From the NCBI GenBank assembly GCA_013697635.1, contig JACCWM010000148.1, positions 1 to 64,000 of the forward strand: 64,000 bases of DNA. Reading direction: 5' to 3'. Origin of the DNA: Lujinxingiaceae bacterium. GTDB taxonomy: Bacteria; Myxococcota_A; Bradymonadia; Bradymonadales; Bradymonadaceae. Under the pieces are notes generated by a model. That model did no database searches and had not been told where the DNA came from. It saw nothing but the letters and a program-made list of their open reading frames with translations. Each line of letters opens with the position of its first letter. The first letter of the stretch is position 1. Both the position numbers and the translations under genes were made by a program. Positions 1 to 64,000 of the stretch are shown here, one piece after another.

Positions 1-155
1 ATGCTGTCAATGATGGTTCGTACATACTCTTGCCGGCGTAAATCCTCGTTATGAGGTTAAACAGCCAGGAAATGCTCTCATTTCAAACACCAACCGCACT
101 TGTGTTATATCGACAGGCAGGATGCCCAGGGTACGCAAATGCGGACTCGAATCTG

Positions 156-2225
156 CTAGCCGGCGGCGTCGCCCAAGATCTGGCGTCTGGCATCCTGGCG
201 GGCCTCTTCGAGCAGGTGGGAGTCGCGAAGGATATCGCCGAAGCGAAATTCGGCGACGCCGGCCTGGCGCATGCCGAGAAACTGGCCGGGGCCGCGAATG
301 CGCAGGTCGGTCTCGGCCAGGAGGAAGCCGTCGTCGGTGGCGCCAAAGGCGGTGAGGCGCGCGTGGGCGTCGTCGGTGAGGAGCTCGCCGGAGAGCAGGA
401 TGCACATCGACTCCTGGCTGCCGCGGCCGACGCGTCCACGGAGCTGGTGGAGCTGGCTGAGGCCGAAGACCTCGGGGCTCTCGATGACCATGATCGTGGC
501 GTTTTGCACGTCCATGCCGACCTCGACGACGGTCGTGGCGCAGAGCACGTCGATCTCGCCCTGGGCGAAGCGTTGCATGACGGCGTCTTTGGTCGTGGCG
601 TCGAGGCGGCCGTGAAGGATCGCCAGGCGCAGATCGGCAAAGGCGTCTTGGGCAAGCTGCTCGGCGGCCTGCAAGACGTTTCGCCGGGTGGTTTCGAGCT
701 CGCCGGCCTCGATCATCGGGTAGACGAAGTAGGCCTGCTCGCCGGTCTCGATGATGCGCTCGCGCACGTACTGGTAAACCTTGGCGGCGCTGGCGCGGGT
801 GCGCAGCAGTGTGCGAACGGGCTTTCGCCCCGGCGGCTTCTCGCCGATGACAGTGAGATCGAGGTCGCCAAAGACGGCATGGGCGAGCGAGCGCGGGATT
901 GGTGTGGCGGTCATCGCGAGCAGGTGGGGATCTTCGCCCTTTTGCAGGAGCAAGTCGCGCTGCGCGACGCCGAATTTGTGCTGCTCGTCGATGATGACCA
1001 GGCCCAGCGCTTTGAAGCGCACGTCTTGTTGAAAGAGCGCATGGGTCCCGATGACCAGGTGGGTCGCGCCGGCGGCCAGCGCCTCGAGCACGGCTCGGCG
1101 CTCAGGCGCACTCTGGGAGCCGGTGAGCGAATCGATGGCGATCGGCAAGTCGGCCAAGAACTCCTGGGTGCGCCGACAGTGCTGGCGCGCGAGGATGTCG
1201 GTTGGCGCCATCAGCGCGACCTGGTAGCCGCTGCCAATGGCGATCGCCGCCGCCATCAAGGCGACGATGGTCTTGCCGCTGCCGACATCGCCCTGGAGCA
1301 GGCGGCGCATGGGCGTGCGCCGGGCCAGATCGTCGGCGATGCAGGCGATCGCCGCGGATTGGTCGCCGGTCAAGGCAAAGGGCAGCCGGCGCACCAACTC
1401 GCGGCCCAGATCGCGCTCGGTGCAGCGCGGCGCGCGCGCGGCGCGGCGCTCGCTGACGTACTGCTCGGCCATCTTGAGCTGCAGGGTGTAGAACTCCTCG
1501 AAGACCAGGCGGTCTTTGGCCCCTTGCAGCTCGGCGCGAAAGAAGTCGAGATCGGAGTAGGCATCGAGCAGGTGAATGGTGCGAAGCGCGCGGCCGACGC
1601 CGCTCAGGCCGTGGCGCGCGAGCACAGGGGCCGGCACGATTTCGACGAGCTGGGGCAACAGGTGCTCGGCGGCCTGGGCGATGGCCTTGGCAAAGAGCGC
1701 ATCGTTGATGCCCTCAATCGAGGGGTATATAGGCTCGATCGACACCGTGGGCTCGGGCAGCACGGCCGGCGGTTCAGCCAGTGACTTGCAGTTGGGGTGG
1801 GCCAGCGTGGGCACCTGTTGGTCGTGATCGACCCCGCCCTCGATGTGCATCCAGCGACCGGGCTTGAAGCGGGCGATGAAGTCGCGATGGTTCATGTTGA
1901 ACCAGATCAGACGAAAGCTCTGGCCCTGGCAGTCGACGCTCACCTCCAACGGCGTGCGGCTGTGGCGGCCGGGAGATTTGACCTGGGTGATCTGGCCGAT
2001 GCACTCGATGTAGGCGCTCTTGCGCCGAGCGAGCTCAGGGCCGGGGAAGTGACGGTAGATCGGGCGGTACTTGCGCGGCACATAGAGCAAGAGCTCGAGC
2101 TGATCGACGATGCCGCGCTCTTTCAGGCGCGTGGCGATCTTGGGTCCGACGCCCTTGAGCTTTTCGAGCGCGAAGGGGCCTGCATCGCGGGTGACGAGCT
2201 GGAATCGTCCGGCTGTGACTTCCAT
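156..2225 (-). CDS. recG: ATP-dependent DNA helicase RecG
   Basis: RecG remodels stalled replication forks and branch-migrates Holliday junctions in the cytoplasm. The 689-residue length is normal for the family. An N-terminal helix-hairpin-helix/wedge region (KLKGVGPKIATRL, about residues 23-35) precedes the helicase core, which has Walker A GDVGSGKT, a DEQH box (IIDEQHKFGV), the TATPIPRSLA motif and C-terminal motifs VVEVGMDVQNAT and QLRGRVGRG. It appears to be the last gene of a minus-strand run starting near 11.4 kb, and only 12 bp separate it from the lipoprotein gene upstream. The 155 bp between its stop and the window edge hold nothing I recognise. Confidence 0.97.
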   Translation of the reverse strand: MEVTAGRFQLVTRDAGPFALEKLKGVGPKIATRLKERGIVDQLELLLYVPRKYRPIYRHFPGPELARRKSAYIECIGQITQVKSPGRHSRTPLEVSVDCQGQSFRLIWFNMNHRDFIARFKPGRWMHIEGGVDHDQQVPTLAHPNCKSLAEPPAVLPEPTVSIEPIYPSIEGINDALFAKAIAQAAEHLLPQLVEIVPAPVLARHGLSGVGRALRTIHLLDAYSDLDFFRAELQGAKDRLVFEEFYTLQLKMAEQYVSERRAARAPRCTERDLGRELVRRLPFALTGDQSAAIACIADDLARRTPMRRLLQGDVGSGKTIVALMAAAIAIGSGYQVALMAPTDILARQHCRRTQEFLADLPIAIDSLTGSQSAPERRAVLEALAAGATHLVIGTHALFQQDVRFKALGLVIIDEQHKFGVAQRDLLLQKGEDPHLLAMTATPIPRSLAHAVFGDLDLTVIGEKPPGRKPVRTLLRTRASAAKVYQYVRERIIETGEQAYFVYPMIEAGELETTRRNVLQAAEQLAQDAFADLRLAILHGRLDATTKDAVMQRFAQGEIDVLCATTVVEVGMDVQNATIMVIESPEVFGLSQLHQLRGRVGRGSQESMCILLSGELLTDDAHARLTAFGATDDGFLLAETDLRIRGPGQFLGMRQAGVAEFRFGDILRDSHLLEEARQDARRQILGDAAG

Positions 2226-2237
2226 AGTCTCTGGGTG

Positions 2238-3191
2238 TCAGTCGAGCTCGCAAAAGCGGGCGTAAGACCAGGGGGCGGGCGCCTGGCGGCAGGCGGAGTC
2301 GGGGCAGTCGGCGCTGGTCGCGCAGGGCTTGGAGCATCGATCGCCCATGCAAATGAGGCCGGCCGGGCAGCCGTCGGTGTGCAACTTGGACGGATCGCAG
2401 AAGGAAGCCTCGCGTTTTGAGGCGTGGCCGCCGCTCTGGGTGCAGCGAAAGTTGGCGTGACAGCTGTTCGCCGGGTGGTCGAAGTCGGGCGTGCAGCTCG
2501 ATCCCGTCGGGCAGGCACGCGCGTCGAGCGGATCGCAGCGCAGCGTGCAAAAACCCACGCCTTCGAGCAGCTCGCCGTAGGGATTGGTGCAAAACGCGTC
2601 GTCGGAGCAGCCGTTGCCCGTGACCATGTCACAAAAGCGCGAGCAGACCCTGGAGCGCGCGTCGGGAAGCTCCCAGCCCACGCAATAGGCCCCCCCGACG
2701 CACTCGTTGGCCTGGGTGCAGCTGACGCCAACTGGTGTCGGCTCGCCTTGTAGGGTGTCCAAACACTCGACGGCGAAGTGCGAAGGCGCGCCGCCAGCAA
2801 AGACCAGGCGCAGCGCGCAGGCGTGGCGATCGAAGTTGCAGGCGCCCGTCTGGTTGACAGGATCGCAGGTGGTTTGAGGCCCGGACATCGCCGCACACGA
2901 GCTGGCGGTGCACTGGCCCTGGCTGCAGCTCTCAAAGCCCGCGCACTGGACGTCGCAGCCGCCGCAGTGCCAGGGATCGGTGAGCGTGTCGCGACAGCCC
3001 GGGGCGCACTCGAGCGCGCCCGGTGCCGTACAATCCTCGAGCTCTTCGCCGGGCTCGTCGACCCCGTCCGCGCCTGCATCGACCGTGTTCACGCCAGGCG
3101 GCGTGACCGATTCGACGTCAAAGTGCAGATTGCAGCCGGCTACTAGCAGCGCAAGAGCAAGGAGCACGTAGATGGAAAAAACCTGGCGCAT
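2238..3191 (-). CDS. Cys-rich secreted lipoprotein, function unknown
   Basis: A 317-residue predicted lipoprotein. I chose the internal ATG because it begins a clean signal peptide with a lipobox (LLVAGC, Cys at about residue 20); the upstream extension has no signal character. The mature part is full of Cys in patterns such as CxxGCRDTLTDPWHCGGCDVQC, as in secreted Cys-rich proteins of myxobacteria and relatives. These Cys probably form disulphides outside the cytoplasm. No enzymatic motif is visible. It lies 28 bp after the TPR gene and 12 bp before recG, so it is probably cotranscribed with the kinase/TPR pair. Surface display or binding is an inference. Confidence 0.8.
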   Translation of the reverse strand: MRQVFSIYVLLALALLVAGCNLHFDVESVTPPGVNTVDAGADGVDEPGEELEDCTAPGALECAPGCRDTLTDPWHCGGCDVQCAGFESCSQGQCTASSCAAMSGPQTTCDPVNQTGACNFDRHACALRLVFAGGAPSHFAVECLDTLQGEPTPVGVSCTQANECVGGAYCVGWELPDARSRVCSRFCDMVTGNGCSDDAFCTNPYGELLEGVGFCTLRCDPLDARACPTGSSCTPDFDHPANSCHANFRCTQSGGHASKREASFCDPSKLHTDGCPAGLICMGDRCSKPCATSADCPDSACRQAPAPWSYARFCELD

Positions 3192-3219
3192 GGGCGAATG
3201 ACCGCGAGCAGCAAGAGAA

Positions 3220-4017
3220 CTAATAAGTACCAAAGAGTTGCAAGGTCGTGTGCGTGGCCGTGGGCACAAGCCCCAACGAGACCCGAGGTTGCGTCGCCGG
3301 GGCGTGCTCGTCGCGCGTCAGATCGAAGGCGAGCAGGCCGGCGCCGGCCACGCTCAAAACAAGGCCCGAGTAGAGCGCGATGCGGCCACGAAAGGTGCGC
3401 TTGGCGATGTCGTCTTTGAGCATCGTGTACTCAGCCAGATCGCGGGTCAACTCATAGCGCGCGATGTCGCCCTCGAGCCCATAGCTGACGATGCCCGAAT
3501 AACCGAGCAAGAGCAGGCCGGCTGTCGCCGCCCCCACGCCGCTCCAACCGATCGGTCCGACCTGCTCCCAGATGGGCTCGGCAGCCTTGCCCGTGCCAGG
3601 GTCAAGCGGCTTGCCATGTTCGGCGGCCGGGGCGAGCACTTCGGCGATCGCGGCGCTGGTGAGCGCGGCGCCGAGCGCGACGATGCGCGCGTCGTTTCGA
3701 ACCTTGGCCGGTGCAGGCATGGCCTCATGGCTCGAGGCGCTCACGCCGGCGCGAAGCGCCTCGCCAACGTTGCCCATGCGTGAGTAGGCAAGCGACATGT
3801 TGTAGAGGATCATCGGATCAGGGTTGAACTCGTAGGCCTTTCGAAACTCGACCAGCGCGCGCGAGAAGTCACCCTCGTAGAAGTGTTTTGCGCCGTTGTC
3901 GAAGTGCTCGACGGCGCGCTCCTCGTCGCTGGTCTGGGCCAGCGCCGATGGGGAGTAAAGCGCGAGCGCGAGCAGGGTGGCGACCAGCAGGGTTGAAGTA
4001 CGTCGGATAATGGCCAT
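3220..4017 (-). CDS. Exported TPR protein with two membrane segments
   Basis: A 265-residue protein starting with a signal peptide (hydrophobic stretch ending ALAQ). A short TPR-like unit follows at about residues 30-85 (AVEHFDNGAKHFYEGDFSRA, then DPMILYNMSLAYSRMG). Two hydrophobic segments come later, near residues 150-178 and 212-235. Its ATG shares one base with the TGA of the upstream Ser/Thr kinase (TGATG), which indicates translational coupling. Kinase plus TPR gene pairs are common in myxobacteria, where the TPR protein may act as partner or substrate; that role is inferred here. Confidence 0.8.
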   Translation of the reverse strand: MAIIRRTSTLLVATLLALALYSPSALAQTSDEERAVEHFDNGAKHFYEGDFSRALVEFRKAYEFNPDPMILYNMSLAYSRMGNVGEALRAGVSASSHEAMPAPAKVRNDARIVALGAALTSAAIAEVLAPAAEHGKPLDPGTGKAAEPIWEQVGPIGWSGVGAATAGLLLLGYSGIVSYGLEGDIARYELTRDLAEYTMLKDDIAKRTFRGRIALYSGLVLSVAGAGLLAFDLTRDEHAPATQPRVSLGLVPTATHTTLQLFGTY

Positions 4018-5723
4018 CAAAAGGAATCCAGAGCAGGAAAACTCGACTTGGTTTTTTTCTCGGGCGCGCGCTTGGGTGTGTCGTCGCGTGGCGCCGAGAT
4101 CACCGCGTCGCTCTCCGGTGTGCGCGTGGTCGCTGTGGTGCGAATCGTGCGCGACGTGGCGGTTTTGTCCGCCGTCGACGTGGTCCGCGTCGAGGCGTTG
4201 GCCTCCGAGGCGCTGGTCTTGGTGGTGATGGCGGGCTCAGCCAGCTTTTCCGGCTCTGGCACGGGGGCCTCGGCAAAGCGCAACTCCAGCATCTCGGTGG
4301 GGCGCGTGAGCGCCTCGCTGGCCTCGCGGCCGTCGGCCATGCGCGCGCGCACAAAGATCGGGAAGTTGAAATCGGCAATGCTCACGCGCATCGGGCTCGT
4401 TCCGACGACCACGTCATTGACGCTGAGCTCGGCGCGCGACGGGTCGGTGACAATGAACATGTAGGTCAAGGCCGCGTCCTCTTTGGGAGGGCTGCGGGTT
4501 TCGTCGAGCGTGGCGATGTTGGCCTCGTCGCTCGAGCCGCCCAGCACCAAGACTTGCGGGCCATCCTCGTGGGTGAGGATGTAATAGACCGCCGGCGCGC
4601 CCAGCAAAACGATGGCAACCAGCGCCGCGACCAGCGGCCAGGAACTCGAGGGCTTCGGGCTCGCCGGTGAGCCGTAATTATGGTTGGCGTGGGTTGGATT
4701 GTAGGCAGGTTGAGCCGAGCGTTGGGCAGCGCGCGGCGCTTGCTGCGCAGGCGGCAATGGCGCCTGTGCGCCGACGCGGGCGACGGCTTGCGCCACGTTG
4801 GGGATGGTGTTGTCCGGATAGTGGTGGCGCTCCTCTTTCCAGCCGTCGAGCTCGGCGAGCACGTCGCTCGCTGCCGGAAAGCGCGCGTGAACGCTCTTGG
4901 CGAGCATGCGATTGACGATCGCGCGCAGCCCGTGGGGGATCTCGACCGTATCGGGCAAGACGATAGGCTCCGGGCTGAGTTGCTGGGTGATGATCGTCAC
5001 GGTGGTCGTGCCGCCAACGGCCTTCTCGCCACAGAGCAATTCGTAGGCGACAAGGCCCAGGCTGTAGAGATCCGAGGAGGGGAAAATATCGGTGCCGCGA
5101 AGCTGCTCGGGCGACATGTAGCGCGGCGTGCCAAGGATTGTGCCGGCCTGGGTCAACTCCGCCAGAAAGCCGTCTTCGGAGGCCGCCGGCTTGGCGATAC
5201 CAAAGTCGAGCACCTTGACGTGGTCGCGCCGCCCGAGGTGGTCGTAGAGCATGATGTTGGCCGGCTTCATGTCGCGATGGAGCATGCCCAGACCGTGGGC
5301 TTCCTGCAGGCTGGACAGGCACTGGGCCAAAATATTGGCGACGCGCTTGGGCGCCAGCGGGCTCTCCTCTTTGATCACGTCGTCGAGCGGGCGGCCTTCC
5401 ACATACTCGAAGGCCATGTAGGACATGCCTTCGGCGTTCTGGCCATACTCGTACATCGTGATCGTGTGCGGGTCGCGAAGGCGCGAGACGATCTGGGCTT
5501 CACGGCGAAAGCGCTGGACCCACTCGTAGTGGCCCGCGGCGCGCTCGGTGTCGTCCATGTCGCTGGTGTGCAAAAATGGGCGCAGGATTTTGAGCGCGAC
5601 CTGGCGGCCGAGCTCGAGCTGGGTGGCGCGAAAGACGTAGGCGAACCCGCCGCTGCCGAGTACGGCCTCGATGCGGTAGCGTCCTTCAAAGAATTCGCCC
5701 GGCCTTGGCGGCCTCCAGTTCAT
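4017..5723 (-). CDS. Membrane-anchored Ser/Thr protein kinase with PEGA-like C-terminus
   Basis: A 568-residue Hanks-type kinase. The Gly loop (LGSGGFAYVF) is near residues 22-31. Lys45 is in VALKIL, the catalytic loop HRDMKPAN has Asp151, and the metal-binding DFG has Asp173. The SPE segment (YMSPEQ) follows, so it looks active. A Pro/Ala/Gln-rich linker leads to one membrane helix near residues 360-381. The region after it includes a PEGA-like stretch (ELSVNDVVVGTSPMRVSI) and a Ser/Thr/Lys-rich tail. The kinase domain should be cytoplasmic and the C-terminus extracytoplasmic. It heads a coupled unit with the TPR gene. Confidence 0.93.
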   Translation of the reverse strand: MNWRPPRPGEFFEGRYRIEAVLGSGGFAYVFRATQLELGRQVALKILRPFLHTSDMDDTERAAGHYEWVQRFRREAQIVSRLRDPHTITMYEYGQNAEGMSYMAFEYVEGRPLDDVIKEESPLAPKRVANILAQCLSSLQEAHGLGMLHRDMKPANIMLYDHLGRRDHVKVLDFGIAKPAASEDGFLAELTQAGTILGTPRYMSPEQLRGTDIFPSSDLYSLGLVAYELLCGEKAVGGTTTVTIITQQLSPEPIVLPDTVEIPHGLRAIVNRMLAKSVHARFPAASDVLAELDGWKEERHHYPDNTIPNVAQAVARVGAQAPLPPAQQAPRAAQRSAQPAYNPTHANHNYGSPASPKPSSSWPLVAALVAIVLLGAPAVYYILTHEDGPQVLVLGGSSDEANIATLDETRSPPKEDAALTYMFIVTDPSRAELSVNDVVVGTSPMRVSIADFNFPIFVRARMADGREASEALTRPTEMLELRFAEAPVPEPEKLAEPAITTKTSASEANASTRTTSTADKTATSRTIRTTATTRTPESDAVISAPRDDTPKRAPEKKTKSSFPALDSF

Positions 5724-5823
5724 ATACCCTCGGACTATCGGTCTATGCGCCGGCCGCCCAAATAGGACGCCGCGAGCACCGCGAACAGGTCAGTAGACTA
5801 GCAACCTTTGCCACGGGCGGCAA

Positions 5824-7080
5824 TCAATTCGCCCCTGCCTCGACCACAGCAGCTTTTGAGCCGTCCGAGGAGGCAGCCGCGAGCTGCTGTGCGGTCTGCC
5901 CAACCGTCGATGCTGCCCGGCGAGCGAGCCAGGGCGCAAAGATGATGCGCTCGGCGTTTTTGAAGTAGAGTTTGTCGAGGACATCGGCCTCGAGCGCGAG
6001 CGGATGGACCTGCCAGTCGCCCTGAATGGGCACGGGATGGTCGATCGCCGCCTCGCTCGACTCGAAGTACTTCCAGTGCAGATCGTAGAAGGGCTTGATG
6101 TCGTCGAGCGTGGGGCGCTTCTCGCTGATGCTGCCCAGCGTGAGGCTGTAGGCCATCTGGCCCTTATAGGGTTGGACCGTGAGCATGATGTCGGTGGCAA
6201 ACAAGATGCGGTCCTGGTGATCGACGAAGAACTTTCGCACCCGCGAGGCTTCGTGGCGGCCGAACTCGCCAAGGCGCGCCGCCACGTCGATGACGAGGTT
6301 GGGGTGCTTTTTGAGCAGCGCGTCGACGTACTCGATGTCCTCGGGATTGTTGGCAAAGTGGAGCAGTAAAAAGGTGGTGCCCGGGTTGCGCGCGATCATG
6401 CGGTCGCGCGCAGCGAGCAGCTCGTTTCGCGACGGAAAGTCCGGGCCATAGAAGCTCCAACTGGGCGCGTGGCTGAGCTCCTTGTGGCGCTCGTTTTGCG
6501 GGCCGGGCTTCTCGAAAAACGCTTTGGGATCGCTTGTGTGGATGCCGACGACGACGCCGTGCTTGCCGGCGGTCTGCCAGATCGGGTCGAGGCGCTCGTC
6601 GTCGACGGCCAACAGCTTGCCGTCAGCCGTCTTGACCCCCAGGCCGAGCGCTTTGCTGATCTTGAGCCCGCCGTAGCCTTGAGCTATCGCCCAGGTAAAC
6701 TCCTGGGCGCGCTCTTGACCAAAGCCCGGCTCGTCGATGCCGCTCCAGTCGAGGTTGTAGAACAACGCGATGCGCTGGCCGGCTTGGTCGGCTGCAGCCA
6801 GGTTTTGCAGGATATACTCGCGACCGTTGCCGCCGCTCATGTTGACCACGCGTTGCAGCCCGCTCTCGTCCATGAACTGCGTGGCCACCGGGTAGCTCAG
6901 CGGTGAGAGGTGGGCGTGCACGTCGTGTGCACGCCTGGGCCCGGGCACGGGCGGCGTTTGGGGCGCGTCGGCAACGCCCGGTTTCTCGAGAATGAGCGGC
7001 TCAGGCGTGCGCTTGCAGCCGCCAAGCGCACATAGGCTCGTGGCAACGAGCGCGACTGTCAGGACTGCAAAGGCTCTCAT
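5824..7080 (-). CDS. Lipoprotein amidohydrolase (amidohydrolase-2 type)
   Basis: A 418-residue predicted lipoprotein; the ATG chosen begins a signal peptide with lipobox CALGGC, and this start overlaps the tsaB stop by 4 bp (ATGA). The mature protein resembles the amidohydrolase-2 branch of metal-dependent TIM-barrel hydrolases: HDVHAHLS supplies an HxH metal pair, followed by GIHTSDP, LLLHFANNPED and a late ATDIM carrying a candidate catalytic Asp. The substrate cannot be read from sequence. Location would be the periplasm or outer membrane, unusual for a family that is mostly cytoplasmic. Confidence 0.78.
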   Translation of the reverse strand: MRAFAVLTVALVATSLCALGGCKRTPEPLILEKPGVADAPQTPPVPGPRRAHDVHAHLSPLSYPVATQFMDESGLQRVVNMSGGNGREYILQNLAAADQAGQRIALFYNLDWSGIDEPGFGQERAQEFTWAIAQGYGGLKISKALGLGVKTADGKLLAVDDERLDPIWQTAGKHGVVVGIHTSDPKAFFEKPGPQNERHKELSHAPSWSFYGPDFPSRNELLAARDRMIARNPGTTFLLLHFANNPEDIEYVDALLKKHPNLVIDVAARLGEFGRHEASRVRKFFVDHQDRILFATDIMLTVQPYKGQMAYSLTLGSISEKRPTLDDIKPFYDLHWKYFESSEAAIDHPVPIQGDWQVHPLALEADVLDKLYFKNAERIIFAPWLARRAASTVGQTAQQLAAASSDGSKAAVVEAGAN

Positions 7081-7826
7081 GGCGTTTCGACCACCGTATC
7101 GCTTGCGCCTCGGGGTAGTTGGGCATCGCTTGGGCGAATGTAATTGGGCTCGAGGCTGACCAGGTCGTCGGCGCCCAGGTGGACGGCGCGCTCGCGCCCG
7201 AGCAGCGCAGCCGCAATCGCCGATGGCGTCTGGGTCCAGCCGGGTAGCGTCTGGACGAAGGGCTCGCGCCAAATGTCCAGGTCGGGGTAGGCGGCCTGGG
7301 CGTTGCCGGCAATGAACACCGGGCCGCTCGTGGCGCGGGCCATCAGCAGCTCGCCCAAAGAAGAGGGCGAGGCGGTGTGCTCGGCGTCGAGCGTCTGAAG
7401 CACGTCGCGCTCGAGGCGATAGACGCCCGTGTAGACCTCATCGCGGCGCGCGTCGATCATGGCGCACACGGTGGCTTGGGGGCGAACAATGGCCACCGAA
7501 TAGGCCAGCGCGGCAAGGCTCGAGACGCCGACCAGGGGCTTTTCGGCGGCGCGCGCGAGCGCTTTGGCCATGGCCATCGCTACGCGAAGGCCCGTAAAGC
7601 TGCCCGGCCCCAGGCCGACGACGATCAAATCGACGTCGTGGATGCTCAAGTTCTGGGCGGCGAAGAGCTCATCGATGTTTCTCACCAGGATGCTGCCGTG
7701 GTCAAAACGCACGCGCTGCTGGCGATGCTCGAGCACCTCCTCGCCGTCGATCAGTGCCAGGCTCTGGATGCGGGTGGCGGCCTCGATGGCGAGCACGCGA
7801 CGATAGGGAATGGGCTCAGCCTTCAT
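7077..7826 (-). CDS. tsaB: tRNA threonylcarbamoyladenosine biosynthesis protein TsaB
   Basis: TsaB partners TsaD and TsaE in making the t6A37 modification of ANN-decoding tRNAs. This 249-residue protein has the ASKHA-type N-terminus (VLAIEAATRIQSLAL), the diagnostic GLGPGSFTGLRVAMAMAKALA, and MIDARRDEVYTGVY. I chose the ATG that gives the usual short N-terminus; a longer reading from 7868 would add 14 low-complexity residues. The gene overlaps rseP upstream by 11 bp and the amidohydrolase gene downstream by 4 bp, so the three are cotranscribed. Confidence 0.93.
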   Translation of the reverse strand: MKAEPIPYRRVLAIEAATRIQSLALIDGEEVLEHRQQRVRFDHGSILVRNIDELFAAQNLSIHDVDLIVVGLGPGSFTGLRVAMAMAKALARAAEKPLVGVSSLAALAYSVAIVRPQATVCAMIDARRDEVYTGVYRLERDVLQTLDAEHTASPSSLGELLMARATSGPVFIAGNAQAAYPDLDIWREPFVQTLPGWTQTPSAIAAALLGRERAVHLGADDLVSLEPNYIRPSDAQLPRGASDTVVETP

Positions 7827-9534
7827 CGAAGTACTCGACGACGCGGTGCCAGTTGCGTTCAATGTCATTTTTGAAGGCGAAGATCATGAGAAAGACGATC
7901 ATGGTGAAGCCGATGTAGGCGGCAATCTGGCGGGTTCGATAGCTCAGCGGGCCGCGCTTGATCGCCTCGAGGGCGAACAGCAAGAGGTGGCCGCCGTCGA
8001 GCACGGGGATGGGCAGCAAGTTGATGATCGCAAGGTTGATGCTGATCAGGGCCATCATCTGCAGGAAAGGCTCCCAGCCGGCGCGTCCAGCCTGGCCGGC
8101 GAGCTCGCCAATCATGATCGGGCCACCGATGCTCTCCATGCTCACGCGGCCCTGGGCCAGGCGCACGAAACCCACCAGCATCATCTTGCAAAAATCGGCG
8201 GTCTGGTTGAAGCCCTCGCGCGCGGAGTGGACCATGCGCCCAAAGAAGGGAAAGGGCACGTCTTCGGGGTAGACGACGTCGCGAAAGTGGCCCCAACCGA
8301 TCACGACCCGGTAGCGCTGTTGCTTGTTGTCGTCGTGAAAGCTGAGCACATCGGGCTCGAGCGTGGCGCTGAGGCGTTCGCCGGCGCGCTCAAAGCCAAT
8401 CTCAAAGCTTGGCTTGAGCGCGCGGTCTTTGTCGCCCTCTTCGTCGCGTGTGACGATCTGCTGATTGATCGTGTTGTGGATGCGCTGGATGAGCACGCTC
8501 CAATTGTTGTAGGTCTCGCCGTCGAGCGCGACGAGCTTGTCGCCGGGTTGCAAACCTGCTCGGGCCACGGGCGAATTCTCATCGACGTGGGTGAGGTACA
8601 TCTCGGCGGCTTCGATGCCCAGGCTGTAGGCGCCGTCGATCTTGGCCGGCGTGGCGGTCAAGGTGACCAGGCGCTGGGCATAGAGCGTGGCCCAGTCGGC
8701 GGGCATCGGCATGCGGCGCAAGACCACAAGCTCCAAGGGCTTGCCCGCGCTGTTGCGAATGCGCGACTGCACGTGATCGAAGCGCTGAACGGCCACACCG
8801 TCGATGGCGACGATGCGATCAAAGAACTGCAAGCCGGCCTCGGCGCCCGGCCCTGCGCGATCGGAGAGCGCCACGGTCGTGCCGTGGGTTCCCAGATGAA
8901 TGCCGAGCATGCCGTAGGTGCGCCGCTCCAGACCTAAAAAGTCCGTCGATGTCTTCTTGTCGGGCACCGCCTCCGTGGTGTGGCGTGCGCCGTCGCGCTC
9001 GTAGACGATCGGAATGGGGCGATCGTAGGCCGCCGAGACCGTGCGCACGACCTGGTGCCAATAGTCGATCGAGCGGCCGTCGATCTCGACGATGCGATCG
9101 CCAGGCGCGAGGCCTGCCGTCGCGGCCGGGCTGTCGACGAAGACCTCGCCGATGATCGCCGGCGGCGTCATCGACTGGCCCATGCCCACGACAAAATAGA
9201 TGACCACGGGCAAGATCAGGTTGAAGACCGGGCCGGCAAGAACGATCAACGAGCGCTGCCAGATAGGCTTGCTCATCAGCGCGCGCGCGCGATCCTCCTC
9301 CTCCATCTCCTCGACCGATTCGAGATCGGCGCCGAGCATCTGCACGTAGCCACCTAAAGGCAGCGCGCAAAGCACGTATTCGGTGTCACCACGCGTGTAG
9401 CCGATGACCTTGGGCCCAAAGCCTATCGAGAAGCGCAGCACCTTGACGTCAAAGGCCTTGGCGACGATGTAGTGCCCGAACTCATGGACGAAGATCAAGA
9501 CGCCGATGAGGATGACGAAATAGATTAGACTCAT
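7816..9534 (-). CDS. rseP: RseP-like site-2 protease with three PDZ domains
   Basis: An intramembrane zinc metalloprotease of the RseP/RasP family, which cleaves anti-sigma factors or signal-peptide remnants. The first helix carries HEFGH, and the last membrane part carries LPIPVLDGGH with the third zinc ligand. At 572 residues it is over 100 longer than E. coli RseP. The extra length is explained by three PDZ-like modules: SPAATAGLAPGDRIVEIDG, GPGAEAGLQFFDRIVAIDG and SPVARAGLQPGDKLVALDG. It follows cdsA, the usual neighbour of rseP. Confidence 0.94.
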   Translation of the reverse strand: MSLIYFVILIGVLIFVHEFGHYIVAKAFDVKVLRFSIGFGPKVIGYTRGDTEYVLCALPLGGYVQMLGADLESVEEMEEEDRARALMSKPIWQRSLIVLAGPVFNLILPVVIYFVVGMGQSMTPPAIIGEVFVDSPAATAGLAPGDRIVEIDGRSIDYWHQVVRTVSAAYDRPIPIVYERDGARHTTEAVPDKKTSTDFLGLERRTYGMLGIHLGTHGTTVALSDRAGPGAEAGLQFFDRIVAIDGVAVQRFDHVQSRIRNSAGKPLELVVLRRMPMPADWATLYAQRLVTLTATPAKIDGAYSLGIEAAEMYLTHVDENSPVARAGLQPGDKLVALDGETYNNWSVLIQRIHNTINQQIVTRDEEGDKDRALKPSFEIGFERAGERLSATLEPDVLSFHDDNKQQRYRVVIGWGHFRDVVYPEDVPFPFFGRMVHSAREGFNQTADFCKMMLVGFVRLAQGRVSMESIGGPIMIGELAGQAGRAGWEPFLQMMALISINLAIINLLPIPVLDGGHLLLFALEAIKRGPLSYRTRQIAAYIGFTMIVFLMIFAFKNDIERNWHRVVEYFDEG

Positions 9535-9636
9535 GCCAGTCGTGGGTTTTGCCGGCCAAGGATCAGGATGAAAACCGCCCGGCTCACCCTCGAGCAGGGT
9601 GGGGCGGCGTTGATCTTGATCATGGGCACACGCGCA

Positions 9637-10476
9637 TCAAACCAAAATTCGCGAAATGAAGATGTAAAACCATGGAGCCGCGAAGAACAACGCGTCGATC
9701 CGGTCAAGGATTCCGCCGTGGCCGTAGATGATCGAGCCGCTGTCTTTGACCGCGTGACAGCGTTTGACCAGGCTCTCGGCCAGGTCGCCCATCTGTCCGA
9801 GCAAGTTGGCCGGGATCGCCAGCAGCAAAACCTGCCAGACTTCGAGCGCAACCCAGTGATTTGTGAAGCGGGCATAGAGATAGTTGACCAAGAATGCGGC
9901 GGCGATGCTCGAGACCAGCCCGCCGATCGCGCCCTCGACGCTCTTGTTCGGGCTGACGGCCGGATAGAGTTTGCGTTTACCGATCGTAACGCCGGTAAAG
10001 TAGGCGCCCGTGTCCGAAGACCAGACCACAACCAGCAACAGCACGATCCAGAAGGGCCCATTGACGCCTTCGTCGCGCCCAAAGAGCGCGATCGTCGTGA
10101 GCAGAAAGCCCGCATAGAGTATGGCCGTAAGGCTTGCGCCGAGCTGCTGGGTGACGCGCGACTGATCGCGGTAGAAGAACAAGAAAAAGAGAAACATCAC
10201 CAGCACCGAGCCGGCCAGCGCCTCGATAAAGAATGACTCGAAGAAGTAGAGCACGCTGATTAAGGCCAGTCCGACGACTACGGTGACCACTTTGGCCCCG
10301 TCGTGCTGGTCGGCCCAGGCGATCGAGCAGTACTCCCAGATGCCCACGGCCGCGGCCGCAGCGATCAGGCAAAAAAACGCCCACGCCGGGGCCAAGAAAA
10401 TCAGCGCGAGCAGGAGCGGAAGGGCCACCAGGGCCGTGATGACGCGCGGGATGAGATCGGATTTCTTCGGGGCCAT
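9637..10476 (-). CDS. cdsA: Phosphatidate cytidylyltransferase CdsA
   Basis: CdsA makes CDP-diacylglycerol from phosphatidate and CTP in the inner membrane, the branch point for phospholipid synthesis. The 279-residue reading begins at MAPKKSDLIPR, since the upstream in-frame extension is Arg/Ser-rich and lacks family character. Multiple membrane helices are evident. The family signature is at the C-terminus: DLAESLVKR, then KDSGSIIYGHGGILDRID. About 100 bp separate it from rseP; this gap has no clear terminator, so one transcript is likely. Confidence 0.95.
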   Translation of the reverse strand: MAPKKSDLIPRVITALVALPLLLALIFLAPAWAFFCLIAAAAAVGIWEYCSIAWADQHDGAKVVTVVVGLALISVLYFFESFFIEALAGSVLVMFLFFLFFYRDQSRVTQQLGASLTAILYAGFLLTTIALFGRDEGVNGPFWIVLLLVVVWSSDTGAYFTGVTIGKRKLYPAVSPNKSVEGAIGGLVSSIAAAFLVNYLYARFTNHWVALEVWQVLLLAIPANLLGQMGDLAESLVKRCHAVKDSGSIIYGHGGILDRIDALFFAAPWFYIFISRILV

Positions 10477-10537
10477 GGTCGATACGTCTTTTGTGTTGTG
10501 CGGGTCGCCGAAGCGCGGGGTGGGAGGGGCCGAATGA

Positions 10538-11428
10538 CTAAACGCCGGCTTTCTGCTTGATCTCCGAGAGTTTGGTGGCGATCGCCTGGTTTTGCGGCTC
10601 CATACTCTGTGCGAAGCCAAGGTTTTGCAACGCGCTGGCCCAATCGCCCTTGGCGATCGCCGACTGGGCCAACTTGAGAAACTTCTTACAGGCCGCGCTA
10701 TTTCCCATCTCGTCAATCGAGCGCGGGCCCTTATCGGCGCCAGCGGTCTCCTCCGAGGCCAGGCGTAGCTCGCCGCGGCCAAGCGCCTCCTCGTAGCGCG
10801 CGCGCAGGCGGCGGTCGCTGAGCACGGCGTAAGCCTCGGTCATCGACTTGTAGAGCGCATTGCACTTGTCGTGCAGCGCTGCGCCCCACTTCTCGGCGCG
10901 AAACTGGTTGTAGCGATCCGGGTGATAGCGAAGGCTCAAGGCGTCGAAGGCCTTGACGATCACGTGGTGCTGAGCGCCGGCGCGCACGCCCAAAATCTGG
11001 AAGTAATTGTGTTGATGCTGCAACTCGAGGCGAGCTTTGACCTCTTTGTAGAAGGTACGCCACTTCTCCATGTCGTGATCGGACGACGCTGCCTCGGTCA
11101 GGCGCTTGATCGCGTTTCGCAGCACGGGGCCGGGAAGCGGATACTGAATCGCGATATCGAAGGCGCCCGTCGACGGTGGTGCCTCGGCGGTCAATAAGAG
11201 AATGGGTACATGGCCGCCAAGGCTACGCAGGTCCTCGATGAGCTGTTGCGAGGAGTCGTCTTCGAGCTGGGCATGCACGATCGCAAGCGAGAGGGTGCGA
11301 CCGCTGAGCTTGGCCACGACGCCAGCGCCGCGCTTGGTCGCGATCGGCTTGAAGGTGTCCGCAGGCAGGTCGGCGACCAGTGTTCTCAGCAGGTCGACAT
11401 CCCCGCAGGCTATCAAGATTTCTTTCAT
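10538..11428 (-). CDS. Pseudo-receiver / J-domain protein
   Basis: A 296-residue protein of unknown role. Residues 1-110 look like a response-regulator receiver fold (MKEILIACGDVDLLRTLV, later PILLLTAEA). The normal phospho-acceptor position appears as His in LAIVHAQLED, so I expect it not to be phosphorylated on Asp. Residues about 140-215 form a J domain with the HPD tripeptide (LRYHPDRYNQF), which would stimulate an Hsp70 ATPase. The C-terminus has a short helical repeat (CKKFLKLAQSAIAKGDWASAL). It is the first gene of the minus-strand run and diverges from galU. Confidence 0.75.
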   Translation of the reverse strand: MKEILIACGDVDLLRTLVADLPADTFKPIATKRGAGVVAKLSGRTLSLAIVHAQLEDDSSQQLIEDLRSLGGHVPILLLTAEAPPSTGAFDIAIQYPLPGPVLRNAIKRLTEAASSDHDMEKWRTFYKEVKARLELQHQHNYFQILGVRAGAQHHVIVKAFDALSLRYHPDRYNQFRAEKWGAALHDKCNALYKSMTEAYAVLSDRRLRARYEEALGRGELRLASEETAGADKGPRSIDEMGNSAACKKFLKLAQSAIAKGDWASALQNLGFAQSMEPQNQAIATKLSEIKQKAGV

Positions 11429-11517
11429 GAGGGCGCGTGACGAAAAGAGGAGGTGGCTGGAGTTGACGCGACGCTATGCTCTGTGACTACACGAGTCGGC
11501 GCTTTTTTGCCAGTCGG

Positions 11518-11545
11518 TTGACAAAGCCGGTGCGAGGGTCATAAT
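11518..11545 (+). promoter_or_regulatory. Sigma70-type promoter for galU
   Basis: A perfect -35 hexamer TTGACA (11518-11523) and a -10 CATAAT (11540-11545, 5 of 6 consensus) are separated by 16 bp. They lie 68 bp upstream of the galU ATG in the region divergent from the J-domain gene. This is the best canonical promoter match I found in the window. Confidence 0.65.
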
Positions 11546-11613
11546 CCAGCCGGGCTTGGCGCCCGCATCAATCAACGGCCAACGGTCTAAAAATCATCAT
11601 AGAGCAGCGGGAT

Positions 11614-12516
11614 ATGGATAGTTATCAGCAGAGCACCAAGAAGAAGATCACCAAGGCCGTCATTCCGGTCGCCGGATTGGGTACGCGCTTGCTTCCGGTG
11701 ACCAAATCGGTCGCCAAGGAGCTGTTGCCGATCGTCGATGTGCCGGCCATCCAGGTGATCGTCGAGGAGTGCATCGCCTCGGGCATCGAAGAGGTGATCT
11801 TCATCACCGGTCGCGGCAAGGGCGGCCTCGAGGACCACTTCGACTACAATTTCGAGCTCGAACGTGTGCTCGAGGATCGCGGCAAGTTCGAGGAGCTCGA
11901 CCGCGTGCGCGCGATCAGCTCGATGATCCGCACGATCGCCGTGCGCCAGAAGAAGCCTCTGGGCCTGGGCCACGCGATCTTGTGTGCGCGAGACGTCGTC
12001 GGCGACGAGTCGTTCATGGTCCTTTTGCCCGATGACATCATCAGCTCCGAGCCACCCTGCGCTCGCCAGTTGCTCGACATCTACGAGCGCTACGGCCAGG
12101 CCGTGGTGGCCGTAATGCCCGTGCCCAAAGAGCAATCCCCCCAGTACGGCATGATCAGCGGTGAGTCGTGGGCACCCTCGCTCTACCGTGTGCGCACGAT
12201 CGTTGAGAAGCCCTTGCCCAACATCGCGCCGTCGAACCTGGCCGTGATCGGGCGCTACATCCTGCCGCCGGTAATCTTTGAATACCTCGCTGAGTCACCG
12301 CTCGACGAGTCTGGCGAGGTCCAGCTCACCGACGCGCTGGCACGTCTGGCCCGTGAGCGGGCGCTGATCGGCTACGAGTTCAACGGCGTGCGCCACGACA
12401 TCGGCGACAAGCTCGGCTTCTTGACTGCGAACATCGCTTTTGCCCTGCAGCGCCCCGATCTCGGGCCCCAGCTTCGTGATTATCTGCGCCAAAAGCTCGA
12501 CAATGGCGAGATCTAG
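11614..12516 (+). CDS. galU: UTP-glucose-1-phosphate uridylyltransferase
   Basis: GalU makes UDP-glucose from UTP and glucose-1-phosphate for LPS, capsule and trehalose pathways. The 300-residue length is typical. The nucleotide-binding signature AVIPVAGLGTRLLPVTK starts near residue 9, followed by KELLPIVDVPAIQ and, further on, VEKPLPNIAPSNLAVIGRYILPP and GYEFNGVRHDIGDKLGF. Its last 14 bases overlap the start of the next gene. Confidence 0.97.
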   Translation: MDSYQQSTKKKITKAVIPVAGLGTRLLPVTKSVAKELLPIVDVPAIQVIVEECIASGIEEVIFITGRGKGGLEDHFDYNFELERVLEDRGKFEELDRVRAISSMIRTIAVRQKKPLGLGHAILCARDVVGDESFMVLLPDDIISSEPPCARQLLDIYERYGQAVVAVMPVPKEQSPQYGMISGESWAPSLYRVRTIVEKPLPNIAPSNLAVIGRYILPPVIFEYLAESPLDESGEVQLTDALARLARERALIGYEFNGVRHDIGDKLGFLTANIAFALQRPDLGPQLRDYLRQKLDNGEI

Positions 12517-13069
12517 ATCGCGCGCCCCCATCGTGCTCGCGATACTCATGGCCTGGCTGATGCTCGCCAGCTCACAAAATGCCCTGGCAGCACCTCCCGG
12601 GCTGAGCGTCGCCGCCGAACGACTTGGCAGTGTTCGGGCGTCATCAAAGTTAGCAGCGGTCGAGGCAACCGTGACCTTGACCGGCGACGAGCTCTCCGAG
12701 CAACGCTTCGAGCTGGCCACTTCGACATCCGACTTTGCGCTGCGCCTGCTCTGGATTGCGATCGTCTCACCAACGCCCATCGTTGAGCTTCGCACACTCG
12801 GCATCACGATCGATGACCAGGACAGCGGCGTCGAGGTGGCCGCTGGCGAGCTGGTCTTTCGCTACGGCAGCAGCGCACGCCTCTCTTTTAGCCGCGATCT
12901 GGCGATGTTACGTCGCCTGGTCGTCGAGCACGACGGCCATCACTGGGAGGTCACGCTCACCGGTCGCCTCGAGGAATTGGGCTTACCCACGATCGTCTCT
13001 TTGACACGCGACGGCAAGACGCATGCGCTGGTGCGGCTATCGGTGGCGGTCAAGCCGGCCGCCGATTGA
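12503..13069 (+). CDS. Small exported protein, unknown function
   Basis: A 188-residue protein whose ATG lies inside the 3' end of galU. The N-terminus (MARSRSRAPIVLAIL... to NALA) is a signal peptide. The mature part looks beta-rich with no Cys clusters and no catalytic motif I recognise. A longer in-frame start at 12440 would bury the signal peptide, so I rejected it. The overlap suggests translational coupling to galU, but a functional link is not shown. It converges with a histidine kinase gene 20 bp away. Confidence 0.75.
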   Translation: MARSRSRAPIVLAILMAWLMLASSQNALAAPPGLSVAAERLGSVRASSKLAAVEATVTLTGDELSEQRFELATSTSDFALRLLWIAIVSPTPIVELRTLGITIDDQDSGVEVAAGELVFRYGSSARLSFSRDLAMLRRLVVEHDGHHWEVTLTGRLEELGLPTIVSLTRDGKTHALVRLSVAVKPAAD

Positions 13070-13089
13070 TCGAGATTGTGTATGTCACT

Positions 13090-14613
13090 TCAGGTTGCCG
13101 TCTCGCGGGTGCGACCGGGCGCATCGATCACCTGGCGCACTGTCGTCAACAGCGTGGCCGTGTTGTAGGGCTTTGCGAGCCATTTATCGACCGCGCTCGA
13201 GGTTGCACCGCGGGGATTAAAGCCGCTCATCGCGATGACCTTGACGCCGGGGTCAAGCCTTCGCAACGCATGGATCAGGGCGTGGCCGTCCATATCGGGC
13301 ATCATGATATCGGTGATCACGACGGCGATCTCGCTGCCTCGGATCGCAAAGAGGGTGACGGCCTCGATGCCATCATTGGCCGTGATCACTTCGTATCCGA
13401 AGGTCTCGAGCGTCTTTCGGCAAATCGCGCGAATGGGGGCTTCGTCGTCGACGACGAGCACCAACTCGCCCTGGCCGCGAGGAAGCTCATCGATGACGGC
13501 CTCGGGCAAAATTCCCGCCGCTCTGGGGCGCGCGGGCAAGAAGATTTTGAAGGTCGTGCCGCAATTGAGGGCGCTTTGCACGGTGATAAAGCCGCCGTGG
13601 CCCTTGACGATGGCCTGCACCGTGGCAAGGCCGAGGCCACTGCTCGCTGGCTTGGTCGAGAAGAAGCGCTCATAGATGCGCGCAAAATCGGCGGGGTTGA
13701 TACCCGAGCCGGTATCGGTCACCGTGAGCACCACATGGGGGCCTGGCACGGTCGGTCCCATCATCGAGGCGTCGTGCTCGTCGAGCACGATATGGCCGAC
13801 GTCGACTGAGAGCTTGCCGCCTGAAGTCATGGCGTCGCGCGCGTTGATGCACAGGTTCATAAGCACTTGGTGGAGCTGGGTGAAGTCGCCCACCACATCC
13901 CAGGACTCCTCCGGGCTGGTCATGGTGAAGTGCACGTTTTTGGGGAAGGTGTCCTGGACGATCTTCTGTACGGCGCGCACGACCTCGACGAGCTGGACGT
14001 CCATCTTGTGGCCATCGGCGCCGCGACCAAACGAGAGGATTTGTTGAACAAGTTCGGCGCCGCGCTGGGTACAGGCCTCGATCGTCTCCAAGACCTCCAG
14101 ATCTTCGTGGTTGCTGGCTCGCTCTTTGAGCAGGCGCACCGAGAGGTGGATCGGAGTCAAGATGTTGTTGAGATCGTGGACGACGCCCCCGGCCAGAGTG
14201 CCGATGCTCTCGACACGTTGCGAGCGCAAGACCTGTCCTTCGAGCTTTTTTCGCTCGGTAACGTCGGTGTCGCAGATCAAGATTGCCTGGGCTTGGCCGC
14301 TCGCATCGGCCAGCAGCTTCCACTGGCTCTCGACGCTGAGAAAGCCGCCGCGCATGGCCACCGGCGAGAGCGGGCCGCTCCATTGACCGCTCTCGAGCAC
14401 CTGAGCGTAGGCTTGTTGAAGGCTGGCCGGCTCGAGGTAGATGAGCTCATCGAGGCTTTGGCCTATCGCCTCGGCCGGGCTCCAGCCGTAGATGCGCTCA
14501 GCAAACGGGTTCCAGTGCGTGACGAGGCGATTCAGGTCGCAGACCAAGATGGCAACCTCGCTGACTTCGAAGAGGTCCTCAAACCGGGGGCTAAATGGCA
14601 GGATGGTGTTCAT
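13090..14613 (-). CDS. PAS hybrid histidine kinase with C-terminal receiver
   Basis: A 507-residue soluble hybrid kinase. One PAS domain (about residues 10-120; HWNPFAERIYGWSPAEAIG) precedes a dimerisation box with His146 (GGVVHDLNNIL). The ATPase domain has NLCINARDAM, DTGSGI and SSGLGLATV. A receiver (from about residue 378) has VVDDE and an acceptor Asp in VVITDIMMPDMDG. I use the ATG at 14613; a TTG one codon earlier also opens the frame. A possible Shine-Dalgarno AGAGG precedes it. It is divergent from kaiC, and its PAS closely matches the third PAS of the kinase in the kai operon, so the two are paralogues. Confidence 0.92.
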   Translation of the reverse strand: MNTILPFSPRFEDLFEVSEVAILVCDLNRLVTHWNPFAERIYGWSPAEAIGQSLDELIYLEPASLQQAYAQVLESGQWSGPLSPVAMRGGFLSVESQWKLLADASGQAQAILICDTDVTERKKLEGQVLRSQRVESIGTLAGGVVHDLNNILTPIHLSVRLLKERASNHEDLEVLETIEACTQRGAELVQQILSFGRGADGHKMDVQLVEVVRAVQKIVQDTFPKNVHFTMTSPEESWDVVGDFTQLHQVLMNLCINARDAMTSGGKLSVDVGHIVLDEHDASMMGPTVPGPHVVLTVTDTGSGINPADFARIYERFFSTKPASSGLGLATVQAIVKGHGGFITVQSALNCGTTFKIFLPARPRAAGILPEAVIDELPRGQGELVLVVDDEAPIRAICRKTLETFGYEVITANDGIEAVTLFAIRGSEIAVVITDIMMPDMDGHALIHALRRLDPGVKVIAMSGFNPRGATSSAVDKWLAKPYNTATLLTTVRQVIDAPGRTRETAT

Positions 14614-14637
14614 CAATGCCTCTTGCTGACGTTGCCA

Positions 14638-14663
14638 AACCGTCTCTACCTGAGGAGACGGTT
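14638..14663 (-). promoter_or_regulatory. Hairpin in the 5' leader of the PAS hybrid kinase
   Basis: A 9-bp perfect inverted repeat (AACCGTCTC / GAGACGGTT) with an 8-base loop lies 25 bp upstream of the kinase ATG on its leader strand. It could be an operator or an mRNA structure near the ribosome binding site. Function is inferred from position only. Confidence 0.35.
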
Positions 14664-14840
14664 GCAGTCATGGCCTTCGTGTACCAATCTGAAACATTCG
14701 GCATACGATCAACCCTAGACGCTACGCTCACAGTGTGCAAGTATGTTGCTATTCCAGTGTAACACAATCTAGTTTGGCGGATGATATTGATTTTTAAATG
14801 AAATTTCCATTGCCGATCGTCTTGTTCGAGCGGGTCTCGA

Positions 14841-14870
14841 CTTGAATCAATCGGCCTTGAATCAATCGGC
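14841..14870. repeat. Perfect 15-bp tandem repeat upstream of kaiC, candidate operator
   Basis: Two exact abutting copies of CTTGAATCAATCGGC end 28 bp before the kaiC start, in a locally AT-richer divergent intergenic region (14614-14898) shared with the PAS hybrid kinase. Each copy contains the imperfect palindrome TTGAATCAA. A 15-bp period is about 1.4 helix turns. Binding of a regulator is inferred, not shown. Confidence 0.5.
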
Positions 14871-14898
14871 GTCTTCATTTTTCAGTTGTAGGCAGTAG

Positions 14899-16632
14899 AT
14901 GTCCTTCCTTACGGCAAGCGCACTCTCCTCAGTTTCTGTTCGCTCATCGACCGGTATCGTGGGTCTCGACGAAATCATGCGCGGCGGCCTGCCACGGGGC
15001 CGAACGACCTTGCTCGAAGGTGGCGCCGGCTGCGGCAAGACGGTGCTCGCCTTGCAGACCCTGGTGCACAGCGCGCGTGAGCTGAGCGAGCCCGGGATCT
15101 TCGTTGCCTTCGAGGAGAGCTCCACGCGCATTTTGGCCAATGCCGCAAGCTTTGGATGGGATCTGGCGTCGTTGCAGAGCAAGAATCTGTTTTTTCTCGA
15201 TGCCCAGCCCAGCCCCGAGTTGTTGGTCTCCGGAGACTTCGATCTCTCCGGCATGCTCGCCGGCCTTGATGCCCGCGTGAAGAGTTTGGGCGCAAAGCGC
15301 ATCGTCTTTGACGCACTCGACATCATCTTGAGTCTGCTGTCCGACGATCTCGTCAGACGCCGGGAGGTCAATCGAATCCACGAGTGGCTGCTTGCTCGTG
15401 AGCTGACGGCGATGATCACCTTGAAGTCGAGTGACGGCCTGAAGGTGGCTCGCCAGCTGGATTTTCTGCAGTTCATGGTCGATTGCGCAATCGTGCTCAA
15501 ATCCGACGTCGTTCAGGGTACCTCGCAGCGAAGCCTGCGTGTGATCAAATGCCGCGGCTCGTCTTTTGACGAGAATGAAGCCCCCTTTGTCATCGGAGCG
15601 CAGGGCATCGAGGTCGCCTCGACCTTCAGTCACTCGAATTATGAGATTGTGGTCAGCGACGAGCGCGTCTCCTCCGGCGTGGAGCGCTTGGATTCGATGC
15701 TCGGCGGCGGCTATTTTCGCGGCGCGAGCGTGCTGATCACGGGCTCACCCGGAACGGCCAAGACCACCCTCAGCGGTGCTTTTGCGCAGGCCGCCTGCGA
15801 GCGTGGTGAGCGAACGCTCTTTGTCACTTTCGACTCGCACGGCGACGAGATTGTACGCAACCTGGCCTCGGTCGACATTCAGCTCAAGCCGTTTGTCGGC
15901 AATTTGCTGCAGATGCATTCGGCGCGCGCCATCGGAGGCAACGCCGAGATTCATTTGATGCGCATCAAACACCTTGCCGAGGAATTCGGTGCGCGTTGCC
16001 TGATCGTTGATCCGATCTCGGCGCTGGCAAAATCCGGCAACGCCGATCTCTCACACAGCGTCATCGAGCGGCTCGTCGACTGGTCCAAGAAGAAGGGGAT
16101 CACGCTGATATGCACGAGCCTGGTCGATCACACTTTGTTCCAAGGCGAGGGCAGCCCGGTTCAGATCTCCACGATTGCCGACACCTGGATCAAGCTCAAT
16201 TACGTCGTTCATGCCGGAGAGCGCAACCGCGGGCTCTCGATTATTAAATCGCGCGGCACCGAGCACTCCAACCAGGTGCGCGAGCTCGTACTCAGCAAGG
16301 ACGGCATCAGCTTGACCGATGTCTATCACGCAGGCGGAGAGGTGCTCATGGGCTCGATGCGCTTTGAGAAGGAGCGAGCCAACATGCTCGCGCAGCGCCG
16401 CCGCGAAGCAGACAACGAACAAGTGCGCATCGAGATCGATGCTGCCGTGCTCGAACTTGAGATGAAGCTGCTCGTCATTCAACGTGAGATCGCGCTCAAG
16501 CGTGCCGAAAAGCTAAATCGCGCGCTGTACGCCGAGGCTCAGGCCGAGGATGAGGCGTTTGCCGACGCGATGCTCTGGCAGCGCCGCGGAGGCAATGATG
16601 AATCGGGCGGCAAGGACGATAATGAACCATGA
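14899..16632 (+). CDS. kaiC: KaiC-type double RecA-fold ATPase
   Basis: A 577-residue protein with two tandem KaiC domains. CI (about 15-250) has Walker A GGAGCGKT (41-48) and the paired Glu in FEES (72-73). CII (about 255-500) has Walker A GSPGTAKT (282-289). In CII the Glu pair reads FDS (311-313). Ser424-Thr425 in VQISTIADTW align with the phosphorylated Ser431/Thr432 of Synechococcus KaiC. A charged coiled-coil tail follows from about 505. In cyanobacteria KaiC is the clock autokinase/ATPase; outside them it is less understood. Its 3' end overlaps the kaiB-like gene by 11 bp. No kaiA is seen nearby. I accept the gene symbol at family level only. Confidence 0.9.
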   Translation: MSFLTASALSSVSVRSSTGIVGLDEIMRGGLPRGRTTLLEGGAGCGKTVLALQTLVHSARELSEPGIFVAFEESSTRILANAASFGWDLASLQSKNLFFLDAQPSPELLVSGDFDLSGMLAGLDARVKSLGAKRIVFDALDIILSLLSDDLVRRREVNRIHEWLLARELTAMITLKSSDGLKVARQLDFLQFMVDCAIVLKSDVVQGTSQRSLRVIKCRGSSFDENEAPFVIGAQGIEVASTFSHSNYEIVVSDERVSSGVERLDSMLGGGYFRGASVLITGSPGTAKTTLSGAFAQAACERGERTLFVTFDSHGDEIVRNLASVDIQLKPFVGNLLQMHSARAIGGNAEIHLMRIKHLAEEFGARCLIVDPISALAKSGNADLSHSVIERLVDWSKKKGITLICTSLVDHTLFQGEGSPVQISTIADTWIKLNYVVHAGERNRGLSIIKSRGTEHSNQVRELVLSKDGISLTDVYHAGGEVLMGSMRFEKERANMLAQRRREADNEQVRIEIDAAVLELEMKLLVIQREIALKRAEKLNRALYAEAQAEDEAFADAMLWQRRGGNDESGGKDDNEP

Positions 16633-16909
16633 CTTCGTGCGTCTACGCCTTTATGTGGCTGGCGATTCGCCGAACTCACAACAGGCGCGCAAAAATCTAC
16701 AGGCGTTTTGCGAAAAACACCTCGTGGGCTGCCATGTGCTCGAAATCGTCGACGTCCTTTTATCGCTCGAGCAAGCTCTCGAGGACGGCATCTTGATGAC
16801 GCCGGCGCTGGTGATCTTGTCGGCGTCGCCGTTGCGTACGGTGATCGGCACTCTGAGCGATCCGCAGGTCGTGTTGAATGCTTTGCAGCTCGCAGGCATT
16901 GAGCGATGA
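16622..16909 (+). CDS. kaiB: KaiB-like thioredoxin-fold protein
   Basis: A 95-residue protein matching KaiB in length and pattern: RLRLYVAGDSPNSQQARKNL at the N-terminus, then LEIVDVLLSLEQA, ILMTPALVIL and a late TVIGTLSDPQVVLNAL. KaiB is a fold-switching partner that binds the KaiC CI ring. AAGGA ends 5 bp before the chosen ATG; ATGs at 16595 and 16598 are possible but lack this site. The gene overlaps kaiC by 11 bp and the next kinase gene by 4 bp (ATGA), so the three are coupled. Confidence 0.88.
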   Translation: MNHDFVRLRLYVAGDSPNSQQARKNLQAFCEKHLVGCHVLEIVDVLLSLEQALEDGILMTPALVILSASPLRTVIGTLSDPQVVLNALQLAGIER

Positions 16910-19383
16910 GCAGCGACGAGACCGCTTTATTACGTGGCCATCCGGACGAGCTTGCTGCCTTGATCCAGCGTCTCCAGGAGACCGAGCAGCGCATCGCTGA
17001 GATCACCGCAGGTCAGGTCGATGCCGTCTTGACCAGCTCGGGAAAACCTCACCTGTTGCAAAGCGCGCAGCAGAGCCTACACAGGCGCGAGGTGGAGCAG
17101 CGCGAGCTGGCCTCGGTGCAGACCGCAGTGCTCAATGCGATGCCCGCCCACATCGCGCTGCTCGATTCACAAGCGAACATCGTGGCGGTCAACGAGGCCT
17201 GGCGCCGCTTTGCGCAGGGCAACGGGTTTGCGGGCGATGCGTCAGGACTTGGGGACAACTACCTCGATGCTTGCCGCGATTCACCCGACGTCATGCAAGG
17301 CATTCGCGACGTGCTCAGCGGCGAGCGGCCACGCTTTGCCATGGAGTATCCCTGCCATGCGCCGGGCGAAAAGCGCTGGTTTCGTCTGATTACCACGCCT
17401 GTCGTCGAAGCCGATCGCCAGGGCGCGCTGGTGATGCACGTTGACATCACCGACTTGCACCAGGCCTTGCGCCGGCTGGTGCGCGGCGAGAAGCGCATCG
17501 CGCGAAGCGAGGAGCGCTTTCGCCTGGTCGCTCGCGCCTCGAGCGACGCGATCTGGGACTGGGACGTCAAGCGCGATCGCTTATGGCGCTGTGGTGGCCT
17601 GGGTGACCGATCGGGGGGCGGGGGCGACGAGCTCGAGTCCAGCCTCGCCGACTGGGTCGATAGAGTCCACCCCGAGGACAAGGCGCGACTGACAGCCGGC
17701 CTCGAGCGCACCGTGCACGGCAACGCGCTCACGTGGAAGGACGAGTATCGCTTCATCTTGACCACGGGGCACGAGGTCCGCCTCAAATGGCGTGGCTACG
17801 TGATGCGTGATGCCAACGGCGTGGCCTACCGCGTGGTGGGCGGCACCACCGATGTCACCCGCGAGCGCGCCGCCGATCAACGACTTGCCGAGCAGGCCGC
17901 GCTGCTCGATGAGGCCCGCGACGCGATCCTTGTTCGCAAGCTCGACCATACCGTCGCCTTTTGGAACCGAAGCGCCGAGCGCCTCTACGGCTGGACTGCC
18001 AGCGAGGCCATGGGCCGCTCGGTTGCCGTCCTGCTCTACGACGAGCCCACGGCATTTTTAAGTGCAACCGAGCAAGTTCTGGCCCATGGCGAGTGGAGCG
18101 GTGAGCTGAGCCAGATCTGCAAAGATGGCTCGAAAGTCGTGGTCGAAGGCCGCTGGACGCTCGTGTGTGACGACAACGGCATTCCTGACCGCATTTTGGT
18201 GATCAACACCGACATGACCGAAAAGAAGGCATTGCTGGCTCAATTTCTGCGCGCTCAGCGTATGGAGGGCATCGGTGCCCTGGCTGGCGGCATCGCCCAC
18301 GATCTCAACAACGTGCTCGCACCGATCTTGCTCAGCATCGGTCTGCTGCGCCAGCAGGCAAGCGATGACAAGACCCTCGAGACGTTGAGCGATATTGAGG
18401 CCGCCGCCCAGCGCGGCGCCGACATGGTGCGCCAGATCCTCACCTACGCTCGGGGCAGTGAGCGCGTCTATGGGGCAATCGACGTGGATCGCTCGGTCGT
18501 CGAGATCGAAAAGATCATTCGTGATAGCTTCCCCAAGAACATCGTCTTCGTGCACGAGTCTGGCTCCGATATCTGGCAGATCGATGGCGACTCGACCGAG
18601 CTCCATCAGGTGCTGCTCAATCTGTGCGTCAACGCGCGCGATGCCATGCCTCAGGGTGGCATGCTGCGTATCACGTTGGAGAACTTTTATATCGATGCCA
18701 ACTACGCTGCGATGATCGGCTCGCTCACCCAGGGGCGCCATGTGCGCATCTCGGTAACCGATACGGGCATGGGCATGCCGGCCAAGGTCATGCGCCAGAT
18801 ATTTGACCCCTTCTACACGACCAAGGCCGTTGGCAGCGGTACGGGCCTTGGTCTGGCCACGGTGGAGTCGATCGTGCGCAGTCATGCTGGAACGATCAGC
18901 GTCGAGAGCAAGCCGGGCGCCGGGACGACCTTCAATGTCTTCTTGCCGGCCAGTGCGAGCGCGCGCGTCGAGCCCGACATGGCCGAAGAGCGCGCGCTTG
19001 CGCGAGGATGTGATGAGCTCATTCTTGTCGTCGACGACGAGAGCGCAATTCGCTCGGTGACCCAACAGACGCTCGAAGCGTTTGGCTACAGGGTGATCAC
19101 GGCGGAAAATGGCGCCGATGCCATCGCGATCTTCGCTTTGCGCAAAGACGAGATCGCCGTGGTGCTCACGGACATGACCATGCCGATCATGGATGGCCCA
19201 ACGACCATCCGCGTACTCAGGCGCATGGACCCGGAGCTGATCGTCATTGCGACCAGTGGGTCGGCCAAAGCCGGTGAGCGAGTCAACGTCGCCGGCCTGG
19301 GTGCAGACCACTTTTTGGCTAAACCGTTTACGACGCAGGCGCTGTTGGACATGCTTGAGCTGATTCTGGCCAAGCGGCGCTGA
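16906..19383 (+). CDS. Three-PAS hybrid histidine kinase of the kai operon
   Basis: An 825-residue soluble hybrid kinase. The N-terminal helix (LIQRLQETEQRIAEITAGQ, then VDAVL) is a type often seen ahead of PAS sensors. PAS domains lie at about 75-185, 203-320 and 330-440. The phospho-acceptor box has His465 (GGIAHDLNNVL). The ATPase domain has NLCVNARDAM, DTGMGM and GTGLGLATV. The receiver (about 705-822) has VVDDE and an Asp in VVLTDMTMPIMDG. Its start overlaps the kaiB-like stop by 4 bp, making it the likely output or input kinase of the Kai proteins. Light or redox cofactor binding by the PAS domains cannot be judged. Confidence 0.93.
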   Translation: MSSDETALLRGHPDELAALIQRLQETEQRIAEITAGQVDAVLTSSGKPHLLQSAQQSLHRREVEQRELASVQTAVLNAMPAHIALLDSQANIVAVNEAWRRFAQGNGFAGDASGLGDNYLDACRDSPDVMQGIRDVLSGERPRFAMEYPCHAPGEKRWFRLITTPVVEADRQGALVMHVDITDLHQALRRLVRGEKRIARSEERFRLVARASSDAIWDWDVKRDRLWRCGGLGDRSGGGGDELESSLADWVDRVHPEDKARLTAGLERTVHGNALTWKDEYRFILTTGHEVRLKWRGYVMRDANGVAYRVVGGTTDVTRERAADQRLAEQAALLDEARDAILVRKLDHTVAFWNRSAERLYGWTASEAMGRSVAVLLYDEPTAFLSATEQVLAHGEWSGELSQICKDGSKVVVEGRWTLVCDDNGIPDRILVINTDMTEKKALLAQFLRAQRMEGIGALAGGIAHDLNNVLAPILLSIGLLRQQASDDKTLETLSDIEAAAQRGADMVRQILTYARGSERVYGAIDVDRSVVEIEKIIRDSFPKNIVFVHESGSDIWQIDGDSTELHQVLLNLCVNARDAMPQGGMLRITLENFYIDANYAAMIGSLTQGRHVRISVTDTGMGMPAKVMRQIFDPFYTTKAVGSGTGLGLATVESIVRSHAGTISVESKPGAGTTFNVFLPASASARVEPDMAEERALARGCDELILVVDDESAIRSVTQQTLEAFGYRVITAENGADAIAIFALRKDEIAVVLTDMTMPIMDGPTTIRVLRRMDPELIVIATSGSAKAGERVNVAGLGADHFLAKPFTTQALLDMLELILAKRR

Positions 19384-19386
19384 TCG

Positions 19387-21408
19387 CTAGGCCGAGGCTA
19401 CGCTCGCTGATGCTTTGCCAAAGGCGCGCAGTGACGTCAGGAATGCCAGGGCGTAGAAGATCGCGACGAGGATGAGCAGACTGTTGTAGCCGACAGCCAT
19501 CGACGCATACTCCAGGGTGCCGCCGACCATCACGCCCAGGATATTCCAGCCAAAGGCATGTGCCGACTTCTCGGACTCGGCAAAACTGCGGCTGAAGACC
19601 ATGTTGGCAAAAAAGATTGGCGAGAAGGTCAGGGCCACGGCAGCAATATAGCGCAGGATCAGGCTGTCGATCTGGAGCAGCGAGCGATAGGGCACCAGCC
19701 AGGCCAGCACAAGGGCTGCGGCCAGGGCCAGGTAAAGAGGCCACAAGCGCTGTGGTTTGAACACCTGGACCACAGCATTGGCAGCGAGCACGGCGACGAG
19801 CACGCCGGCAAAGACCAGCGAGTTGACCAGCCACGTTGAGCCAAAGAGCAGCGAGAATTGCACGATGCTCTTGGTCTCGAGCAGCAAGAAGGCTGCGCCC
19901 ATGAAAAAGAAGGGCCATTGCTGGTCTTGCCAGGTCTTGCGCGAGCCTGCACCGGCGACGCCCAGCGCGGTCACCAGCCAGATTCCAAGGACCAAGAAGA
20001 GGTAGAACGGCGGGATGCTGCGATCGCGCATGTAGAGAAACGGCCAGTCATCGGTGGGAAGCGGACCGGAATCCTCGACCATCGCCGCGCTCGGTGAGAG
20101 CGCCTGATGGCCAATGGCGATGATCGTCAAATTCTCCTGCTCGTTGTGCTCCATGGTCGGTCGGTGCCCGAAGATGTCCTCGAGGGTTCGTGCGATGCGC
20201 TCGACGACAAAGGGGCTGCGATAAAAGTTGTAGAGCACGATCATACCGTCGGGAGCCAGGCGCTCGCGGGCGGCTTCAAACGACTCGCGGGTAAACAAAA
20301 AGGACTCGAGTCGCAGGCTCGACTGGCTGGAGAGCAGGGCGATCGAGTCGGGAAGCGCGAAGACGATCATATCGTAGCGCTTGTCCGAGGTCTCGAGCAC
20401 CTGGCGGCCGTCGTTGATGATCAGGTTGACCCGCGGATCGTGATAAGGGCGATCGTGGTGCCACTTGCGCCCGAGCTCGACGATCACCGGATCGATCTCG
20501 ACGGCGTCGACCTGAGCGACTCCGTGGGCGAGCGCATAGGCGACGTCGGTGCCCGAGCCCGCACCGATGACCAGGATCTGCTCTGGGCCGCGGCCCACCG
20601 CCTCGCCATAGATGCGGTAAGGCGCGAGATACATGTCCAATTGCAGCTCGACGGGCACCATGAACTGATGGGGCACGCGGTTGGCCGTGACGTTGACCAC
20701 CTTCTCGACGTTTTGGTAGGTCGACAGCATCTGGTAGGGCGACCAGCGCACCTCGAGCGCACGCGTGTCGCGATGCGTCGCCCAGGCCATCGCCACCATG
20801 CCCAGACAACCGATCAGCACCAGGCGGCGAACCTGACCGCCCTGGCGCCAGAACAAAGCGGCAAAGACCACACTGATCAGCGCAAACCAGACGAACGACG
20901 GAACCTGAAGAAAGGATATGGCCGTAAAAAGCGCGATGCCAAAGAGTGAACCCGAGATATCGATCGTGTAGGCGACCAGCGGCTTGAACGATGAAAAACA
21001 GCGCCCAATGGCCTGGCCGAAGGTCGCGAATATCCCCACAGTGCCCACAAAGATTGCGCCCAATACCACCGGCCAGGGGATCAGCGACTCGCTCATCTGA
21101 TCGGCGCCGAAGTAGACCACGTGCGCGTGGTTCGGTAGCCCGATTTCTGTATAGGAGACCGTGGCCAGCGCCAGGAGCATGGCCGTGACCACCGGCGCCC
21201 AGTTCAATAAATTCTGGCGGCGCTCGGTGAGCAGGAATCCCAGCCCCAGGCCGAGAAAACAGGCCAACAACACGAAATTCGAAAAGTATCCAAGGTAGAT
21301 GACGTTTGCGCTCATCCATCGGATCAGCGCAAGCTCGAGGAACAGGCTCAGCGCAGCGAGCGTAAAGAGCCGTGCGCCAGGTTTTTCCAGGCTGGTAAGT
21401 AAGTTCAT
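19387..21408 (-). CDS. Polytopic membrane protein with central spermidine-synthase-like domain
   Basis: A 673-residue protein. I chose MNLLTSLEKPG as start because the upstream extension is polar and has no family character. Seven or so membrane helices are followed by a Rossmann SAM-type domain (VIGAGSGTDVAYALA, VDAVEIDPVIVELG, INDGRQVLE), then more helices to the C-terminus. The motif where aminopropyltransferases carry catalytic Asp reads VFALPDS, lacking the first Asp, so polyamine synthesis is doubtful. It converges with the kai-operon kinase, with 3 bp between stop codons. Confidence 0.82.
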   Translation of the reverse strand: MNLLTSLEKPGARLFTLAALSLFLELALIRWMSANVIYLGYFSNFVLLACFLGLGLGFLLTERRQNLLNWAPVVTAMLLALATVSYTEIGLPNHAHVVYFGADQMSESLIPWPVVLGAIFVGTVGIFATFGQAIGRCFSSFKPLVAYTIDISGSLFGIALFTAISFLQVPSFVWFALISVVFAALFWRQGGQVRRLVLIGCLGMVAMAWATHRDTRALEVRWSPYQMLSTYQNVEKVVNVTANRVPHQFMVPVELQLDMYLAPYRIYGEAVGRGPEQILVIGAGSGTDVAYALAHGVAQVDAVEIDPVIVELGRKWHHDRPYHDPRVNLIINDGRQVLETSDKRYDMIVFALPDSIALLSSQSSLRLESFLFTRESFEAARERLAPDGMIVLYNFYRSPFVVERIARTLEDIFGHRPTMEHNEQENLTIIAIGHQALSPSAAMVEDSGPLPTDDWPFLYMRDRSIPPFYLFLVLGIWLVTALGVAGAGSRKTWQDQQWPFFFMGAAFLLLETKSIVQFSLLFGSTWLVNSLVFAGVLVAVLAANAVVQVFKPQRLWPLYLALAAALVLAWLVPYRSLLQIDSLILRYIAAVALTFSPIFFANMVFSRSFAESEKSAHAFGWNILGVMVGGTLEYASMAVGYNSLLILVAIFYALAFLTSLRAFGKASASVASA

Positions 21409-21476
21409 CGGAAATGACTGCTCATGATGTGGGCGAGGTGACCTGTTTGACCAGGCCAGAAAAAATATCACAGCTT

Positions 21477-21502
21477 GAGCACAGTGGAAACCACTTGTGC
21501 TC
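21477..21502. promoter_or_regulatory. Imperfect inverted repeat, candidate operator
   Basis: GAGCACAGTGG and CCACTTGTGCTC form an 11-bp inverted repeat with a 3-base centre and one extra T. It sits in the divergent region (21409-21681) between the membrane SpeE-like gene and the two-PAS hybrid kinase. The rest of that 273-bp region shows no clear promoter. Confidence 0.35.
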
Positions 21503-21681
21503 TACATAGCGGCCGAGTTCAAACGCTGGTTGAGCGGGGCGGTGGAGGCGGTGGAACGTGCAGCACTTCCCACGTGTTTCATTATTTGCTCGAGATCTCG
21601 AATGTGCGAGAATGCTACAGTCCGCCAACAAGTGCTCGAATTGCTCACCACCAACATATCCTTATCAACGTTGACGATCGC

Positions 21682-23568
21682 ATGAGCGATGATGCAACAA
21701 AGCCATTGGTTCAGGGGGCAAAGGAGGCAGAGCTTATCGAGCTTCGCCGGGTCGAGCAGCGCCTTGCCAGGGCGCTGGACGCCATCTCCGATGCCTTCAT
21801 CTGCCTCGATCATGGCTGGCGCCTGAGACAGGTCAACCGCGCCGCCGAGCAAATGCTTCAAAGCCCCATGAGCGCGCTGCTTGGCCAGGTACTCTGGGAT
21901 GTTTTGCCCGTGGTGCTTGGCACGAACTTTGAGCGCCAGTGCCGGCGCGCGCTCGAGAGTGGCGAGCAGGCAAGCTTCGAAGCACAGTTTGTGCCGCTGG
22001 GATTGTGGGTGAACGCCCAACTTTGTCCCACCGAGGAGGGGCTCGAGATCTACCTTCGCGACATGAGCGCCCAGCGCGAAGCCGAGCGCAAGCGCCACGA
22101 GAGCGACGAGCGCTTTCGAATCGTCGCCAGCGCGACCAGCGACGCGATTTGGGATTGGGATTTGAAAAACGACGTGTTGTGGAGGGCCAAGGGCAAGGAG
22201 GATGAGTCGGAAGTCAGCCTGAGCGCCTGGACCCAGAACGTGCACCCAGACGACAAAGATCGCTTCTGGAGCGGCCTTCGCAGCGCGATTGCGGGCAACG
22301 GAACGCATTGGAGCGACGAGTACCGCTACAGGGATTTGGCGGGGGACAACTACGTGCTCGTAAGCCGCGGTTTCATCATGCGCGATGCTCAAGGCGTCGC
22401 CTATCGCGTGCTTGGCGGCACCACCGACGTGACCCGCGAGCGCGAGGCCGACCGCCGGCTTGCCGAGCAGGCCGCCCTGCTCCTGCAGGCCGAGCGCATG
22501 GAGGGTATCGGCACTCTGGCCGGCGGCATCGCCCACGATCTCAACAACATTTTGGCCCCGATCTTGCTCAGCATGGAGTTGTTGCGCATGCAGGACCATG
22601 ACGAGGTGACGCGTGAGACACTTGCCAGTGTCGAGGCTGCCGCGCATCGCGGAGCCGACATGGTGCGCCAGATCCTCACTTATGCCCGTGGCACGGAGCG
22701 CGTGAGCGGCGCGGTCGACGTGCGCCAGGCAATCCTCGAGATCGAAAAGGTCTTGCGCGACAGTCTGCCCAAAAACATCGCGCTGACCTGCGCCATCGAA
22801 GCTGAAATCTGGGCGGTGTGCTGCGATGCGACCCAGCTTCATCGGGTGTTGCTCAATCTGAGCGTCAACGCGCGCGATGCCATGGCTGACGGCGGCACGT
22901 TGCATATCAAGGCTGAGAATATGTGCGTGGCGTCCAAACGCCATGTCCAGATTTCGGTCAGCGACTCAGGCCTGGGCATGACCCCAAAAGTCGTGCGCCA
23001 GATCTTCGATCCGTTCTTCACCACCAAAGAGATTGGCAGCGGTACGGGGCTGGGCCTGTCGACGGTGGACTCGATCGTACGCAGCCACGGCGGCAGGATC
23101 AACGTCGACAGCACGCCCGGAGCGGGCACGACGTTCAAGGTCTTGATGCCGGCCCTTGACACTGAGGTGCCCAAGCGTCACCGCACAAAATCGAAAGTCG
23201 AGCATGGCCGTGGTGAGCTCGTCCTGCTCGTCGATGATGATGAATCGATCCGCCTGGTCACCACCCAGATCCTCGAGGTCTACAACTACCGCGTGGTCAG
23301 CGCCGTGCACGGGGCCGATGCACTTGAGGTCTTCGCGCGGCGCGGGGCCGAGATCGCTGTGGTTTTAACCGATATGATGATGCCGGTCATGGACGGCCCG
23401 GCGGCCATTCGAGCGCTCAAAGCCCTTCGCCCCGAGCTGGCGATCATCGCCACCAGCGGCTTGAGTACGGCGGAGCATGCTTTTGCCGCCGGCGCTGACG
23501 AATTTCTGCCCAAGCCTTTCAACCCGCCGACGCTGCTCGCCATGCTGCACCGTATCCTCAATCCGTAG
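21682..23568 (+). CDS. Two-PAS hybrid histidine kinase with receiver
   Basis: A 628-residue hybrid kinase read from MSDDATKPL; an upstream frame to 21475 is Gly/Cys-rich leader without domain character. PAS domains are at about 28-130 and 143-255. The acceptor is His285 (GGIAHDLNNIL), the ATPase domain has NLSVNARDAM and GTGLGLSTV, and the C-terminal receiver has VVLTDMMMPVMDG. Blocks such as SDAIWDWD and GGTTDVTRE are shared almost verbatim with the kai-operon kinase, from which it differs by lacking the third PAS. Divergent from one SpeE-like membrane gene and followed 78 bp later by another. Confidence 0.92.
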   Translation: MSDDATKPLVQGAKEAELIELRRVEQRLARALDAISDAFICLDHGWRLRQVNRAAEQMLQSPMSALLGQVLWDVLPVVLGTNFERQCRRALESGEQASFEAQFVPLGLWVNAQLCPTEEGLEIYLRDMSAQREAERKRHESDERFRIVASATSDAIWDWDLKNDVLWRAKGKEDESEVSLSAWTQNVHPDDKDRFWSGLRSAIAGNGTHWSDEYRYRDLAGDNYVLVSRGFIMRDAQGVAYRVLGGTTDVTREREADRRLAEQAALLLQAERMEGIGTLAGGIAHDLNNILAPILLSMELLRMQDHDEVTRETLASVEAAAHRGADMVRQILTYARGTERVSGAVDVRQAILEIEKVLRDSLPKNIALTCAIEAEIWAVCCDATQLHRVLLNLSVNARDAMADGGTLHIKAENMCVASKRHVQISVSDSGLGMTPKVVRQIFDPFFTTKEIGSGTGLGLSTVDSIVRSHGGRINVDSTPGAGTTFKVLMPALDTEVPKRHRTKSKVEHGRGELVLLVDDDESIRLVTTQILEVYNYRVVSAVHGADALEVFARRGAEIAVVLTDMMMPVMDGPAAIRALKALRPELAIIATSGLSTAEHAFAAGADEFLPKPFNPPTLLAMLHRILNP

Positions 23569-23646
23569 GCCGCCTTTTCATCGTCTCTCTTGTGGGCTAT
23601 TGTGGCGGCAATGGACGTCGCACTTACCTGACAAAGAGGAAGTTTC

Positions 23647-25890
23647 ATGGTTCACGGCTTGATTCACCAGGCGCGCCACAGTGCTGTGATCATCAAGGTC
23701 TTCACGCTGACGCTGTTTCTGAGCGCGTTGTTGTTGTTTCTGGTGCAGCCGATGGTCGCCAAGATGATCCTGCCCACGCTCGGGGGCAGCTCATCGGTGT
23801 GGAACACGTGCATGGTCTTCTTTCAAGCCATGCTGCTGATCGGCTATTTGTATGCACACATGCTCGCGCGCGTCAGGCGCGTCAGCGTGCAGGTTGCAAC
23901 ACATCTGGGCCTTGTCGCTGCGGCCTTGATATTTTTGCCGATCACGCTGGCCACGGGCCGTCCCCCCGTGGAAGCGAGCCCGACGGGCTGGTTGCTCTTT
24001 GAGCTCTTTGGCGGTGTGGGCTTTCCGTTTTTCGTGATCGCCTCGAGCGCCCCGCTGTTTCAGTCCTGGTTTACGCGCACCGGCCATCCCCACCGCGAGG
24101 ATCCCTACTACCTCTATGCCGCGAGCAACGCCGGCAGCCTGACGGCGCTGCTCGCCTATCCGACGATTGTCGAGCCGGCTTTGCGCCTTGGCAGCCAGAG
24201 CTGGGCCTGGGCGGGCGGCTTCGTGCTGCTCGGCGTCCTCGCTGGCGTTTGCGGCATGCTCGCCTTCAAGGGCGGTGGCGAAGCTGGCGCGATCACCGAG
24301 TCGCCCACTGCCAGCGAGCCGGCGCCGCCCTTGCGCCGAATTTTGTACTGGTTGTGGTGTGCGTTCGTGCCGTCGAGCCTGTTGCTCGGCGTGACGACCT
24401 ACATGACGACCGACATCGCCTCGGTGCCCCTGCTCTGGGTGATTCCGCTCGCGCTCTATCTGTTGACCTTCATCTTCGTCTTTGCCCGCCGCCAGGTGCT
24501 GCCCCACCAGTGGGTGGGCCGCGCGGTGATGATCGCCCTGGTGGCGCTCGTCGTGATGATCTTCATGGCGCCGTCCAAGACGACGGGCCTTGCGATCGTG
24601 CTTCATCCTCTGGCGTTTTTTTTGATCGCCATGCTTTTTCACGGCGAGCTTGCGCGCACTCGCCCGGCTGCGCGCTATTTGACCGGCTTTTATCTGTGGA
24701 TGTCGGTCGGCGGCGTTTTGGGCGGCATCTTCAATGCCCTGCTCGCGCCGCTGCTCTTCAATTCGCTTTGGGAGTACACCTTCGTCATGGGTCTGGCGAT
24801 TCTGACCCTGCCAACGGGCATGCTGCTATGGCGCGAGTTCTCGCTCCCAAAGGCCGCCGCTGTGGTGCTGGCGAGCACGGCCCTGGCGCTGGGCACGAGC
24901 GTGGTGTTCTGGTCAGGCCACGCCCAGATGGTCGAGAAGGGCACGATCGTGGTCTTGCTCGGCCTGCTCGTCTCGGCGCTGAGCGTGCGGGGCAATCCGC
25001 GCCACGCGATCATCATCTTGCTCGCGGCGACCTGGGCGCTGCCGGCGGCCATGGAGCACTTCGGCACAAGCGACGAGAACGATCCGGTGCTCTATCAGAC
25101 CCGCAACCACTTCGGTGTGCACCGCGTCGTTCAGCTCGAAGACCAGCAACTGCGCGCGATCTTTCACGGCCTGACCAATCATGGTCAGCAAAGCCTTCGG
25201 CCCGAAGGCCGCCGCGTTGCCAGCGCCTATCACCACCCCGACGGCCCGCTGGGCGAGGTGTTTCGTGAACTGGAGACGCGAGACGGCCTCTCAGACGTCG
25301 CCGTAACCGGGCTCGGGGCGGGCGCGATCGCCGCCTACGTGCAGCCCGGACAAAAGATGGTCTTCTACGAGATCGATCCGGCCGTGGTCTCGATCGCGAC
25401 CAACGCCGAGTACTTCACCTACCTCTCGGACTGCGGCCTGGCCTGCTCGATCGTTCTCGGAGACGCGCGCCTCACCCTGGAGGACGCCCCTGATGGCGCC
25501 TACGGCCTGCTCGTCTTGGACGCCTACAGCTCCGGCTCGGTGCCCGTGCACCTGCTCACCCGCGAAGCCTTGCAAGTCTACCTGCAAAAGCTCGCGCCCG
25601 GCGGCCTGCTCGCCTTCAACGTCTCCAACCAGCACCTTGATTTCAGGCCGGTGCTGGGAAATCTGGCGGCCGATGCCAACGTCGTCGGCCTGATCAAATT
25701 TTTCCGCCCGCCCAAGGACGTCGTCTCCGACGTCAAGCCTTCGATCTGGGCCGTGCTGGCCCGCGAATCCGCAGATCTTGGTCAACTCGCCGGTGGTGAA
25801 GGCTGGCATGCGCTCGAGGCCAACCCCAAGAAATCGTTGTGGACCGATGATTTCTCCAACATCATCGAAGCGTATCGCTGGAGCAAATGA
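23647..25890 (+). CDS. Membrane transporter-like protein fused to spermidine-synthase-like domain
   Basis: A 747-residue fusion. About ten or more membrane helices occupy residues 15-470, and a SAM-type Rossmann domain follows (TGLGAGAIAAYV, VFYEIDPAVVSIA, VLGDARLTLED). It retains GDAR and LVLDAYSSGSVPVHLLT, closer to functional aminopropyltransferases than the other copy at 19.4-21.4 kb. The substrate is unknown; such fusions are usually annotated only as spermidine synthase-like. GAGGA lies just upstream of the ATG. Its stop overlaps the priA start by 4 bp (ATGA). Confidence 0.85.
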   Translation: MVHGLIHQARHSAVIIKVFTLTLFLSALLLFLVQPMVAKMILPTLGGSSSVWNTCMVFFQAMLLIGYLYAHMLARVRRVSVQVATHLGLVAAALIFLPITLATGRPPVEASPTGWLLFELFGGVGFPFFVIASSAPLFQSWFTRTGHPHREDPYYLYAASNAGSLTALLAYPTIVEPALRLGSQSWAWAGGFVLLGVLAGVCGMLAFKGGGEAGAITESPTASEPAPPLRRILYWLWCAFVPSSLLLGVTTYMTTDIASVPLLWVIPLALYLLTFIFVFARRQVLPHQWVGRAVMIALVALVVMIFMAPSKTTGLAIVLHPLAFFLIAMLFHGELARTRPAARYLTGFYLWMSVGGVLGGIFNALLAPLLFNSLWEYTFVMGLAILTLPTGMLLWREFSLPKAAAVVLASTALALGTSVVFWSGHAQMVEKGTIVVLLGLLVSALSVRGNPRHAIIILLAATWALPAAMEHFGTSDENDPVLYQTRNHFGVHRVVQLEDQQLRAIFHGLTNHGQQSLRPEGRRVASAYHHPDGPLGEVFRELETRDGLSDVAVTGLGAGAIAAYVQPGQKMVFYEIDPAVVSIATNAEYFTYLSDCGLACSIVLGDARLTLEDAPDGAYGLLVLDAYSSGSVPVHLLTREALQVYLQKLAPGGLLAFNVSNQHLDFRPVLGNLAADANVVGLIKFFRPPKDVVSDVKPSIWAVLARESADLGQLAGGEGWHALEANPKKSLWTDDFSNIIEAYRWSK

Positions 25891-28385
25891 CGCTCTTTCG
25901 CCCCAACCCACCATCCTCGATCCCCGCGCAAACCCCCGTGTTCATTCAGGTTGCCATCGATGTGCCGCTGTTCACGACCTTCACCTACGCGGTGCCGGCC
26001 GCCTGGCGTGAGGCGATCGCGCCGGGCCAGCTCGTCCAGGTTCCCTTTCGCAACCGCTCCAAGACCGGCCTGATCATGAGCGTCAGCGAGACCCTGGCCG
26101 ACGCTTCGCTGGCCTCGCGCATCAAGGAGATGGTCGACATCGTCGACACCGAGCCCTTGCTCTCATCGACCGGCCTCGAGTTCCTCAACTTCGTGGCCGA
26201 CTACTACTTCGCGCCGATCGGCGAGGTCGTGCGCCTTGCGGTGCCCTCGGCGGTGCGCGTCGAAGGCATGAAGCACTACCGTCTGCGAGACGATCACCCG
26301 CCCAAAGACGGCCTGAGCGAGCCGCTGATGCGGGCCTTCGACGCGCTCGAAGGCAAGGGCCAGGTCGCGATTCGCGCGATCAAGGAGGCCGTCTCCAACC
26401 TGACCTACGTGGTGCTAAGCGAGCTCGAGCAACTCGGCTACGTCGATGTTTTCTACGAAGAGGAGAAGGCCGGCGTGCGCGCGCTGTGCGAAAAATTCTA
26501 CCAGCTCGCCCGCGGACCGCAGGCCGGCGAGCGTCTTGGCAGCACGCAGGCAGCGATCGTGGCGCTGCTCGAAGGCGGGCAGGCCGTCGCGCTGTCGGCG
26601 CTGCGCGAGAAGTTCAAGAGTCCACACGCGAGCCTCACCGCCCTCGAAGAGCGAGGCTTTCTCACCTCGTGGAGCGAAGAGGTCTACCGCGATCCATTTG
26701 CCGACGAGTCTGCCACCCAGCCCAAACTCTTTGAGCCCACGCCGGCCCAGGCAAGCGCGCTCGACGCGATCGCCTCGGCGCGCCTGGCCGAGCGCTTTCA
26801 GGGCTTCGTTTTGCACGGGGTCACCGGAAGCGGCAAGACCGAGGTCTATGTGCGCGCGATCCGTGACACCTTGGCCGCCAAAAAAAGTGCGCTGGTCTTG
26901 TTGCCCGAGATCGCGCTCACGCCGCAGTTCGTCGGCATCTTTCGTGGCCACTTCGGCCAGCGCATTGCCGTTTTGCACTCCGGTCTGTCGCAGGCCGAGA
27001 AGTTCGACCAGTGGCGTCGGATCAAGCGAAACGAGGTCGAGATCGTGATCGGCGCGCGCTCGGCCATCTTCGCCCCGCTCGAGCGCCTGGGCATCATCGT
27101 CGTCGACGAAGAGCACGACTCGAGCTTCAAACAAGAGGAGGGCCCGCGCTACAACGCGCGCGACATGGCGCTGGTGCGCGGCAAGCTCGAGGGCGCCCAG
27201 GTCGTGCTTGGAAGCGCAACGCCGGTGCTCGAGTCCTACTACGGCGCAAAAAACGCCCGGCTGGTCTATTTGCCGATGCCCGAGCGCGTCGCCTCTCGCC
27301 CGCTGCCTGTGGTGCACGTGGTCGATATGCGTGGTGGGCGAAATACGCCCGAAGGAGCCGACCAGCTGCTCTCGACGCCCTTGCTCGCTGCGCTTGCGGC
27401 CACTTTTCAGGAGCACCAGCAGGCGATCTTGTTCTTGAATCGGCGCGGCCACTCGCCATGCGTGCTCTGCGAGAGCTGCGGCCATGTCTTTCGCTGCCCG
27501 AACTGCGATGTCTCGCTGACCTATCACCGCCGCCAGGAGGCGCTGCGCTGCCATCACTGCGACTTCTCACTTCGCATGCCGGAGAATTGCCCGCAGTGCA
27601 GCTTTGGGGGCATCGGGCGAAAAGGCACGGGCACCGAAAAACTCGAGAGCCACGTCCAGAGCCTCTTTGCCAACGCGCGTGTGGCGCGCCTGGATCGCGA
27701 TACCAGCAGCGGCAAGAATCTGCAGAAGATCATTGGACGCTTTCGCGATGGTGAGGTCGATCTGCTCGTGGGCACACAGATGGTCACCAAGGGCCACGAT
27801 TTTCCCGGCGTGACCACGGTCGGGGTTGTCGCCGCCGACATGAGCCTGAACTTTCCAGACTTTCGCGCCGCCGAGCGCACCTTTCAGCTGCTCACCCAGG
27901 TTGCCGGGCGCGCCGGGCGCGGTGAGGCGCCGGGAAACGTCTTTGTGCAAAGCTTCATGCCCGAGCACTACAGCCTGACCACGGCCCAGCACCACGATTA
28001 TGCCAGCTTTGCGCGTCGCGAGTTGAGCGTGCGCGAGGAGCTGCACTACCCGCCCTTTACCCACCTGATCGCGATCAAGTTCGAGGCCACAAGCGAGGCC
28101 GCCACAATCCAGGCCGCGCGCGACTACGCCGCGGCCACCCGGCGCCAGCTTCGGCGCAATCAAGAGCTTGCCGACAACATCACCATGCTCGGCCCTGCCA
28201 TGGCACCGATCGCGCGCATCAACAATCGTGCGCGCTGGCAGCTCCTGCTCAAGAGCCCCTCGCGCCCGCTGCTGCGCCAGCTAGCGCGCGCGCTGCTCAC
28301 CGAGGTGGGCCACTTCGAGCCTGCCAAAAGTGGGCATCGCAGCGTGCGCGTTGTCGTCGACGTTGATCCGATCAATATGTTGTAG
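25887..28385 (+). CDS. priA: Primosomal replication-restart helicase PriA
   Basis: PriA reloads the replisome at repaired or stalled forks. At 832 residues it is slightly longer than average. The N-terminal DNA-binding domain (VAIDVPLFTTFTYAVP, VPFRNRSKTGLI) precedes the helicase with Walker A GVTGSGKTEVY and DEEH. The zinc-binding Cys set is complete: CVLCESCGHVFRCPNC, then RCHHC and CPQC. QVAGRAGRGEAPG is motif VI. Translational coupling to the upstream membrane gene is indicated by the 4-bp overlap. Confidence 0.97.
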   Translation: MTLFRPNPPSSIPAQTPVFIQVAIDVPLFTTFTYAVPAAWREAIAPGQLVQVPFRNRSKTGLIMSVSETLADASLASRIKEMVDIVDTEPLLSSTGLEFLNFVADYYFAPIGEVVRLAVPSAVRVEGMKHYRLRDDHPPKDGLSEPLMRAFDALEGKGQVAIRAIKEAVSNLTYVVLSELEQLGYVDVFYEEEKAGVRALCEKFYQLARGPQAGERLGSTQAAIVALLEGGQAVALSALREKFKSPHASLTALEERGFLTSWSEEVYRDPFADESATQPKLFEPTPAQASALDAIASARLAERFQGFVLHGVTGSGKTEVYVRAIRDTLAAKKSALVLLPEIALTPQFVGIFRGHFGQRIAVLHSGLSQAEKFDQWRRIKRNEVEIVIGARSAIFAPLERLGIIVVDEEHDSSFKQEEGPRYNARDMALVRGKLEGAQVVLGSATPVLESYYGAKNARLVYLPMPERVASRPLPVVHVVDMRGGRNTPEGADQLLSTPLLAALAATFQEHQQAILFLNRRGHSPCVLCESCGHVFRCPNCDVSLTYHRRQEALRCHHCDFSLRMPENCPQCSFGGIGRKGTGTEKLESHVQSLFANARVARLDRDTSSGKNLQKIIGRFRDGEVDLLVGTQMVTKGHDFPGVTTVGVVAADMSLNFPDFRAAERTFQLLTQVAGRAGRGEAPGNVFVQSFMPEHYSLTTAQHHDYASFARRELSVREELHYPPFTHLIAIKFEATSEAATIQAARDYAAATRRQLRRNQELADNITMLGPAMAPIARINNRARWQLLLKSPSRPLLRQLARALLTEVGHFEPAKSGHRSVRVVVDVDPINML

Positions 28386-28575
28386 AATTCACACAAAACC
28401 TTTCCTCGTCCGTCCTGCCCTTACATTGTTGGTGCAGCCTTTTGTCTGGCTGGAACACCGCCGTATTCAAGCACCGCGCGCGGATTTATCTGACGCGTCG
28501 ATGCTCTAACGGCCCGAGTCTGTGCCCGATTGCATCGCGCGACTCGTGGCCGCACATATGTGTAAGGAGTTTGTC

Positions 28576-29514
28576 ATGACCAAACGCGATTCGAAGATAA
28601 ATTGGTGGAAGAAGTCTCGTCTGATCGGTGTGGCCACCGGCGCAACGCTTCTGCTCAGCGCTCCGAGCTGGGCCCAACAGCCGATGCCGGGCCAGCAAGA
28701 GAGGCCGGGCCAGCAGCAACGCCCCGAGATCGAGCGCGGCTTTGAGCGCGCCGAGGGCATGGGCGAGCAGGGCATGCGTGAGTTGCGCGACGAGGTGCAC
28801 AATCTGCGCATGAACTATGCCACGCGCGCCTTTGGTGAGTACGTCAATGATTTCCAGCGCGACAACGCCTTTGCTCAGCACACCGACATCTATGCCACCC
28901 GCGGTCTGCGCCACATGTCGCACACGCTGGGCGCGCTGATCCGTCCCGGCGACGAGCAGCTCATGCGCACCCAGCAACAGCTCCACGAGCGCGTCTCCCA
29001 GCTCGAGGACATGCCCCGCGAGCAGCGGCGTAATCAGCCGCAGATGCTTCAGCAGGCCTTCAACGAGGCGGCCGGCCTGCTCGTCAATATCCAGCGCCAG
29101 TACTATCCGCAGTTCGATCAGCAGGCTCAGCAGATCATCCAGAGCGTGCAAGGCATCCAGGCCGACCAGCCGCTCACGGCCCAGGCCCAGCAGGTCAACA
29201 CCTTCTTCGTGCGCGCTAGCCTCGCCATGGAGCGCATGGCCCAGTCACCGATGGACTTTGTCGGCGGCGGCCCGATCGAGCAGCCCGGCATGGAGCCCGG
29301 CCTGCAAGACGATCTCGATCCCACCGAGCCCGGCCTGCAGCGCGATCCGCTCGACGACCCCATGCCGGGCACCATGCCCGACACCATGCCCGACACCATG
29401 GACGACGATCCCCTCCAGCCCGAAGATCCCACGGGCGATGAGCCCATGGATCCCGCCGATCCGATGGACCCCATGGGTCCTGGCGATCCGATGGGCCCCG
29501 GACCGATGGACTGA
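28576..29514 (+). CDS. Exported helical protein with acidic Pro/Met/Asp-rich tail
   Basis: A 312-residue secreted protein with a signal peptide ending in SAPSWAQ and a strong TAAGGAG-like ribosome site 7 bp before ATG. The middle (about 60-230) is Gln/Glu-rich and helical. The last 60 residues are a low-complexity tail with repeats such as PMDPADPMDPMGPGDPMG. I do not recognise a family. The composition resembles the lipoprotein at 60.8 kb. The upstream 190 bp have no clear promoter; a strong hairpin follows. Confidence 0.8.
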   Translation: MTKRDSKINWWKKSRLIGVATGATLLLSAPSWAQQPMPGQQERPGQQQRPEIERGFERAEGMGEQGMRELRDEVHNLRMNYATRAFGEYVNDFQRDNAFAQHTDIYATRGLRHMSHTLGALIRPGDEQLMRTQQQLHERVSQLEDMPREQRRNQPQMLQQAFNEAAGLLVNIQRQYYPQFDQQAQQIIQSVQGIQADQPLTAQAQQVNTFFVRASLAMERMAQSPMDFVGGGPIEQPGMEPGLQDDLDPTEPGLQRDPLDDPMPGTMPDTMPDTMDDDPLQPEDPTGDEPMDPADPMDPMGPGDPMGPGPMD

Positions 29515-29524
29515 GCGACGAAGC

Positions 29525-29557
29525 AAGCCGGCCCTGAGCTCGTCTCGGGGCCGGCTT
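29525..29557 (+). terminator. Strong hairpin downstream of the acidic exported protein gene
   Basis: A 14-bp stem (AAGCCGGCCCTGAG with CTCGGGGCCGGCTT, one G-T pair) and a 5-base loop begin 10 bp after the stop. There is no T tract, so it may act as a transcript-stabilising or Rho-associated end rather than a classical intrinsic terminator. Confidence 0.55.
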
Positions 29558-29710
29558 CGCGCGTTGGAGATGGTGTGCTCAGATGTGGTCAAATAATGCG
29601 TTGATCCCTGGGCAGCGGGTGACTACAATGCTCGGCGAACTGCATGAAATGATCGCTGTACGCGAAAAAACCTGCCGCCGCCGCCCGCGACCGCACGCCC
29701 AAAGCTTCCC

Positions 29711-31897
29711 ATGTCTCTTTGTAAGTCTTTGTGTTTTTTGTTGGTTTTGCTCTTGATTGCCGGTTGCACACAGTCCAGCGTGCATTTGAACGACGAAGCA
29801 CCTGTCGACGACTTTGAGCGTATCGCCGTCGAGCTTTGGATTGCGCACGACGCGATCGAGATCCTCGCCGTCCACGCGCGCGTGCCGCCCTCACGCCCCG
29901 CTGCCAACGGCCCGGCCGAGCTTCGCTACGAAGTCCGAGACGCGCGCGCAGACCTCGTTGAAGCGGGCACCTTTGCTGACCCACGCGTCGTGCACAGTGA
30001 GTTCGATCGCGCGGGCAACGTCTCGCCGGTCGTCGAGACGGCCGGCGCCGGCTCGACCTGGCTCTTCTTGCCCGACATCGATGGCACGGTAAAGATCGAC
30101 GACGCGAGCACAACGCTTGGCATCCTCGATCTGGTGCGCGATCTGCAAACGCACACCGTGCCGCTTTTGCAGCCCGACGACATCCTCGGTGCGCCGGTCA
30201 AACTGCTCGACAACGGCGCCTCGGCCCAGCGCGCCGACATTCTCTTTGTGCCCGACGGCTTCACCGAAGCCCAGATGGAGCGCTTTCATGAGGACGTCAA
30301 CGAGATACTCGAAGGCCTCAAGCGCGATCCAGACTACGCCGCCGTCTGGCGAGGCTTCAACTTCTGGCGCCAGGATGTGCGCTCGCGAGACGCGGGCATC
30401 AACGAGAGCGGCCAGGTGCGCAACACGGCGTTCGATGTCGGCCCGCTGGGCGACAGCGGCCGCTGCCACTGGCCATCGAATGACGGCGCGCGCGCGATCC
30501 GTGATCTGGGCGCCACGGTCAATGCCGACTACGTCGTGGTGATCATCAACACGGCCCTGCACTCGGGCTGCGCGACGTCCTCGATGACCACAGTGAGCAT
30601 CACCCCGAACACCGCCCACGTGCTGGCCCACGAGCTTGGCCACGGCCTCTTCAATCTGGGCGACGAGTACGCCTACGCCGGCGTCGCCGCGGGCAGCTGC
30701 GCCAGCGAGCGGCCGAACATCGCCACGAGCGCCGCGCGCGCGAGCCTTCCCTGGCGCGATCTGCTCACGACCAACACCTTGCCGACGCCCGATCGCGCCG
30801 AGTTTCACCGTTTCGTGGGCGCTTTTGAGGGCGCGGGCTACTGTGAGACGGGCCGCTTTCGCCCGCACCACGACTGCATGATGCGCTCGCTGGGCCAGCC
30901 CTTTTGCCCGGTCTGCCGCCACGCCCGCGACCGCTACTTTGCCCCGCTCGGCGTCGAGCCCGAGCAACCCCAGATTCCCGCCAACAACAAGCACTGCGAT
31001 CACGTCAGCCGCGTGGCCGGCTCCAACCGCTTTGCCACGGCCGCAAACCTCTCCCGCGAGCTCTTTGCCGATGGCGCTCAGGTCGTCGTGCTCGCCAACG
31101 GCTCGGACATCTCGCCGGACGCCCTTGCGGCCGGCCCGCTTGCCTTCAAGTTCAAGGCGCCCCTGCTCCTGACCGCCAGGGACGGCCTGCCCATCCACAC
31201 CGAGGACGAGATCCACCGCCTCGGCGCAACGCGCGTGATCATCGTGGGCGGCGAGAGCGTCGTCGGCCCCGGCGTCGCTCGCCAGCTCCAAGACGCGCGC
31301 ATCACCGTCGAGCGCATCTTTGGCGCCAACCGCTTCGAAACGGCGGCCCTGATCGCACGCCGGCTCACCTCCGACAAGCCCTCCACGCTTGCCTTCATCG
31401 CCTCGGGCGAGAACACGAGCCTGGTCGACGCTTTAGCCGCCGGCGGCCCCGCGGCCGCCCTGGGCGCACCGATCTTGCTCACAAGCCGCGACGCGCTGCC
31501 GGCTGCGACCGCCCAGGCCATTCGCGATCTTGGCATCACCCGCACGATCGTCGTCGGCGGCAGCGGAGCGGTCTCCGAGGCCGTCTTCGCCCAGCTCCCT
31601 GGCGCCACACGCCTCTCCGGGCCCGACCGCTACCAGACCGCGGTCGCCATCGCCACCCACGCCATGGAACAAGACGTGGTCGAGCGCTCCACCATGTTCC
31701 TGGCCCAGGGCATCCGCCTGCCCGATGCCCTCGCTGCTGCCGCCGCTGGTCGCATCTTGCTGCTCACCCAGCCCACCACGCTCAACACCCATGCCGCCGG
31801 CTTTCTCGAGAAGCACGCGATCAACGTCACGATCATGGGCGGTGAGGCGGCCGTTGGCGACGCCGTCGAGCGCGCCGTGTGCACGGCTGTTCAATAA
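29711..31897 (+). CDS. M64-type metallopeptidase lipoprotein with cell-wall-binding-2 repeats
   Basis: A 728-residue predicted lipoprotein (lipobox LLIAGC). The catalytic part (about 170-420) carries HVLAHELGHGLFNLGDEY, with zinc ligands His307 and His311 and the downstream Asp-Glu typical of IgA peptidase M64. The C-terminal third holds three repeats of the cell-wall-binding-2 type, marked by VAGSNRFATAANLS, IFGANRFETAALIA and LSGPDRYQTAVAIA, each with a VGG-type strand. Those repeats anchor proteins in Gram-positive walls and are unexpected on a Gram-negative lipoprotein. The target protein is unknown. Confidence 0.88.
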   Translation: MSLCKSLCFLLVLLLIAGCTQSSVHLNDEAPVDDFERIAVELWIAHDAIEILAVHARVPPSRPAANGPAELRYEVRDARADLVEAGTFADPRVVHSEFDRAGNVSPVVETAGAGSTWLFLPDIDGTVKIDDASTTLGILDLVRDLQTHTVPLLQPDDILGAPVKLLDNGASAQRADILFVPDGFTEAQMERFHEDVNEILEGLKRDPDYAAVWRGFNFWRQDVRSRDAGINESGQVRNTAFDVGPLGDSGRCHWPSNDGARAIRDLGATVNADYVVVIINTALHSGCATSSMTTVSITPNTAHVLAHELGHGLFNLGDEYAYAGVAAGSCASERPNIATSAARASLPWRDLLTTNTLPTPDRAEFHRFVGAFEGAGYCETGRFRPHHDCMMRSLGQPFCPVCRHARDRYFAPLGVEPEQPQIPANNKHCDHVSRVAGSNRFATAANLSRELFADGAQVVVLANGSDISPDALAAGPLAFKFKAPLLLTARDGLPIHTEDEIHRLGATRVIIVGGESVVGPGVARQLQDARITVERIFGANRFETAALIARRLTSDKPSTLAFIASGENTSLVDALAAGGPAAALGAPILLTSRDALPAATAQAIRDLGITRTIVVGGSGAVSEAVFAQLPGATRLSGPDRYQTAVAIATHAMEQDVVERSTMFLAQGIRLPDALAAAAAGRILLLTQPTTLNTHAAGFLEKHAINVTIMGGEAAVGDAVERAVCTAVQ

Positions 31898-31925
31898 CGG
31901 AGCCGAAAGAGGCCGCTTAGTCGAA

Positions 31926-34502
31926 TCAGTCAAACGACTTTCGCCGTAGCAACAAGGCGTTGGAGACGACGCTGACGCTGGAGAGGGCCATGGCGCCGGC
32001 CGCGAGCGAGGGCTGGAGCAGGCCGAACGCGGCCACCGGGATGAGCACAGCGTTGTAGACAAAGGCCCAAAACAGGTTCTGGCGGATCTTGGCGTAGGTG
32101 GCGCGCGCGAGCGCGATCGCGCGGCGAACGCCCTCGAGCGAGCCGGAGATCAGGGTAATGTCGGAGGACTCGATGGCGACGTCAGTGCCGCTGCCAAGGG
32201 CGATGCCCAGATCGGCCTGGGCCAGGGCCGGGGCGTCGTTGATCCCATCGCCGACCATGGCGACCACGCGCGTGCCGCCGTTTTGCAGTCGGGCCACGGC
32301 CTCGGCCTTCTCGCCGGGGCGAACGCCGGCCATGACGTGGTCGGGGTCGATGCCGAGCTGGGCTGCGACGGCGCGCGCGGTGGTGATGTTGTCGCCGGTG
32401 ACCATCCAGACCGCGATCTGCTTGGCGTGCAGCCAGGCGATGGTCGAGGCTGCCGCATCTTTTATCGTGTCACGCACAGCGAGCACGCCTAAGACGCGCT
32501 GCGCATCGGCCAAAACGACGACGGTCTTTCCCTGGGCCTGGAGCGCCTTGACGTGGGCGTCGGCCTCGCTCGAGATGCCGCCGCTCACCCAGCCGGGCTT
32601 GCCGATGCGAAGCGCGCGGCCCGAGAGCGTACCCTCGACGCCTTCGCCGGCGACGGACTGAAAGTGCTCGCAGGCCAAGGCCTCGATGTTGCGGCTCAGG
32701 GCGTGGGCGACGATGGCGATGGCCACCGGATGTCGGCTGGAAACTTCGAGCGATGCCGCAAGGCCCAAGAGCTCGTCTTCGCTTGCGCCAAGGGCGACGA
32801 CGTCGGTCACGGCCATCTCGCCTGTGGTCAGCGTGCCGGTCTTGTCGAAGACCACCGCGTGCAGGGCGCGGGCGCGCTCGAGGGCCTGGGCGTCGCGGAT
32901 CAGCACACCCATCGAGGCGCCTTTACCGGTGCCGACCATCATGGCCGTCGGTGTTGCAAGGCCGAGCGCGCAGGGACAGGCGATGATCAAAACCGCGATC
33001 GTGGGCAAAATGGCTGCGACCAGCCCTGCCGTAATCCACCACACGGCCAGCGTGAGCAGGGCGATGCCGATGACCACGGGCACAAAGATGCTCGAGACAC
33101 GGTCCACGAGGCGCTGAATGTCGGCTTTGGACTCCTGAGCGCGCTCGACCTGGTCGATGATCTGGGCGAGCGCGGTCTCAGCTCCGACGTGGGTGGCCTC
33201 GATGACGAGGCGGCCGTCGGTGTTGAGCGTGCCGCCAATGACCGCATCCCCCTCGCCACGGGTGACCGGCGCCGATTCGCCGGTGATCATCGCCTCGTTG
33301 ATGTCGGCCTTGCCCTCGAGCACGACGCCGTCGGTGGGAATCTTGTCTCCGGGGCGTACGAGCATGTGATCGCCGCGCACGAGCTCGCTTGCTGCGATGT
33401 CGACCCACTGGCCGTCGCGCAGCACGGTGGCCTGCTGGGGCGCCAGATCGAGCAGGGCCTCGATCGCCTCGCCGGCCTTGCCTTTGGCGCGTGCCTCGAG
33501 CCACTTGCCCACCGAGATCAGCGTGAGGATCATCGCCGCGCTCTCGAAATAGACGTGGTGCGTGGCGTGGATGCCCAAGATCAGCAACACGGTCACGACC
33601 AGCGAGAACACATAGGCCGTCCCGGCGCCCAGCGAGACGAGCGAGTCCATGTTGAGCGAGCCGTGGCGCGCAGCCTTGAGCGCGCCCTCGAAAAAGCCGC
33701 GGCCCACGTAGACGAGCACGACGCCGGTGAGATAGGCCAGCACGATCATGCGCCAGATATCGGCGGTAGGGTTCATCTGCCAGTCAAACCACATGGGGCC
33801 CATGTCGAGCACCATGATCGGCAGGGTCAAGATGATTCCGGCCACGCAGCGTCGCGCCCAGATGCGCGCCTCCTCGGCGCGCCGCTCACTGAGCCGGCTC
33901 TTTTTGACGATCGCCCCGACCGGCTCAGCGCCGGCCACGGGCTGCGCCTCAGCGGCGCGCTCGACGCGCTCGACCGCGTAGCCGGCCTCGTCGACGGCGC
34001 GCCGAAGCTGCTCGACCATGGCGTCGTCTAAGCGCCCCGGTGCGAGCTGCACACGGGCCGCCTCGGTGGCAAAGTTGACGCGCACCTGCGCGACGCCTTC
34101 GACGCCGGCCAGACTCTTTTCGACGCGCGCCACGCACGAGGCACAGGTCATGCCGCGGATGTCGAGGCGCACGCTGTCGGCGACTTCGGCCTGCGCCGAG
34201 GCCTGGGCCTGGGCGGCGACCGCGGCCTGGTTGAGCCGCATCGTGACCGGGGTCAAGGGCTTCGGGTTCGAGAGGTTCTGGGTGGCGTGGGCGTCGTAGC
34301 CGCTGGCCTCGATCGCGGCGATGATTCGCGCGTTGAGCGTCTGCTCGTCGAGACCGTTGGCCGCGTAGGTGACCTGGGCGCTGTTCGTTTCGAGGTCGAC
34401 CTGTGCGCTGGCCAGCTCGTCGAGCTGGCCTAGCGCGTTTTCGACGCGCGCGACGCACTTGTTGCAGGTCATGCCGTCGATGTGAAAGCGCAGAGTGGCC
34501 AT
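31926..34502 (-). CDS. copA: Copper-exporting P1B-type ATPase
   Basis: An 858-residue P-type ATPase that pumps Cu(I) across the inner membrane. Two heavy-metal domains carry GMTCNKC (near residue 10) and GMTCASC (near residue 118). The transmembrane metal site CPC is in IACPCALGLATPT, the phosphorylated Asp in DKTGTLT, the nucleotide-domain HP in SRHPVAI, and the hinge in MVGDGINDAPAL. No CopY/CueR regulator is adjacent. It lies 10 bp after lgt and is likely cotranscribed with it. Confidence 0.95.
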   Translation of the reverse strand: MATLRFHIDGMTCNKCVARVENALGQLDELASAQVDLETNSAQVTYAANGLDEQTLNARIIAAIEASGYDAHATQNLSNPKPLTPVTMRLNQAAVAAQAQASAQAEVADSVRLDIRGMTCASCVARVEKSLAGVEGVAQVRVNFATEAARVQLAPGRLDDAMVEQLRRAVDEAGYAVERVERAAEAQPVAGAEPVGAIVKKSRLSERRAEEARIWARRCVAGIILTLPIMVLDMGPMWFDWQMNPTADIWRMIVLAYLTGVVLVYVGRGFFEGALKAARHGSLNMDSLVSLGAGTAYVFSLVVTVLLILGIHATHHVYFESAAMILTLISVGKWLEARAKGKAGEAIEALLDLAPQQATVLRDGQWVDIAASELVRGDHMLVRPGDKIPTDGVVLEGKADINEAMITGESAPVTRGEGDAVIGGTLNTDGRLVIEATHVGAETALAQIIDQVERAQESKADIQRLVDRVSSIFVPVVIGIALLTLAVWWITAGLVAAILPTIAVLIIACPCALGLATPTAMMVGTGKGASMGVLIRDAQALERARALHAVVFDKTGTLTTGEMAVTDVVALGASEDELLGLAASLEVSSRHPVAIAIVAHALSRNIEALACEHFQSVAGEGVEGTLSGRALRIGKPGWVSGGISSEADAHVKALQAQGKTVVVLADAQRVLGVLAVRDTIKDAAASTIAWLHAKQIAVWMVTGDNITTARAVAAQLGIDPDHVMAGVRPGEKAEAVARLQNGGTRVVAMVGDGINDAPALAQADLGIALGSGTDVAIESSDITLISGSLEGVRRAIALARATYAKIRQNLFWAFVYNAVLIPVAAFGLLQPSLAAGAMALSSVSVVSNALLLRRKSFD

Positions 34503-34512
34503 GGATTACGTC

Positions 34513-35409
34513 CTACTTCTTGTCGTTCGTCTCTGCGGGCTTGGCCGGGTTGTAGCGCACCCAGACCTCGGCGGGCAGGTGGCGAAAGCGCAGCCACAAG
34601 ACGATGCCCAGGGCGAAGAGCGCCACCGAGATGTAGTGGCCCGGCGTCAGCCCGAAGTAGCGAATATCGCCGGCGGTGCCGACCTGGTTGGGTTCGACGC
34701 GCAAGAAATCGAGCGCGAAGCGTGCCGGTGCGTAGAGCAGGGGCAAGGTCCAAAGATAGAAGCCACGCCGGCGTGGTTTGCGGTCCATGATCAGACAGAA
34801 GGCTACGATAAAGACCCACCAGATCGCCTCGTAGAGGCCGAGATCGTGGCGCGGCCCGTCGGGAAACTGCATGGCCAGAGGCCAGATCTCGGGCAGCGAT
34901 TCGGGGCCGATCGCTTTGATTTGCTCCCACAGCCAGAAGCCTTCGGCGCGAACGCCGGGATGATCGTGGACCATGGCGCAACCGATGCGGCCCCACAGCC
35001 AACAAAACGGCAGCGAGAAGGCGCCAAGGTTTGCCCAGTCCAGCAGGTTCTTGTCCGGGTTGCGCCGGTGCCAGATAAATGTCGCCAAAATTCCGCCGAT
35101 CAGACCGCCGTAGCTCGAGATCGAGCCCCATACCTTGAACAAGATCAACGGATCTTCGAGCACCATATGGGGCTCGTAGAACAAGACATCGAGCACGTGG
35201 GCCGAGATCCAGCCGATGACCAAAAGCCAGATGCCGAAGTTTTGCGCAAACTCGCCCGAAACGCCCATGCCACGCTCGGCGCGCCGGGCGAGCAGGGAGA
35301 ATCCGATGACCAGGCCGATCGCCACGGCCAGACCAAAGGAGTGGATTGTCAAAGGTCCGATATTCCAGGGGCCGACGACCCAGTAGGGGAGAACCCCGAG
35401 GATATTCAT
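34513..35409 (-). CDS. lgt: Prolipoprotein diacylglyceryl transferase
   Basis: Lgt attaches diacylglycerol to the lipobox Cys of prolipoproteins in the inner membrane, the first step for the many lipoproteins in this window. The 298-residue polytopic protein has GLIGGILATFIWHRR and the family signature region GRIGCAMVHDHPG, where the common Asn-Phe motif differs. I prefer the ATG at 35409, with GGAG 8 bp upstream, over the GTG at 35418 that falls inside that site. Confidence 0.92.
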   Translation of the reverse strand: MNILGVLPYWVVGPWNIGPLTIHSFGLAVAIGLVIGFSLLARRAERGMGVSGEFAQNFGIWLLVIGWISAHVLDVLFYEPHMVLEDPLILFKVWGSISSYGGLIGGILATFIWHRRNPDKNLLDWANLGAFSLPFCWLWGRIGCAMVHDHPGVRAEGFWLWEQIKAIGPESLPEIWPLAMQFPDGPRHDLGLYEAIWWVFIVAFCLIMDRKPRRRGFYLWTLPLLYAPARFALDFLRVEPNQVGTAGDIRYFGLTPGHYISVALFALGIVLWLRFRHLPAEVWVRYNPAKPAETNDKK

Positions 35410-35716
35410 AGTGTGCACTCCAATTTACTCGACTGAGCCCAAGAGACGCCGTCTCAAAATGCGCAAACACGGCTTCGTGGGGCACCACTACCGCACTTTG
35501 AGCAGTGGTTCAATTCGACATTTTCCCACGCGCGCCCTGTCTCGAGACCCACGTCATCATGGCCAGACACAACAGCGATCGCCGGGCTGATAATCCCAGG
35601 CCCTGGCGATGCGCTCACAGGACTTTGCGTCGCGTGCGAAAAACTTCGGAACAAGCTCGGGTGGCCGGTGTCGACAACTTTGCACTTACATTGACCGCAA
35701 TGCCCGGAGAGTCATC
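35410..35716. other. Divergent intergenic region between lgt and a small lipoprotein gene
   Basis: About 307 bp without a supported gene. It should hold promoters for both directions. I see a short palindrome GAGACGCCGTCTC near 35450 and the site GGAGAG before the downstream ATG, but no convincing -35/-10 pair. Confidence 0.5.
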
Positions 35717-36196
35717 ATGGATGCCCCTTGTTTGCCCTCGCTTTTCTCTCGCCTTTGCCTGCTCGCCATGCTTGTGAGCTGCGTCGCACTGACGGCCTCG
35801 GGTTGCGGCTACCTCGACGACGACATCCTGCTCTCCGACGAGATGTTCGACGAGACCTTCAGTGTGGAAGGAATGGCCCTTTATGGGAGCAGCCATTCGT
35901 CAAGCAGGTGCGGCGGGGGAAGCTACGGCATTGGCAGGCGCGCCTCAGTCATGAGCTTTGAGGAGATGATCATCGAGGGCGAACGCAGCATGCTCGAAGT
36001 GTCGCCGGCTGCTGTAGAGCAGCGTGGCCTGGCCGCAAATGGGGCAGCGCGACGAGGCGCAGTCGCCGGCCAGCCCATTGAGGCACACCAGCGAGACCTC
36101 GAGGGGGCAGGGGTTGCCGGCTGGGGCGTGGTCTTCGTCGACCAGAGCGAGCGCCGTCGCGACCAGGTGCTCCACTACGCCGGCGCTCACCCATGA
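35717..36196 (+). CDS. Small lipoprotein, 3' half overlapped by an antisense frame
   Basis: A 159-residue frame starting with a lipoprotein signal (LTASGC lipobox) and an acidic segment (LDDDILLSDEMFDETF). The first 60 codons look coding, with GGAGAG 6 bp before ATG. The remainder has irregular third-position GC, whereas the opposite strand there has very high third-position GC. The gene may be shorter in reality, frame-shifted, or eroded. No function is visible. Confidence 0.5.
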   Translation: MDAPCLPSLFSRLCLLAMLVSCVALTASGCGYLDDDILLSDEMFDETFSVEGMALYGSSHSSSRCGGGSYGIGRRASVMSFEEMIIEGERSMLEVSPAAVEQRGLAANGAARRGAVAGQPIEAHQRDLEGAGVAGWGVVFVDQSERRRDQVLHYAGAHP

Positions 36197-36205
36197 ACTT
36201 GGCAT
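35945..36205 (-). CDS. Possible small zinc-ribbon-like protein, antisense
   Basis: An 86-residue frame on the opposite strand of the lipoprotein's 3' half. Its codons have strongly G/C third positions over most of the length, like the genes around it. It contains clustered Cys (PCPLEVSLVC, then DCASSRCPIC) that could bind a metal. The ribosome site is weak and no homologue is known to me, so this is tentative. Confidence 0.4.
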   Translation of the reverse strand: MPSSWVSAGVVEHLVATALALVDEDHAPAGNPCPLEVSLVCLNGLAGDCASSRCPICGQATLLYSSRRHFEHAAFALDDHLLKAHD

Positions 36206-36359
36206 CAGCCAGGCATGTAAACTCAGGTTGAACTTGACGCTTGCAAAACCCTTCCTGTATTAGCCAGTTAATCTGTCGAATTACCTTGCAGCGCACATCA
36301 CATACATGCTGCATTTTTTGCGAAGTTAACGATTAAATTCATTGTACAGGAAGGTACTC

Positions 36360-36740
36360 ATGCAGCGTGGCGAAGTTAAAAATCCGGTGACTGTTCTCAT
36401 TCTCACGATGGTCACGTGCGGCATCTATGCGATCATCTGGATCTTGCAAACCGTTGCCGACATCAACAAGGGCCTTGGCCGCGAAGAGTTCAACGCCGTC
36501 AAGGAGCTCGTGCTCAGCGTCGTGACCTGCGGCTTGTGGGGCATCTGGTTTCAATGGCGTCTTTGCGAGTCGGTCGTCAAGCTTCAGCAGGCCTGGGGCG
36601 TCAAGCCGCAGATGGAGGCCCCGATCCTCTTTTTGATGTGCATCTTCGGTCTTGGCCCCTTCTTCATCCAGCAGAGCCTCAACGCGGCCTGGGAGCAAGG
36701 CACCCCTGGCGGCGCCGGCGGCTTCGGAACGCCTGCCTGA
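36360..36740 (+). CDS. DUF4234-like small membrane protein
   Basis: A 126-residue membrane protein with helices at about 10-30, 45-68 and 85-105. The pattern NPVTVLILTMVTCGIYAIIW and GLWGIWFQWRLCE fits DUF4234 proteins, whose function is unknown. The site AGGAAGG lies 6 bp before the ATG. Followed by an intrinsic terminator. Confidence 0.75.
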   Translation: MQRGEVKNPVTVLILTMVTCGIYAIIWILQTVADINKGLGREEFNAVKELVLSVVTCGLWGIWFQWRLCESVVKLQQAWGVKPQMEAPILFLMCIFGLGPFFIQQSLNAAWEQGTPGGAGGFGTPA

Positions 36741-36822
36741 GCGAGCTTGTGACAAGCGGCGCGGCCTGAGCAAGATTGGAGTCCGCGCGGCTTGCACCCG
36801 AGAGCGCCAGGGCACACCATAG

Positions 36823-36855
36823 AAGGGTGACTCGATTGACGAGTCGCCCTTTTTT
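36823..36855 (+). terminator. Intrinsic terminator after the DUF4234-like gene
   Basis: AAGGGTGACTCG pairs with CGAGTCGCCCTT (one G-T pair) over a 5-base loop and is followed directly by a run of T. It ends 27 bp before the next ATG. Confidence 0.85.
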
Positions 36856-36882
36856 GTGGCCAGTTTTACGGACCCATTTGCG

Positions 36883-37290
36883 ATGCACGAAGCGCTGACA
36901 TCGTCGGAGAGACGCAAGGGCTGGTGGTATGTCGGGCTTTTTGTGGGCCTTCTGGCCGCCTCCTGGCTTTTCCCGCACACGCCGCTCGACGGCATCATCT
37001 GGTGTCCCTTTCGCCGGCTGACGGGCTTCGAGTGTATGGGCTGCGGGATGACGCGTGCCTGCGTTGCGCTCGTTCATGGCCGCCTGATCGAGTCGCTCAC
37101 CTACCACGCCTTTGGGCTGCTGTTGGTGCTGGGCCTGGGCGTTGGCGCAGCCCAAGGCCTGGCGCAAAACGTGTTGGACCGTCGCCTGGACTGGTCGGGG
37201 CGACGGCTCTGGCAGCGCCACCAAAACGTCGTCTGGTACGCGCTTTTGGCCCTGCTCGTGGTCTACTGGCTGGTTCGAATGCTTGTCTGA
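36883..37290 (+). CDS. DUF2752 family membrane protein
   Basis: A 135-residue protein with three membrane helices. The family motif is clear: CPFRRLTGFECMGCGMTRAC (about residues 43-62). The role of DUF2752 is not established. I use the ATG at 36883 because the GTG at 36856 lies in the terminator's T run. Confidence 0.82.
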   Translation: MHEALTSSERRKGWWYVGLFVGLLAASWLFPHTPLDGIIWCPFRRLTGFECMGCGMTRACVALVHGRLIESLTYHAFGLLLVLGLGVGAAQGLAQNVLDRRLDWSGRRLWQRHQNVVWYALLALLVVYWLVRMLV

Positions 37291-37310
37291 AGTGACGATC
37301 GCGACATACT

Positions 37311-37338
37311 TTGCAATGATTGACATGCGTGGCATACT
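37311..37338 (+). promoter_or_regulatory. Candidate promoter for the OmpA fusion gene
   Basis: TTGCAA and CATACT are separated by 16 bp about 135 bp upstream of the gene. The match is moderate. Confidence 0.3.
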
Positions 37339-37471
37339 GGCGGCGCCCGACCTCGAAGAAAAGGACGGATTGTTGTGGATGCAACGCCCTGATTCTATGC
37401 AATAAGCGCGCAGCCTGTTCGAGCCACCGAGCTCGTGGGATTGCCCTGTTAAGCCTGATGCTGGAGAGACC

Positions 37472-39547
37472 ATGGTACGGTGCGGTAAGTTGGCAGCAAG
37501 TTCGCTTCTTGGAGTCGTTTTGGCCGTAGGACTGCCTGCTGCGGTCCTGGCGCAATCCGGCCTGCCTTCGGCCGACGAGTTGGCCGCAACCGATGATTTC
37601 TCGGCGCTCGACACCGCAGCCGAGCCCGCCACGCCCAGAGCCCAGGCGCAGCCGGCGCCCGCAGCCCCGTCCGAAGCGAGGAACGAAGATCGCACCGTGC
37701 AAGCAGACGACGCGCCCCGGCTTGCCACACCCGGTCAAAGTCAGGAGGGTTCACGAGGCTTTCACGGCATCAGCTCGGCGCGCCCGGGCGCTCAGAACTC
37801 CTTTGGGATCGGATTTTTGGGTGAAATCTATGCTGGCGAGGGCGCCGTTCGCGCCACCGACTCCAATAACACCCTGGTGGGCAATCTCGTGGTTCAGGGC
37901 ACCTTTCACGAGCACTTCTCGGCGAACTTTCGCCTCCAGGCGCGCAACAGCGTCAACACCTACGGCCGCCCCCAGGCCATGCTCTCGCAGGGCGACATGC
38001 TGCTCGGTCTGCGTGGCCATCTGGTGGCTACTCCCTGGCTCGATCTTGCTGCAGATCTGAGCTTCGATCTACCGTCGAGCTTTGGCAGCGTCGGCCCGAC
38101 CTTCTCGGCCATGAGTGTGCGCCCGCGCATGCTCGCCACGGCCGATCTCGGTGAGCTCTTCGGAGCGGTCAACGGCGAGCCCATTCCGCTGTATGGACAC
38201 TTCAACTTTGGCTACCGCTTCGACAACTCCGAGAAGCTCTTCGAAGGGGTCAGCAATCCCACACGTATCGAGCGCTTCGCCTACGGAATCAACGCCTACG
38301 ACATGCTCGAGATTGGCCTGGGGTTTGAGTACCAGCTTCCTTATGTGACGCCCTTTTTGGCATGGAATCTCAACATTCCGGTCAACGGCGCCGACGGTCT
38401 TTGCGACCGGGACCGCCCGCTCGATTGTGTCGCCGACGCCGGCGCCGGCTCCTACCCGCAGGTCTTGAGTCTTGGCCTGCGCGGCGAGCCGGTCAAGCAC
38501 CTCGGGCTCCAAGCCGGCATCGACTTTGGCCTGACCAGCAAGGACGCCGAAGGCCTCGGTGTCACGCTGCCCTTCAACTTCATCCTCGGTCTCACCTACA
38601 CGATCGATCCGGTTGCCGAGCTCGTCGTCGAGGAGAAGATCGTCGAGCAGGTCATCGAGAAGGCTCCGCCCCAGGGCATCCTCGTCGGCCTGGTCACCGA
38701 CCGTGTCACCGGAAAGCCCGTCGGTGGCGCGCAGATCGAGTATTTGACGCGAGCCGAGAACATTCAGCTTACCGGCGCAACAAGCGGGGCATTTCGCTCT
38801 TATGCTTTTGGCCCCGGCATCGTGCTCGAGGTCATGGTCACCCACCCCAACTACGAGACGGCGACGATGACCCATATCGTCGTCGACGGTGAGCAACCGA
38901 TCGAGTTCAAGCTCAAGGCCGCTGCACGCGCCGGCACCGTTCGCGGAACGGTCACCGACATCAACGGCGCCGCGGTCGCCAACGCCACGATCAAGCTCAA
39001 CGGCGCCAAGCCCGTCGAGGTCAAGACCGGCGCGGACGGCCGCTACAGCGCCGAGGTCCAGGCCGGACCCTACACCGTGGCCGCGATGGCCTCCACCTAC
39101 CAGACCGCGGGCAAAGACGTGCGCGTCGAGGCCAACGGCACGGTCGATCTCGACATCACGCTGCAACCGGCCGCAAAAGAGAGCTTCGTCGAGGTGAGCA
39201 CCGAAGAGATCAAGATCACCGACCGCATTCAGTTCGAGACCGGTGCGGCCACGATCTTGCCGGGCTCGTTCAACGTGCTCGACCAGGTCGCCTCGGTGAT
39301 CTTTGAAAACCCACAAATCAAGAAGATGCAGATTCAGGGTCACACCGACGACGTCGGCTCAGCCGAGCTCAACCTCGAGCTCTCCCAGCAACGCGCCGAC
39401 GCGGTTCGCACCTACCTGATTGGCAAGGGCGTCGCCGCCGAGCGCCTGACGGCCAAGGGCGTGGGCTCGCAGCAGCCTTTGCTGCCCAACACCACGAACC
39501 GCAATCGCAGCCTCAACCGGCGCGTCGAGTTCAGGATCGTCAACTAA
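37472..39547 (+). CDS. Outer-membrane barrel with carboxypeptidase-regulatory-like and OmpA domains
   Basis: A 691-residue envelope protein. A signal peptide (to VLAQ, about 28) and an Ala/Pro-rich linker lead to a beta-rich, porin-like region (about 105-385). A hinge rich in Glu/Val (VVEEKIVEQVIEKAPP) follows. Two carboxypeptidase-regulatory-like beta modules come next (GILVGLVTDRVTGKPVGGA and GTVRGTVTDINGAAVANA). The C-terminus is an OmpA peptidoglycan-binding domain (IQGHTDDVGSAELNLELSQQ, later NRSLNRRVEFRI). It would link outer membrane and peptidoglycan. GGAGAG precedes the ATG; a strong terminator follows. Confidence 0.9.
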   Translation: MVRCGKLAASSLLGVVLAVGLPAAVLAQSGLPSADELAATDDFSALDTAAEPATPRAQAQPAPAAPSEARNEDRTVQADDAPRLATPGQSQEGSRGFHGISSARPGAQNSFGIGFLGEIYAGEGAVRATDSNNTLVGNLVVQGTFHEHFSANFRLQARNSVNTYGRPQAMLSQGDMLLGLRGHLVATPWLDLAADLSFDLPSSFGSVGPTFSAMSVRPRMLATADLGELFGAVNGEPIPLYGHFNFGYRFDNSEKLFEGVSNPTRIERFAYGINAYDMLEIGLGFEYQLPYVTPFLAWNLNIPVNGADGLCDRDRPLDCVADAGAGSYPQVLSLGLRGEPVKHLGLQAGIDFGLTSKDAEGLGVTLPFNFILGLTYTIDPVAELVVEEKIVEQVIEKAPPQGILVGLVTDRVTGKPVGGAQIEYLTRAENIQLTGATSGAFRSYAFGPGIVLEVMVTHPNYETATMTHIVVDGEQPIEFKLKAAARAGTVRGTVTDINGAAVANATIKLNGAKPVEVKTGADGRYSAEVQAGPYTVAAMASTYQTAGKDVRVEANGTVDLDITLQPAAKESFVEVSTEEIKITDRIQFETGAATILPGSFNVLDQVASVIFENPQIKKMQIQGHTDDVGSAELNLELSQQRADAVRTYLIGKGVAAERLTAKGVGSQQPLLPNTTNRNRSLNRRVEFRIVN

Positions 39548-39580
39548 GGCTCGCACCAAACCCACGGAATAAAGACTGCG

Positions 39581-39614
39581 GCCCCCTTCCTTAGCGAAGG
39601 GGGCTCTTTTTTTT
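39581..39614 (+). terminator. Intrinsic terminator after the OmpA fusion gene
   Basis: A perfect 9-bp stem GCCCCCTTC / GAAGGGGGC with a 6-base loop, followed by TC and eight T. It isolates this gene from radA. Confidence 0.9.
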
Positions 39615-39659
39615 CAAATTCAATCGCGCCCAGATTCCATTAAGCCAGGGACCGCCATC

Positions 39660-41081
39660 ATGGCCAAGACACGCTCGATCTATGTTTGTCAGAACTGCGC
39701 TCACGAGTCGGCGCGCTGGTTGGGCCGCTGCCCGGGCTGCGAGGACTGGAACAGCTTTGTCGAAGAGCTTCGCGGCGGCGCCGAGGCGCCGTCCCACCAG
39801 AGCAGCGCTCGCGCCGGCTTTGGCGCCGAGGGCGGCGGCGAGGCGATGCGCATGGGTGACGTCAGCGGCTCGGCCGAGGACCGGATCTTGAGCGGCATCT
39901 CCGAGCTCGATCGCGTGCTCGGCGGCGGCTTCGTGCACGGCGGTGTTGTCTTGCTCGGCGGCGATCCCGGCATCGGCAAGTCCACCCTGTCCTTGCAGGT
40001 CGCCGGCCACTTCGCCTCGGCCGGAAACGAGGTGCTCTACATCTCCGGCGAGGAGAGCCTCAAGCAGCTCAAGATGCGCGCCGAGCGCCTCAACGTCGAC
40101 GCCAACGACGTGCTCGTGCTCTGCGAGACCAGCCTCGAGCGTGTGGAAAAACGCCTTCGCGAGCGCCCACCGCGGCTGCTGATCCTCGACTCGATCCAGA
40201 CCCTTGCCACCGACGCCCTGAGCTCGTCTCCGGGCAGCGTCGCCCAGCTTCGCGAGGTCACCGCCGCGCTCACCCAGCTCGCCAAGGGCCTGGGCGTGCC
40301 CACCGTGCTCGTGGGCCACGTCACCAAGGACGGCAACATCGCCGGCCCCAAGGTGCTCGAGCACATGGTCGACACCGTGCTCTACTTCGAGGGCCAGTCG
40401 GGCCTGAGCTATCGCATCCTTCGCGCCGTCAAGAATCGCTACGGCTCGACCAACGAGATCGGCGTCTTCGAGATGCGCGGCGACGGTCTGCACGAGGTTT
40501 TGAATCCCTCGGAGATGTTTTTGGCCGAGCGGCCTCAGGGAGCGCCAGGCAGCGTCGTCGTGCCCGTCGTCGAGGGCTCGCGCCCACTGCTCGTCGAGCT
40601 GCAGGCGCTGATCAGTCCCACGAGCTACGGCCCGCCGCGCATCACGGCCGTGGGCGTCGAACACAACCGCGTGCTGTTGTTGCTCAACATCATCGAGAAG
40701 CGCACTGGCCTCAAGGTCGCCGGCCAGGATGTGTTCGTCAACGTCGCCGGCGGCGTGCGTGTGGCCGAGCCGGCCGTCGACCTGGGTATTGTCGCGGCCG
40801 TGCTCTCGAGCTATCTCGAGCGACCCGTGCCCCAGGGCGCGGTCTGCTTCGGTGAGGTCGGGCTAACCGGCGAGGTGCGTGCCGTCTCGATGGCGCCCGC
40901 GCGCCTGGCCGAGGCCCAGAAACTCGGCTTCACACGTGCCGCCTTGCCGCGTGGCAACGCCGCGGCGGTCGAAGAACACTTCGGCGCCCCCAAATCGGCC
41001 GGTCTGGTCGACTTTCACCTCGACCACGTGCGCACGCTGGCCGATGCCATCCGGGCCATCTTCGGCAAGGATGTGCTCTGA
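39660..41081 (+). CDS. radA: DNA repair protein RadA
   Basis: RadA is a RecA-like ATPase that helps process recombination intermediates. All marks are present in 473 residues: a zinc finger (CQNCAHESARWLGRCPGC), Walker A GGDPGIGKST, the RadA-specific KNRYG, and a Lon-protease-like C-terminal domain (VNVAGGVRVAEPAVDLGIVA). Confidence 0.97.
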   Translation: MAKTRSIYVCQNCAHESARWLGRCPGCEDWNSFVEELRGGAEAPSHQSSARAGFGAEGGGEAMRMGDVSGSAEDRILSGISELDRVLGGGFVHGGVVLLGGDPGIGKSTLSLQVAGHFASAGNEVLYISGEESLKQLKMRAERLNVDANDVLVLCETSLERVEKRLRERPPRLLILDSIQTLATDALSSSPGSVAQLREVTAALTQLAKGLGVPTVLVGHVTKDGNIAGPKVLEHMVDTVLYFEGQSGLSYRILRAVKNRYGSTNEIGVFEMRGDGLHEVLNPSEMFLAERPQGAPGSVVVPVVEGSRPLLVELQALISPTSYGPPRITAVGVEHNRVLLLLNIIEKRTGLKVAGQDVFVNVAGGVRVAEPAVDLGIVAAVLSSYLERPVPQGAVCFGEVGLTGEVRAVSMAPARLAEAQKLGFTRAALPRGNAAAVEEHFGAPKSAGLVDFHLDHVRTLADAIRAIFGKDVL

Positions 41082-41083
41082 TC

Positions 41084-41118
41084 GGCGCCCAAAATCTGGC
41101 GCCCAAAATCTGGCGCCC
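41084..41118. repeat. 14-bp tandem repeat after radA
   Basis: Two exact copies of GGCGCCCAAAATCT and a half copy (GGCGCCC) begin 3 bp after the radA stop. Each copy starts with the palindrome GGCGCC. It may be slippage-derived; no function is evident. Confidence 0.6.
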
Positions 41119-41226
41119 TGCGTCAAATTGCCTCAGGATTGGCGTGGAACAAAGTGCTAGTGTTCGCGTGTAGTAGTGAGCGAAAAACCCTGCCGAGAGG
41201 CATTCCTTCACCCAAAGAGAGCCACC

Positions 41227-41604
41227 ATGAACGAAACCAAAACCACCCTGAGTCGGCGAGATTTCTTGCAGCGCGCCGCCGTTTTGGGCGCAGCCTGTGT
41301 TGGCGCAGGCAGCCTGCTCGCAGCCTGTCAAAGCGACAAAGAGCGCCCGGCGCGCCCGGCCGGCGCCGCCGCCACCGGCGCCGCTGCCCTGAACTGCACC
41401 GACGTCTCAGCGCTCAACGATCAGCAAAAGGCCGGGCGTACCACCAATGGCTACGTTGAGAAGTCGACCAAAGCCGGCCAGGACTGCACCAATTGCGTGC
41501 TCTATACGATGCCCGCGGCGGCCGGCCAGTGCGGCGGATGCAGCGTCGTCGCAGGCCCGATCAATCCGGCAGGCTGGTGCAACATCTGGGTCGTCAAGGC
41601 CTGA
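41227..41604 (+). CDS. Tat-exported high-potential iron-sulfur protein (HiPIP-like)
   Basis: A 125-residue protein. The N-terminus has a twin-Arg signal (LSRRDFLQRAA) that ends in a possible lipobox (LLAAC). The mature C-terminal half has a HiPIP-like Cys set: DCTNC, then GQCGGC and GWCNIW. HiPIPs hold a 4Fe-4S cluster and carry electrons between cytochrome complexes and oxidases or reaction centres in the periplasm. Its stop is 4 bp from the stop of a convergent RegA-like gene, an interesting redox neighbourhood. Confidence 0.85.
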   Translation: MNETKTTLSRRDFLQRAAVLGAACVGAGSLLAACQSDKERPARPAGAAATGAAALNCTDVSALNDQQKAGRTTNGYVEKSTKAGQDCTNCVLYTMPAAAGQCGGCSVVAGPINPAGWCNIWVVKA

Positions 41605-41608
41605 GCGT

Positions 41609-42172
41609 TTAGTCCTTGGGCGGATACTTCTCGAGCTTTCGCTGCAGCGTGCGTCGGTGAATGTCGAGGCGGCGCGCCGCCTCCGAGATGTTGCCGCTGC
41701 AGTCAGCGAGCACGCGGTTGATGTGCTCCCACTCCGCGCGCGCCAGCGAAGGCGCCTGGTACTCATGCTGGGCGCCCTCCATCGGAGCCGCCTCGCCGCG
41801 CGAGAAGGCGGCGATGATGTCGTCAATGTCGGCGGGCTTTTGCAGATAGTTGAGCGCGCCCAGACGCACGGCATCGATCGCCGTGGCGATGCTGCCATAG
41901 CCGGTCAAGACGACGATCTTGGTTTGAGGATCGACCGTGAGCAGATCGCGCACCACCTCCAATCCACTCTTGCCGGGCATCTTGAGATCGACAATCGCCC
42001 ACTCGGGCGATTCCAGGCGCGCCTTGGCCATCGCCTCGTCGTAGTCGCAGGCTTTGCGTACATCAAAGCCGCGATCGCCAAAGGCGCGCGCCAAGCGGTC
42101 GCGAAAGATCGCATCGTCGTCGACGATCAGCACGCTGTGGCCGTCATGTTCAGTGGACGTCTCGTGTTCCAT
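41609..42172 (-). CDS. regA: RegA/PrrA/ActR-type response regulator
   Basis: A 187-residue regulator. The receiver has VDDD near residue 18 and an acceptor Asp in WAIVDLKMPGKSGLE; a linker leads to the Fis-type helix-turn-helix typical of the RegA family (ISEAARRLDIHRRTLQRKL). This family controls respiration, nitrogen and photosynthesis genes by redox state. The start overlaps the upstream sensor kinase gene by 23 bp. Gene symbol is assigned at family level. Confidence 0.92.
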   Translation of the reverse strand: MEHETSTEHDGHSVLIVDDDAIFRDRLARAFGDRGFDVRKACDYDEAMAKARLESPEWAIVDLKMPGKSGLEVVRDLLTVDPQTKIVVLTGYGSIATAIDAVRLGALNYLQKPADIDDIIAAFSRGEAAPMEGAQHEYQAPSLARAEWEHINRVLADCSGNISEAARRLDIHRRTLQRKLEKYPPKD

Positions 42173-43478
42173 GGATAGCCTCCTGGGTATGGGGAAAGCG
42201 CGCCGTAACGCTCGTTCCTTGCCCGGCGTGGGACTCGATAGTAAGCCTTCCGCCGATTTTCTCCACCAGCGTTCGGGCCAAAAAAACTCCCAGACCCATG
42301 CCTTTTCCGGGAGCCTTGGTCGTAAAGAAGGGCTCGCCCACGCGCTCGAGCACCTCGTCGGACATGCCCTGGCCGCGGTCGTGAACGGCGACGACGAGCA
42401 TGCGCTCGTCGAAGTCTGCGTGGAGCTCGACGATGCTCTGGGGCTGGGAGGCGTCCAGGGCATTGTTGACCAGACCACGAAGGGCCTGGGCCAGGGCGTT
42501 GGCCGGCACCGTGATGGTTTGGGTCTTGGAGCTCATGGTTATGGCCACGCGCTGGCGCTCCAAGACGCCGTCGAGCGTGCGCGCGAGCAACTCCTCGGCG
42601 CTGATCGTGCTGGCGATTTCGCCAGGCGATTCGCCCGCGTCGGCCGACATCTGCTGGAGGATGTCACGGCAGCGGCTGACCTGATCGCGGATGAGCTGTG
42701 CATCGTCGAGCAGCGCCGCCGCTGCGCCCTGCTGCTCGAGGTTTCGCTGCAGCTCGCTTGCGACCAGCGCTATGGTCGCAAGCGGCGTCGAAAACTCGTG
42801 GGCAGCGCCGGCGGCGAGCGTCGCCAAGGAGGCGAGTTTTTCATTTCGAAGTTGGGCCTCGCGGATGCCCACGAGCTCGGCATCGCGCAAGATCAGCGCG
42901 CGCTGGATCTTGTTGATGAAAAACGCGATCACGCCCGCGGTGACGCCAAAGGCCACCCACATTCCCTGGGTCTCGAGATTCCAATCACCGGGGCGGTAGG
43001 TCCATGCCAGTTGTTGGGGCTTGTATTCAAAAAACAGCACACCGTAGCAGAGCACGCAGAGCAGGGCGATAAGCCAAGTCCAAAGCGCGCGCAGCACGAG
43101 GGCGGCCAGCGCAATGTGAATGAAGAAGAGCAGACTGAAGGGATTGAACGAGCCGCCGGTCCAGTACAAAAGGCTGGTCAAGAAGAGCACGTCGAGGACC
43201 AGCACGAAGCCGACGATCGATTCGCGCCCGATGCGTCGTTGGCGCGCCCAGGCCACGAGGGCGACATTGGTGGCCATCTCCATGCCGATGATCGAGAACA
43301 AGATCGGATAGGGAAATTGAATTCCAAATAGGAAAAAGGCCGCAAGTACCACCATCGACTGGCCAACGATCGCCACCCAACGCAGACGAATAAGCCAGCG
43401 CAAGTTGAGCTGGTGAAACTCGGTTGAGCTGCGAAGCGGCGAGAGGACATCGCGCGCGCCAAAGGAAGCTTGCTTCAC
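42150..43478 (-). CDS. regB: RegB/PrrB/ActS-type redox sensor kinase
   Basis: A 442-residue kinase with six membrane helices. The loop GGSFNPFS matches the GGxxNPF quinone-binding motif of RegB. The acceptor His227 lies in AAGAAHEFSTPLATI. Cys270 in SRCRDIL matches the position of the redox-active Cys of RegB. The ATPase domain has NNALDAS and GMGLGVFLA. Start is GTG. It signals to the overlapping RegA-like regulator. Confidence 0.93.
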   Translation of the reverse strand: MKQASFGARDVLSPLRSSTEFHQLNLRWLIRLRWVAIVGQSMVVLAAFFLFGIQFPYPILFSIIGMEMATNVALVAWARQRRIGRESIVGFVLVLDVLFLTSLLYWTGGSFNPFSLLFFIHIALAALVLRALWTWLIALLCVLCYGVLFFEYKPQQLAWTYRPGDWNLETQGMWVAFGVTAGVIAFFINKIQRALILRDAELVGIREAQLRNEKLASLATLAAGAAHEFSTPLATIALVASELQRNLEQQGAAAALLDDAQLIRDQVSRCRDILQQMSADAGESPGEIASTISAEELLARTLDGVLERQRVAITMSSKTQTITVPANALAQALRGLVNNALDASQPQSIVELHADFDERMLVVAVHDRGQGMSDEVLERVGEPFFTTKAPGKGMGLGVFLARTLVEKIGGRLTIESHAGQGTSVTARFPHTQEAIHGTRDVH

Positions 43479-43659
43479 GTCGACCCGATCCTATTAGAAG
43501 AAGGTGAGCGTGCTCTCCACGACCCGCGCGCGGCTCGCACGGTCTGTGAACACGAAGCTCTGCTCAGATCTTCATGCGATCGACAAGATGACATAAATTT
43601 TCTAACTATGCTAAGCTCGCTGGCTGTGGAAATGGCCACTTGTTGGTGATTCGTGTTCT

Positions 43660-45663
43660 ATGGCTCAAACATCCTCTAATCAGTCAGGACGCCATGTTGT
43701 ATCGCTTACCGTTGTAAGTGGTCCCGACAGTGGTTTGACGCGCACCTACACGCACACGACGCGTGTCTCGATGGGCCGCGATGCGCGCAACGACTTTGTG
43801 CTCAATGATGGTTTCGTCTCCAATCGGCATGCTGAAATTTTGCTCGAAGGCAGTGATTTCGTCTACCGCGACCTGCGCAGCCGCCACGGCTCCCTGGTGC
43901 TCGTCGAGGAAGTCTCGCTGCATCTGCACGACAAGAACAAGGAGACCCAGGTTCGGGTGATCAACGGCGCCGAGTTTCAGGTCGGCTCGACGCTCATCCG
44001 CTTGAGCATCACCGAGCAGCCCGCCGTCAACGTCGGCCAACAGCCTCAAGCCCAGGCGATGCGTCAGTTCGAAGAGGAGCTGCCCGAGGTGACCAATCCC
44101 TCCTCGGACATGCGCCAGAAGTTCATCACGACGGCTCACCAGCCCGTTCAAGCGTTGAGCCGGCGCTTCGAGAGCCATGACCGCCGCCTCGAGGTGCTTT
44201 TTCGCCTGGCCGGCCATCTCAACGGCTTGACCGCGCTCGACGAGATTCTCGATCTGATCGTCGAGGCGACCTTTGACGCCTTTCCGGCGGCCAACTTCTT
44301 TGCAGCCACGATGGGCGCCGACGCCACCAAGATTGGCACGGAGAAGCCCTTCCTTGCTCGGGTGCGCGGCCAGCTCGTCGGCCAGGGGCAAGACGAAGAG
44401 CCGATCTTGAGCACGAGTATCCTTCGCCGCGTCGTCGAGACGCGCGAGAGCGTCTTGTTCGTCAAGGATTCGCTCGGCTCGCAGGTCACCCAGAGCATCC
44501 TCGATGCCAAGATCACCGCATGCATGTGCGCGCCGCTCGTGGGCCAGCGCTCGTTGCTCGGCGTCATGCAGGTCGACACGCGCGGGCGTGGCAGCCTGTT
44601 CTCTCGCCAGGATCTCGACCTGTTCAGCGTGCTCGCCTCCAACGCCGCATTTGCGATCGAGCGCGCCCGCCTCTCCGAGAGCATCATCGAGATGTTCGAG
44701 GGATTTGTCGCCGCCAGCGTCAACGCGATCGAGGGTCGCGATCCCGTCACGGCCGGCCACAGCGGCCGCGTGGCGCGCTACACCGTCGAGCTTGCCGAGG
44801 TCGTCAACAGCATCGAGACCGGCGCGCTTCGCGACGTGCACTTGAAGCCAAACGAGCTCGTCGAGCTTCGCTACGCGGCCCTGCTCCACGACTTTGGCAA
44901 GATCGCCGTGCGCGAGGACGTGCTCCAAAAGGATGCGCGCCTGCCGCTCACGCAATTGGAGCTCATCGAGCAGCGCTTTGAGACGATCAAGGAAATCGGC
45001 CACCGCAATCTGTTCAAGAAGTACGTGCAGAACTTCGACGCCGGCCACGCGCCGCCGCCGGCACAGGCGCTGGCCGAGGTCGAAGCGCGCTACAGCGAAT
45101 TCGCCCGTGAACTCAATGAGATCCACCAGTGGCTGCAGTTCATCGCCTCGGCGCCAAGCCTCAACGACGAGCAGATCGGCCGCGTCCGCCAGCTCGGTCA
45201 ACGCCACTATATCGACTCGCATGGCCAGCGACGCCCCTACCTGACGCCCGACGAGGTCGAGAATCTCAGCATCCCGCGCGGAACGCTGAGTGAGCTCGAG
45301 TGGGTGAACATGCGAAGCCACGCCGCCTTTAGCGAAGAGTATCTCAAGCGCATTCCATGGAGCGAGGATCTGCAAAAGATCCCTTGCATCGCCGGCGCCC
45401 ACCACGAAAAGCTCGATGGCTCGGGCTACCCGCTGCGCTTGACCGCACCGGCGATTTTACCCCAGGTGCGCATGCTCACGATCTCGGACATCTTCGATGC
45501 GCTCACCGCAAGCGATCGTCCCTATCGAAAGGCGGCGCCCATCGAGAAAGCCGTCGAGATCCTGCAATGGGAGGCCAACGACAACAAGCTCGACAAGGAT
45601 CTTGTCGATGTCTTCAAGCGCCTTGTGATCCCGCGCATCGAACACGTCATCCCCAACCGCTGA
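43660..45663 (+). CDS. FHA-GAF-HD-GYP signalling protein
   Basis: A 667-residue protein. An FHA domain (about 20-115; GRDARNDFVLNDGFVSNRHAEI) should bind phospho-Thr peptides. A GAF-like domain follows (about 185-345). The C-terminal part is an HD-GYP domain with His410-Asp411 (LLHDFGKI) and HHEKLDGSGYP (GYP at 589-591), predicted to hydrolyse cyclic di-GMP. The spacing of about 180 residues between these motifs is far longer than usual. FHA plus nearby Ser/Thr kinases suggests kinase input to c-di-GMP turnover (inference). Confidence 0.9.
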   Translation: MAQTSSNQSGRHVVSLTVVSGPDSGLTRTYTHTTRVSMGRDARNDFVLNDGFVSNRHAEILLEGSDFVYRDLRSRHGSLVLVEEVSLHLHDKNKETQVRVINGAEFQVGSTLIRLSITEQPAVNVGQQPQAQAMRQFEEELPEVTNPSSDMRQKFITTAHQPVQALSRRFESHDRRLEVLFRLAGHLNGLTALDEILDLIVEATFDAFPAANFFAATMGADATKIGTEKPFLARVRGQLVGQGQDEEPILSTSILRRVVETRESVLFVKDSLGSQVTQSILDAKITACMCAPLVGQRSLLGVMQVDTRGRGSLFSRQDLDLFSVLASNAAFAIERARLSESIIEMFEGFVAASVNAIEGRDPVTAGHSGRVARYTVELAEVVNSIETGALRDVHLKPNELVELRYAALLHDFGKIAVREDVLQKDARLPLTQLELIEQRFETIKEIGHRNLFKKYVQNFDAGHAPPPAQALAEVEARYSEFARELNEIHQWLQFIASAPSLNDEQIGRVRQLGQRHYIDSHGQRRPYLTPDEVENLSIPRGTLSELEWVNMRSHAAFSEEYLKRIPWSEDLQKIPCIAGAHHEKLDGSGYPLRLTAPAILPQVRMLTISDIFDALTASDRPYRKAAPIEKAVEILQWEANDNKLDKDLVDVFKRLVIPRIEHVIPNR

Positions 45664-45687
45664 GACGGCCGGCTTTCGCCAAATCTT

Positions 45688-47886
45688 CTACGGTTTCTTG
45701 GTCGAGTCTTCGCGGGCCTGCTCGACATTGACCGCGCGGCGCAGCACGTCGAAGGCCTCCTCGCTGGCCGGTGAGAAGCCCGTGATACGTTGATTGTCGC
45801 CCAGACGATCGACGCCCAGGTGCTCTCGTGGATTGAAATCCAACACGGCCTTTTGCACGCGTTCGCGATCGACCGGATCAACGTTGCTTCCGGCTGCGAC
45901 GATGTCCTGAGGCACGTGGCCGGTGATCGCGAGCTGGCGCATCTGGCCGACGCGGATTCCGAATTTGTCGGCCGACAAAAAGGCCCCAGAGTAGGTCGCC
46001 GTGGCGTCGCACTTGCCGCTCAAGAGATCGCGCATGCCTTGAAAGTGGTCGCCGCTCCAATGGATTTCCCCCACGAAGGTCTCCGGATCAAAGCCACCAC
46101 GGCGGATGAATTCGCGTGGCAAGAAGTAGCCTGTCGTCGATTGCTCGTCGACAAAGCAAAAGCGCTTGCCTTCGAGATCGGCCAAGGTCGCGATCTTGGC
46201 ACTCATCGAGACGAGCAGCAGCGCATCACTCGAGGTGCTCTCGTCAAACTCCTTGATCGCGAGCAGCGTGATGGCCGGTTCAACGGCCTTGGCCCGCACA
46301 TACAAAAGTGGCGGCATCATGGCAAAGGCCACCTCGCCTGCGTGCAGCATGCGGGCCAGATCGCCGTAGTCCTGGGCGACCACCATGGGCATGGGCCGCC
46401 CTGTCGTGATCTCCAGGTAGCGATGCAGCGGACGCACTTCCTGAACGAGTACGTTAACGTCGACCGTTGGCGCCCAGCCGATCGGCAACGGATCACCGAT
46501 CAAGATGGCCGAGTGATCGTGCTCGGCCTCGTGGGCCGCCGTGCGCGGCCACAGCAGGATCGCCAGCGTCAGCGCAAAGAGCACGGTCATGCCGCTTAGC
46601 CCGAAGCGCACGACGCTGCGTCTGTGGTCTTGCCAGATGCCGCTGACGCCGCCTTGCTGCCAAGAATGGCTCAGTGAGACCGAGCTCGTCGGTGAGAGCC
46701 GAAGCTCGCTTGTGGTCGAGCGCGCGTCGATCTCGCCGGGCTTGGGAAAGTCCACCGCATCGAGTCTATGCTCGCTGCCCGCCGCCGCAGGCGGTATCGA
46801 GGCGCTCCTGGAATGCTCGCCAATTGGCCGATCGACCACGGTTCGGATCGACTCCTCGTTGTGTGTGCTGTCGGCCGAATTGGAGTTCGAGCCGGTCATG
46901 TGAAGAAGGCGACGGCGCTCCTCGGCGGTGAGCTTTCGCTCCAAAGCATGTTGCAGCGTCGTGCGCCGCTCATTCAAATAATCGCCGGCGACCTGGCCCA
47001 CGAAGCCAGCGACCTGGTCGTCGCTGAGCACGAGGTTGGACTTGCCGGCGGCGGCGACCAGGGCCTGGCGCATCTGCTCGGCCGTCTCATAGCGGTGACG
47101 CGCGTCGCCGGCCAATGCCTTCATGATCACGCGCTCGAGCGCGGCAGGAACCGTCGGGTCGAGCGAGCTTGGCGCAGGCACGTCGCCACGAATGATCGAC
47201 TGCATCATCTCGAGCTCGGTGCGCCGCTTGAACAAGCGCTGGCCCGTGCAAAGCTCCCAGAGCACGATGCCCAGCGCGAAGATGTCCGAGCGCCGATCCA
47301 GTGGCTGGTGCAAACACTGCTCGGGCGAGAGGTAGGCGAACTTGCCCTTGAGGCTACCCGAATAGGTCGCCTCGACGCCCTCGGTGGCCTTGGCCACACC
47401 GAAGTCGAGCAATTTGACGTTGCCCTCGGTGGTGCACATCAAGTTGTGCGGCGAGATGTCGCGATGCACCAGGCCGAGCAGACTGCCCTCGAGATCACGC
47501 AGCTCGTGGGCCGCGTGCAGGCCCCGACAGGACTGCTCGACGATGCTCGCCGAGACGCTGTGCGGAAAAATGATCGAGCGCTGCTCGGCGAGCAGTTGCA
47601 ACTCGCGAAGCGTGCTCCCGTTGATGTACTCCATGGCGATATGGTAGGAGGTCTCCTCTTGGCCCAGATCGTAGATTTGAACCACGTTGGGGTGGGAGAG
47701 GCCGGCGACAAAGCGCGCCTCGCGCGTGAACATCTCCACAAACGAGGGCTGGTCGGCCAGATGCGGCAAGATGCGCTTGATCACGACGAGGCGTTCCAGG
47801 CCCGCAATTCCCCGCTCACGGGCAAGGAAAAGCTCAGCCATTCCTCCCGTTGCCAGCCGCGTGACTAACTCATAGCGGCCGATCAT
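45688..47886 (-). CDS. Ser/Thr kinase with extracytoplasmic PhnD-like binding domain
   Basis: A 732-residue protein. The kinase (1-280) has LATGGMAELF, Lys37, catalytic HRDISPHN with Asp143, and DFG Asp161, so it looks active although HRDIS replaces HRDLK. A Ser/Thr-rich linker and one membrane helix (about 427-448) follow. Residues about 465-710 resemble PhnD-type periplasmic binding proteins (AFAMMPPLLYVRA, LADLEGKRFCFVDEQSTTGY, GKCDATATYSG). A small oxyanion or phosphonate ligand is plausible. I use the ATG at 47886; a GTG at 47940 adds 18 residues with atypical codons. Confidence 0.9.
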   Translation of the reverse strand: MIGRYELVTRLATGGMAELFLARERGIAGLERLVVIKRILPHLADQPSFVEMFTREARFVAGLSHPNVVQIYDLGQEETSYHIAMEYINGSTLRELQLLAEQRSIIFPHSVSASIVEQSCRGLHAAHELRDLEGSLLGLVHRDISPHNLMCTTEGNVKLLDFGVAKATEGVEATYSGSLKGKFAYLSPEQCLHQPLDRRSDIFALGIVLWELCTGQRLFKRRTELEMMQSIIRGDVPAPSSLDPTVPAALERVIMKALAGDARHRYETAEQMRQALVAAAGKSNLVLSDDQVAGFVGQVAGDYLNERRTTLQHALERKLTAEERRRLLHMTGSNSNSADSTHNEESIRTVVDRPIGEHSRSASIPPAAAGSEHRLDAVDFPKPGEIDARSTTSELRLSPTSSVSLSHSWQQGGVSGIWQDHRRSVVRFGLSGMTVLFALTLAILLWPRTAAHEAEHDHSAILIGDPLPIGWAPTVDVNVLVQEVRPLHRYLEITTGRPMPMVVAQDYGDLARMLHAGEVAFAMMPPLLYVRAKAVEPAITLLAIKEFDESTSSDALLLVSMSAKIATLADLEGKRFCFVDEQSTTGYFLPREFIRRGGFDPETFVGEIHWSGDHFQGMRDLLSGKCDATATYSGAFLSADKFGIRVGQMRQLAITGHVPQDIVAAGSNVDPVDRERVQKAVLDFNPREHLGVDRLGDNQRITGFSPASEEAFDVLRRAVNVEQAREDSTKKP

Positions 47887-48096
47887 TACCGGTGATCGTG
47901 CAGGTGATTCGCTCAAAGCGCCCTCGATAAGTTGCCCCACATACTAACTGGTGCATTGTACGCGCATTCCTCGAATCTACATCCTAAGAAGTGCGTCCCT
48001 ACCATCTGGCGCGATTTACCTCGTGCAGGGCACGGCGCATCGCGTTATCTTTCTCTCAGCGCCGTGGGTCCAGAAAACACTGCCACAAGAGTAGCC

Positions 48097-48351
48097 ATGA
48101 ACACAAGAATCTACATCTTCCTGATCCTACTCGTGAGTTGTGCTGCGCTCAGCGCCGGTTGCAAGCCGGCCGAGTGTCGCCAGATGGTACGTTGCTGCGC
48201 CCAGGTCGAAGACATCGACGGCATCGGCAAGTCCTGCGGCGCGCTCGCGGCCAACGTGCGTGATGGCGCCACCTGCACCTCGATCATCGAGACGGTGGGC
48301 TATATGCTCGAAGACAAGCAGCAGCCCGTCCCGGCCATCTGCAAGCCTTGA
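48097..48351 (+). CDS. Small Cys-rich lipoprotein
   Basis: An 84-residue predicted lipoprotein with lipobox LSAGC and eight Cys in total, seven of them beyond the lipobox (ECRQMVRCCAQ among them), probably disulphide-bonded. No family recognised. It diverges from the PhnD-kinase gene and converges with the caspase-like gene at a 4-bp gap. Confidence 0.7.
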   Translation: MNTRIYIFLILLVSCAALSAGCKPAECRQMVRCCAQVEDIDGIGKSCGALAANVRDGATCTSIIETVGYMLEDKQQPVPAICKP

Positions 48352-48355
48352 GCGC

Positions 48356-49840
48356 TCAGGGCGTGACCACGGCCAAGTCGCCGACCGCATCCGAGCTGAA
48401 CTGGTAGCGTGGGGTCTGCTCGCGGTTGTCGCGGCGGGCCTCGTCGGGCACGTGGCGGCCCAGATAGTTGGCGATTTCGCTGAGGGTGACGTCGCCGTCC
48501 TGGTTCAAATCGGCCTTGCCTTGGAGCGCCTCGAACAAAAAGTAGGAGAACAGCCCGTGCTTGCCATCGGCCGTCGTGCCGGTGACCTCGTTGGCGCCGG
48601 CGGCCGCGAGCAGCGCGAACTTCGTCGGCCCCGTGGCGATAGCCTTGAGCTCCTTGACCGGCACCAGCGGGCGAGTTCCCGGCGCCAGCACGCTGCGCCC
48701 TCCCGAGCCCGAGAAGCACGCGTCGACCATCATGATCACCTGGGCCACGCCGAGCTGCTGAAGCTGGGCGGCGACCGCGTCGACCTCGATTCCCTGGCGC
48801 GCGATAAAGCGCGGATCGGCATCCCATGGCACAAGATAACCCTTACCCGTCTCCGGATCGGGCGCGCCGTGGCCGGCAAAGAAGAAGTAGACGCGCGAGC
48901 CCGGCTTGACGTTTTTGGGAAGCCAATCGGACAAATAGGCGTCGAGCGAAGACTTCGTCGCCCCGTCGTCGGTGAGCAAGATGATATTGCGCCGCGCGAC
49001 GCCGAGCATGTTCTCGGCGACGTCGGCAAAAAATCTCGCGTCCGAGAGCGCGGCGCTCGAAGGTGGCAGCGTGCCGCGGTACTTCTCGATGCCGATGACC
49101 AGCGCAATGTCGTCGGGGCGAGCTTGCCCGCTGGTTCCACCGGTGTAGGGCTGAGCGGTGGCCGTCTTGTTGGGATTGGGCATGGTCGTATCCACCGGCC
49201 CGGTCTCGGCGATCGCCAACAACGTGCGATGCGAGCGGCCGGCGGCCTCACGCACGCGTGGATCGGGCTCGACCTGCGTCAGCGAGTCGAGCCCCTTCAT
49301 CACGTCTGGACCGGGATAGCCGATCTTGCGAAGCGCGTCGGCCGCCTCGCCGCGAATCATCACGTGCGGAGAGCCCAGCGCGGCGACCACGACGTGCACC
49401 CCGACGCGTCCATCACGGCCCAACTCACCGAGCGTGAGCACGGCAGCAAGCGAGTTGAGCTTGGCCACCTCGGGAGCAGCGCTCGCGCCGTGGCGCTTGG
49501 CAGCCTGAAACAGTGGCAGGCAACCCGCGGTCATCGCCCCCTGGTGCTCATCGTCGTGGTACACGTACTGACACTCCTGGGCCAGGGCTTCAAACAAGGG
49601 CGCCATGATCGGAGCCGTCACCGAGGCGTCGGCCGAGGCCAGGATGAGCGCCGCCTGGTAGCCATCGCCGGTAGGCCCGGCACGCACGATCTCGACGAGC
49701 TTGGCCTGGCTTTGTGGCTCTCGAAGCTGCGCTTCATTGTCAAACCCGTGGCGAGTGTACCAGGGCTGACACGCCGTCAGGAACAATCCAACGGCAATCA
49801 TGCTCCAAAGCGCAGCGTGTGAGAGAGAAGGGCGCTTCAT
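48356..49840 (-). CDS. Caspase-like (C14) lipoprotein with EF-hand
   Basis: A 494-residue predicted lipoprotein (lipobox FLTAC). A HEAT-like helical stretch (about 40-215) precedes a caspase/metacaspase domain from about 245 (DDIALVIGIEKYRG). The dyad is His324 in FAGHGAPD and Cys375 in VDACFSG. A canonical EF-hand loop DLNQDGDVTLSE lies at 444-455. Metacaspases often need calcium, so calcium activation is plausible. It follows, with a 4-bp overlap (ATGA), a lipoprotein gene that may be substrate or partner. Location outside the cytoplasm is unusual for this fold. Confidence 0.9.
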   Translation of the reverse strand: MKRPSLSHAALWSMIAVGLFLTACQPWYTRHGFDNEAQLREPQSQAKLVEIVRAGPTGDGYQAALILASADASVTAPIMAPLFEALAQECQYVYHDDEHQGAMTAGCLPLFQAAKRHGASAAPEVAKLNSLAAVLTLGELGRDGRVGVHVVVAALGSPHVMIRGEAADALRKIGYPGPDVMKGLDSLTQVEPDPRVREAAGRSHRTLLAIAETGPVDTTMPNPNKTATAQPYTGGTSGQARPDDIALVIGIEKYRGTLPPSSAALSDARFFADVAENMLGVARRNIILLTDDGATKSSLDAYLSDWLPKNVKPGSRVYFFFAGHGAPDPETGKGYLVPWDADPRFIARQGIEVDAVAAQLQQLGVAQVIMMVDACFSGSGGRSVLAPGTRPLVPVKELKAIATGPTKFALLAAAGANEVTGTTADGKHGLFSYFLFEALQGKADLNQDGDVTLSEIANYLGRHVPDEARRDNREQTPRYQFSSDAVGDLAVVTP

Positions 49841-51048
49841 TTTTGGCCCCCTTCGAGCTCCTTGGAGAGTTCCTTGAGCTCAGCGGTCTCGCCGGTCTTC
49901 TCGGAGACGGCGCGCACGATCTCCTGGGCTCCGGCTCGCGCGTCAGCATCGGGAAAGAAGGCCAGAACCTTGACCAGGTACATGCTGCCATCGGGTGTGT
50001 CGAGGCGCTCGGCCGGGCAGTAACGCTCGTCCTTGACGCGTGAAGCCAGGCCCTCGGCCGCCGAGGCGACGATCGCCTCGTCCTCGAGGTAGCCCTTCAA
50101 GCTCGAGCGGCTCATCGTCTGGGTGGCGATGTACTCGCCAAGGAAGTTGACGACCTGAGTGCGGGCGTGGCGCATGGCGAAGTTTCGAGCGATGTCTTCG
50201 GTGCCGGCCGGCGGCGAAACACCGACAAAGTAGTGACCAAGATCGCTGCGCGGCGGGCGGTCGGCCCAGGCGCAGCCGCTGATCTCGGCGTCCATCACGC
50301 GAAAGGCAAAGTAGACCTCGTCAAAGCTCATCGCACGTCGCCACGACCAACCGTCGGCGACCTCGAGTCCGGCCTCGCTCTGATAGCCGACGCCCTTGAC
50401 CTTGGGACCGGCGGTGCCGCCGGCATCAACGCCGGTGGCGCGACCAGCCATCTGATACAGAGTGCCCGTACCCAGCCAGAACTCACCGATGTATTGGCCC
50501 GAGCAGGCGCCAGCGGCCGACTCGCAGCAGCTCGTGAAGCCGGCGTGATCTTCGATGTGGGCGACGAGCTTGCGCGTCAGCTTGTACTCGACGCGCACCT
50601 CCGTACCACGCTCGTTGGAGACGCCCACATTGCCGCTTGGCGTGCCGGCAAGGCCAGCAGCGCTCGAGTCGATGCCCAGCGACGCTTTGACCGACTGCGA
50701 GCTCTGGTAGTACTCGTTGAACTCACCGGCGGCGCGCACCTCCTTGTACTTGATGAACTGGCTGCACATGGTCTGCACGGCGCGATTCTCGTCGACGTCG
50801 GCCGCGGCCACGTTATCGGAGACAAAGCGTCCGATGAACATCGAGGGATCGTCATCAAACGACGCGCGCAGGTAAACGCCTTCGCGCGGGCCGGAGACGT
50901 TGGGACCGGAGGCGATCTTGTTGGGATCGGGGCGATCGAGCTCGGATGCACCACCACAGGCACTGAGGACAAGAGCCGCGGACAAGACCAGACCCACGCC
51001 CCTGGTGCTTTGGCGACAAAAAAGAATGTTGAAACCACGAGCGAACAT
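49837..51048 (-). CDS. Lipoprotein upstream of the caspase gene, unknown
   Basis: A 403-residue predicted lipoprotein with signal peptide and lipobox (VLSAC). Cys appear around TSCCESAAGACSG. The sequence is not assignable to a family by eye. Coupling to the caspase-like gene is shown by the 4-bp ATGA overlap, so the two probably work together. Confidence 0.78.
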   Translation of the reverse strand: MFARGFNILFCRQSTRGVGLVLSAALVLSACGGASELDRPDPNKIASGPNVSGPREGVYLRASFDDDPSMFIGRFVSDNVAAADVDENRAVQTMCSQFIKYKEVRAAGEFNEYYQSSQSVKASLGIDSSAAGLAGTPSGNVGVSNERGTEVRVEYKLTRKLVAHIEDHAGFTSCCESAAGACSGQYIGEFWLGTGTLYQMAGRATGVDAGGTAGPKVKGVGYQSEAGLEVADGWSWRRAMSFDEVYFAFRVMDAEISGCAWADRPPRSDLGHYFVGVSPPAGTEDIARNFAMRHARTQVVNFLGEYIATQTMSRSSLKGYLEDEAIVASAAEGLASRVKDERYCPAERLDTPDGSMYLVKVLAFFPDADARAGAQEIVRAVSEKTGETAELKELSKELEGGQK

Positions 51049-51285
51049 GAAACTCCTTTGATCAGGTGAAATGACTAAAAGCGTTCAAGAGGCGCTTTCG
51101 ATGTGCAGTTGATGTGCATAGACGCGATCGTCAGGGGCAAATTCAATCCCAGTAAATGGAGCATGCCACAGCCAAATAGTGCTCGGCAATCGGCCACGCG
51201 GTTTGAATTATTGACCACACCTGGCGTACAAGTGCGCATGAGTCAATTGAGCAGGTGTCTGACCAATGACCAATAAGGGATGGAT

Positions 51286-52569
51286 ATGCGGTTTCACAGG
51301 ACGTTCTTCTTGATCGCAGCAACGCTTGCCCTGACAGCGCAGGCATGCTCGGGTGCCCAGTCGAGTCGTTCAGCCGACGACTCAGGCTCAGCTCAGCCGG
51401 CCAAGGCGGCCAGCGATCCGCAGGCTTGCAGCGGCCAGCTCGTTCCGCCGACGGGCTACCATCAGGAGACGGCGTTCGAGGTGTTGAGCACGTCCAACGC
51501 GCGCGAGGTCGCCCTCGAGCGTGCCCGCCACCGCCTGCGCGAGCGAATCTGCCAGGGCTATCGCTGCGAGCAGGTCGACGCCATGATCACCACATGGAAG
51601 GCCAGCGACGATGGTCAGCAGGCCTGCGTGATGGTGGTGATCAAGCGCGAGCAGGTCGCCTCGTTTTATGCTGAGCCTCGACGTGAGCTCGAGCGCGAGT
51701 TTGAACGCGTTGCGCTGGCGGCCGTCAAGGCCATACCGATCCAGAGCGGCCAGCCCGCCTTACTCATCGACACGATCAATGACAACGGCGTCAACGGCGG
51801 CCCACGCGCCGAGTGGCTCCACGGCATCATGCTCAACGCGCTTGGAAAGAGCGGCGCCGAAACCGTGCGCCGCCCCGATCGCTGGTCGGGTCTGGGTCTG
51901 CCCGACGGCGTGCAGGGCGTCTTGCGCGGCCGCGTCGTCAGCCTTCCCGGCCAGGAGGCGCTGCTCGAGGTGAGTTGGGAGGTCGACATGGGACGCAGCG
52001 TTCGCGGCGTCGGCACGGCGAGCTTTCCTCAGGCGATCGCGCCCGACATGGACGTGGCCACCTATATGCCAACGCTTCCCCAGGGCACCGGCAAGGTCGC
52101 TCTGCATATGGATACGCGCCCAGGCGGCGCGCTTTGCAACGGCCAGACCACCGAGCTGTGGCTCGAGGCCAGCGAGCCCGTCTTCGTGCGCGTGATCAAT
52201 CTGTATGGCAAAGGCGACGGCGCCCTGGTGATCTATTCCACCGGCGATCAGACCCTGGCCACCAATCGGCCCGTCTCGCTTGGCCAGTTTCAGGCGGTCA
52301 AGGCCGGTGATGTGCCCGTCGAGCGTTTTTTGGTCGTCGCCTCGCCGACCAAGGCCGGGCTCGAGCGCTTTGGCAGCATCGACGGCGTCTGCCGGCTTCC
52401 GCGCACGATGGCCTGGGATCTCCACCAGGGCCGAAACCTGCCCGATGGCGCCCGCGACTACTTTGCCAGCACCGACTACCGCCTGATGAGCGGCGAGGAG
52501 TGCGCCGCCTTTGGTGAAGTGCCCCCGGCAAATCTCTCGCTTTTGAACGAGCTGCCCTCCTGCTGGTAG
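51286..52569 (+). CDS. Secreted lipoprotein with DUF4384-like region
   Basis: A 427-residue predicted lipoprotein (signal ending LTAQAC). The C-terminal half has TTELWLEASEPVFVRVINLY followed by ALVIYSTGDQ, reminiscent of DUF4384, a domain often found with caspase-like proteins. I take the second ATG, since AAGGGA lies 5 bp before it but touches the first (51280). It diverges from the lipoprotein/caspase operon, sharing a 237-bp intergenic region without a clear promoter. Confidence 0.72.
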   Translation: MRFHRTFFLIAATLALTAQACSGAQSSRSADDSGSAQPAKAASDPQACSGQLVPPTGYHQETAFEVLSTSNAREVALERARHRLRERICQGYRCEQVDAMITTWKASDDGQQACVMVVIKREQVASFYAEPRRELEREFERVALAAVKAIPIQSGQPALLIDTINDNGVNGGPRAEWLHGIMLNALGKSGAETVRRPDRWSGLGLPDGVQGVLRGRVVSLPGQEALLEVSWEVDMGRSVRGVGTASFPQAIAPDMDVATYMPTLPQGTGKVALHMDTRPGGALCNGQTTELWLEASEPVFVRVINLYGKGDGALVIYSTGDQTLATNRPVSLGQFQAVKAGDVPVERFLVVASPTKAGLERFGSIDGVCRLPRTMAWDLHQGRNLPDGARDYFASTDYRLMSGEECAAFGEVPPANLSLLNELPSCW

Positions 52570-52579
52570 GGCCTCAATC

Positions 52580-53806
52580 TTAGAGCAGCAACACGTCGAT
52601 GAATTGGCCGGCACCGATCGAGGTCTGCTCCTCGTCGATGATCGCCAGGGCATTGCATCCGCTGAACAGCGTCACGTTGCCCGAACCCTGATCGGCGTTG
52701 GGCTCGAAGACCGGCTCGGCGCCTGGTTCAAACCACAGCCTCCCGCCCAGATAAGTGCGCCGCCCGCTCGCGCCTGCAACGGTCTCAGCCAGACGCGCGC
52801 GCACCGTTCCCGGCATGGCCAGCTCGTTGGGCACGCCGGCGGCCACCGCGATCGCCGGGCGCACGAACAGATGAAAGCCGACAAAACTCGACGCTGGATT
52901 GCCGGGCAGTCCGATGATCGGGGTCGATCGCTCGTTTCGCGCCACGCCAAAGGCCAACGGCTTGCCGGGCTTGAGGCGGACCTTCCAAAAAGCCATGCCG
53001 CCGCTCAGATCGTTCATCACGTCGCGCACGAAGTCGAACTCACCGACCGAGACGCCGCCCGAGCTTATGACCAGATCGGCTGCGCCAAGCGCTTGCTCGA
53101 AGGCTGCGCGGATCGCGCCCGAGTCATCGGCGGCGATCGGCAGCACCAGCGGTGTCGCGCCGCTGGCCAAGACGAGCGCCTCGAGCATGTAGGCGTTGCT
53201 GTTGACGATCTGCCCGGCCCCGGGCGCACGGTCGAGCTCGACGAGCTCGTTGCCCGTACTCAAGATGGCGACCGTGGGCTTGCGAAAGACCTCGACGACG
53301 CTCTTGCCAAAGCTTGCGAGCATACCGATGTCGGCCGCGTTGAGCCGATCACCCACACGAAGCACAGGCTTGCCGGCGCGCATGTAGCTGCCGGCCAGGC
53401 GCACGTTGGCGCCGGGCGCCGAGCCAGGGCGCTGTTGGATGATCACCCAGCTCTCCTGTTGGCGGCAGAGCTCTTGTTGAACGACCGTATCGGCGCCGTT
53501 TGGCATGAGCGCGCCGGTCATGATGCGCATCGCCTCGCCAGGCTGCACGTCGCGCTCGGCCGGGGAGCCGGCCGCCACCGTGCCCACCACCTTCAACGAG
53601 GCGGGGATCTCGCTCAGATCTTCAAAGCGCAGGGCGTAGCCGTCCATGGCCGAGTTGTCGAAGCGCGGGGCATCCTGGGGCGCATCGACGGCGCGTGCCA
53701 GCGTTCGCCCCTGGGCCGATGAGAGCATCACGCGCTCGATCGCCGTGCGCCCGATGCGGCTCAAGATCTGGTGTTGGGCTTGTTCGACCGAAATGAACTC
53801 TTGCAT
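52580..53806 (-). CDS. moeA: Molybdopterin molybdenumtransferase MoeA
   Basis: MoeA inserts molybdate into adenylylated molybdopterin. The 408-residue protein has DNSAMDGYAL, AGSPAERDVQPGEAMRIMTG, the MPT-binding SSGGVSVGEFDF and KPGKPLAFG with GLPGNPASSF. No other molybdenum cofactor gene is adjacent, so it stands alone here. Confidence 0.96.
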   Translation of the reverse strand: MQEFISVEQAQHQILSRIGRTAIERVMLSSAQGRTLARAVDAPQDAPRFDNSAMDGYALRFEDLSEIPASLKVVGTVAAGSPAERDVQPGEAMRIMTGALMPNGADTVVQQELCRQQESWVIIQQRPGSAPGANVRLAGSYMRAGKPVLRVGDRLNAADIGMLASFGKSVVEVFRKPTVAILSTGNELVELDRAPGAGQIVNSNAYMLEALVLASGATPLVLPIAADDSGAIRAAFEQALGAADLVISSGGVSVGEFDFVRDVMNDLSGGMAFWKVRLKPGKPLAFGVARNERSTPIIGLPGNPASSFVGFHLFVRPAIAVAAGVPNELAMPGTVRARLAETVAGASGRRTYLGGRLWFEPGAEPVFEPNADQGSGNVTLFSGCNALAIIDEEQTSIGAGQFIDVLLL

Positions 53807-53836
53807 GGAATGCTCCGCCTCGATCGAACATCGGTT

Positions 53837-54106
53837 TCAGGGGGTTTTGGTCGGCTCGGGGGCCTGGTAATCGGAGCCGACAGCCTCCTCGCCGGCATCA
53901 CCTGGCAGCTTGGCCCACTCGGGATTGCCGCAAGGTGAATCCTTCAAGACCTCGGCCGTCGGCGCGGCGTTCGCGCTTTGCAGCACGCGCCGCTCCGTGG
54001 GAGCACGCTCCGCGCTTTGCGGGGCGCTGCTGCATCCGAGCGAGGCAACAGTGAATAGACTGAGCAACGCCGCACTGACGACGCGCTTGGGGGTTGATCG
54101 AAGCAT
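53837..54106 (-). CDS. Small lipoprotein
   Basis: An 89-residue predicted lipoprotein (signal ending ASLGC) with a polar, low-complexity body. It starts 3 bp after the stop of the large lipoprotein gene upstream and precedes moeA by 30 bp. Function unknown. Confidence 0.7.
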   Translation of the reverse strand: MLRSTPKRVVSAALLSLFTVASLGCSSAPQSAERAPTERRVLQSANAAPTAEVLKDSPCGNPEWAKLPGDAGEEAVGSDYQAPEPTKTP

Positions 54107-54109
54107 GGC

Positions 54110-55819
54110 TTACTCGTTTTGGCAGGCGACATCGTCTCGGCGATCGACGCCAAAGAAGATATTGTGACAGTAGTTGAGTGAGAATGTGTTGCCCTCACCG
54201 AAATTGAAGCGGGTCGTCATCAGGTAGGCCGGGTCCAAGAACCACTGACCACCACTGGCCTGGCCACTCTTGACCCAGCGAAAGGGCGTCTTGCCAAAGC
54301 TGATCTCATCGTTGGTGCACAGGCGATTGGGAAGATACAGCGGTTCACCGGGCGCCTCGCCAACCGGACGCGCCGCAGCGTTGGGGTTGTTCTCGGGCAC
54401 ATAGACAAAGGGCAACTCGTAGATGCCGCAACTGTAATCGGAGCGGTTCAGCCAGAAGGTATCGACAAAGGGAGCCAACTTGTAGGTCATCTCTTTGAGG
54501 CCCGAATCCTCGTTGAGTGTAGCGTCGCTGTACTTTTGAGCGACGTCGCCCTCGCGCAGCACCACGCCCTTGGTCGGGCCGTCGAGAAATGCCTCGGCGT
54601 CGTGGGCGCAGCGCACCGGCACGGCCGAGCCCGGGACGTACCAATTGCACGCTGCATGAATGCCGCTCGGCACGAACAGCGGATACTTGTTGCCGTTTTC
54701 CATGCCGTCGTCTGGAAAGGAGTCGAGTCGAAGCGCCGGGCTGTTGCTGCGCACCGGGCTGGAATTGGGTCGAAAGCTCATCAAGGTGTCGGTCGAGGTG
54801 TCTTCGACCTTGATGCCTTCGACGATTACGACCTTGGAGTTGGCCTTGTCGACGACGACCACGAGCCCGGTCATGTCATGCTCGTGAATGCTGGGCGGGC
54901 CGGTGAAGGTGCGTGTCGCATAGTAGAGAATGTAGTGCAGGAAGTAATGCGTCTCGGATTCAATCACATGGTAGTAGATGTTGGCGCGGATGTTGGCCGT
55001 GGCTACCCGCGAGCTCTGGCGGTTGTTGCTCGCCTGCATGTCACCGTCAAAATCGACCAATGTTGGAATATCGGTGTGAGGGCCGGTGCCTGTGATCTCG
55101 CGAACGCCCTGGTAGACCACCGGCGCATAAAGCCTTGCCAAAATCCTGTGCTTGGCCGGCTCCTCATAGCCCGTGTGGAAATGGAACTCGTAGCGCTGAA
55201 AGAGCGAGTTGTCGGCGGTGTCGCGCGCGCCCTGGGTGACGATGATCTGATAGCGTGATGCCGGGCGCAGCGCCAGCGCCGGCCTAAAGGTTGCCACCTT
55301 GGTGGCCTCGTCGTAGGTGACCGAGGCCGCCGTCACCTCGCGTCCATCGGGATCTTTGAGCTGGAAGGACAAGTGGTTGATCGTGAAGTCGTTCATCGAC
55401 TTGTTGAAGGTCACCTCGATCACGGCATTGGCGGCCACGGCCGTGGCATTGTTTGCCGGCGAAACCGCCGTCACGCGCGGGTTGTCCGTGTCCGGTCCCA
55501 GGTCAGGCTCGACCGCTGGCACGTCGATCGGTGGCGCGGTGGTGTCGAGCTCGGTGAAGGTGTCCTCGGCGGCGACATCGGCATACTGTGTGCGCGCACA
55601 CTTGTTGGCCACGCAGATGTAGCCACCGGCGCAATGCTCATCGCGATCACAGATGGCCTGGCTGGGCTGCACGCACACCGCGTCGCGACAGATTTGATCG
55701 GATCCGCAGTCGGTCGAGACCTTACATGCGGTGTTTTCGTTCTCGGCACATCCCGTATTGTGGCCGACAAAGGCCAGCGCGAGTAGAACCGTCAAAAAAA
55801 CTCGGTGAAGTCGTTGCAT
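54110..55819 (-). CDS. Lipoprotein with Cys-rich repeats and Ig-like domain
   Basis: A 569-residue predicted lipoprotein with a signal peptide ending HNTGC. Cys motifs such as TDCGSDQICRDAVC and EHCAGGYICVANKC follow the lipobox. A bacterial Ig-like module comes next (PRVTAVSPANNATAVAANAV, then FNKSM). The C-terminal two thirds are unassigned, with Trp/Tyr-rich segments. A surface role is likely, but its target is unknown. Confidence 0.8.
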   Translation of the reverse strand: MQRLHRVFLTVLLALAFVGHNTGCAENENTACKVSTDCGSDQICRDAVCVQPSQAICDRDEHCAGGYICVANKCARTQYADVAAEDTFTELDTTAPPIDVPAVEPDLGPDTDNPRVTAVSPANNATAVAANAVIEVTFNKSMNDFTINHLSFQLKDPDGREVTAASVTYDEATKVATFRPALALRPASRYQIIVTQGARDTADNSLFQRYEFHFHTGYEEPAKHRILARLYAPVVYQGVREITGTGPHTDIPTLVDFDGDMQASNNRQSSRVATANIRANIYYHVIESETHYFLHYILYYATRTFTGPPSIHEHDMTGLVVVVDKANSKVVIVEGIKVEDTSTDTLMSFRPNSSPVRSNSPALRLDSFPDDGMENGNKYPLFVPSGIHAACNWYVPGSAVPVRCAHDAEAFLDGPTKGVVLREGDVAQKYSDATLNEDSGLKEMTYKLAPFVDTFWLNRSDYSCGIYELPFVYVPENNPNAAARPVGEAPGEPLYLPNRLCTNDEISFGKTPFRWVKSGQASGGQWFLDPAYLMTTRFNFGEGNTFSLNYCHNIFFGVDRRDDVACQNE

Positions 55820-56041
55820 GCATCCTCCAAAAATACGTCCGCGACAGCTTGGCGAATCCTAGCAGAAGAGCATCAGGGTTAAAAGCCGCCAAAAGCAACA
55901 AGGCCAAGGCCTCAAATGGCCCGGATTAACTTTGAAAGCACGACGGTTGTCACAGCCAGGCAATTGCGTTAAGTCTCGCTGGGTTTGACGCCGCCCACAG
56001 CCCACCCTCATCGTGCTCCTGCAGCCCCGGAATTCGGATTC

Positions 56042-57301
56042 ATGTCTTACGAGTCCTTCATTGCCATGCGGCACCTCAAGAGCCGCCGCAAGAGCTTTTT
56101 GTCGACCATCACGATCATCGCCGTGTTGGGCGTCTTTTTGGGCGTCATGGCGCTGACCAGCGTCGTGGCGGTCACCGGCGGCTTCCAGGAGGCCTTTCGC
56201 GAGCGCGTGCTCGGCGTCAACTCCCACATCCTGGTGATCAAATACGGCATCGACTTTCGCGACTACCGTGAGATGCAGGAGCTGATCAACCAGGTCGATG
56301 GGATCAAGGCGACCAGCCCCTTTGTCTTTCACGAGATGATCGCCACCAATGGCAACCGCTCGGCGGGCATCCTGATCAAGGGCATCGAGCCGGAGACGAT
56401 CGAGGCCGTCAGCGATCTGCCGCGCTATACCTACGACGACGACGCGCTCAAACTGCTGCACTTTGAGCGTTTCCCCGAAGACGGCGTGCGCGGCGCACCC
56501 AAGGTGCTCATCGGCGCAACGCTTGCCGACAAGCTCAACGCCAAAAAGGGCGACAAGATCCAGGTTACCAGCCCGCTGGAGAGCCTCGATCCGGGACGTT
56601 GGAGCTCCAAGGAGCATCGGCCCTCGAGCCGCTATTTTGAGGTTGCCGGCATCTATCGAAGCGGCTTTCACGACTACGACAGCCGCCTGGTCATGACCGA
56701 TTACCGCGCGCTCCAGGAGTTCTTCAACCAGGCCGACGTGGTCACCGGGATCGACATCCGCGTCGATGACGTCTTCGCCGTGGGCCGTGTGGCCACCGCG
56801 CTCAAGGCCACGCTGCCCGAGGGGCGCTTTCGTGTGCTCGACTGGCGCGAGCTCAACCACAACCTCTTCACCAGCCTGGGATTGCAGCGCCTGGTGTTGG
56901 CCGTCTTGTTTTGCTTCATCGTCTTAGTGGCCTGCTTCAACATCGTGTGCACGCTGATCATGATCGTCTTGGAGAAGAACAAGGACATCGCCATCCTCAA
57001 GACCATGGGCGCCTCGAACTTCGGGATCATGAAGACCTTCGTCATCCAAGGTTTGACGATCGGATTCATCGGCACGATCAACGGCGTCATCGGCGGCCTG
57101 GTGGTCTGCATGATCATCAAACACACCGACTTCGGCCTCGATCCCAGCATCTACATGATCGACCACCTGCCGGTGCGCATCGTGCCCATGGAGTTCATCG
57201 CCGTCGGCGTCACGGCCATGGTGATAAGCTTTCTGGCCACCATGGGTCCGGCCTGGTGGGCTGCAAGCCTCAAGCCCGTCGATGGCATCCGCTACGACTG
57301 A
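56042..57301 (+). CDS. lolC: LolC/LolE-type lipoprotein-releasing permease
   Basis: The Lol ABC transporter extracts lipoproteins from the inner membrane for transfer to the outer membrane. The 419-residue permease has an N-terminal helix (STITIIAVLGVFLGVMALTS), a periplasmic domain, and three C-terminal helices with the FtsX/LolE pattern (KDIAILKTMGASNFGIMKTF). I chose MSYESFIAMRHL. No LolD ATPase lies in the window. LolC and LolE cannot be told apart here. Confidence 0.92.
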   Translation: MSYESFIAMRHLKSRRKSFLSTITIIAVLGVFLGVMALTSVVAVTGGFQEAFRERVLGVNSHILVIKYGIDFRDYREMQELINQVDGIKATSPFVFHEMIATNGNRSAGILIKGIEPETIEAVSDLPRYTYDDDALKLLHFERFPEDGVRGAPKVLIGATLADKLNAKKGDKIQVTSPLESLDPGRWSSKEHRPSSRYFEVAGIYRSGFHDYDSRLVMTDYRALQEFFNQADVVTGIDIRVDDVFAVGRVATALKATLPEGRFRVLDWRELNHNLFTSLGLQRLVLAVLFCFIVLVACFNIVCTLIMIVLEKNKDIAILKTMGASNFGIMKTFVIQGLTIGFIGTINGVIGGLVVCMIIKHTDFGLDPSIYMIDHLPVRIVPMEFIAVGVTAMVISFLATMGPAWWAASLKPVDGIRYD

Positions 57302-57305
57302 GCTA

Positions 57306-60300
57306 TTAGCCGGCCATGCGATAGCGCATCGACTCGGCCAGCGCTGCTGCCTGAGCGCGATGAAAGCCCGCATCATCGTGCTTGCCCAGCGCGCTTAGCG
57401 CGCGCTCCAATAAGTCGTGGCAGCGGTAGATGTCTTTGGGCACGCGGCGGTCCTGGGCACGCGCAAGGCTGGACTGAAGATGGGCAAGGCTCTCGGCGAC
57501 ATCGCGGCCCAAGATGCAGCCGGCCGTCGCCTTGATGTCTCGGCCGCGCTGCTCACTGTAGTAGTCGGCGACTTGGCCGGCAAAGCCGATGAGCTGTCCG
57601 GCGATGGTCCATGCCGTCTCCTCGTCGCCGGCCGCGAGCGCGGCGGCTGCTCGCTCCCGAATCAACTCGATCAGCAAGGCCTGAAGCCCGAAGCGCTCGG
57701 CGGTCTCCGCGGCGCGCCCAAAGAGTCGAAGCGCCTCGTCGTGACGCCCGCAGGCGCCCATCAGCTTGGCTTCGGCCCAATCGGCTCGGCATTCCACGAC
57801 GGGCAATTTGGAGTTGATCGCGAGGGTGCGCAAATCGCTCATCGGCTGCTCGGCACGCCGGAGCATGCCTCGCTCGGCCCACATGCGTACCGCCCTGTGC
57901 AACATCGCCGCGCGCTCCGAGAGATCCATGCGACGCGTGCCCCAACGTGAGAACAAATTGATCGCGCCCTCGAGCGTGTTCTGGGCGGCGGCCTGATCGC
58001 CGTAGCGCTCGTGCCATCCGGCCAGCGCGAGCAAGGCGCGCGCGAGCAGATCGGGATCATTGAGACCGCGCGCGGCCGTCGCGCCGCGTCGAAAGTAGGT
58101 CAGCGCGTCTTCCAGATCGTCTTGTTGCATCGCCATCTGACCCATGAGCAACTGGCCACGCACCAGCCCGCGCTCGTTTCGAACGGTCTCGCAGATCGCC
58201 GCGAGCGGTTGCAGGATCGTGCGGCACTCGTGGAGCTGTGACAACTCCAGGGCTAACTCGGCCGCGCTCAGGATATGGTCGATGCGAACATGCGGCGCGC
58301 CCAGCGATTCGTGGGCCAGCAGCGCTGCGGCCTGCTTGTAGAAATCCAGCGCGCTCTGGTGCCAACCTTCCTGCTCGAGCCACTGGCCGTAGATGTTCAC
58401 CAGGCTGAGCATTCGGCGCCGGTCTCCGCCCAGAGCATTGAGTCGTATCAGGCTGGGCGTGAGGCGATCGATCTCGCCGCGCACGACGCGGTGGGTGTAG
58501 TAGCGTGTGATGATGCTGGCAAAGCGCTCAACCTCGGCGCGCCCAAGGCGCTCCTCGGCCCACAGCGATAGATTCACCAGGCCGACGATAAACAGGCCGG
58601 GGCGGGGCACGCGCACCGCGCCAAGCTCGGTCAACTCGCGAAGCGCCAACAACAGTCGGTTCGTCTCAATGTTGAGCAGCATGCCCAGATCCGCCTGGGA
58701 CATGAGCTGCTCGGAGAGCGCGAGCACGGTCAAGACCTGGGTCGCCTCTTCGCCGAGCTGGGCCAGCTCTTCGAGCGGCGGCGGCTCCGGGCCCGAGACG
58801 CGCACGGCCTCGAGATCCTCGGGGCGGCCGGTATCAAAGGCTGCGCGGGTGATCTCGTCGGTGTAGGTGCCAAGGATGAGCATCACCGGCAAGCGACCAA
58901 TCTCGGCCACCACGTCGCGAAGCACGTCGAGGGTGAGCGCGTCGACGCGCTCGATGCGATCGACCACGAGCACGAGCGGGCCGGCCTGCGAGAGGTCACG
59001 CATCAACGCCAGAAAAAGCTGCGTCAGGTGGCGGCGGCGCTCCGCATAACCCAGCCTGGGCGCCTCCTTCATGTTCCAAAGCCCGGCTAAAATCGCGATC
59101 CCCTCCTCGGAGACGCGAAGTTGGCGAAGCACCTGCAGCGCGCTCTCGCGGTGGTCGAGCGTCTCAGCCACGGTCTGGTGCAGGCAGCGCAAGATCAAAT
59201 CGCTGAGCACTCCAAAGGGGCGGTAGCGATCGTCGACGGTCGGCTGGATCGCAAACGCCTTGGTGTTGCCGCGCCATCCCAGGTTGTCGACCAGACGGTC
59301 AGGCAGGTACTGGCGGCCGCTGCCCAGCCGTCCCGAAAGCAACACGGCCTTGCCACGGCCGCCGCTGGCCGAGCGAAAGTAATCCTCCAGCGCGCCTGGC
59401 AGCGGCGGCTGCTGCGCATCGCCGCCATCATTGCCCTTGAAGAGCTTGGCCATCTTCGACGGCAGCGCGCCTTTGGTCGCCTCCGAGATCTCGCCGGTGC
59501 CGGTCTCATCGCTGTCTTCGAAATAGGCCTCGCTCTGTTGAAAAGAGTTCTGAAGCTCCTGGAGGCTGATCTCCTCGAGTCCGACCTCCTGGGTCGACTC
59601 CTCGGGCGACTTTTTTTGCTCATGGCGCCGCAGCTCTTGCATGGCGAGCGAGAGGGCGCGGTTGTCCGCCTTGAGATTATTGCCAAACAAATAGCCGATC
59701 AGCTCCTCGTAGACGTCGCCCGCGCTGCTCGCTCGGCCCGCCGGATCGTGGACCAACAAGGACTCGAGGATCTGAACGAGCGGGCGAGGCAAATCCACAT
59801 AGTTGGTGACCGGCGCGATCTGGCCGCTGCGCGCGCGCTCGGTGACGATATCAGAGTTCTGGTCGAAGTAGGGATGTACGCCGGTGAGCGCCTCGTAGAG
59901 CACCAGTCCCAGCGAGAAGAGATCGCTCTGGCGCGTATACTCCTCACCGCGGGCCACCTCCGGCGCCGCATACAAATAGCGGCGGTTGATATCGTCGTCG
60001 TCGATCGCCTCGACGAGATCCATCGCCCGGGAGATGCCAAAGTCGGTGAGCTTGACCTCGCCGTCGTAAGACAACATCACGTTTTGCGGGCAAAGCGAGC
60101 GATGCACGATGTTGAGGCTGTTGAAGTTGAAGTCTTTGCGCCTGTGGGCGTAGTCGAGCCCTTTGGCGATCTCGCTGGCGATAAAAACCGACAGCTCCGT
60201 TGGCCACATCCGATCGAGGCGCTTGGCCGTGGTCATCGCCCGCATCATGTCCAGCCCGTTGACATACTCCATGGCCACATAGAAGCGGCGCTGGGCGTCC

Positions 60301-60563
60301 TCTTGGCCGAGGTCGTAGACCTGAGCGACGTTGGCGTGCGACAGCGATACGGAGCGCTTTGCCTCCTCGATCAGCGTCTCGACAAACTCCGGGATCGCCC
60401 CAAAACCGGCATGGATGACCTTGACCACCAGGATCTTCTCGAAACCCTCGACGCCATGGCTCTTGGCCTTGTAGACGTCGGCCATTCGCCCGTGGGCGAG
60501 GTGGGCGATGAGGTGGTATTTTCCAAATTCTTCGGGCTGAGCAAGGCGCTGCGTGCGGCTCAT
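57306..60563 (-). CDS. Pseudokinase-like / ATPase-like / TPR multidomain protein
   Basis: A 1085-residue protein. Residues 15-280 form a Ser/Thr kinase fold, but the catalytic loop reads VHRSLCPQN, with Ser156 in place of Asp and Cys in place of Lys; Lys48 and DFG (Asp174) remain. The Gly loop is LAHGRMADVY. Residues about 385-600 look like an AAA/STAND ATPase with a weak Walker A (GRLGSGRQ) and Walker B-like LVLVVDRIE. The C-terminal part (about 740-1080) is helical and TPR-like. It is likely a scaffold. GGAG precedes the chosen ATG. Confidence 0.88.
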   Translation of the reverse strand: MSRTQRLAQPEEFGKYHLIAHLAHGRMADVYKAKSHGVEGFEKILVVKVIHAGFGAIPEFVETLIEEAKRSVSLSHANVAQVYDLGQEDAQRRFYVAMEYVNGLDMMRAMTTAKRLDRMWPTELSVFIASEIAKGLDYAHRRKDFNFNSLNIVHRSLCPQNVMLSYDGEVKLTDFGISRAMDLVEAIDDDDINRRYLYAAPEVARGEEYTRQSDLFSLGLVLYEALTGVHPYFDQNSDIVTERARSGQIAPVTNYVDLPRPLVQILESLLVHDPAGRASSAGDVYEELIGYLFGNNLKADNRALSLAMQELRRHEQKKSPEESTQEVGLEEISLQELQNSFQQSEAYFEDSDETGTGEISEATKGALPSKMAKLFKGNDGGDAQQPPLPGALEDYFRSASGGRGKAVLLSGRLGSGRQYLPDRLVDNLGWRGNTKAFAIQPTVDDRYRPFGVLSDLILRCLHQTVAETLDHRESALQVLRQLRVSEEGIAILAGLWNMKEAPRLGYAERRRHLTQLFLALMRDLSQAGPLVLVVDRIERVDALTLDVLRDVVAEIGRLPVMLILGTYTDEITRAAFDTGRPEDLEAVRVSGPEPPPLEELAQLGEEATQVLTVLALSEQLMSQADLGMLLNIETNRLLLALRELTELGAVRVPRPGLFIVGLVNLSLWAEERLGRAEVERFASIITRYYTHRVVRGEIDRLTPSLIRLNALGGDRRRMLSLVNIYGQWLEQEGWHQSALDFYKQAAALLAHESLGAPHVRIDHILSAAELALELSQLHECRTILQPLAAICETVRNERGLVRGQLLMGQMAMQQDDLEDALTYFRRGATAARGLNDPDLLARALLALAGWHERYGDQAAAQNTLEGAINLFSRWGTRRMDLSERAAMLHRAVRMWAERGMLRRAEQPMSDLRTLAINSKLPVVECRADWAEAKLMGACGRHDEALRLFGRAAETAERFGLQALLIELIRERAAAALAAGDEETAWTIAGQLIGFAGQVADYYSEQRGRDIKATAGCILGRDVAESLAHLQSSLARAQDRRVPKDIYRCHDLLERALSALGKHDDAGFHRAQAAALAESMRYRMAG

Positions 60564-60825
60564 GCAATTTCTCCGGCTGTGATCGACCACGGGGTCAGGG
60601 CATCACCATAAACCATCGCCTGAGCGTTGTCATGAATCCCACATGTTTGCCAGGTCGGTCGATCGTGGAACCGAAAATAGTGCGAAATTTGAATAGGCCG
60701 AAGCCGTGGCCACCTTTGATGGAGTTGTCCGGCCCTGACAATTTTGGGCTGGACCGCGTGCATTGAGCCCGGGCCCTTGGCCTGCGCCGTGCACGGGTGG
60801 TTTCAATTCCGACGGAGGCTGTGCG

Positions 60826-61569
60826 ATGTCACACATAAATGCTCGAAGATTGATAGCTGTTGCCTGTTTGTCGCTCTTTGTTTCGGCCTGCGGTACGCCC
60901 AATGGCGAGCGCGCCGATCAGTGGCCTGGCGAGCAACCGGCCGATCCGCGAATGGCCGAGCAGGATGACCCGGCGAGCCCGCCAACCCAGGAGCCCGCGC
61001 CGGGCCTGAGTCAAGAGGAGATCGATCGCATGCAGCGCGAGATCACGCTGCAATACCAGCAACTCGATCACACCTATCAGGTGCTCGATCAGATGTACGA
61101 GATCGTGCAAAACGAGGGGATCGTCGAGGCGCCCGAGAGCTTGCTCGAGCTGCACGGACAGCTCGCCATGCGCCACCAGATGTTGGCCCAGATCCACACC
61201 GATCGCCGCCAAGTGGCCAACTTGCCCCCCGAATTCGTTCAAAACGACATGGAGATGGCCGAGCTCAACCGCGCTCTGGCGCAGCGCCATGCGCCGCTCG
61301 CTGATCAGACCCTGATTCAGGCCCTGCCCGCCGACATCGTCCCGCTTCGCGAGGAGCTGATGTTTCAGCGCCAGGAGATGATGGATCTGCACTATCCCCA
61401 AGGATTTCCTGAGGAGCCAGCCTTCGAGGACGACGCGGTGCCGCCTCCGACGGGAATCGATCCCTTCGAGGACGAGCCGCTCGAGGAGCAGCCCGAGCAA
61501 ATGCCCGAAGACGAGCAGCCCGAGATGGACGCGCCCGAGATGGACGCGCCCGGCACCCAACCTCTCTAG
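60826..61569 (+). CDS. Lipoprotein with acidic tail
   Basis: A 247-residue predicted lipoprotein (lipobox FVSAC). A helical Gln/Glu-rich middle leads to an acidic tail with EMDAPEMDAP. GGAGG lies 7 bp before ATG. No known family; composition is similar to the exported protein at 28.6 kb. The 262 bp upstream show no clear promoter. Confidence 0.78.
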   Translation: MSHINARRLIAVACLSLFVSACGTPNGERADQWPGEQPADPRMAEQDDPASPPTQEPAPGLSQEEIDRMQREITLQYQQLDHTYQVLDQMYEIVQNEGIVEAPESLLELHGQLAMRHQMLAQIHTDRRQVANLPPEFVQNDMEMAELNRALAQRHAPLADQTLIQALPADIVPLREELMFQRQEMMDLHYPQGFPEEPAFEDDAVPPPTGIDPFEDEPLEEQPEQMPEDEQPEMDAPEMDAPGTQPL

Positions 61570-61582
61570 ATCCGTGATTTAA

Positions 61583-61612
61583 CCCGGCTTCGTGAGCTTT
61601 CACGAAGCCGGG
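61583..61612. terminator. Perfect 13-bp hairpin after the acidic lipoprotein gene
   Basis: CCCGGCTTCGTGA and TCACGAAGCCGGG flank a GCTT loop. No T run follows on the plus strand, so it may be a stability or Rho-associated structure. It lies 14 bp after the stop. Confidence 0.6.
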
Positions 61613-61720
61613 CCGATCAACTCCCGTCTAATGGCTTGCGGCAAACACCTCTCGTGGGCTAAACAGGTGGCGAGGGTCTGCTCGCTGGCCCTGGATCTTC
61701 AACCCACGGGAGTTGTTAAC

Positions 61721-62437
61721 GTGCGCAAGAACAATCAGGCCTACTACGACGAATACGCCAGCTGGTATGAAAACGAGCGCCACCGCGGCTATCACGCGCT
61801 CATCGACGAGCTCGAGATCGATCTGCTGCTGCCCTATATCAAGGGACGCGACTGTTTGGAGGTCGGCTGTGGAACGGGCCTGATCCTGCGCAGCGTCGCG
61901 CCGCTTGCCAATCGCGCGGTTGGCATCGACATCAGCCCCGGTATGCTCGCCAAGGCCGTCGAGCGTGGCCTCGATGCCATCGAGGGCAGCGCCACGGCGT
62001 TGCCCTTTGAGGATGACTCCTTTGATGTCGTCTACAGCTTCAAGGTGCTGGCCCACGTCGAAGAGATCGATCTCGCGCTTCGCGAGATGACCCGCGTGAC
62101 GCGTCCCGGCGGCAAGATGCTGCTCGAATTCTACAACCCTTACAGCTTGCGCTACCTGGCCAAGTCGCTGGCCGGGCCCCAGAAAATCTCCAAGAGCACC
62201 CACGAAGGCGCCGTCTTTACGCGCTGGGATCGCCCGGTCGATCTCGATCGCCTGCTGCCGAGCAACGTGCGCGTAGTCGACTACGCCGGCGTGCGCATTT
62301 TCACGCCCGCCGCCTTCTGCCACAAGATTCCGCTGCTCAGTAACGTGTTGCGCTCCATGGAGTTCGTCGGCCGCGACAGCCTCCTGAAGTACTTTGGCGG
62401 CTTTCTCGTCGCCATTGTGCAAAAAGACCCGAGCTGA
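61721..62437 (+). CDS. Class I SAM-dependent methyltransferase
   Basis: A 238-residue methyltransferase of the methyltransferase-11 type: CLEVGCGTGLILRSV (motif I), AVGIDISPGML, and FDVVYSFKVLAHVEE with RVTRPGGKMLLEF. I chose the GTG with GGGAG 8 bp upstream; the longer frame from 61592 begins in the hairpin, and the ATG at 61631 lacks a site. Its substrate is unknown. Confidence 0.82.
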   Translation: MRKNNQAYYDEYASWYENERHRGYHALIDELEIDLLLPYIKGRDCLEVGCGTGLILRSVAPLANRAVGIDISPGMLAKAVERGLDAIEGSATALPFEDDSFDVVYSFKVLAHVEEIDLALREMTRVTRPGGKMLLEFYNPYSLRYLAKSLAGPQKISKSTHEGAVFTRWDRPVDLDRLLPSNVRVVDYAGVRIFTPAAFCHKIPLLSNVLRSMEFVGRDSLLKYFGGFLVAIVQKDPS

Positions 62438-62530
62438 ACACGGGCCGCATTTGTATTTCGCAACACTGCGACAATCCGTTACACTGAGCGTGCAGGCTGT
62501 CACTTTCACCCTTCGCTGGGCTCGTCTCGC

Positions 62531-64000
62531 ATGCAAACGCTCTACAAGGACTCCCTGTTCGACATCGATGGGCGCTTGCGCCTGGAGAATTTCGGTCAGG
62601 ATGCACGCGAGGTGATGGACGCGATCCGCACCTGGCTCGATGAGCTCGACCGGCGCATGTTCTTGCCGCTTGACCTGATGGTCGTGCTGCTCGGCCGTGG
62701 CCACGACGAGCTCGCGGCGCTGATCGCGATTGGAACCGACGGCATGGCCGAGCCCCGCGACGTCGTCAACCGCCTTCGCGTTTTGGCCCGCGAGATTGAG
62801 GAGGAACCCTCCGCTCACGGCCCGGCGCTGCAGCGCGCCTCCTTCTCTCGCGGATTCACACGCATCTTGGAGGAGGCATGGGAGCAGGTTCAAGACCGCG
62901 AAATCCCAACGATCAGTGAAAAAGACCTCGTGCGAAGCCTGATCTGGCGCGCCGAAGCCGTCGAATCGGCGTCTGTTCGCTGGGCGATTCGACGCCTGAG
63001 CGAGGGCAAAGGCGACGTCCTCTTCGACGACCGCGGCCTGCTTCGCCAGGATTCCTTCGACCTGACGGCACAGGGGATTTTGCAAGGCTCGATGAAGATC
63101 GCCGCCTCCCATGGAACGCCTTTTCTGGGAACGCCGCATCTGGTCGCCATGCTCTGCTCGGTCAAGGACTCGATTCTGTGGCGCTCGGCGCGCGCCCGTG
63201 GCATGGAACCTGCGCGCCTTCGCGAGGAGCTCATTCGGCTGATCGGCACCAAGCCCGACCCCATCCCCGAGTTTCTTGTCGGCCGAAAGACCCTCACCCC
63301 GCGCATGATCCGCATGCTCGCATTTGCCGCCAAGCAGGCCACCGAACAACTCGTCGGCGAGCATCACCTCGTCGAGAGCTTCTTGGCCGACGGTGGCTCC
63401 AGCCTGGAGCTCGTTCAGGCCCTGGGCCTCGAACCCGAGATTCGAAACGCCATGGGCGAGCCCCGTGTCTTGGCCGAGGTCTATCCCGTCGAGGCGGCGA
63501 TTCAATTCGCCTCAAAGCGCCATCCCTCGCCCACGCTCGATTTGCTGGGCCGCGATCTTACCGAGGAGGCCCTGGCGGGCAAGCTGCCCCTGATCGTTGG
63601 CCGCGAGATGGAGTTGCAACGCGTCTTCAATGTGCTGCTACGAAAGGAGCAGCGAAATCCGCTGCTCACCGGTGAGGCCGGCGTCGGAAAGACCGCGCTC
63701 GCTGTGGCGCTCGCACAAAAGATCGCGTCGGGTCGCGCCCCCAAGAAGCTGCAGGGCTACCGCGTCATCGAGATCAACGGCGCCAACCTGATGAGCGGCA
63801 CAAGCTATCGCGGCGATCTCGAGGCGCGCATCAAGAGCCTGATCGAAGAAGCGGGCCGCAACGTCATCTTGTTCATCGACGAGGCCCACGCCGTCTTCTC
63901 ACCGCGCTCGGGAAGCAACACCCCGGCGGAGGTACCCAACCACTTCAAGAGCGCGCTGGCTTCGGGCACGATCGCCGTCGTCGGTGCCACGACCGAGGCC
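62531..64000 (+). CDS. Clp-type AAA+ ATPase, cut by window end
   Basis: At least 490 codons, open at the window edge. The first 310 residues hold four helical repeats that look like two consecutive Clp N-domains. The AAA+ domain begins around 350, with VGREMELQRVF, Walker A GEAGVGKTAL, Walker B LFIDEAHAVF and VGATTEA at the end. It could be a ClpA/C/B-type unfoldase or a specialised relative; without the C-terminus the class cannot be decided. No good ribosome site is seen before the ATG. Confidence 0.88.
   Translation, partial: MQTLYKDSLFDIDGRLRLENFGQDAREVMDAIRTWLDELDRRMFLPLDLMVVLLGRGHDELAALIAIGTDGMAEPRDVVNRLRVLAREIEEEPSAHGPALQRASFSRGFTRILEEAWEQVQDREIPTISEKDLVRSLIWRAEAVESASVRWAIRRLSEGKGDVLFDDRGLLRQDSFDLTAQGILQGSMKIAASHGTPFLGTPHLVAMLCSVKDSILWRSARARGMEPARLREELIRLIGTKPDPIPEFLVGRKTLTPRMIRMLAFAAKQATEQLVGEHHLVESFLADGGSSLELVQALGLEPEIRNAMGEPRVLAEVYPVEAAIQFASKRHPSPTLDLLGRDLTEEALAGKLPLIVGREMELQRVFNVLLRKEQRNPLLTGEAGVGKTALAVALAQKIASGRAPKKLQGYRVIEINGANLMSGTSYRGDLEARIKSLIEEAGRNVILFIDEAHAVFSPRSGSNTPAEVPNHFKSALASGTIAVVGATTEA

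Follow-up and report, generated by a model that had tools for sequence, protein, structure and literature searches.

A kaiC-kaiB-histidine kinase operon without kaiA, with an altered KaiC CII site and a kaiCB-linked N-terminal module on the kinase, in a Bradymonadales bacterium

Operon layout and genome context

The window, which is the whole stretch of 64,000 nucleotides analyzed here, belongs to contig JACCWM010000148.1 of a Lujinxingiaceae bacterium, and features are on its plus strand unless otherwise indicated. Three overlapping genes follow one another: kaiC (14899..16632), coding for a double-domain KaiC of 577 aa with a C-terminal helical extension; kaiB (16622..16909), whose ATG at 16622 gives a product of 95 aa; and a hybrid histidine kinase gene (16906..19383), coding for 825 aa with an N-terminal module, three PAS domains, HisKA, HATPase_c and a receiver. 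Open reading frames and profiles confirmed the three genes, the overlaps of 11 and 4 bp and the double-domain KaiC, all of which had been described in an earlier note on this DNA. A longer kaiB reading frame has an in-frame start further upstream, at 16550. The 282-bp gap that separates kaiC from a divergent kinase gene (14617..14898) is the likely promoter site of the operon; a consensus promoter search upstream of kaiC gave no plus-strand site.

The window KaiC matches PF06745 in two stretches (E 4.3e-90), exceeds the NCBIfam equivalog cut-off for “circadian clock protein KaiC” (476 bits vs 408), and has as its best PDB match KaiC-RS (8dba), aligned over residues 15-567. Its long C-terminal helix (residues 482-561; 16342..16581), predicted by an AlphaFold2 model and supported by the 8dba alignment, is the counterpart of the KaiC-RS coiled coil. 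The 95-residue protein is KaiB, as the earlier note had proposed, with a PF07689 match (E 1.6e-15, 57 bits) above the curated cut-off of 27 and a PDB match to KaiB-RS (8fwj_M, E 6.6e-12); NCBIfam recognizes it below the KaiB equivalog cut-offs (61 vs 110 bits). The proposed three-PAS hybrid kinase was also borne out: PAS_4 (residues 76-185; 17131..17460), PAS_3 (residues 241-312; 17626..17841) and PAS/PAS_9 (residues 331-439; 17896..18204) are followed by the HisKA plus HATPase_c core (18280..18951) and the C-terminal receiver (Response_reg; 19021..19356), and the sequence has the motifs HDLNN and TDMTMPIMDG. The best NCBIfam match of core and receiver is the CckA type (NF046020, 319 bits, equivalog cut-off 1000); these parts resemble CckA-type kinases, while the sensory half differs.

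The earlier note had found no kaiA in the window, and this holds for the whole genome (99.45% complete), in which PF07688 has no match, the S. elongatus control being positive. Exactly one KaiB gene is present in the genome. The supposition of a non-photosynthetic lineage also stands, since the reaction-centre profile PF00124 has no match in the genome, and the host is probably non-photosynthetic. The order kaiC-kaiB-partner is kept in 74 of the 76 relatives that have a readable gene downstream of kaiB, which is more than chance. Vertical descent shared with a genome of the same family (G010) was rejected because the KaiC of the window falls among those of other phyla whether or not the signature columns described below are removed, and the operon was probably acquired horizontally.

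The kaiC-kaiB-kinase arrangement itself is of an already known type. PMC4794148 describes operons of this layout, lacking kaiA, from R. sphaeroides and R. palustris, and a 2011 survey centred on Ramlibacter (PMC3164672) reports kaiCB with a kinase or a GGDEF/EAL protein as neighbour; its kaiC-context group 1 in non-cyanobacteria, kaiC-kaiB followed by a histidine kinase or a GGDEF/EAL protein, is the neighbourhood type of the window. The closest comparison is Rhodobacter (Cereibacter) sphaeroides 2.4.1, which carries kaiC, kaiB and an HWE kinase on plasmid pB (structures PDB 8DBA, 8FWI and 8FWJ) and whose KaiBC is an hourglass (PMC10076222). Gene order, lack of kaiA, KaiB, a double-domain KaiC with a C-terminal helical extension, and a histidine kinase directly downstream of kaiB that begins with a related N-terminal segment are common to both. 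The R. sphaeroides kinase is of HWE type, whereas that of the window is a HisKA hybrid, and the two KaiCs are about 33% identical.

KaiC and its altered CII site

In CI of the window KaiC, the catalytic pair E72/E73 (15112..15117) is intact, and FEE is found in 81/81 readable sequences of its clade. In CII, D312-S313 (15832..15837) stands for the catalytic pair E318/E319 (S. elongatus numbering), and clade comparison showed that this Asp-Ser is accompanied by two other changes. The CII Walker A, GSPGTAKT (15742..15765), has Ala where other KaiB-linked KaiCs have Gly (A287: Ala in 82/82 clade members vs Gly in 38/38 other KaiCs), and a new Glu is found five residues after D312, E317 (15847..15849), which is invariant in the clade (82/82) and replaced by Gln in 35/37 other KaiB-linked KaiCs. 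The clade as a whole retains A287, D312, S(T)313 and E317 together; relatives with Asp-Glu diverge at its base. The window KaiC is, by these residues, a member of a large and widespread clade with a changed CII catalytic pair.

S424-T425 (16168..16173) are the equivalents of the phosphosites S431/T432. The first is Ser in 81/82 of the clade; the second is non-phosphorylatable (A, K, M or E) in 21/82 members, and in none of the EE-type KaiCs. The KaiC of R. sphaeroides differs from that of the window in keeping FEE in CII, with phosphosites S-S, in place of FDS and S-T. Of the R. sphaeroides-type traits, the window KaiC has the C-terminal helix and phosphorylatable residues at 431/432, and lacks the CII Glu pair. 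The kaiC-kaiB-PAS/HK system of Rhodopseudomonas palustris, a proto-circadian timer, shares the layout and the absence of kaiA with the window, whereas its KaiC is reported to have EE in CI and CII alike, with phosphosites TSS (PMC4794148).

Since the four signature residues are conserved together, the idea that CII is dead through decay is weakened. This strong conservation and the new invariant carboxylate suggest that CII may be catalytically active by another route, rather than slow. The conserved S424 and the Ser-Thr still present at the phosphosites of the window KaiC also speak against an impaired CII. A system exactly like the R. sphaeroides phosphorylation hourglass, in which CII would autophosphorylate by way of Asp312 and/or Glu317 and track ATP/ADP, with the kinase as output, is nevertheless unlikely. 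It would accord with the maintained signature, with the conserved Walker A Lys/Thr, Walker B Asp, K457, R459 and S424, with the predicted place of E317 within the opening turns of the helix following the catalytic strand (AlphaFold2 model), and with the fact that loss of phosphoryl transfer is stated for E318A only and not for E318D (PMC2777353). The substitutions speak against it: S. elongatus E318D is arrhythmic, the Mg-coordinating E319 (PMC2777353) is Ser in the window, and the second phosphosite is lost in the above 21 relatives. The earlier note had inferred a clock, an hourglass or an energy-state timer; of these, a clock run by phosphorylation is not supported, because the CII glutamates needed for KaiC phosphorylation are replaced and the S. 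elongatus E318D mutant is arrhythmic.

That the genes form a genuine circadian oscillator like KaiABC is highly improbable. The KaiB and KaiC of the window are homologous to those of Synechococcus elongatus, and, as with SasA/CikA in that species, a histidine kinase is probably the output in the window; unlike S. elongatus, the window genome has no KaiA, its CII has lost the catalytic Glu pair, and its kinase lacks a KaiB-like sensor domain of the SasA type. A SasA-like N-terminus on the kinase was rejected because no PF07689 match was obtained there and the genome search found the kaiB gene only.

An N-terminal module shared by the partner proteins

In place of such a domain, the kinase begins with a module of about 60 aa (16927..17112), modelled as a helix (13-33), a beta-hairpin (40-50) and a second helix (52-78), so that the predicted N-terminus is helix-hairpin-helix followed by PAS. 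The module has no family in Pfam or NCBIfam, and a sequence search with module plus PAS found no solved structure; in a fold search with the same segment, the PAS half alone was matched (query TM about 0.5). No description of the module or of the CII Asp-Ser change was found in the literature searched. The main text of the Ramlibacter survey (PMC3164672) mentions neither the CII change nor a shared N-terminal module of the partners, and the RtaNt module it describes there is on kaiC-HK pairs without kaiB. The CII change in the clade and the partner module, as recognized from sequence comparison, are additions beyond the earlier note.

The module is present on 74/76 partners encoded downstream of kaiB, and begins at a median of 15 nt past the kaiB stop. 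Of 21 genomes with the operon, 20 carry the module once and at the operon itself, apart from one of them that has two adjacent copies; in the remaining genome, G010, kaiCB stands without a partner gene and the module is absent. In a search of 397 genomes of one phylum the sole match adjoins kaiB. A profile derived exclusively from operon kinases belonging to the other KaiC branch matched a single place in the window genome, the window kinase (E 6.4e-4). The RS-type segment (GEVDALVV) was rejected as a generic kinase motif, because it was found in kaiCB operons only across the 16 genomes searched. The cross-match between the two module types is weak (E 6.4e-4).

Among 38 partner proteins scanned, GGDEF was found in 20, EAL in 22 and HisKA in 18, while the module and the PAS_4 immediately after it are constant (38/38). 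The module is tied to kaiCB across phyla and persists through at least six output swaps. Its strict restriction to kaiCB was rejected, since a Methylosinus plasmid carries one orphan copy, whose surroundings lack kaiCB to a distance of 4.5 kb; matches on a Microvirga plasmid cover the PAS part only and not the module.

Two neighbouring hybrid kinase genes that are not kaiCB-linked have a similar core: the product of the divergent gene (13090..14616, minus strand), without module and PAS_4 cassette, is 46% identical to the operon kinase from the last PAS through the receiver, and that of the second (21475..23568), without module, is 53% identical in the core and 56% in the PAS_3 region. This closeness and the orphan module would fit a kinase that is independent of KaiBC and only incidentally co-transcribed. 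The lasting linkage of the module to kaiCB makes this reading quite improbable, and instead supports the claim of the earlier note that the kinase is a dedicated KaiBC output, the module being essentially confined to kaiCB operons. The lack of the module and PAS_4 cassette in both neighbours, despite cores that are 46-53% identical, also speaks for this role.

A proposed energy or hourglass sensor

We consider it probable, at roughly 60%, that the operon codes for a KaiBC system without KaiA, of the R. sphaeroides type, that senses energy state or acts as an hourglass, works mainly by CI and KaiB, has its output docked through the module, and shows slow or absent CII phosphorylation. KaiC would assemble, as is usual, into a double ring, with a coiled coil at the C-terminus, and fold-switched KaiB would bind CI, whose ATPase residues are kept, in the ADP state. 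CII, which keeps the Walker A and B residues named above as well as K457 and R459, would bind ATP but, with its rebuilt catalytic site, autophosphorylate slowly or not at all; the nucleotide state, and not a two-site phosphorylation cycle, would therefore carry the information. In KaiC-RS with CII disabled (E302Q/E303Q), CI ATP hydrolysis persists and rises about 3-fold with KaiB (PMC10076222). The product of the third gene may read the KaiC/KaiB state, its module and first PAS docking on KaiB or KaiC and controlling the output domain; in the window this output is a hybrid kinase resembling CckA, which would feed a phosphorelay. We infer this docking, the direction of control, and slow timing or ATP/ADP sensing.

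KaiBC may also be a regulator of stress or energy that does not measure time, an ATPase scaffold switching its partner in starvation or stress, as has been suggested for Legionella; we regard this as somewhat unlikely. The alternation of the output slot between phosphorelay and c-di-GMP is typical of lifestyle switches, a stress role of a Legionella KaiC2-type protein is cited in PMC5520375, and the genome is without light-harvesting context. On the other hand, sequence does not tell such a regulator apart from a slow timer, and KaiB fold-switching and the CI ATPase are intrinsically slow in the relatives studied.

If the energy or hourglass sensor is the right reading, the clade with a changed kinase site would be a natural case, in living systems, of CI signalling driven by KaiB and uncoupled from phosphorylation, and the module is a concrete candidate for the long-missing interface from KaiBC to output outside cyanobacteria. 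This touches on signalling, and possibly timekeeping, by KaiBC systems without KaiA. The rebuilt CII site and a module almost confined to clock genes suggest that the set gauges time or energy and can be fitted with different outputs. Since the module is on kinases and c-di-GMP enzymes alike, it suggests one front end for different lifestyle outputs. A broader and more tentative possibility is a widespread Kai lineage that has exchanged CII phosphorylation chemistry for D-S-x3-E and gained a new docking module with swappable outputs, as a phosphorylation-independent timer or gauge spread horizontally among non-photosynthetic hosts.

The phosphorelay output proposed in the earlier note fits the window genome; as a general rule it does not hold, because the same slot is occupied by a GGDEF/EAL c-di-GMP protein in 20-22 of the 38 relatives. 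Hpt has two matches in the genome, both within large proteins on contigs other than that of the operon.

Gene content and kind of the operon

The earlier note described an operon of kaiC, kaiB and a hybrid kinase, and this observation is confirmed by three open frames on the forward strand (14899-16632, 16622-16909 and 16906-19383), which overlap by 11 bp (kaiC/kaiB) and 4 bp (kaiB/kinase) as claimed. By Pfam, the first product has the two KaiC stretches of a double-domain KaiC, the small protein falls inside KaiB (one domain, E 1.6e-15), and the third agrees with the proposed three-PAS hybrid kinase (PAS_4-PAS_3-PAS-HisKA-HATPase-receiver). The absence of kaiA, previously noticed for the window, extends to the whole window genome (99.45% complete), in which KaiB is present in one copy and a photosynthetic reaction centre was not found, in keeping with the non-photosynthetic lineage assumed before. 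Two extra double-domain KaiCs in this genome (L020 on contig C114 and L021 on contig C182) are each adjoined by a histidine kinase and are without KaiB, and their neighbourhoods resemble the kaiC-HK context of PMC3164672.

The gene order and layout place the operon in the R. sphaeroides-type kind, which is already known: the order is kaiC-kaiB-HWE kinase on plasmid pB of R. sphaeroides 2.4.1 and kaiC-kaiB-PAS/HK in R. palustris (PMC4794148), and in a 2011 survey a kinase or GGDEF/EAL gene nearly always followed non-cyanobacterial kaiC-kaiB pairs (PMC3164672). KaiBC of R. sphaeroides acts as an hourglass and has a coiled-coil dodecamer (PMC10076222). The window KaiC aligns with the R. sphaeroides KaiC (KaiC-RS; PDB 8dba) over almost the full length, and a helix is predicted at its end (482-561) in a structure model. 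New here are a KaiC subtype with a putatively rebuilt second domain (CII) and a kaiCB-linked kinase module, and this combination is a case worth testing at the bench.

The CII active site and the origin of KaiC

The CII catalytic-pair motif is FDS in the window KaiC, whereas it is YEE (E318/E319) in S. elongatus and FEE (E302/E303) in KaiC-RS. The changed pair is common to all 80 close relatives (Beta-, Gamma- and Alphaproteobacteria, Verrucomicrobia and others), which are loci from a genome_contigs scan chosen by similarity to the window; its first residue is D, and its second S or T, in all but one each. For the clade of 82 sequences (the relatives, the window and one duplicate row, L188 repeating L076), the CII Walker A motif (GxxGTAKT) has Ala in 82/82 against Gly in 38/38 other KaiB-linked KaiCs, position 317 is Glu in 82/82 against Gln in 35/37, and the FEE motif of the first domain (CI) is kept throughout. 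At the second phosphosite, 21 of the 82 carry A, K, M or E, and no EE-type KaiC does. Judging from this conservation, the A287/D312/S313/E317 set may be a rebuilt functional site, not a weak one. In the S. elongatus pair, E318 serves to activate the phosphosites and E319 to coordinate Mg, and the E318D mutant lacks rhythm (PMC2777353). Since KaiC-RS with CII disabled retains KaiB-stimulated CI ATPase (PMC10076222), a clade-type KaiC could still operate via CI and KaiB. An even sample of 397 genomes, taken from the phylum to which the relative G096 belongs, contained one FDS KaiC, that of G096 itself, and one FDE KaiC.

The FDE KaiCs (L019, L186 and L197) form basal branches of the FDS clade in FastTree, and because of this position the CII change looks like a path from FEE through FDE to FDS. 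IQ-TREE, with six signature and phosphosite columns left out of the alignment, agrees (SH-aLRT/UFBoot support of 89/94 for FDE+FDS and 91/85 for FDS), and both trees nest the window KaiC within the FDS clade. Its identity is mostly 53-60% to proteins of other phyla and 45% to that of G010, a genome of its own family; KaiB is rare in the phylum (above cut-off in 12/286 genomes), and the operon was likely acquired horizontally. G010 itself carries a kaiC-kaiB pair (L019, 10001-11710 and 9721-10098) with the intermediate FDE motif.

The N-terminal module and its linkage to kaiCB

The clade proteins encoded right after kaiB (partners) have in common an N-terminal module of about 60 residues (EIxxLIxxLHxTxQRLEELTxGEVDxVxDxxGRxFLLxxAQ), present on 74 of 76, where the median distance from the kaiB stop to its start is 15 nt; of the two no-match cases, L090 comes from a contig 3.1 kb long, and for L078 the ORF examined is probably not the partner gene. 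The module was matched by no Pfam or NCBIfam family, and AlphaFold2 models it as helix-hairpin-helix (pLDDT >90 over most). PAS_4 comes next in 38/38 partners scanned, followed by outputs including GGDEF (20), EAL (22), HisKA (18) and receiver (20), which are swapped on the KaiC tree (at least 6 switches observed versus about 19 with shuffled labels).

In the 21 operon-bearing genomes, the module profile gave one match each, at the operon, with two exceptions: in one genome two copies lie side by side, and G010, whose kaiCB has no partner gene, gave none. With at most 15 candidates scored per genome, the sole match in 397 genomes of one phylum lay beside kaiB. A second profile, for which only kinases from operons with the other KaiC branch (R. 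sphaeroides type) were used, had a single match directly after kaiB in each of seven genomes, and the window kinase was its sole match in the window genome (E 6.4e-4). A degenerate copy on a kinase-like open frame of Methylosinus trichosporium OB3b plasmid pOB3b1 (L220, 3970-6261), with kaiCB not found within 4.5 kb, counts against exclusivity. The PLSDB annotation covers only the 3' part of this frame.

Three related hybrid kinases flank or belong to the kai operon, and only the middle one (16906-19383) has the module, which is absent from both flanking ones (13090-14616, reverse strand; 21475-23568, forward strand). Their cores are 46-53% identical, which suggests that the trio arose through local duplication. 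ARAGORN placed a tRNA-Ala(GGC) antisense within the downstream kinase frame (21712-21799, reverse strand); either this call is spurious or the kinase begins downstream of 21475. At two other loci (L184 and L185), a KaiB-like gene immediately precedes a kinase, and kaiC was not found in about 10 kb.

Proposed mechanism and other features

KaiC/KaiB most likely acts as a slow hourglass or senses the nucleotide state. Hydrolysis in CI would allow fold-switched KaiB to bind, and CII would signal ATP through occupancy, not a phosphorylation cycle. The module-PAS_4 cassette of the kinase would read the KaiC/KaiB complex and gate a phosphorelay; we infer this docking, and also the direction, timing and relay target.

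The KaiC-family profile match at 39660-41081 (forward strand) was rejected as a clock gene, since its zinc ribbon and RecA-like domain fit RadA/Sms-type DNA repair instead. An IgA-peptidase-like M64 domain with CWB2 cell-wall binding repeats is encoded at 29711-31897 (forward strand) in this genome, inferred to be Gram-negative, and an uncommon fusion of a protein kinase and a phosphonate-binding periplasmic domain at 45688-47940 (reverse strand).
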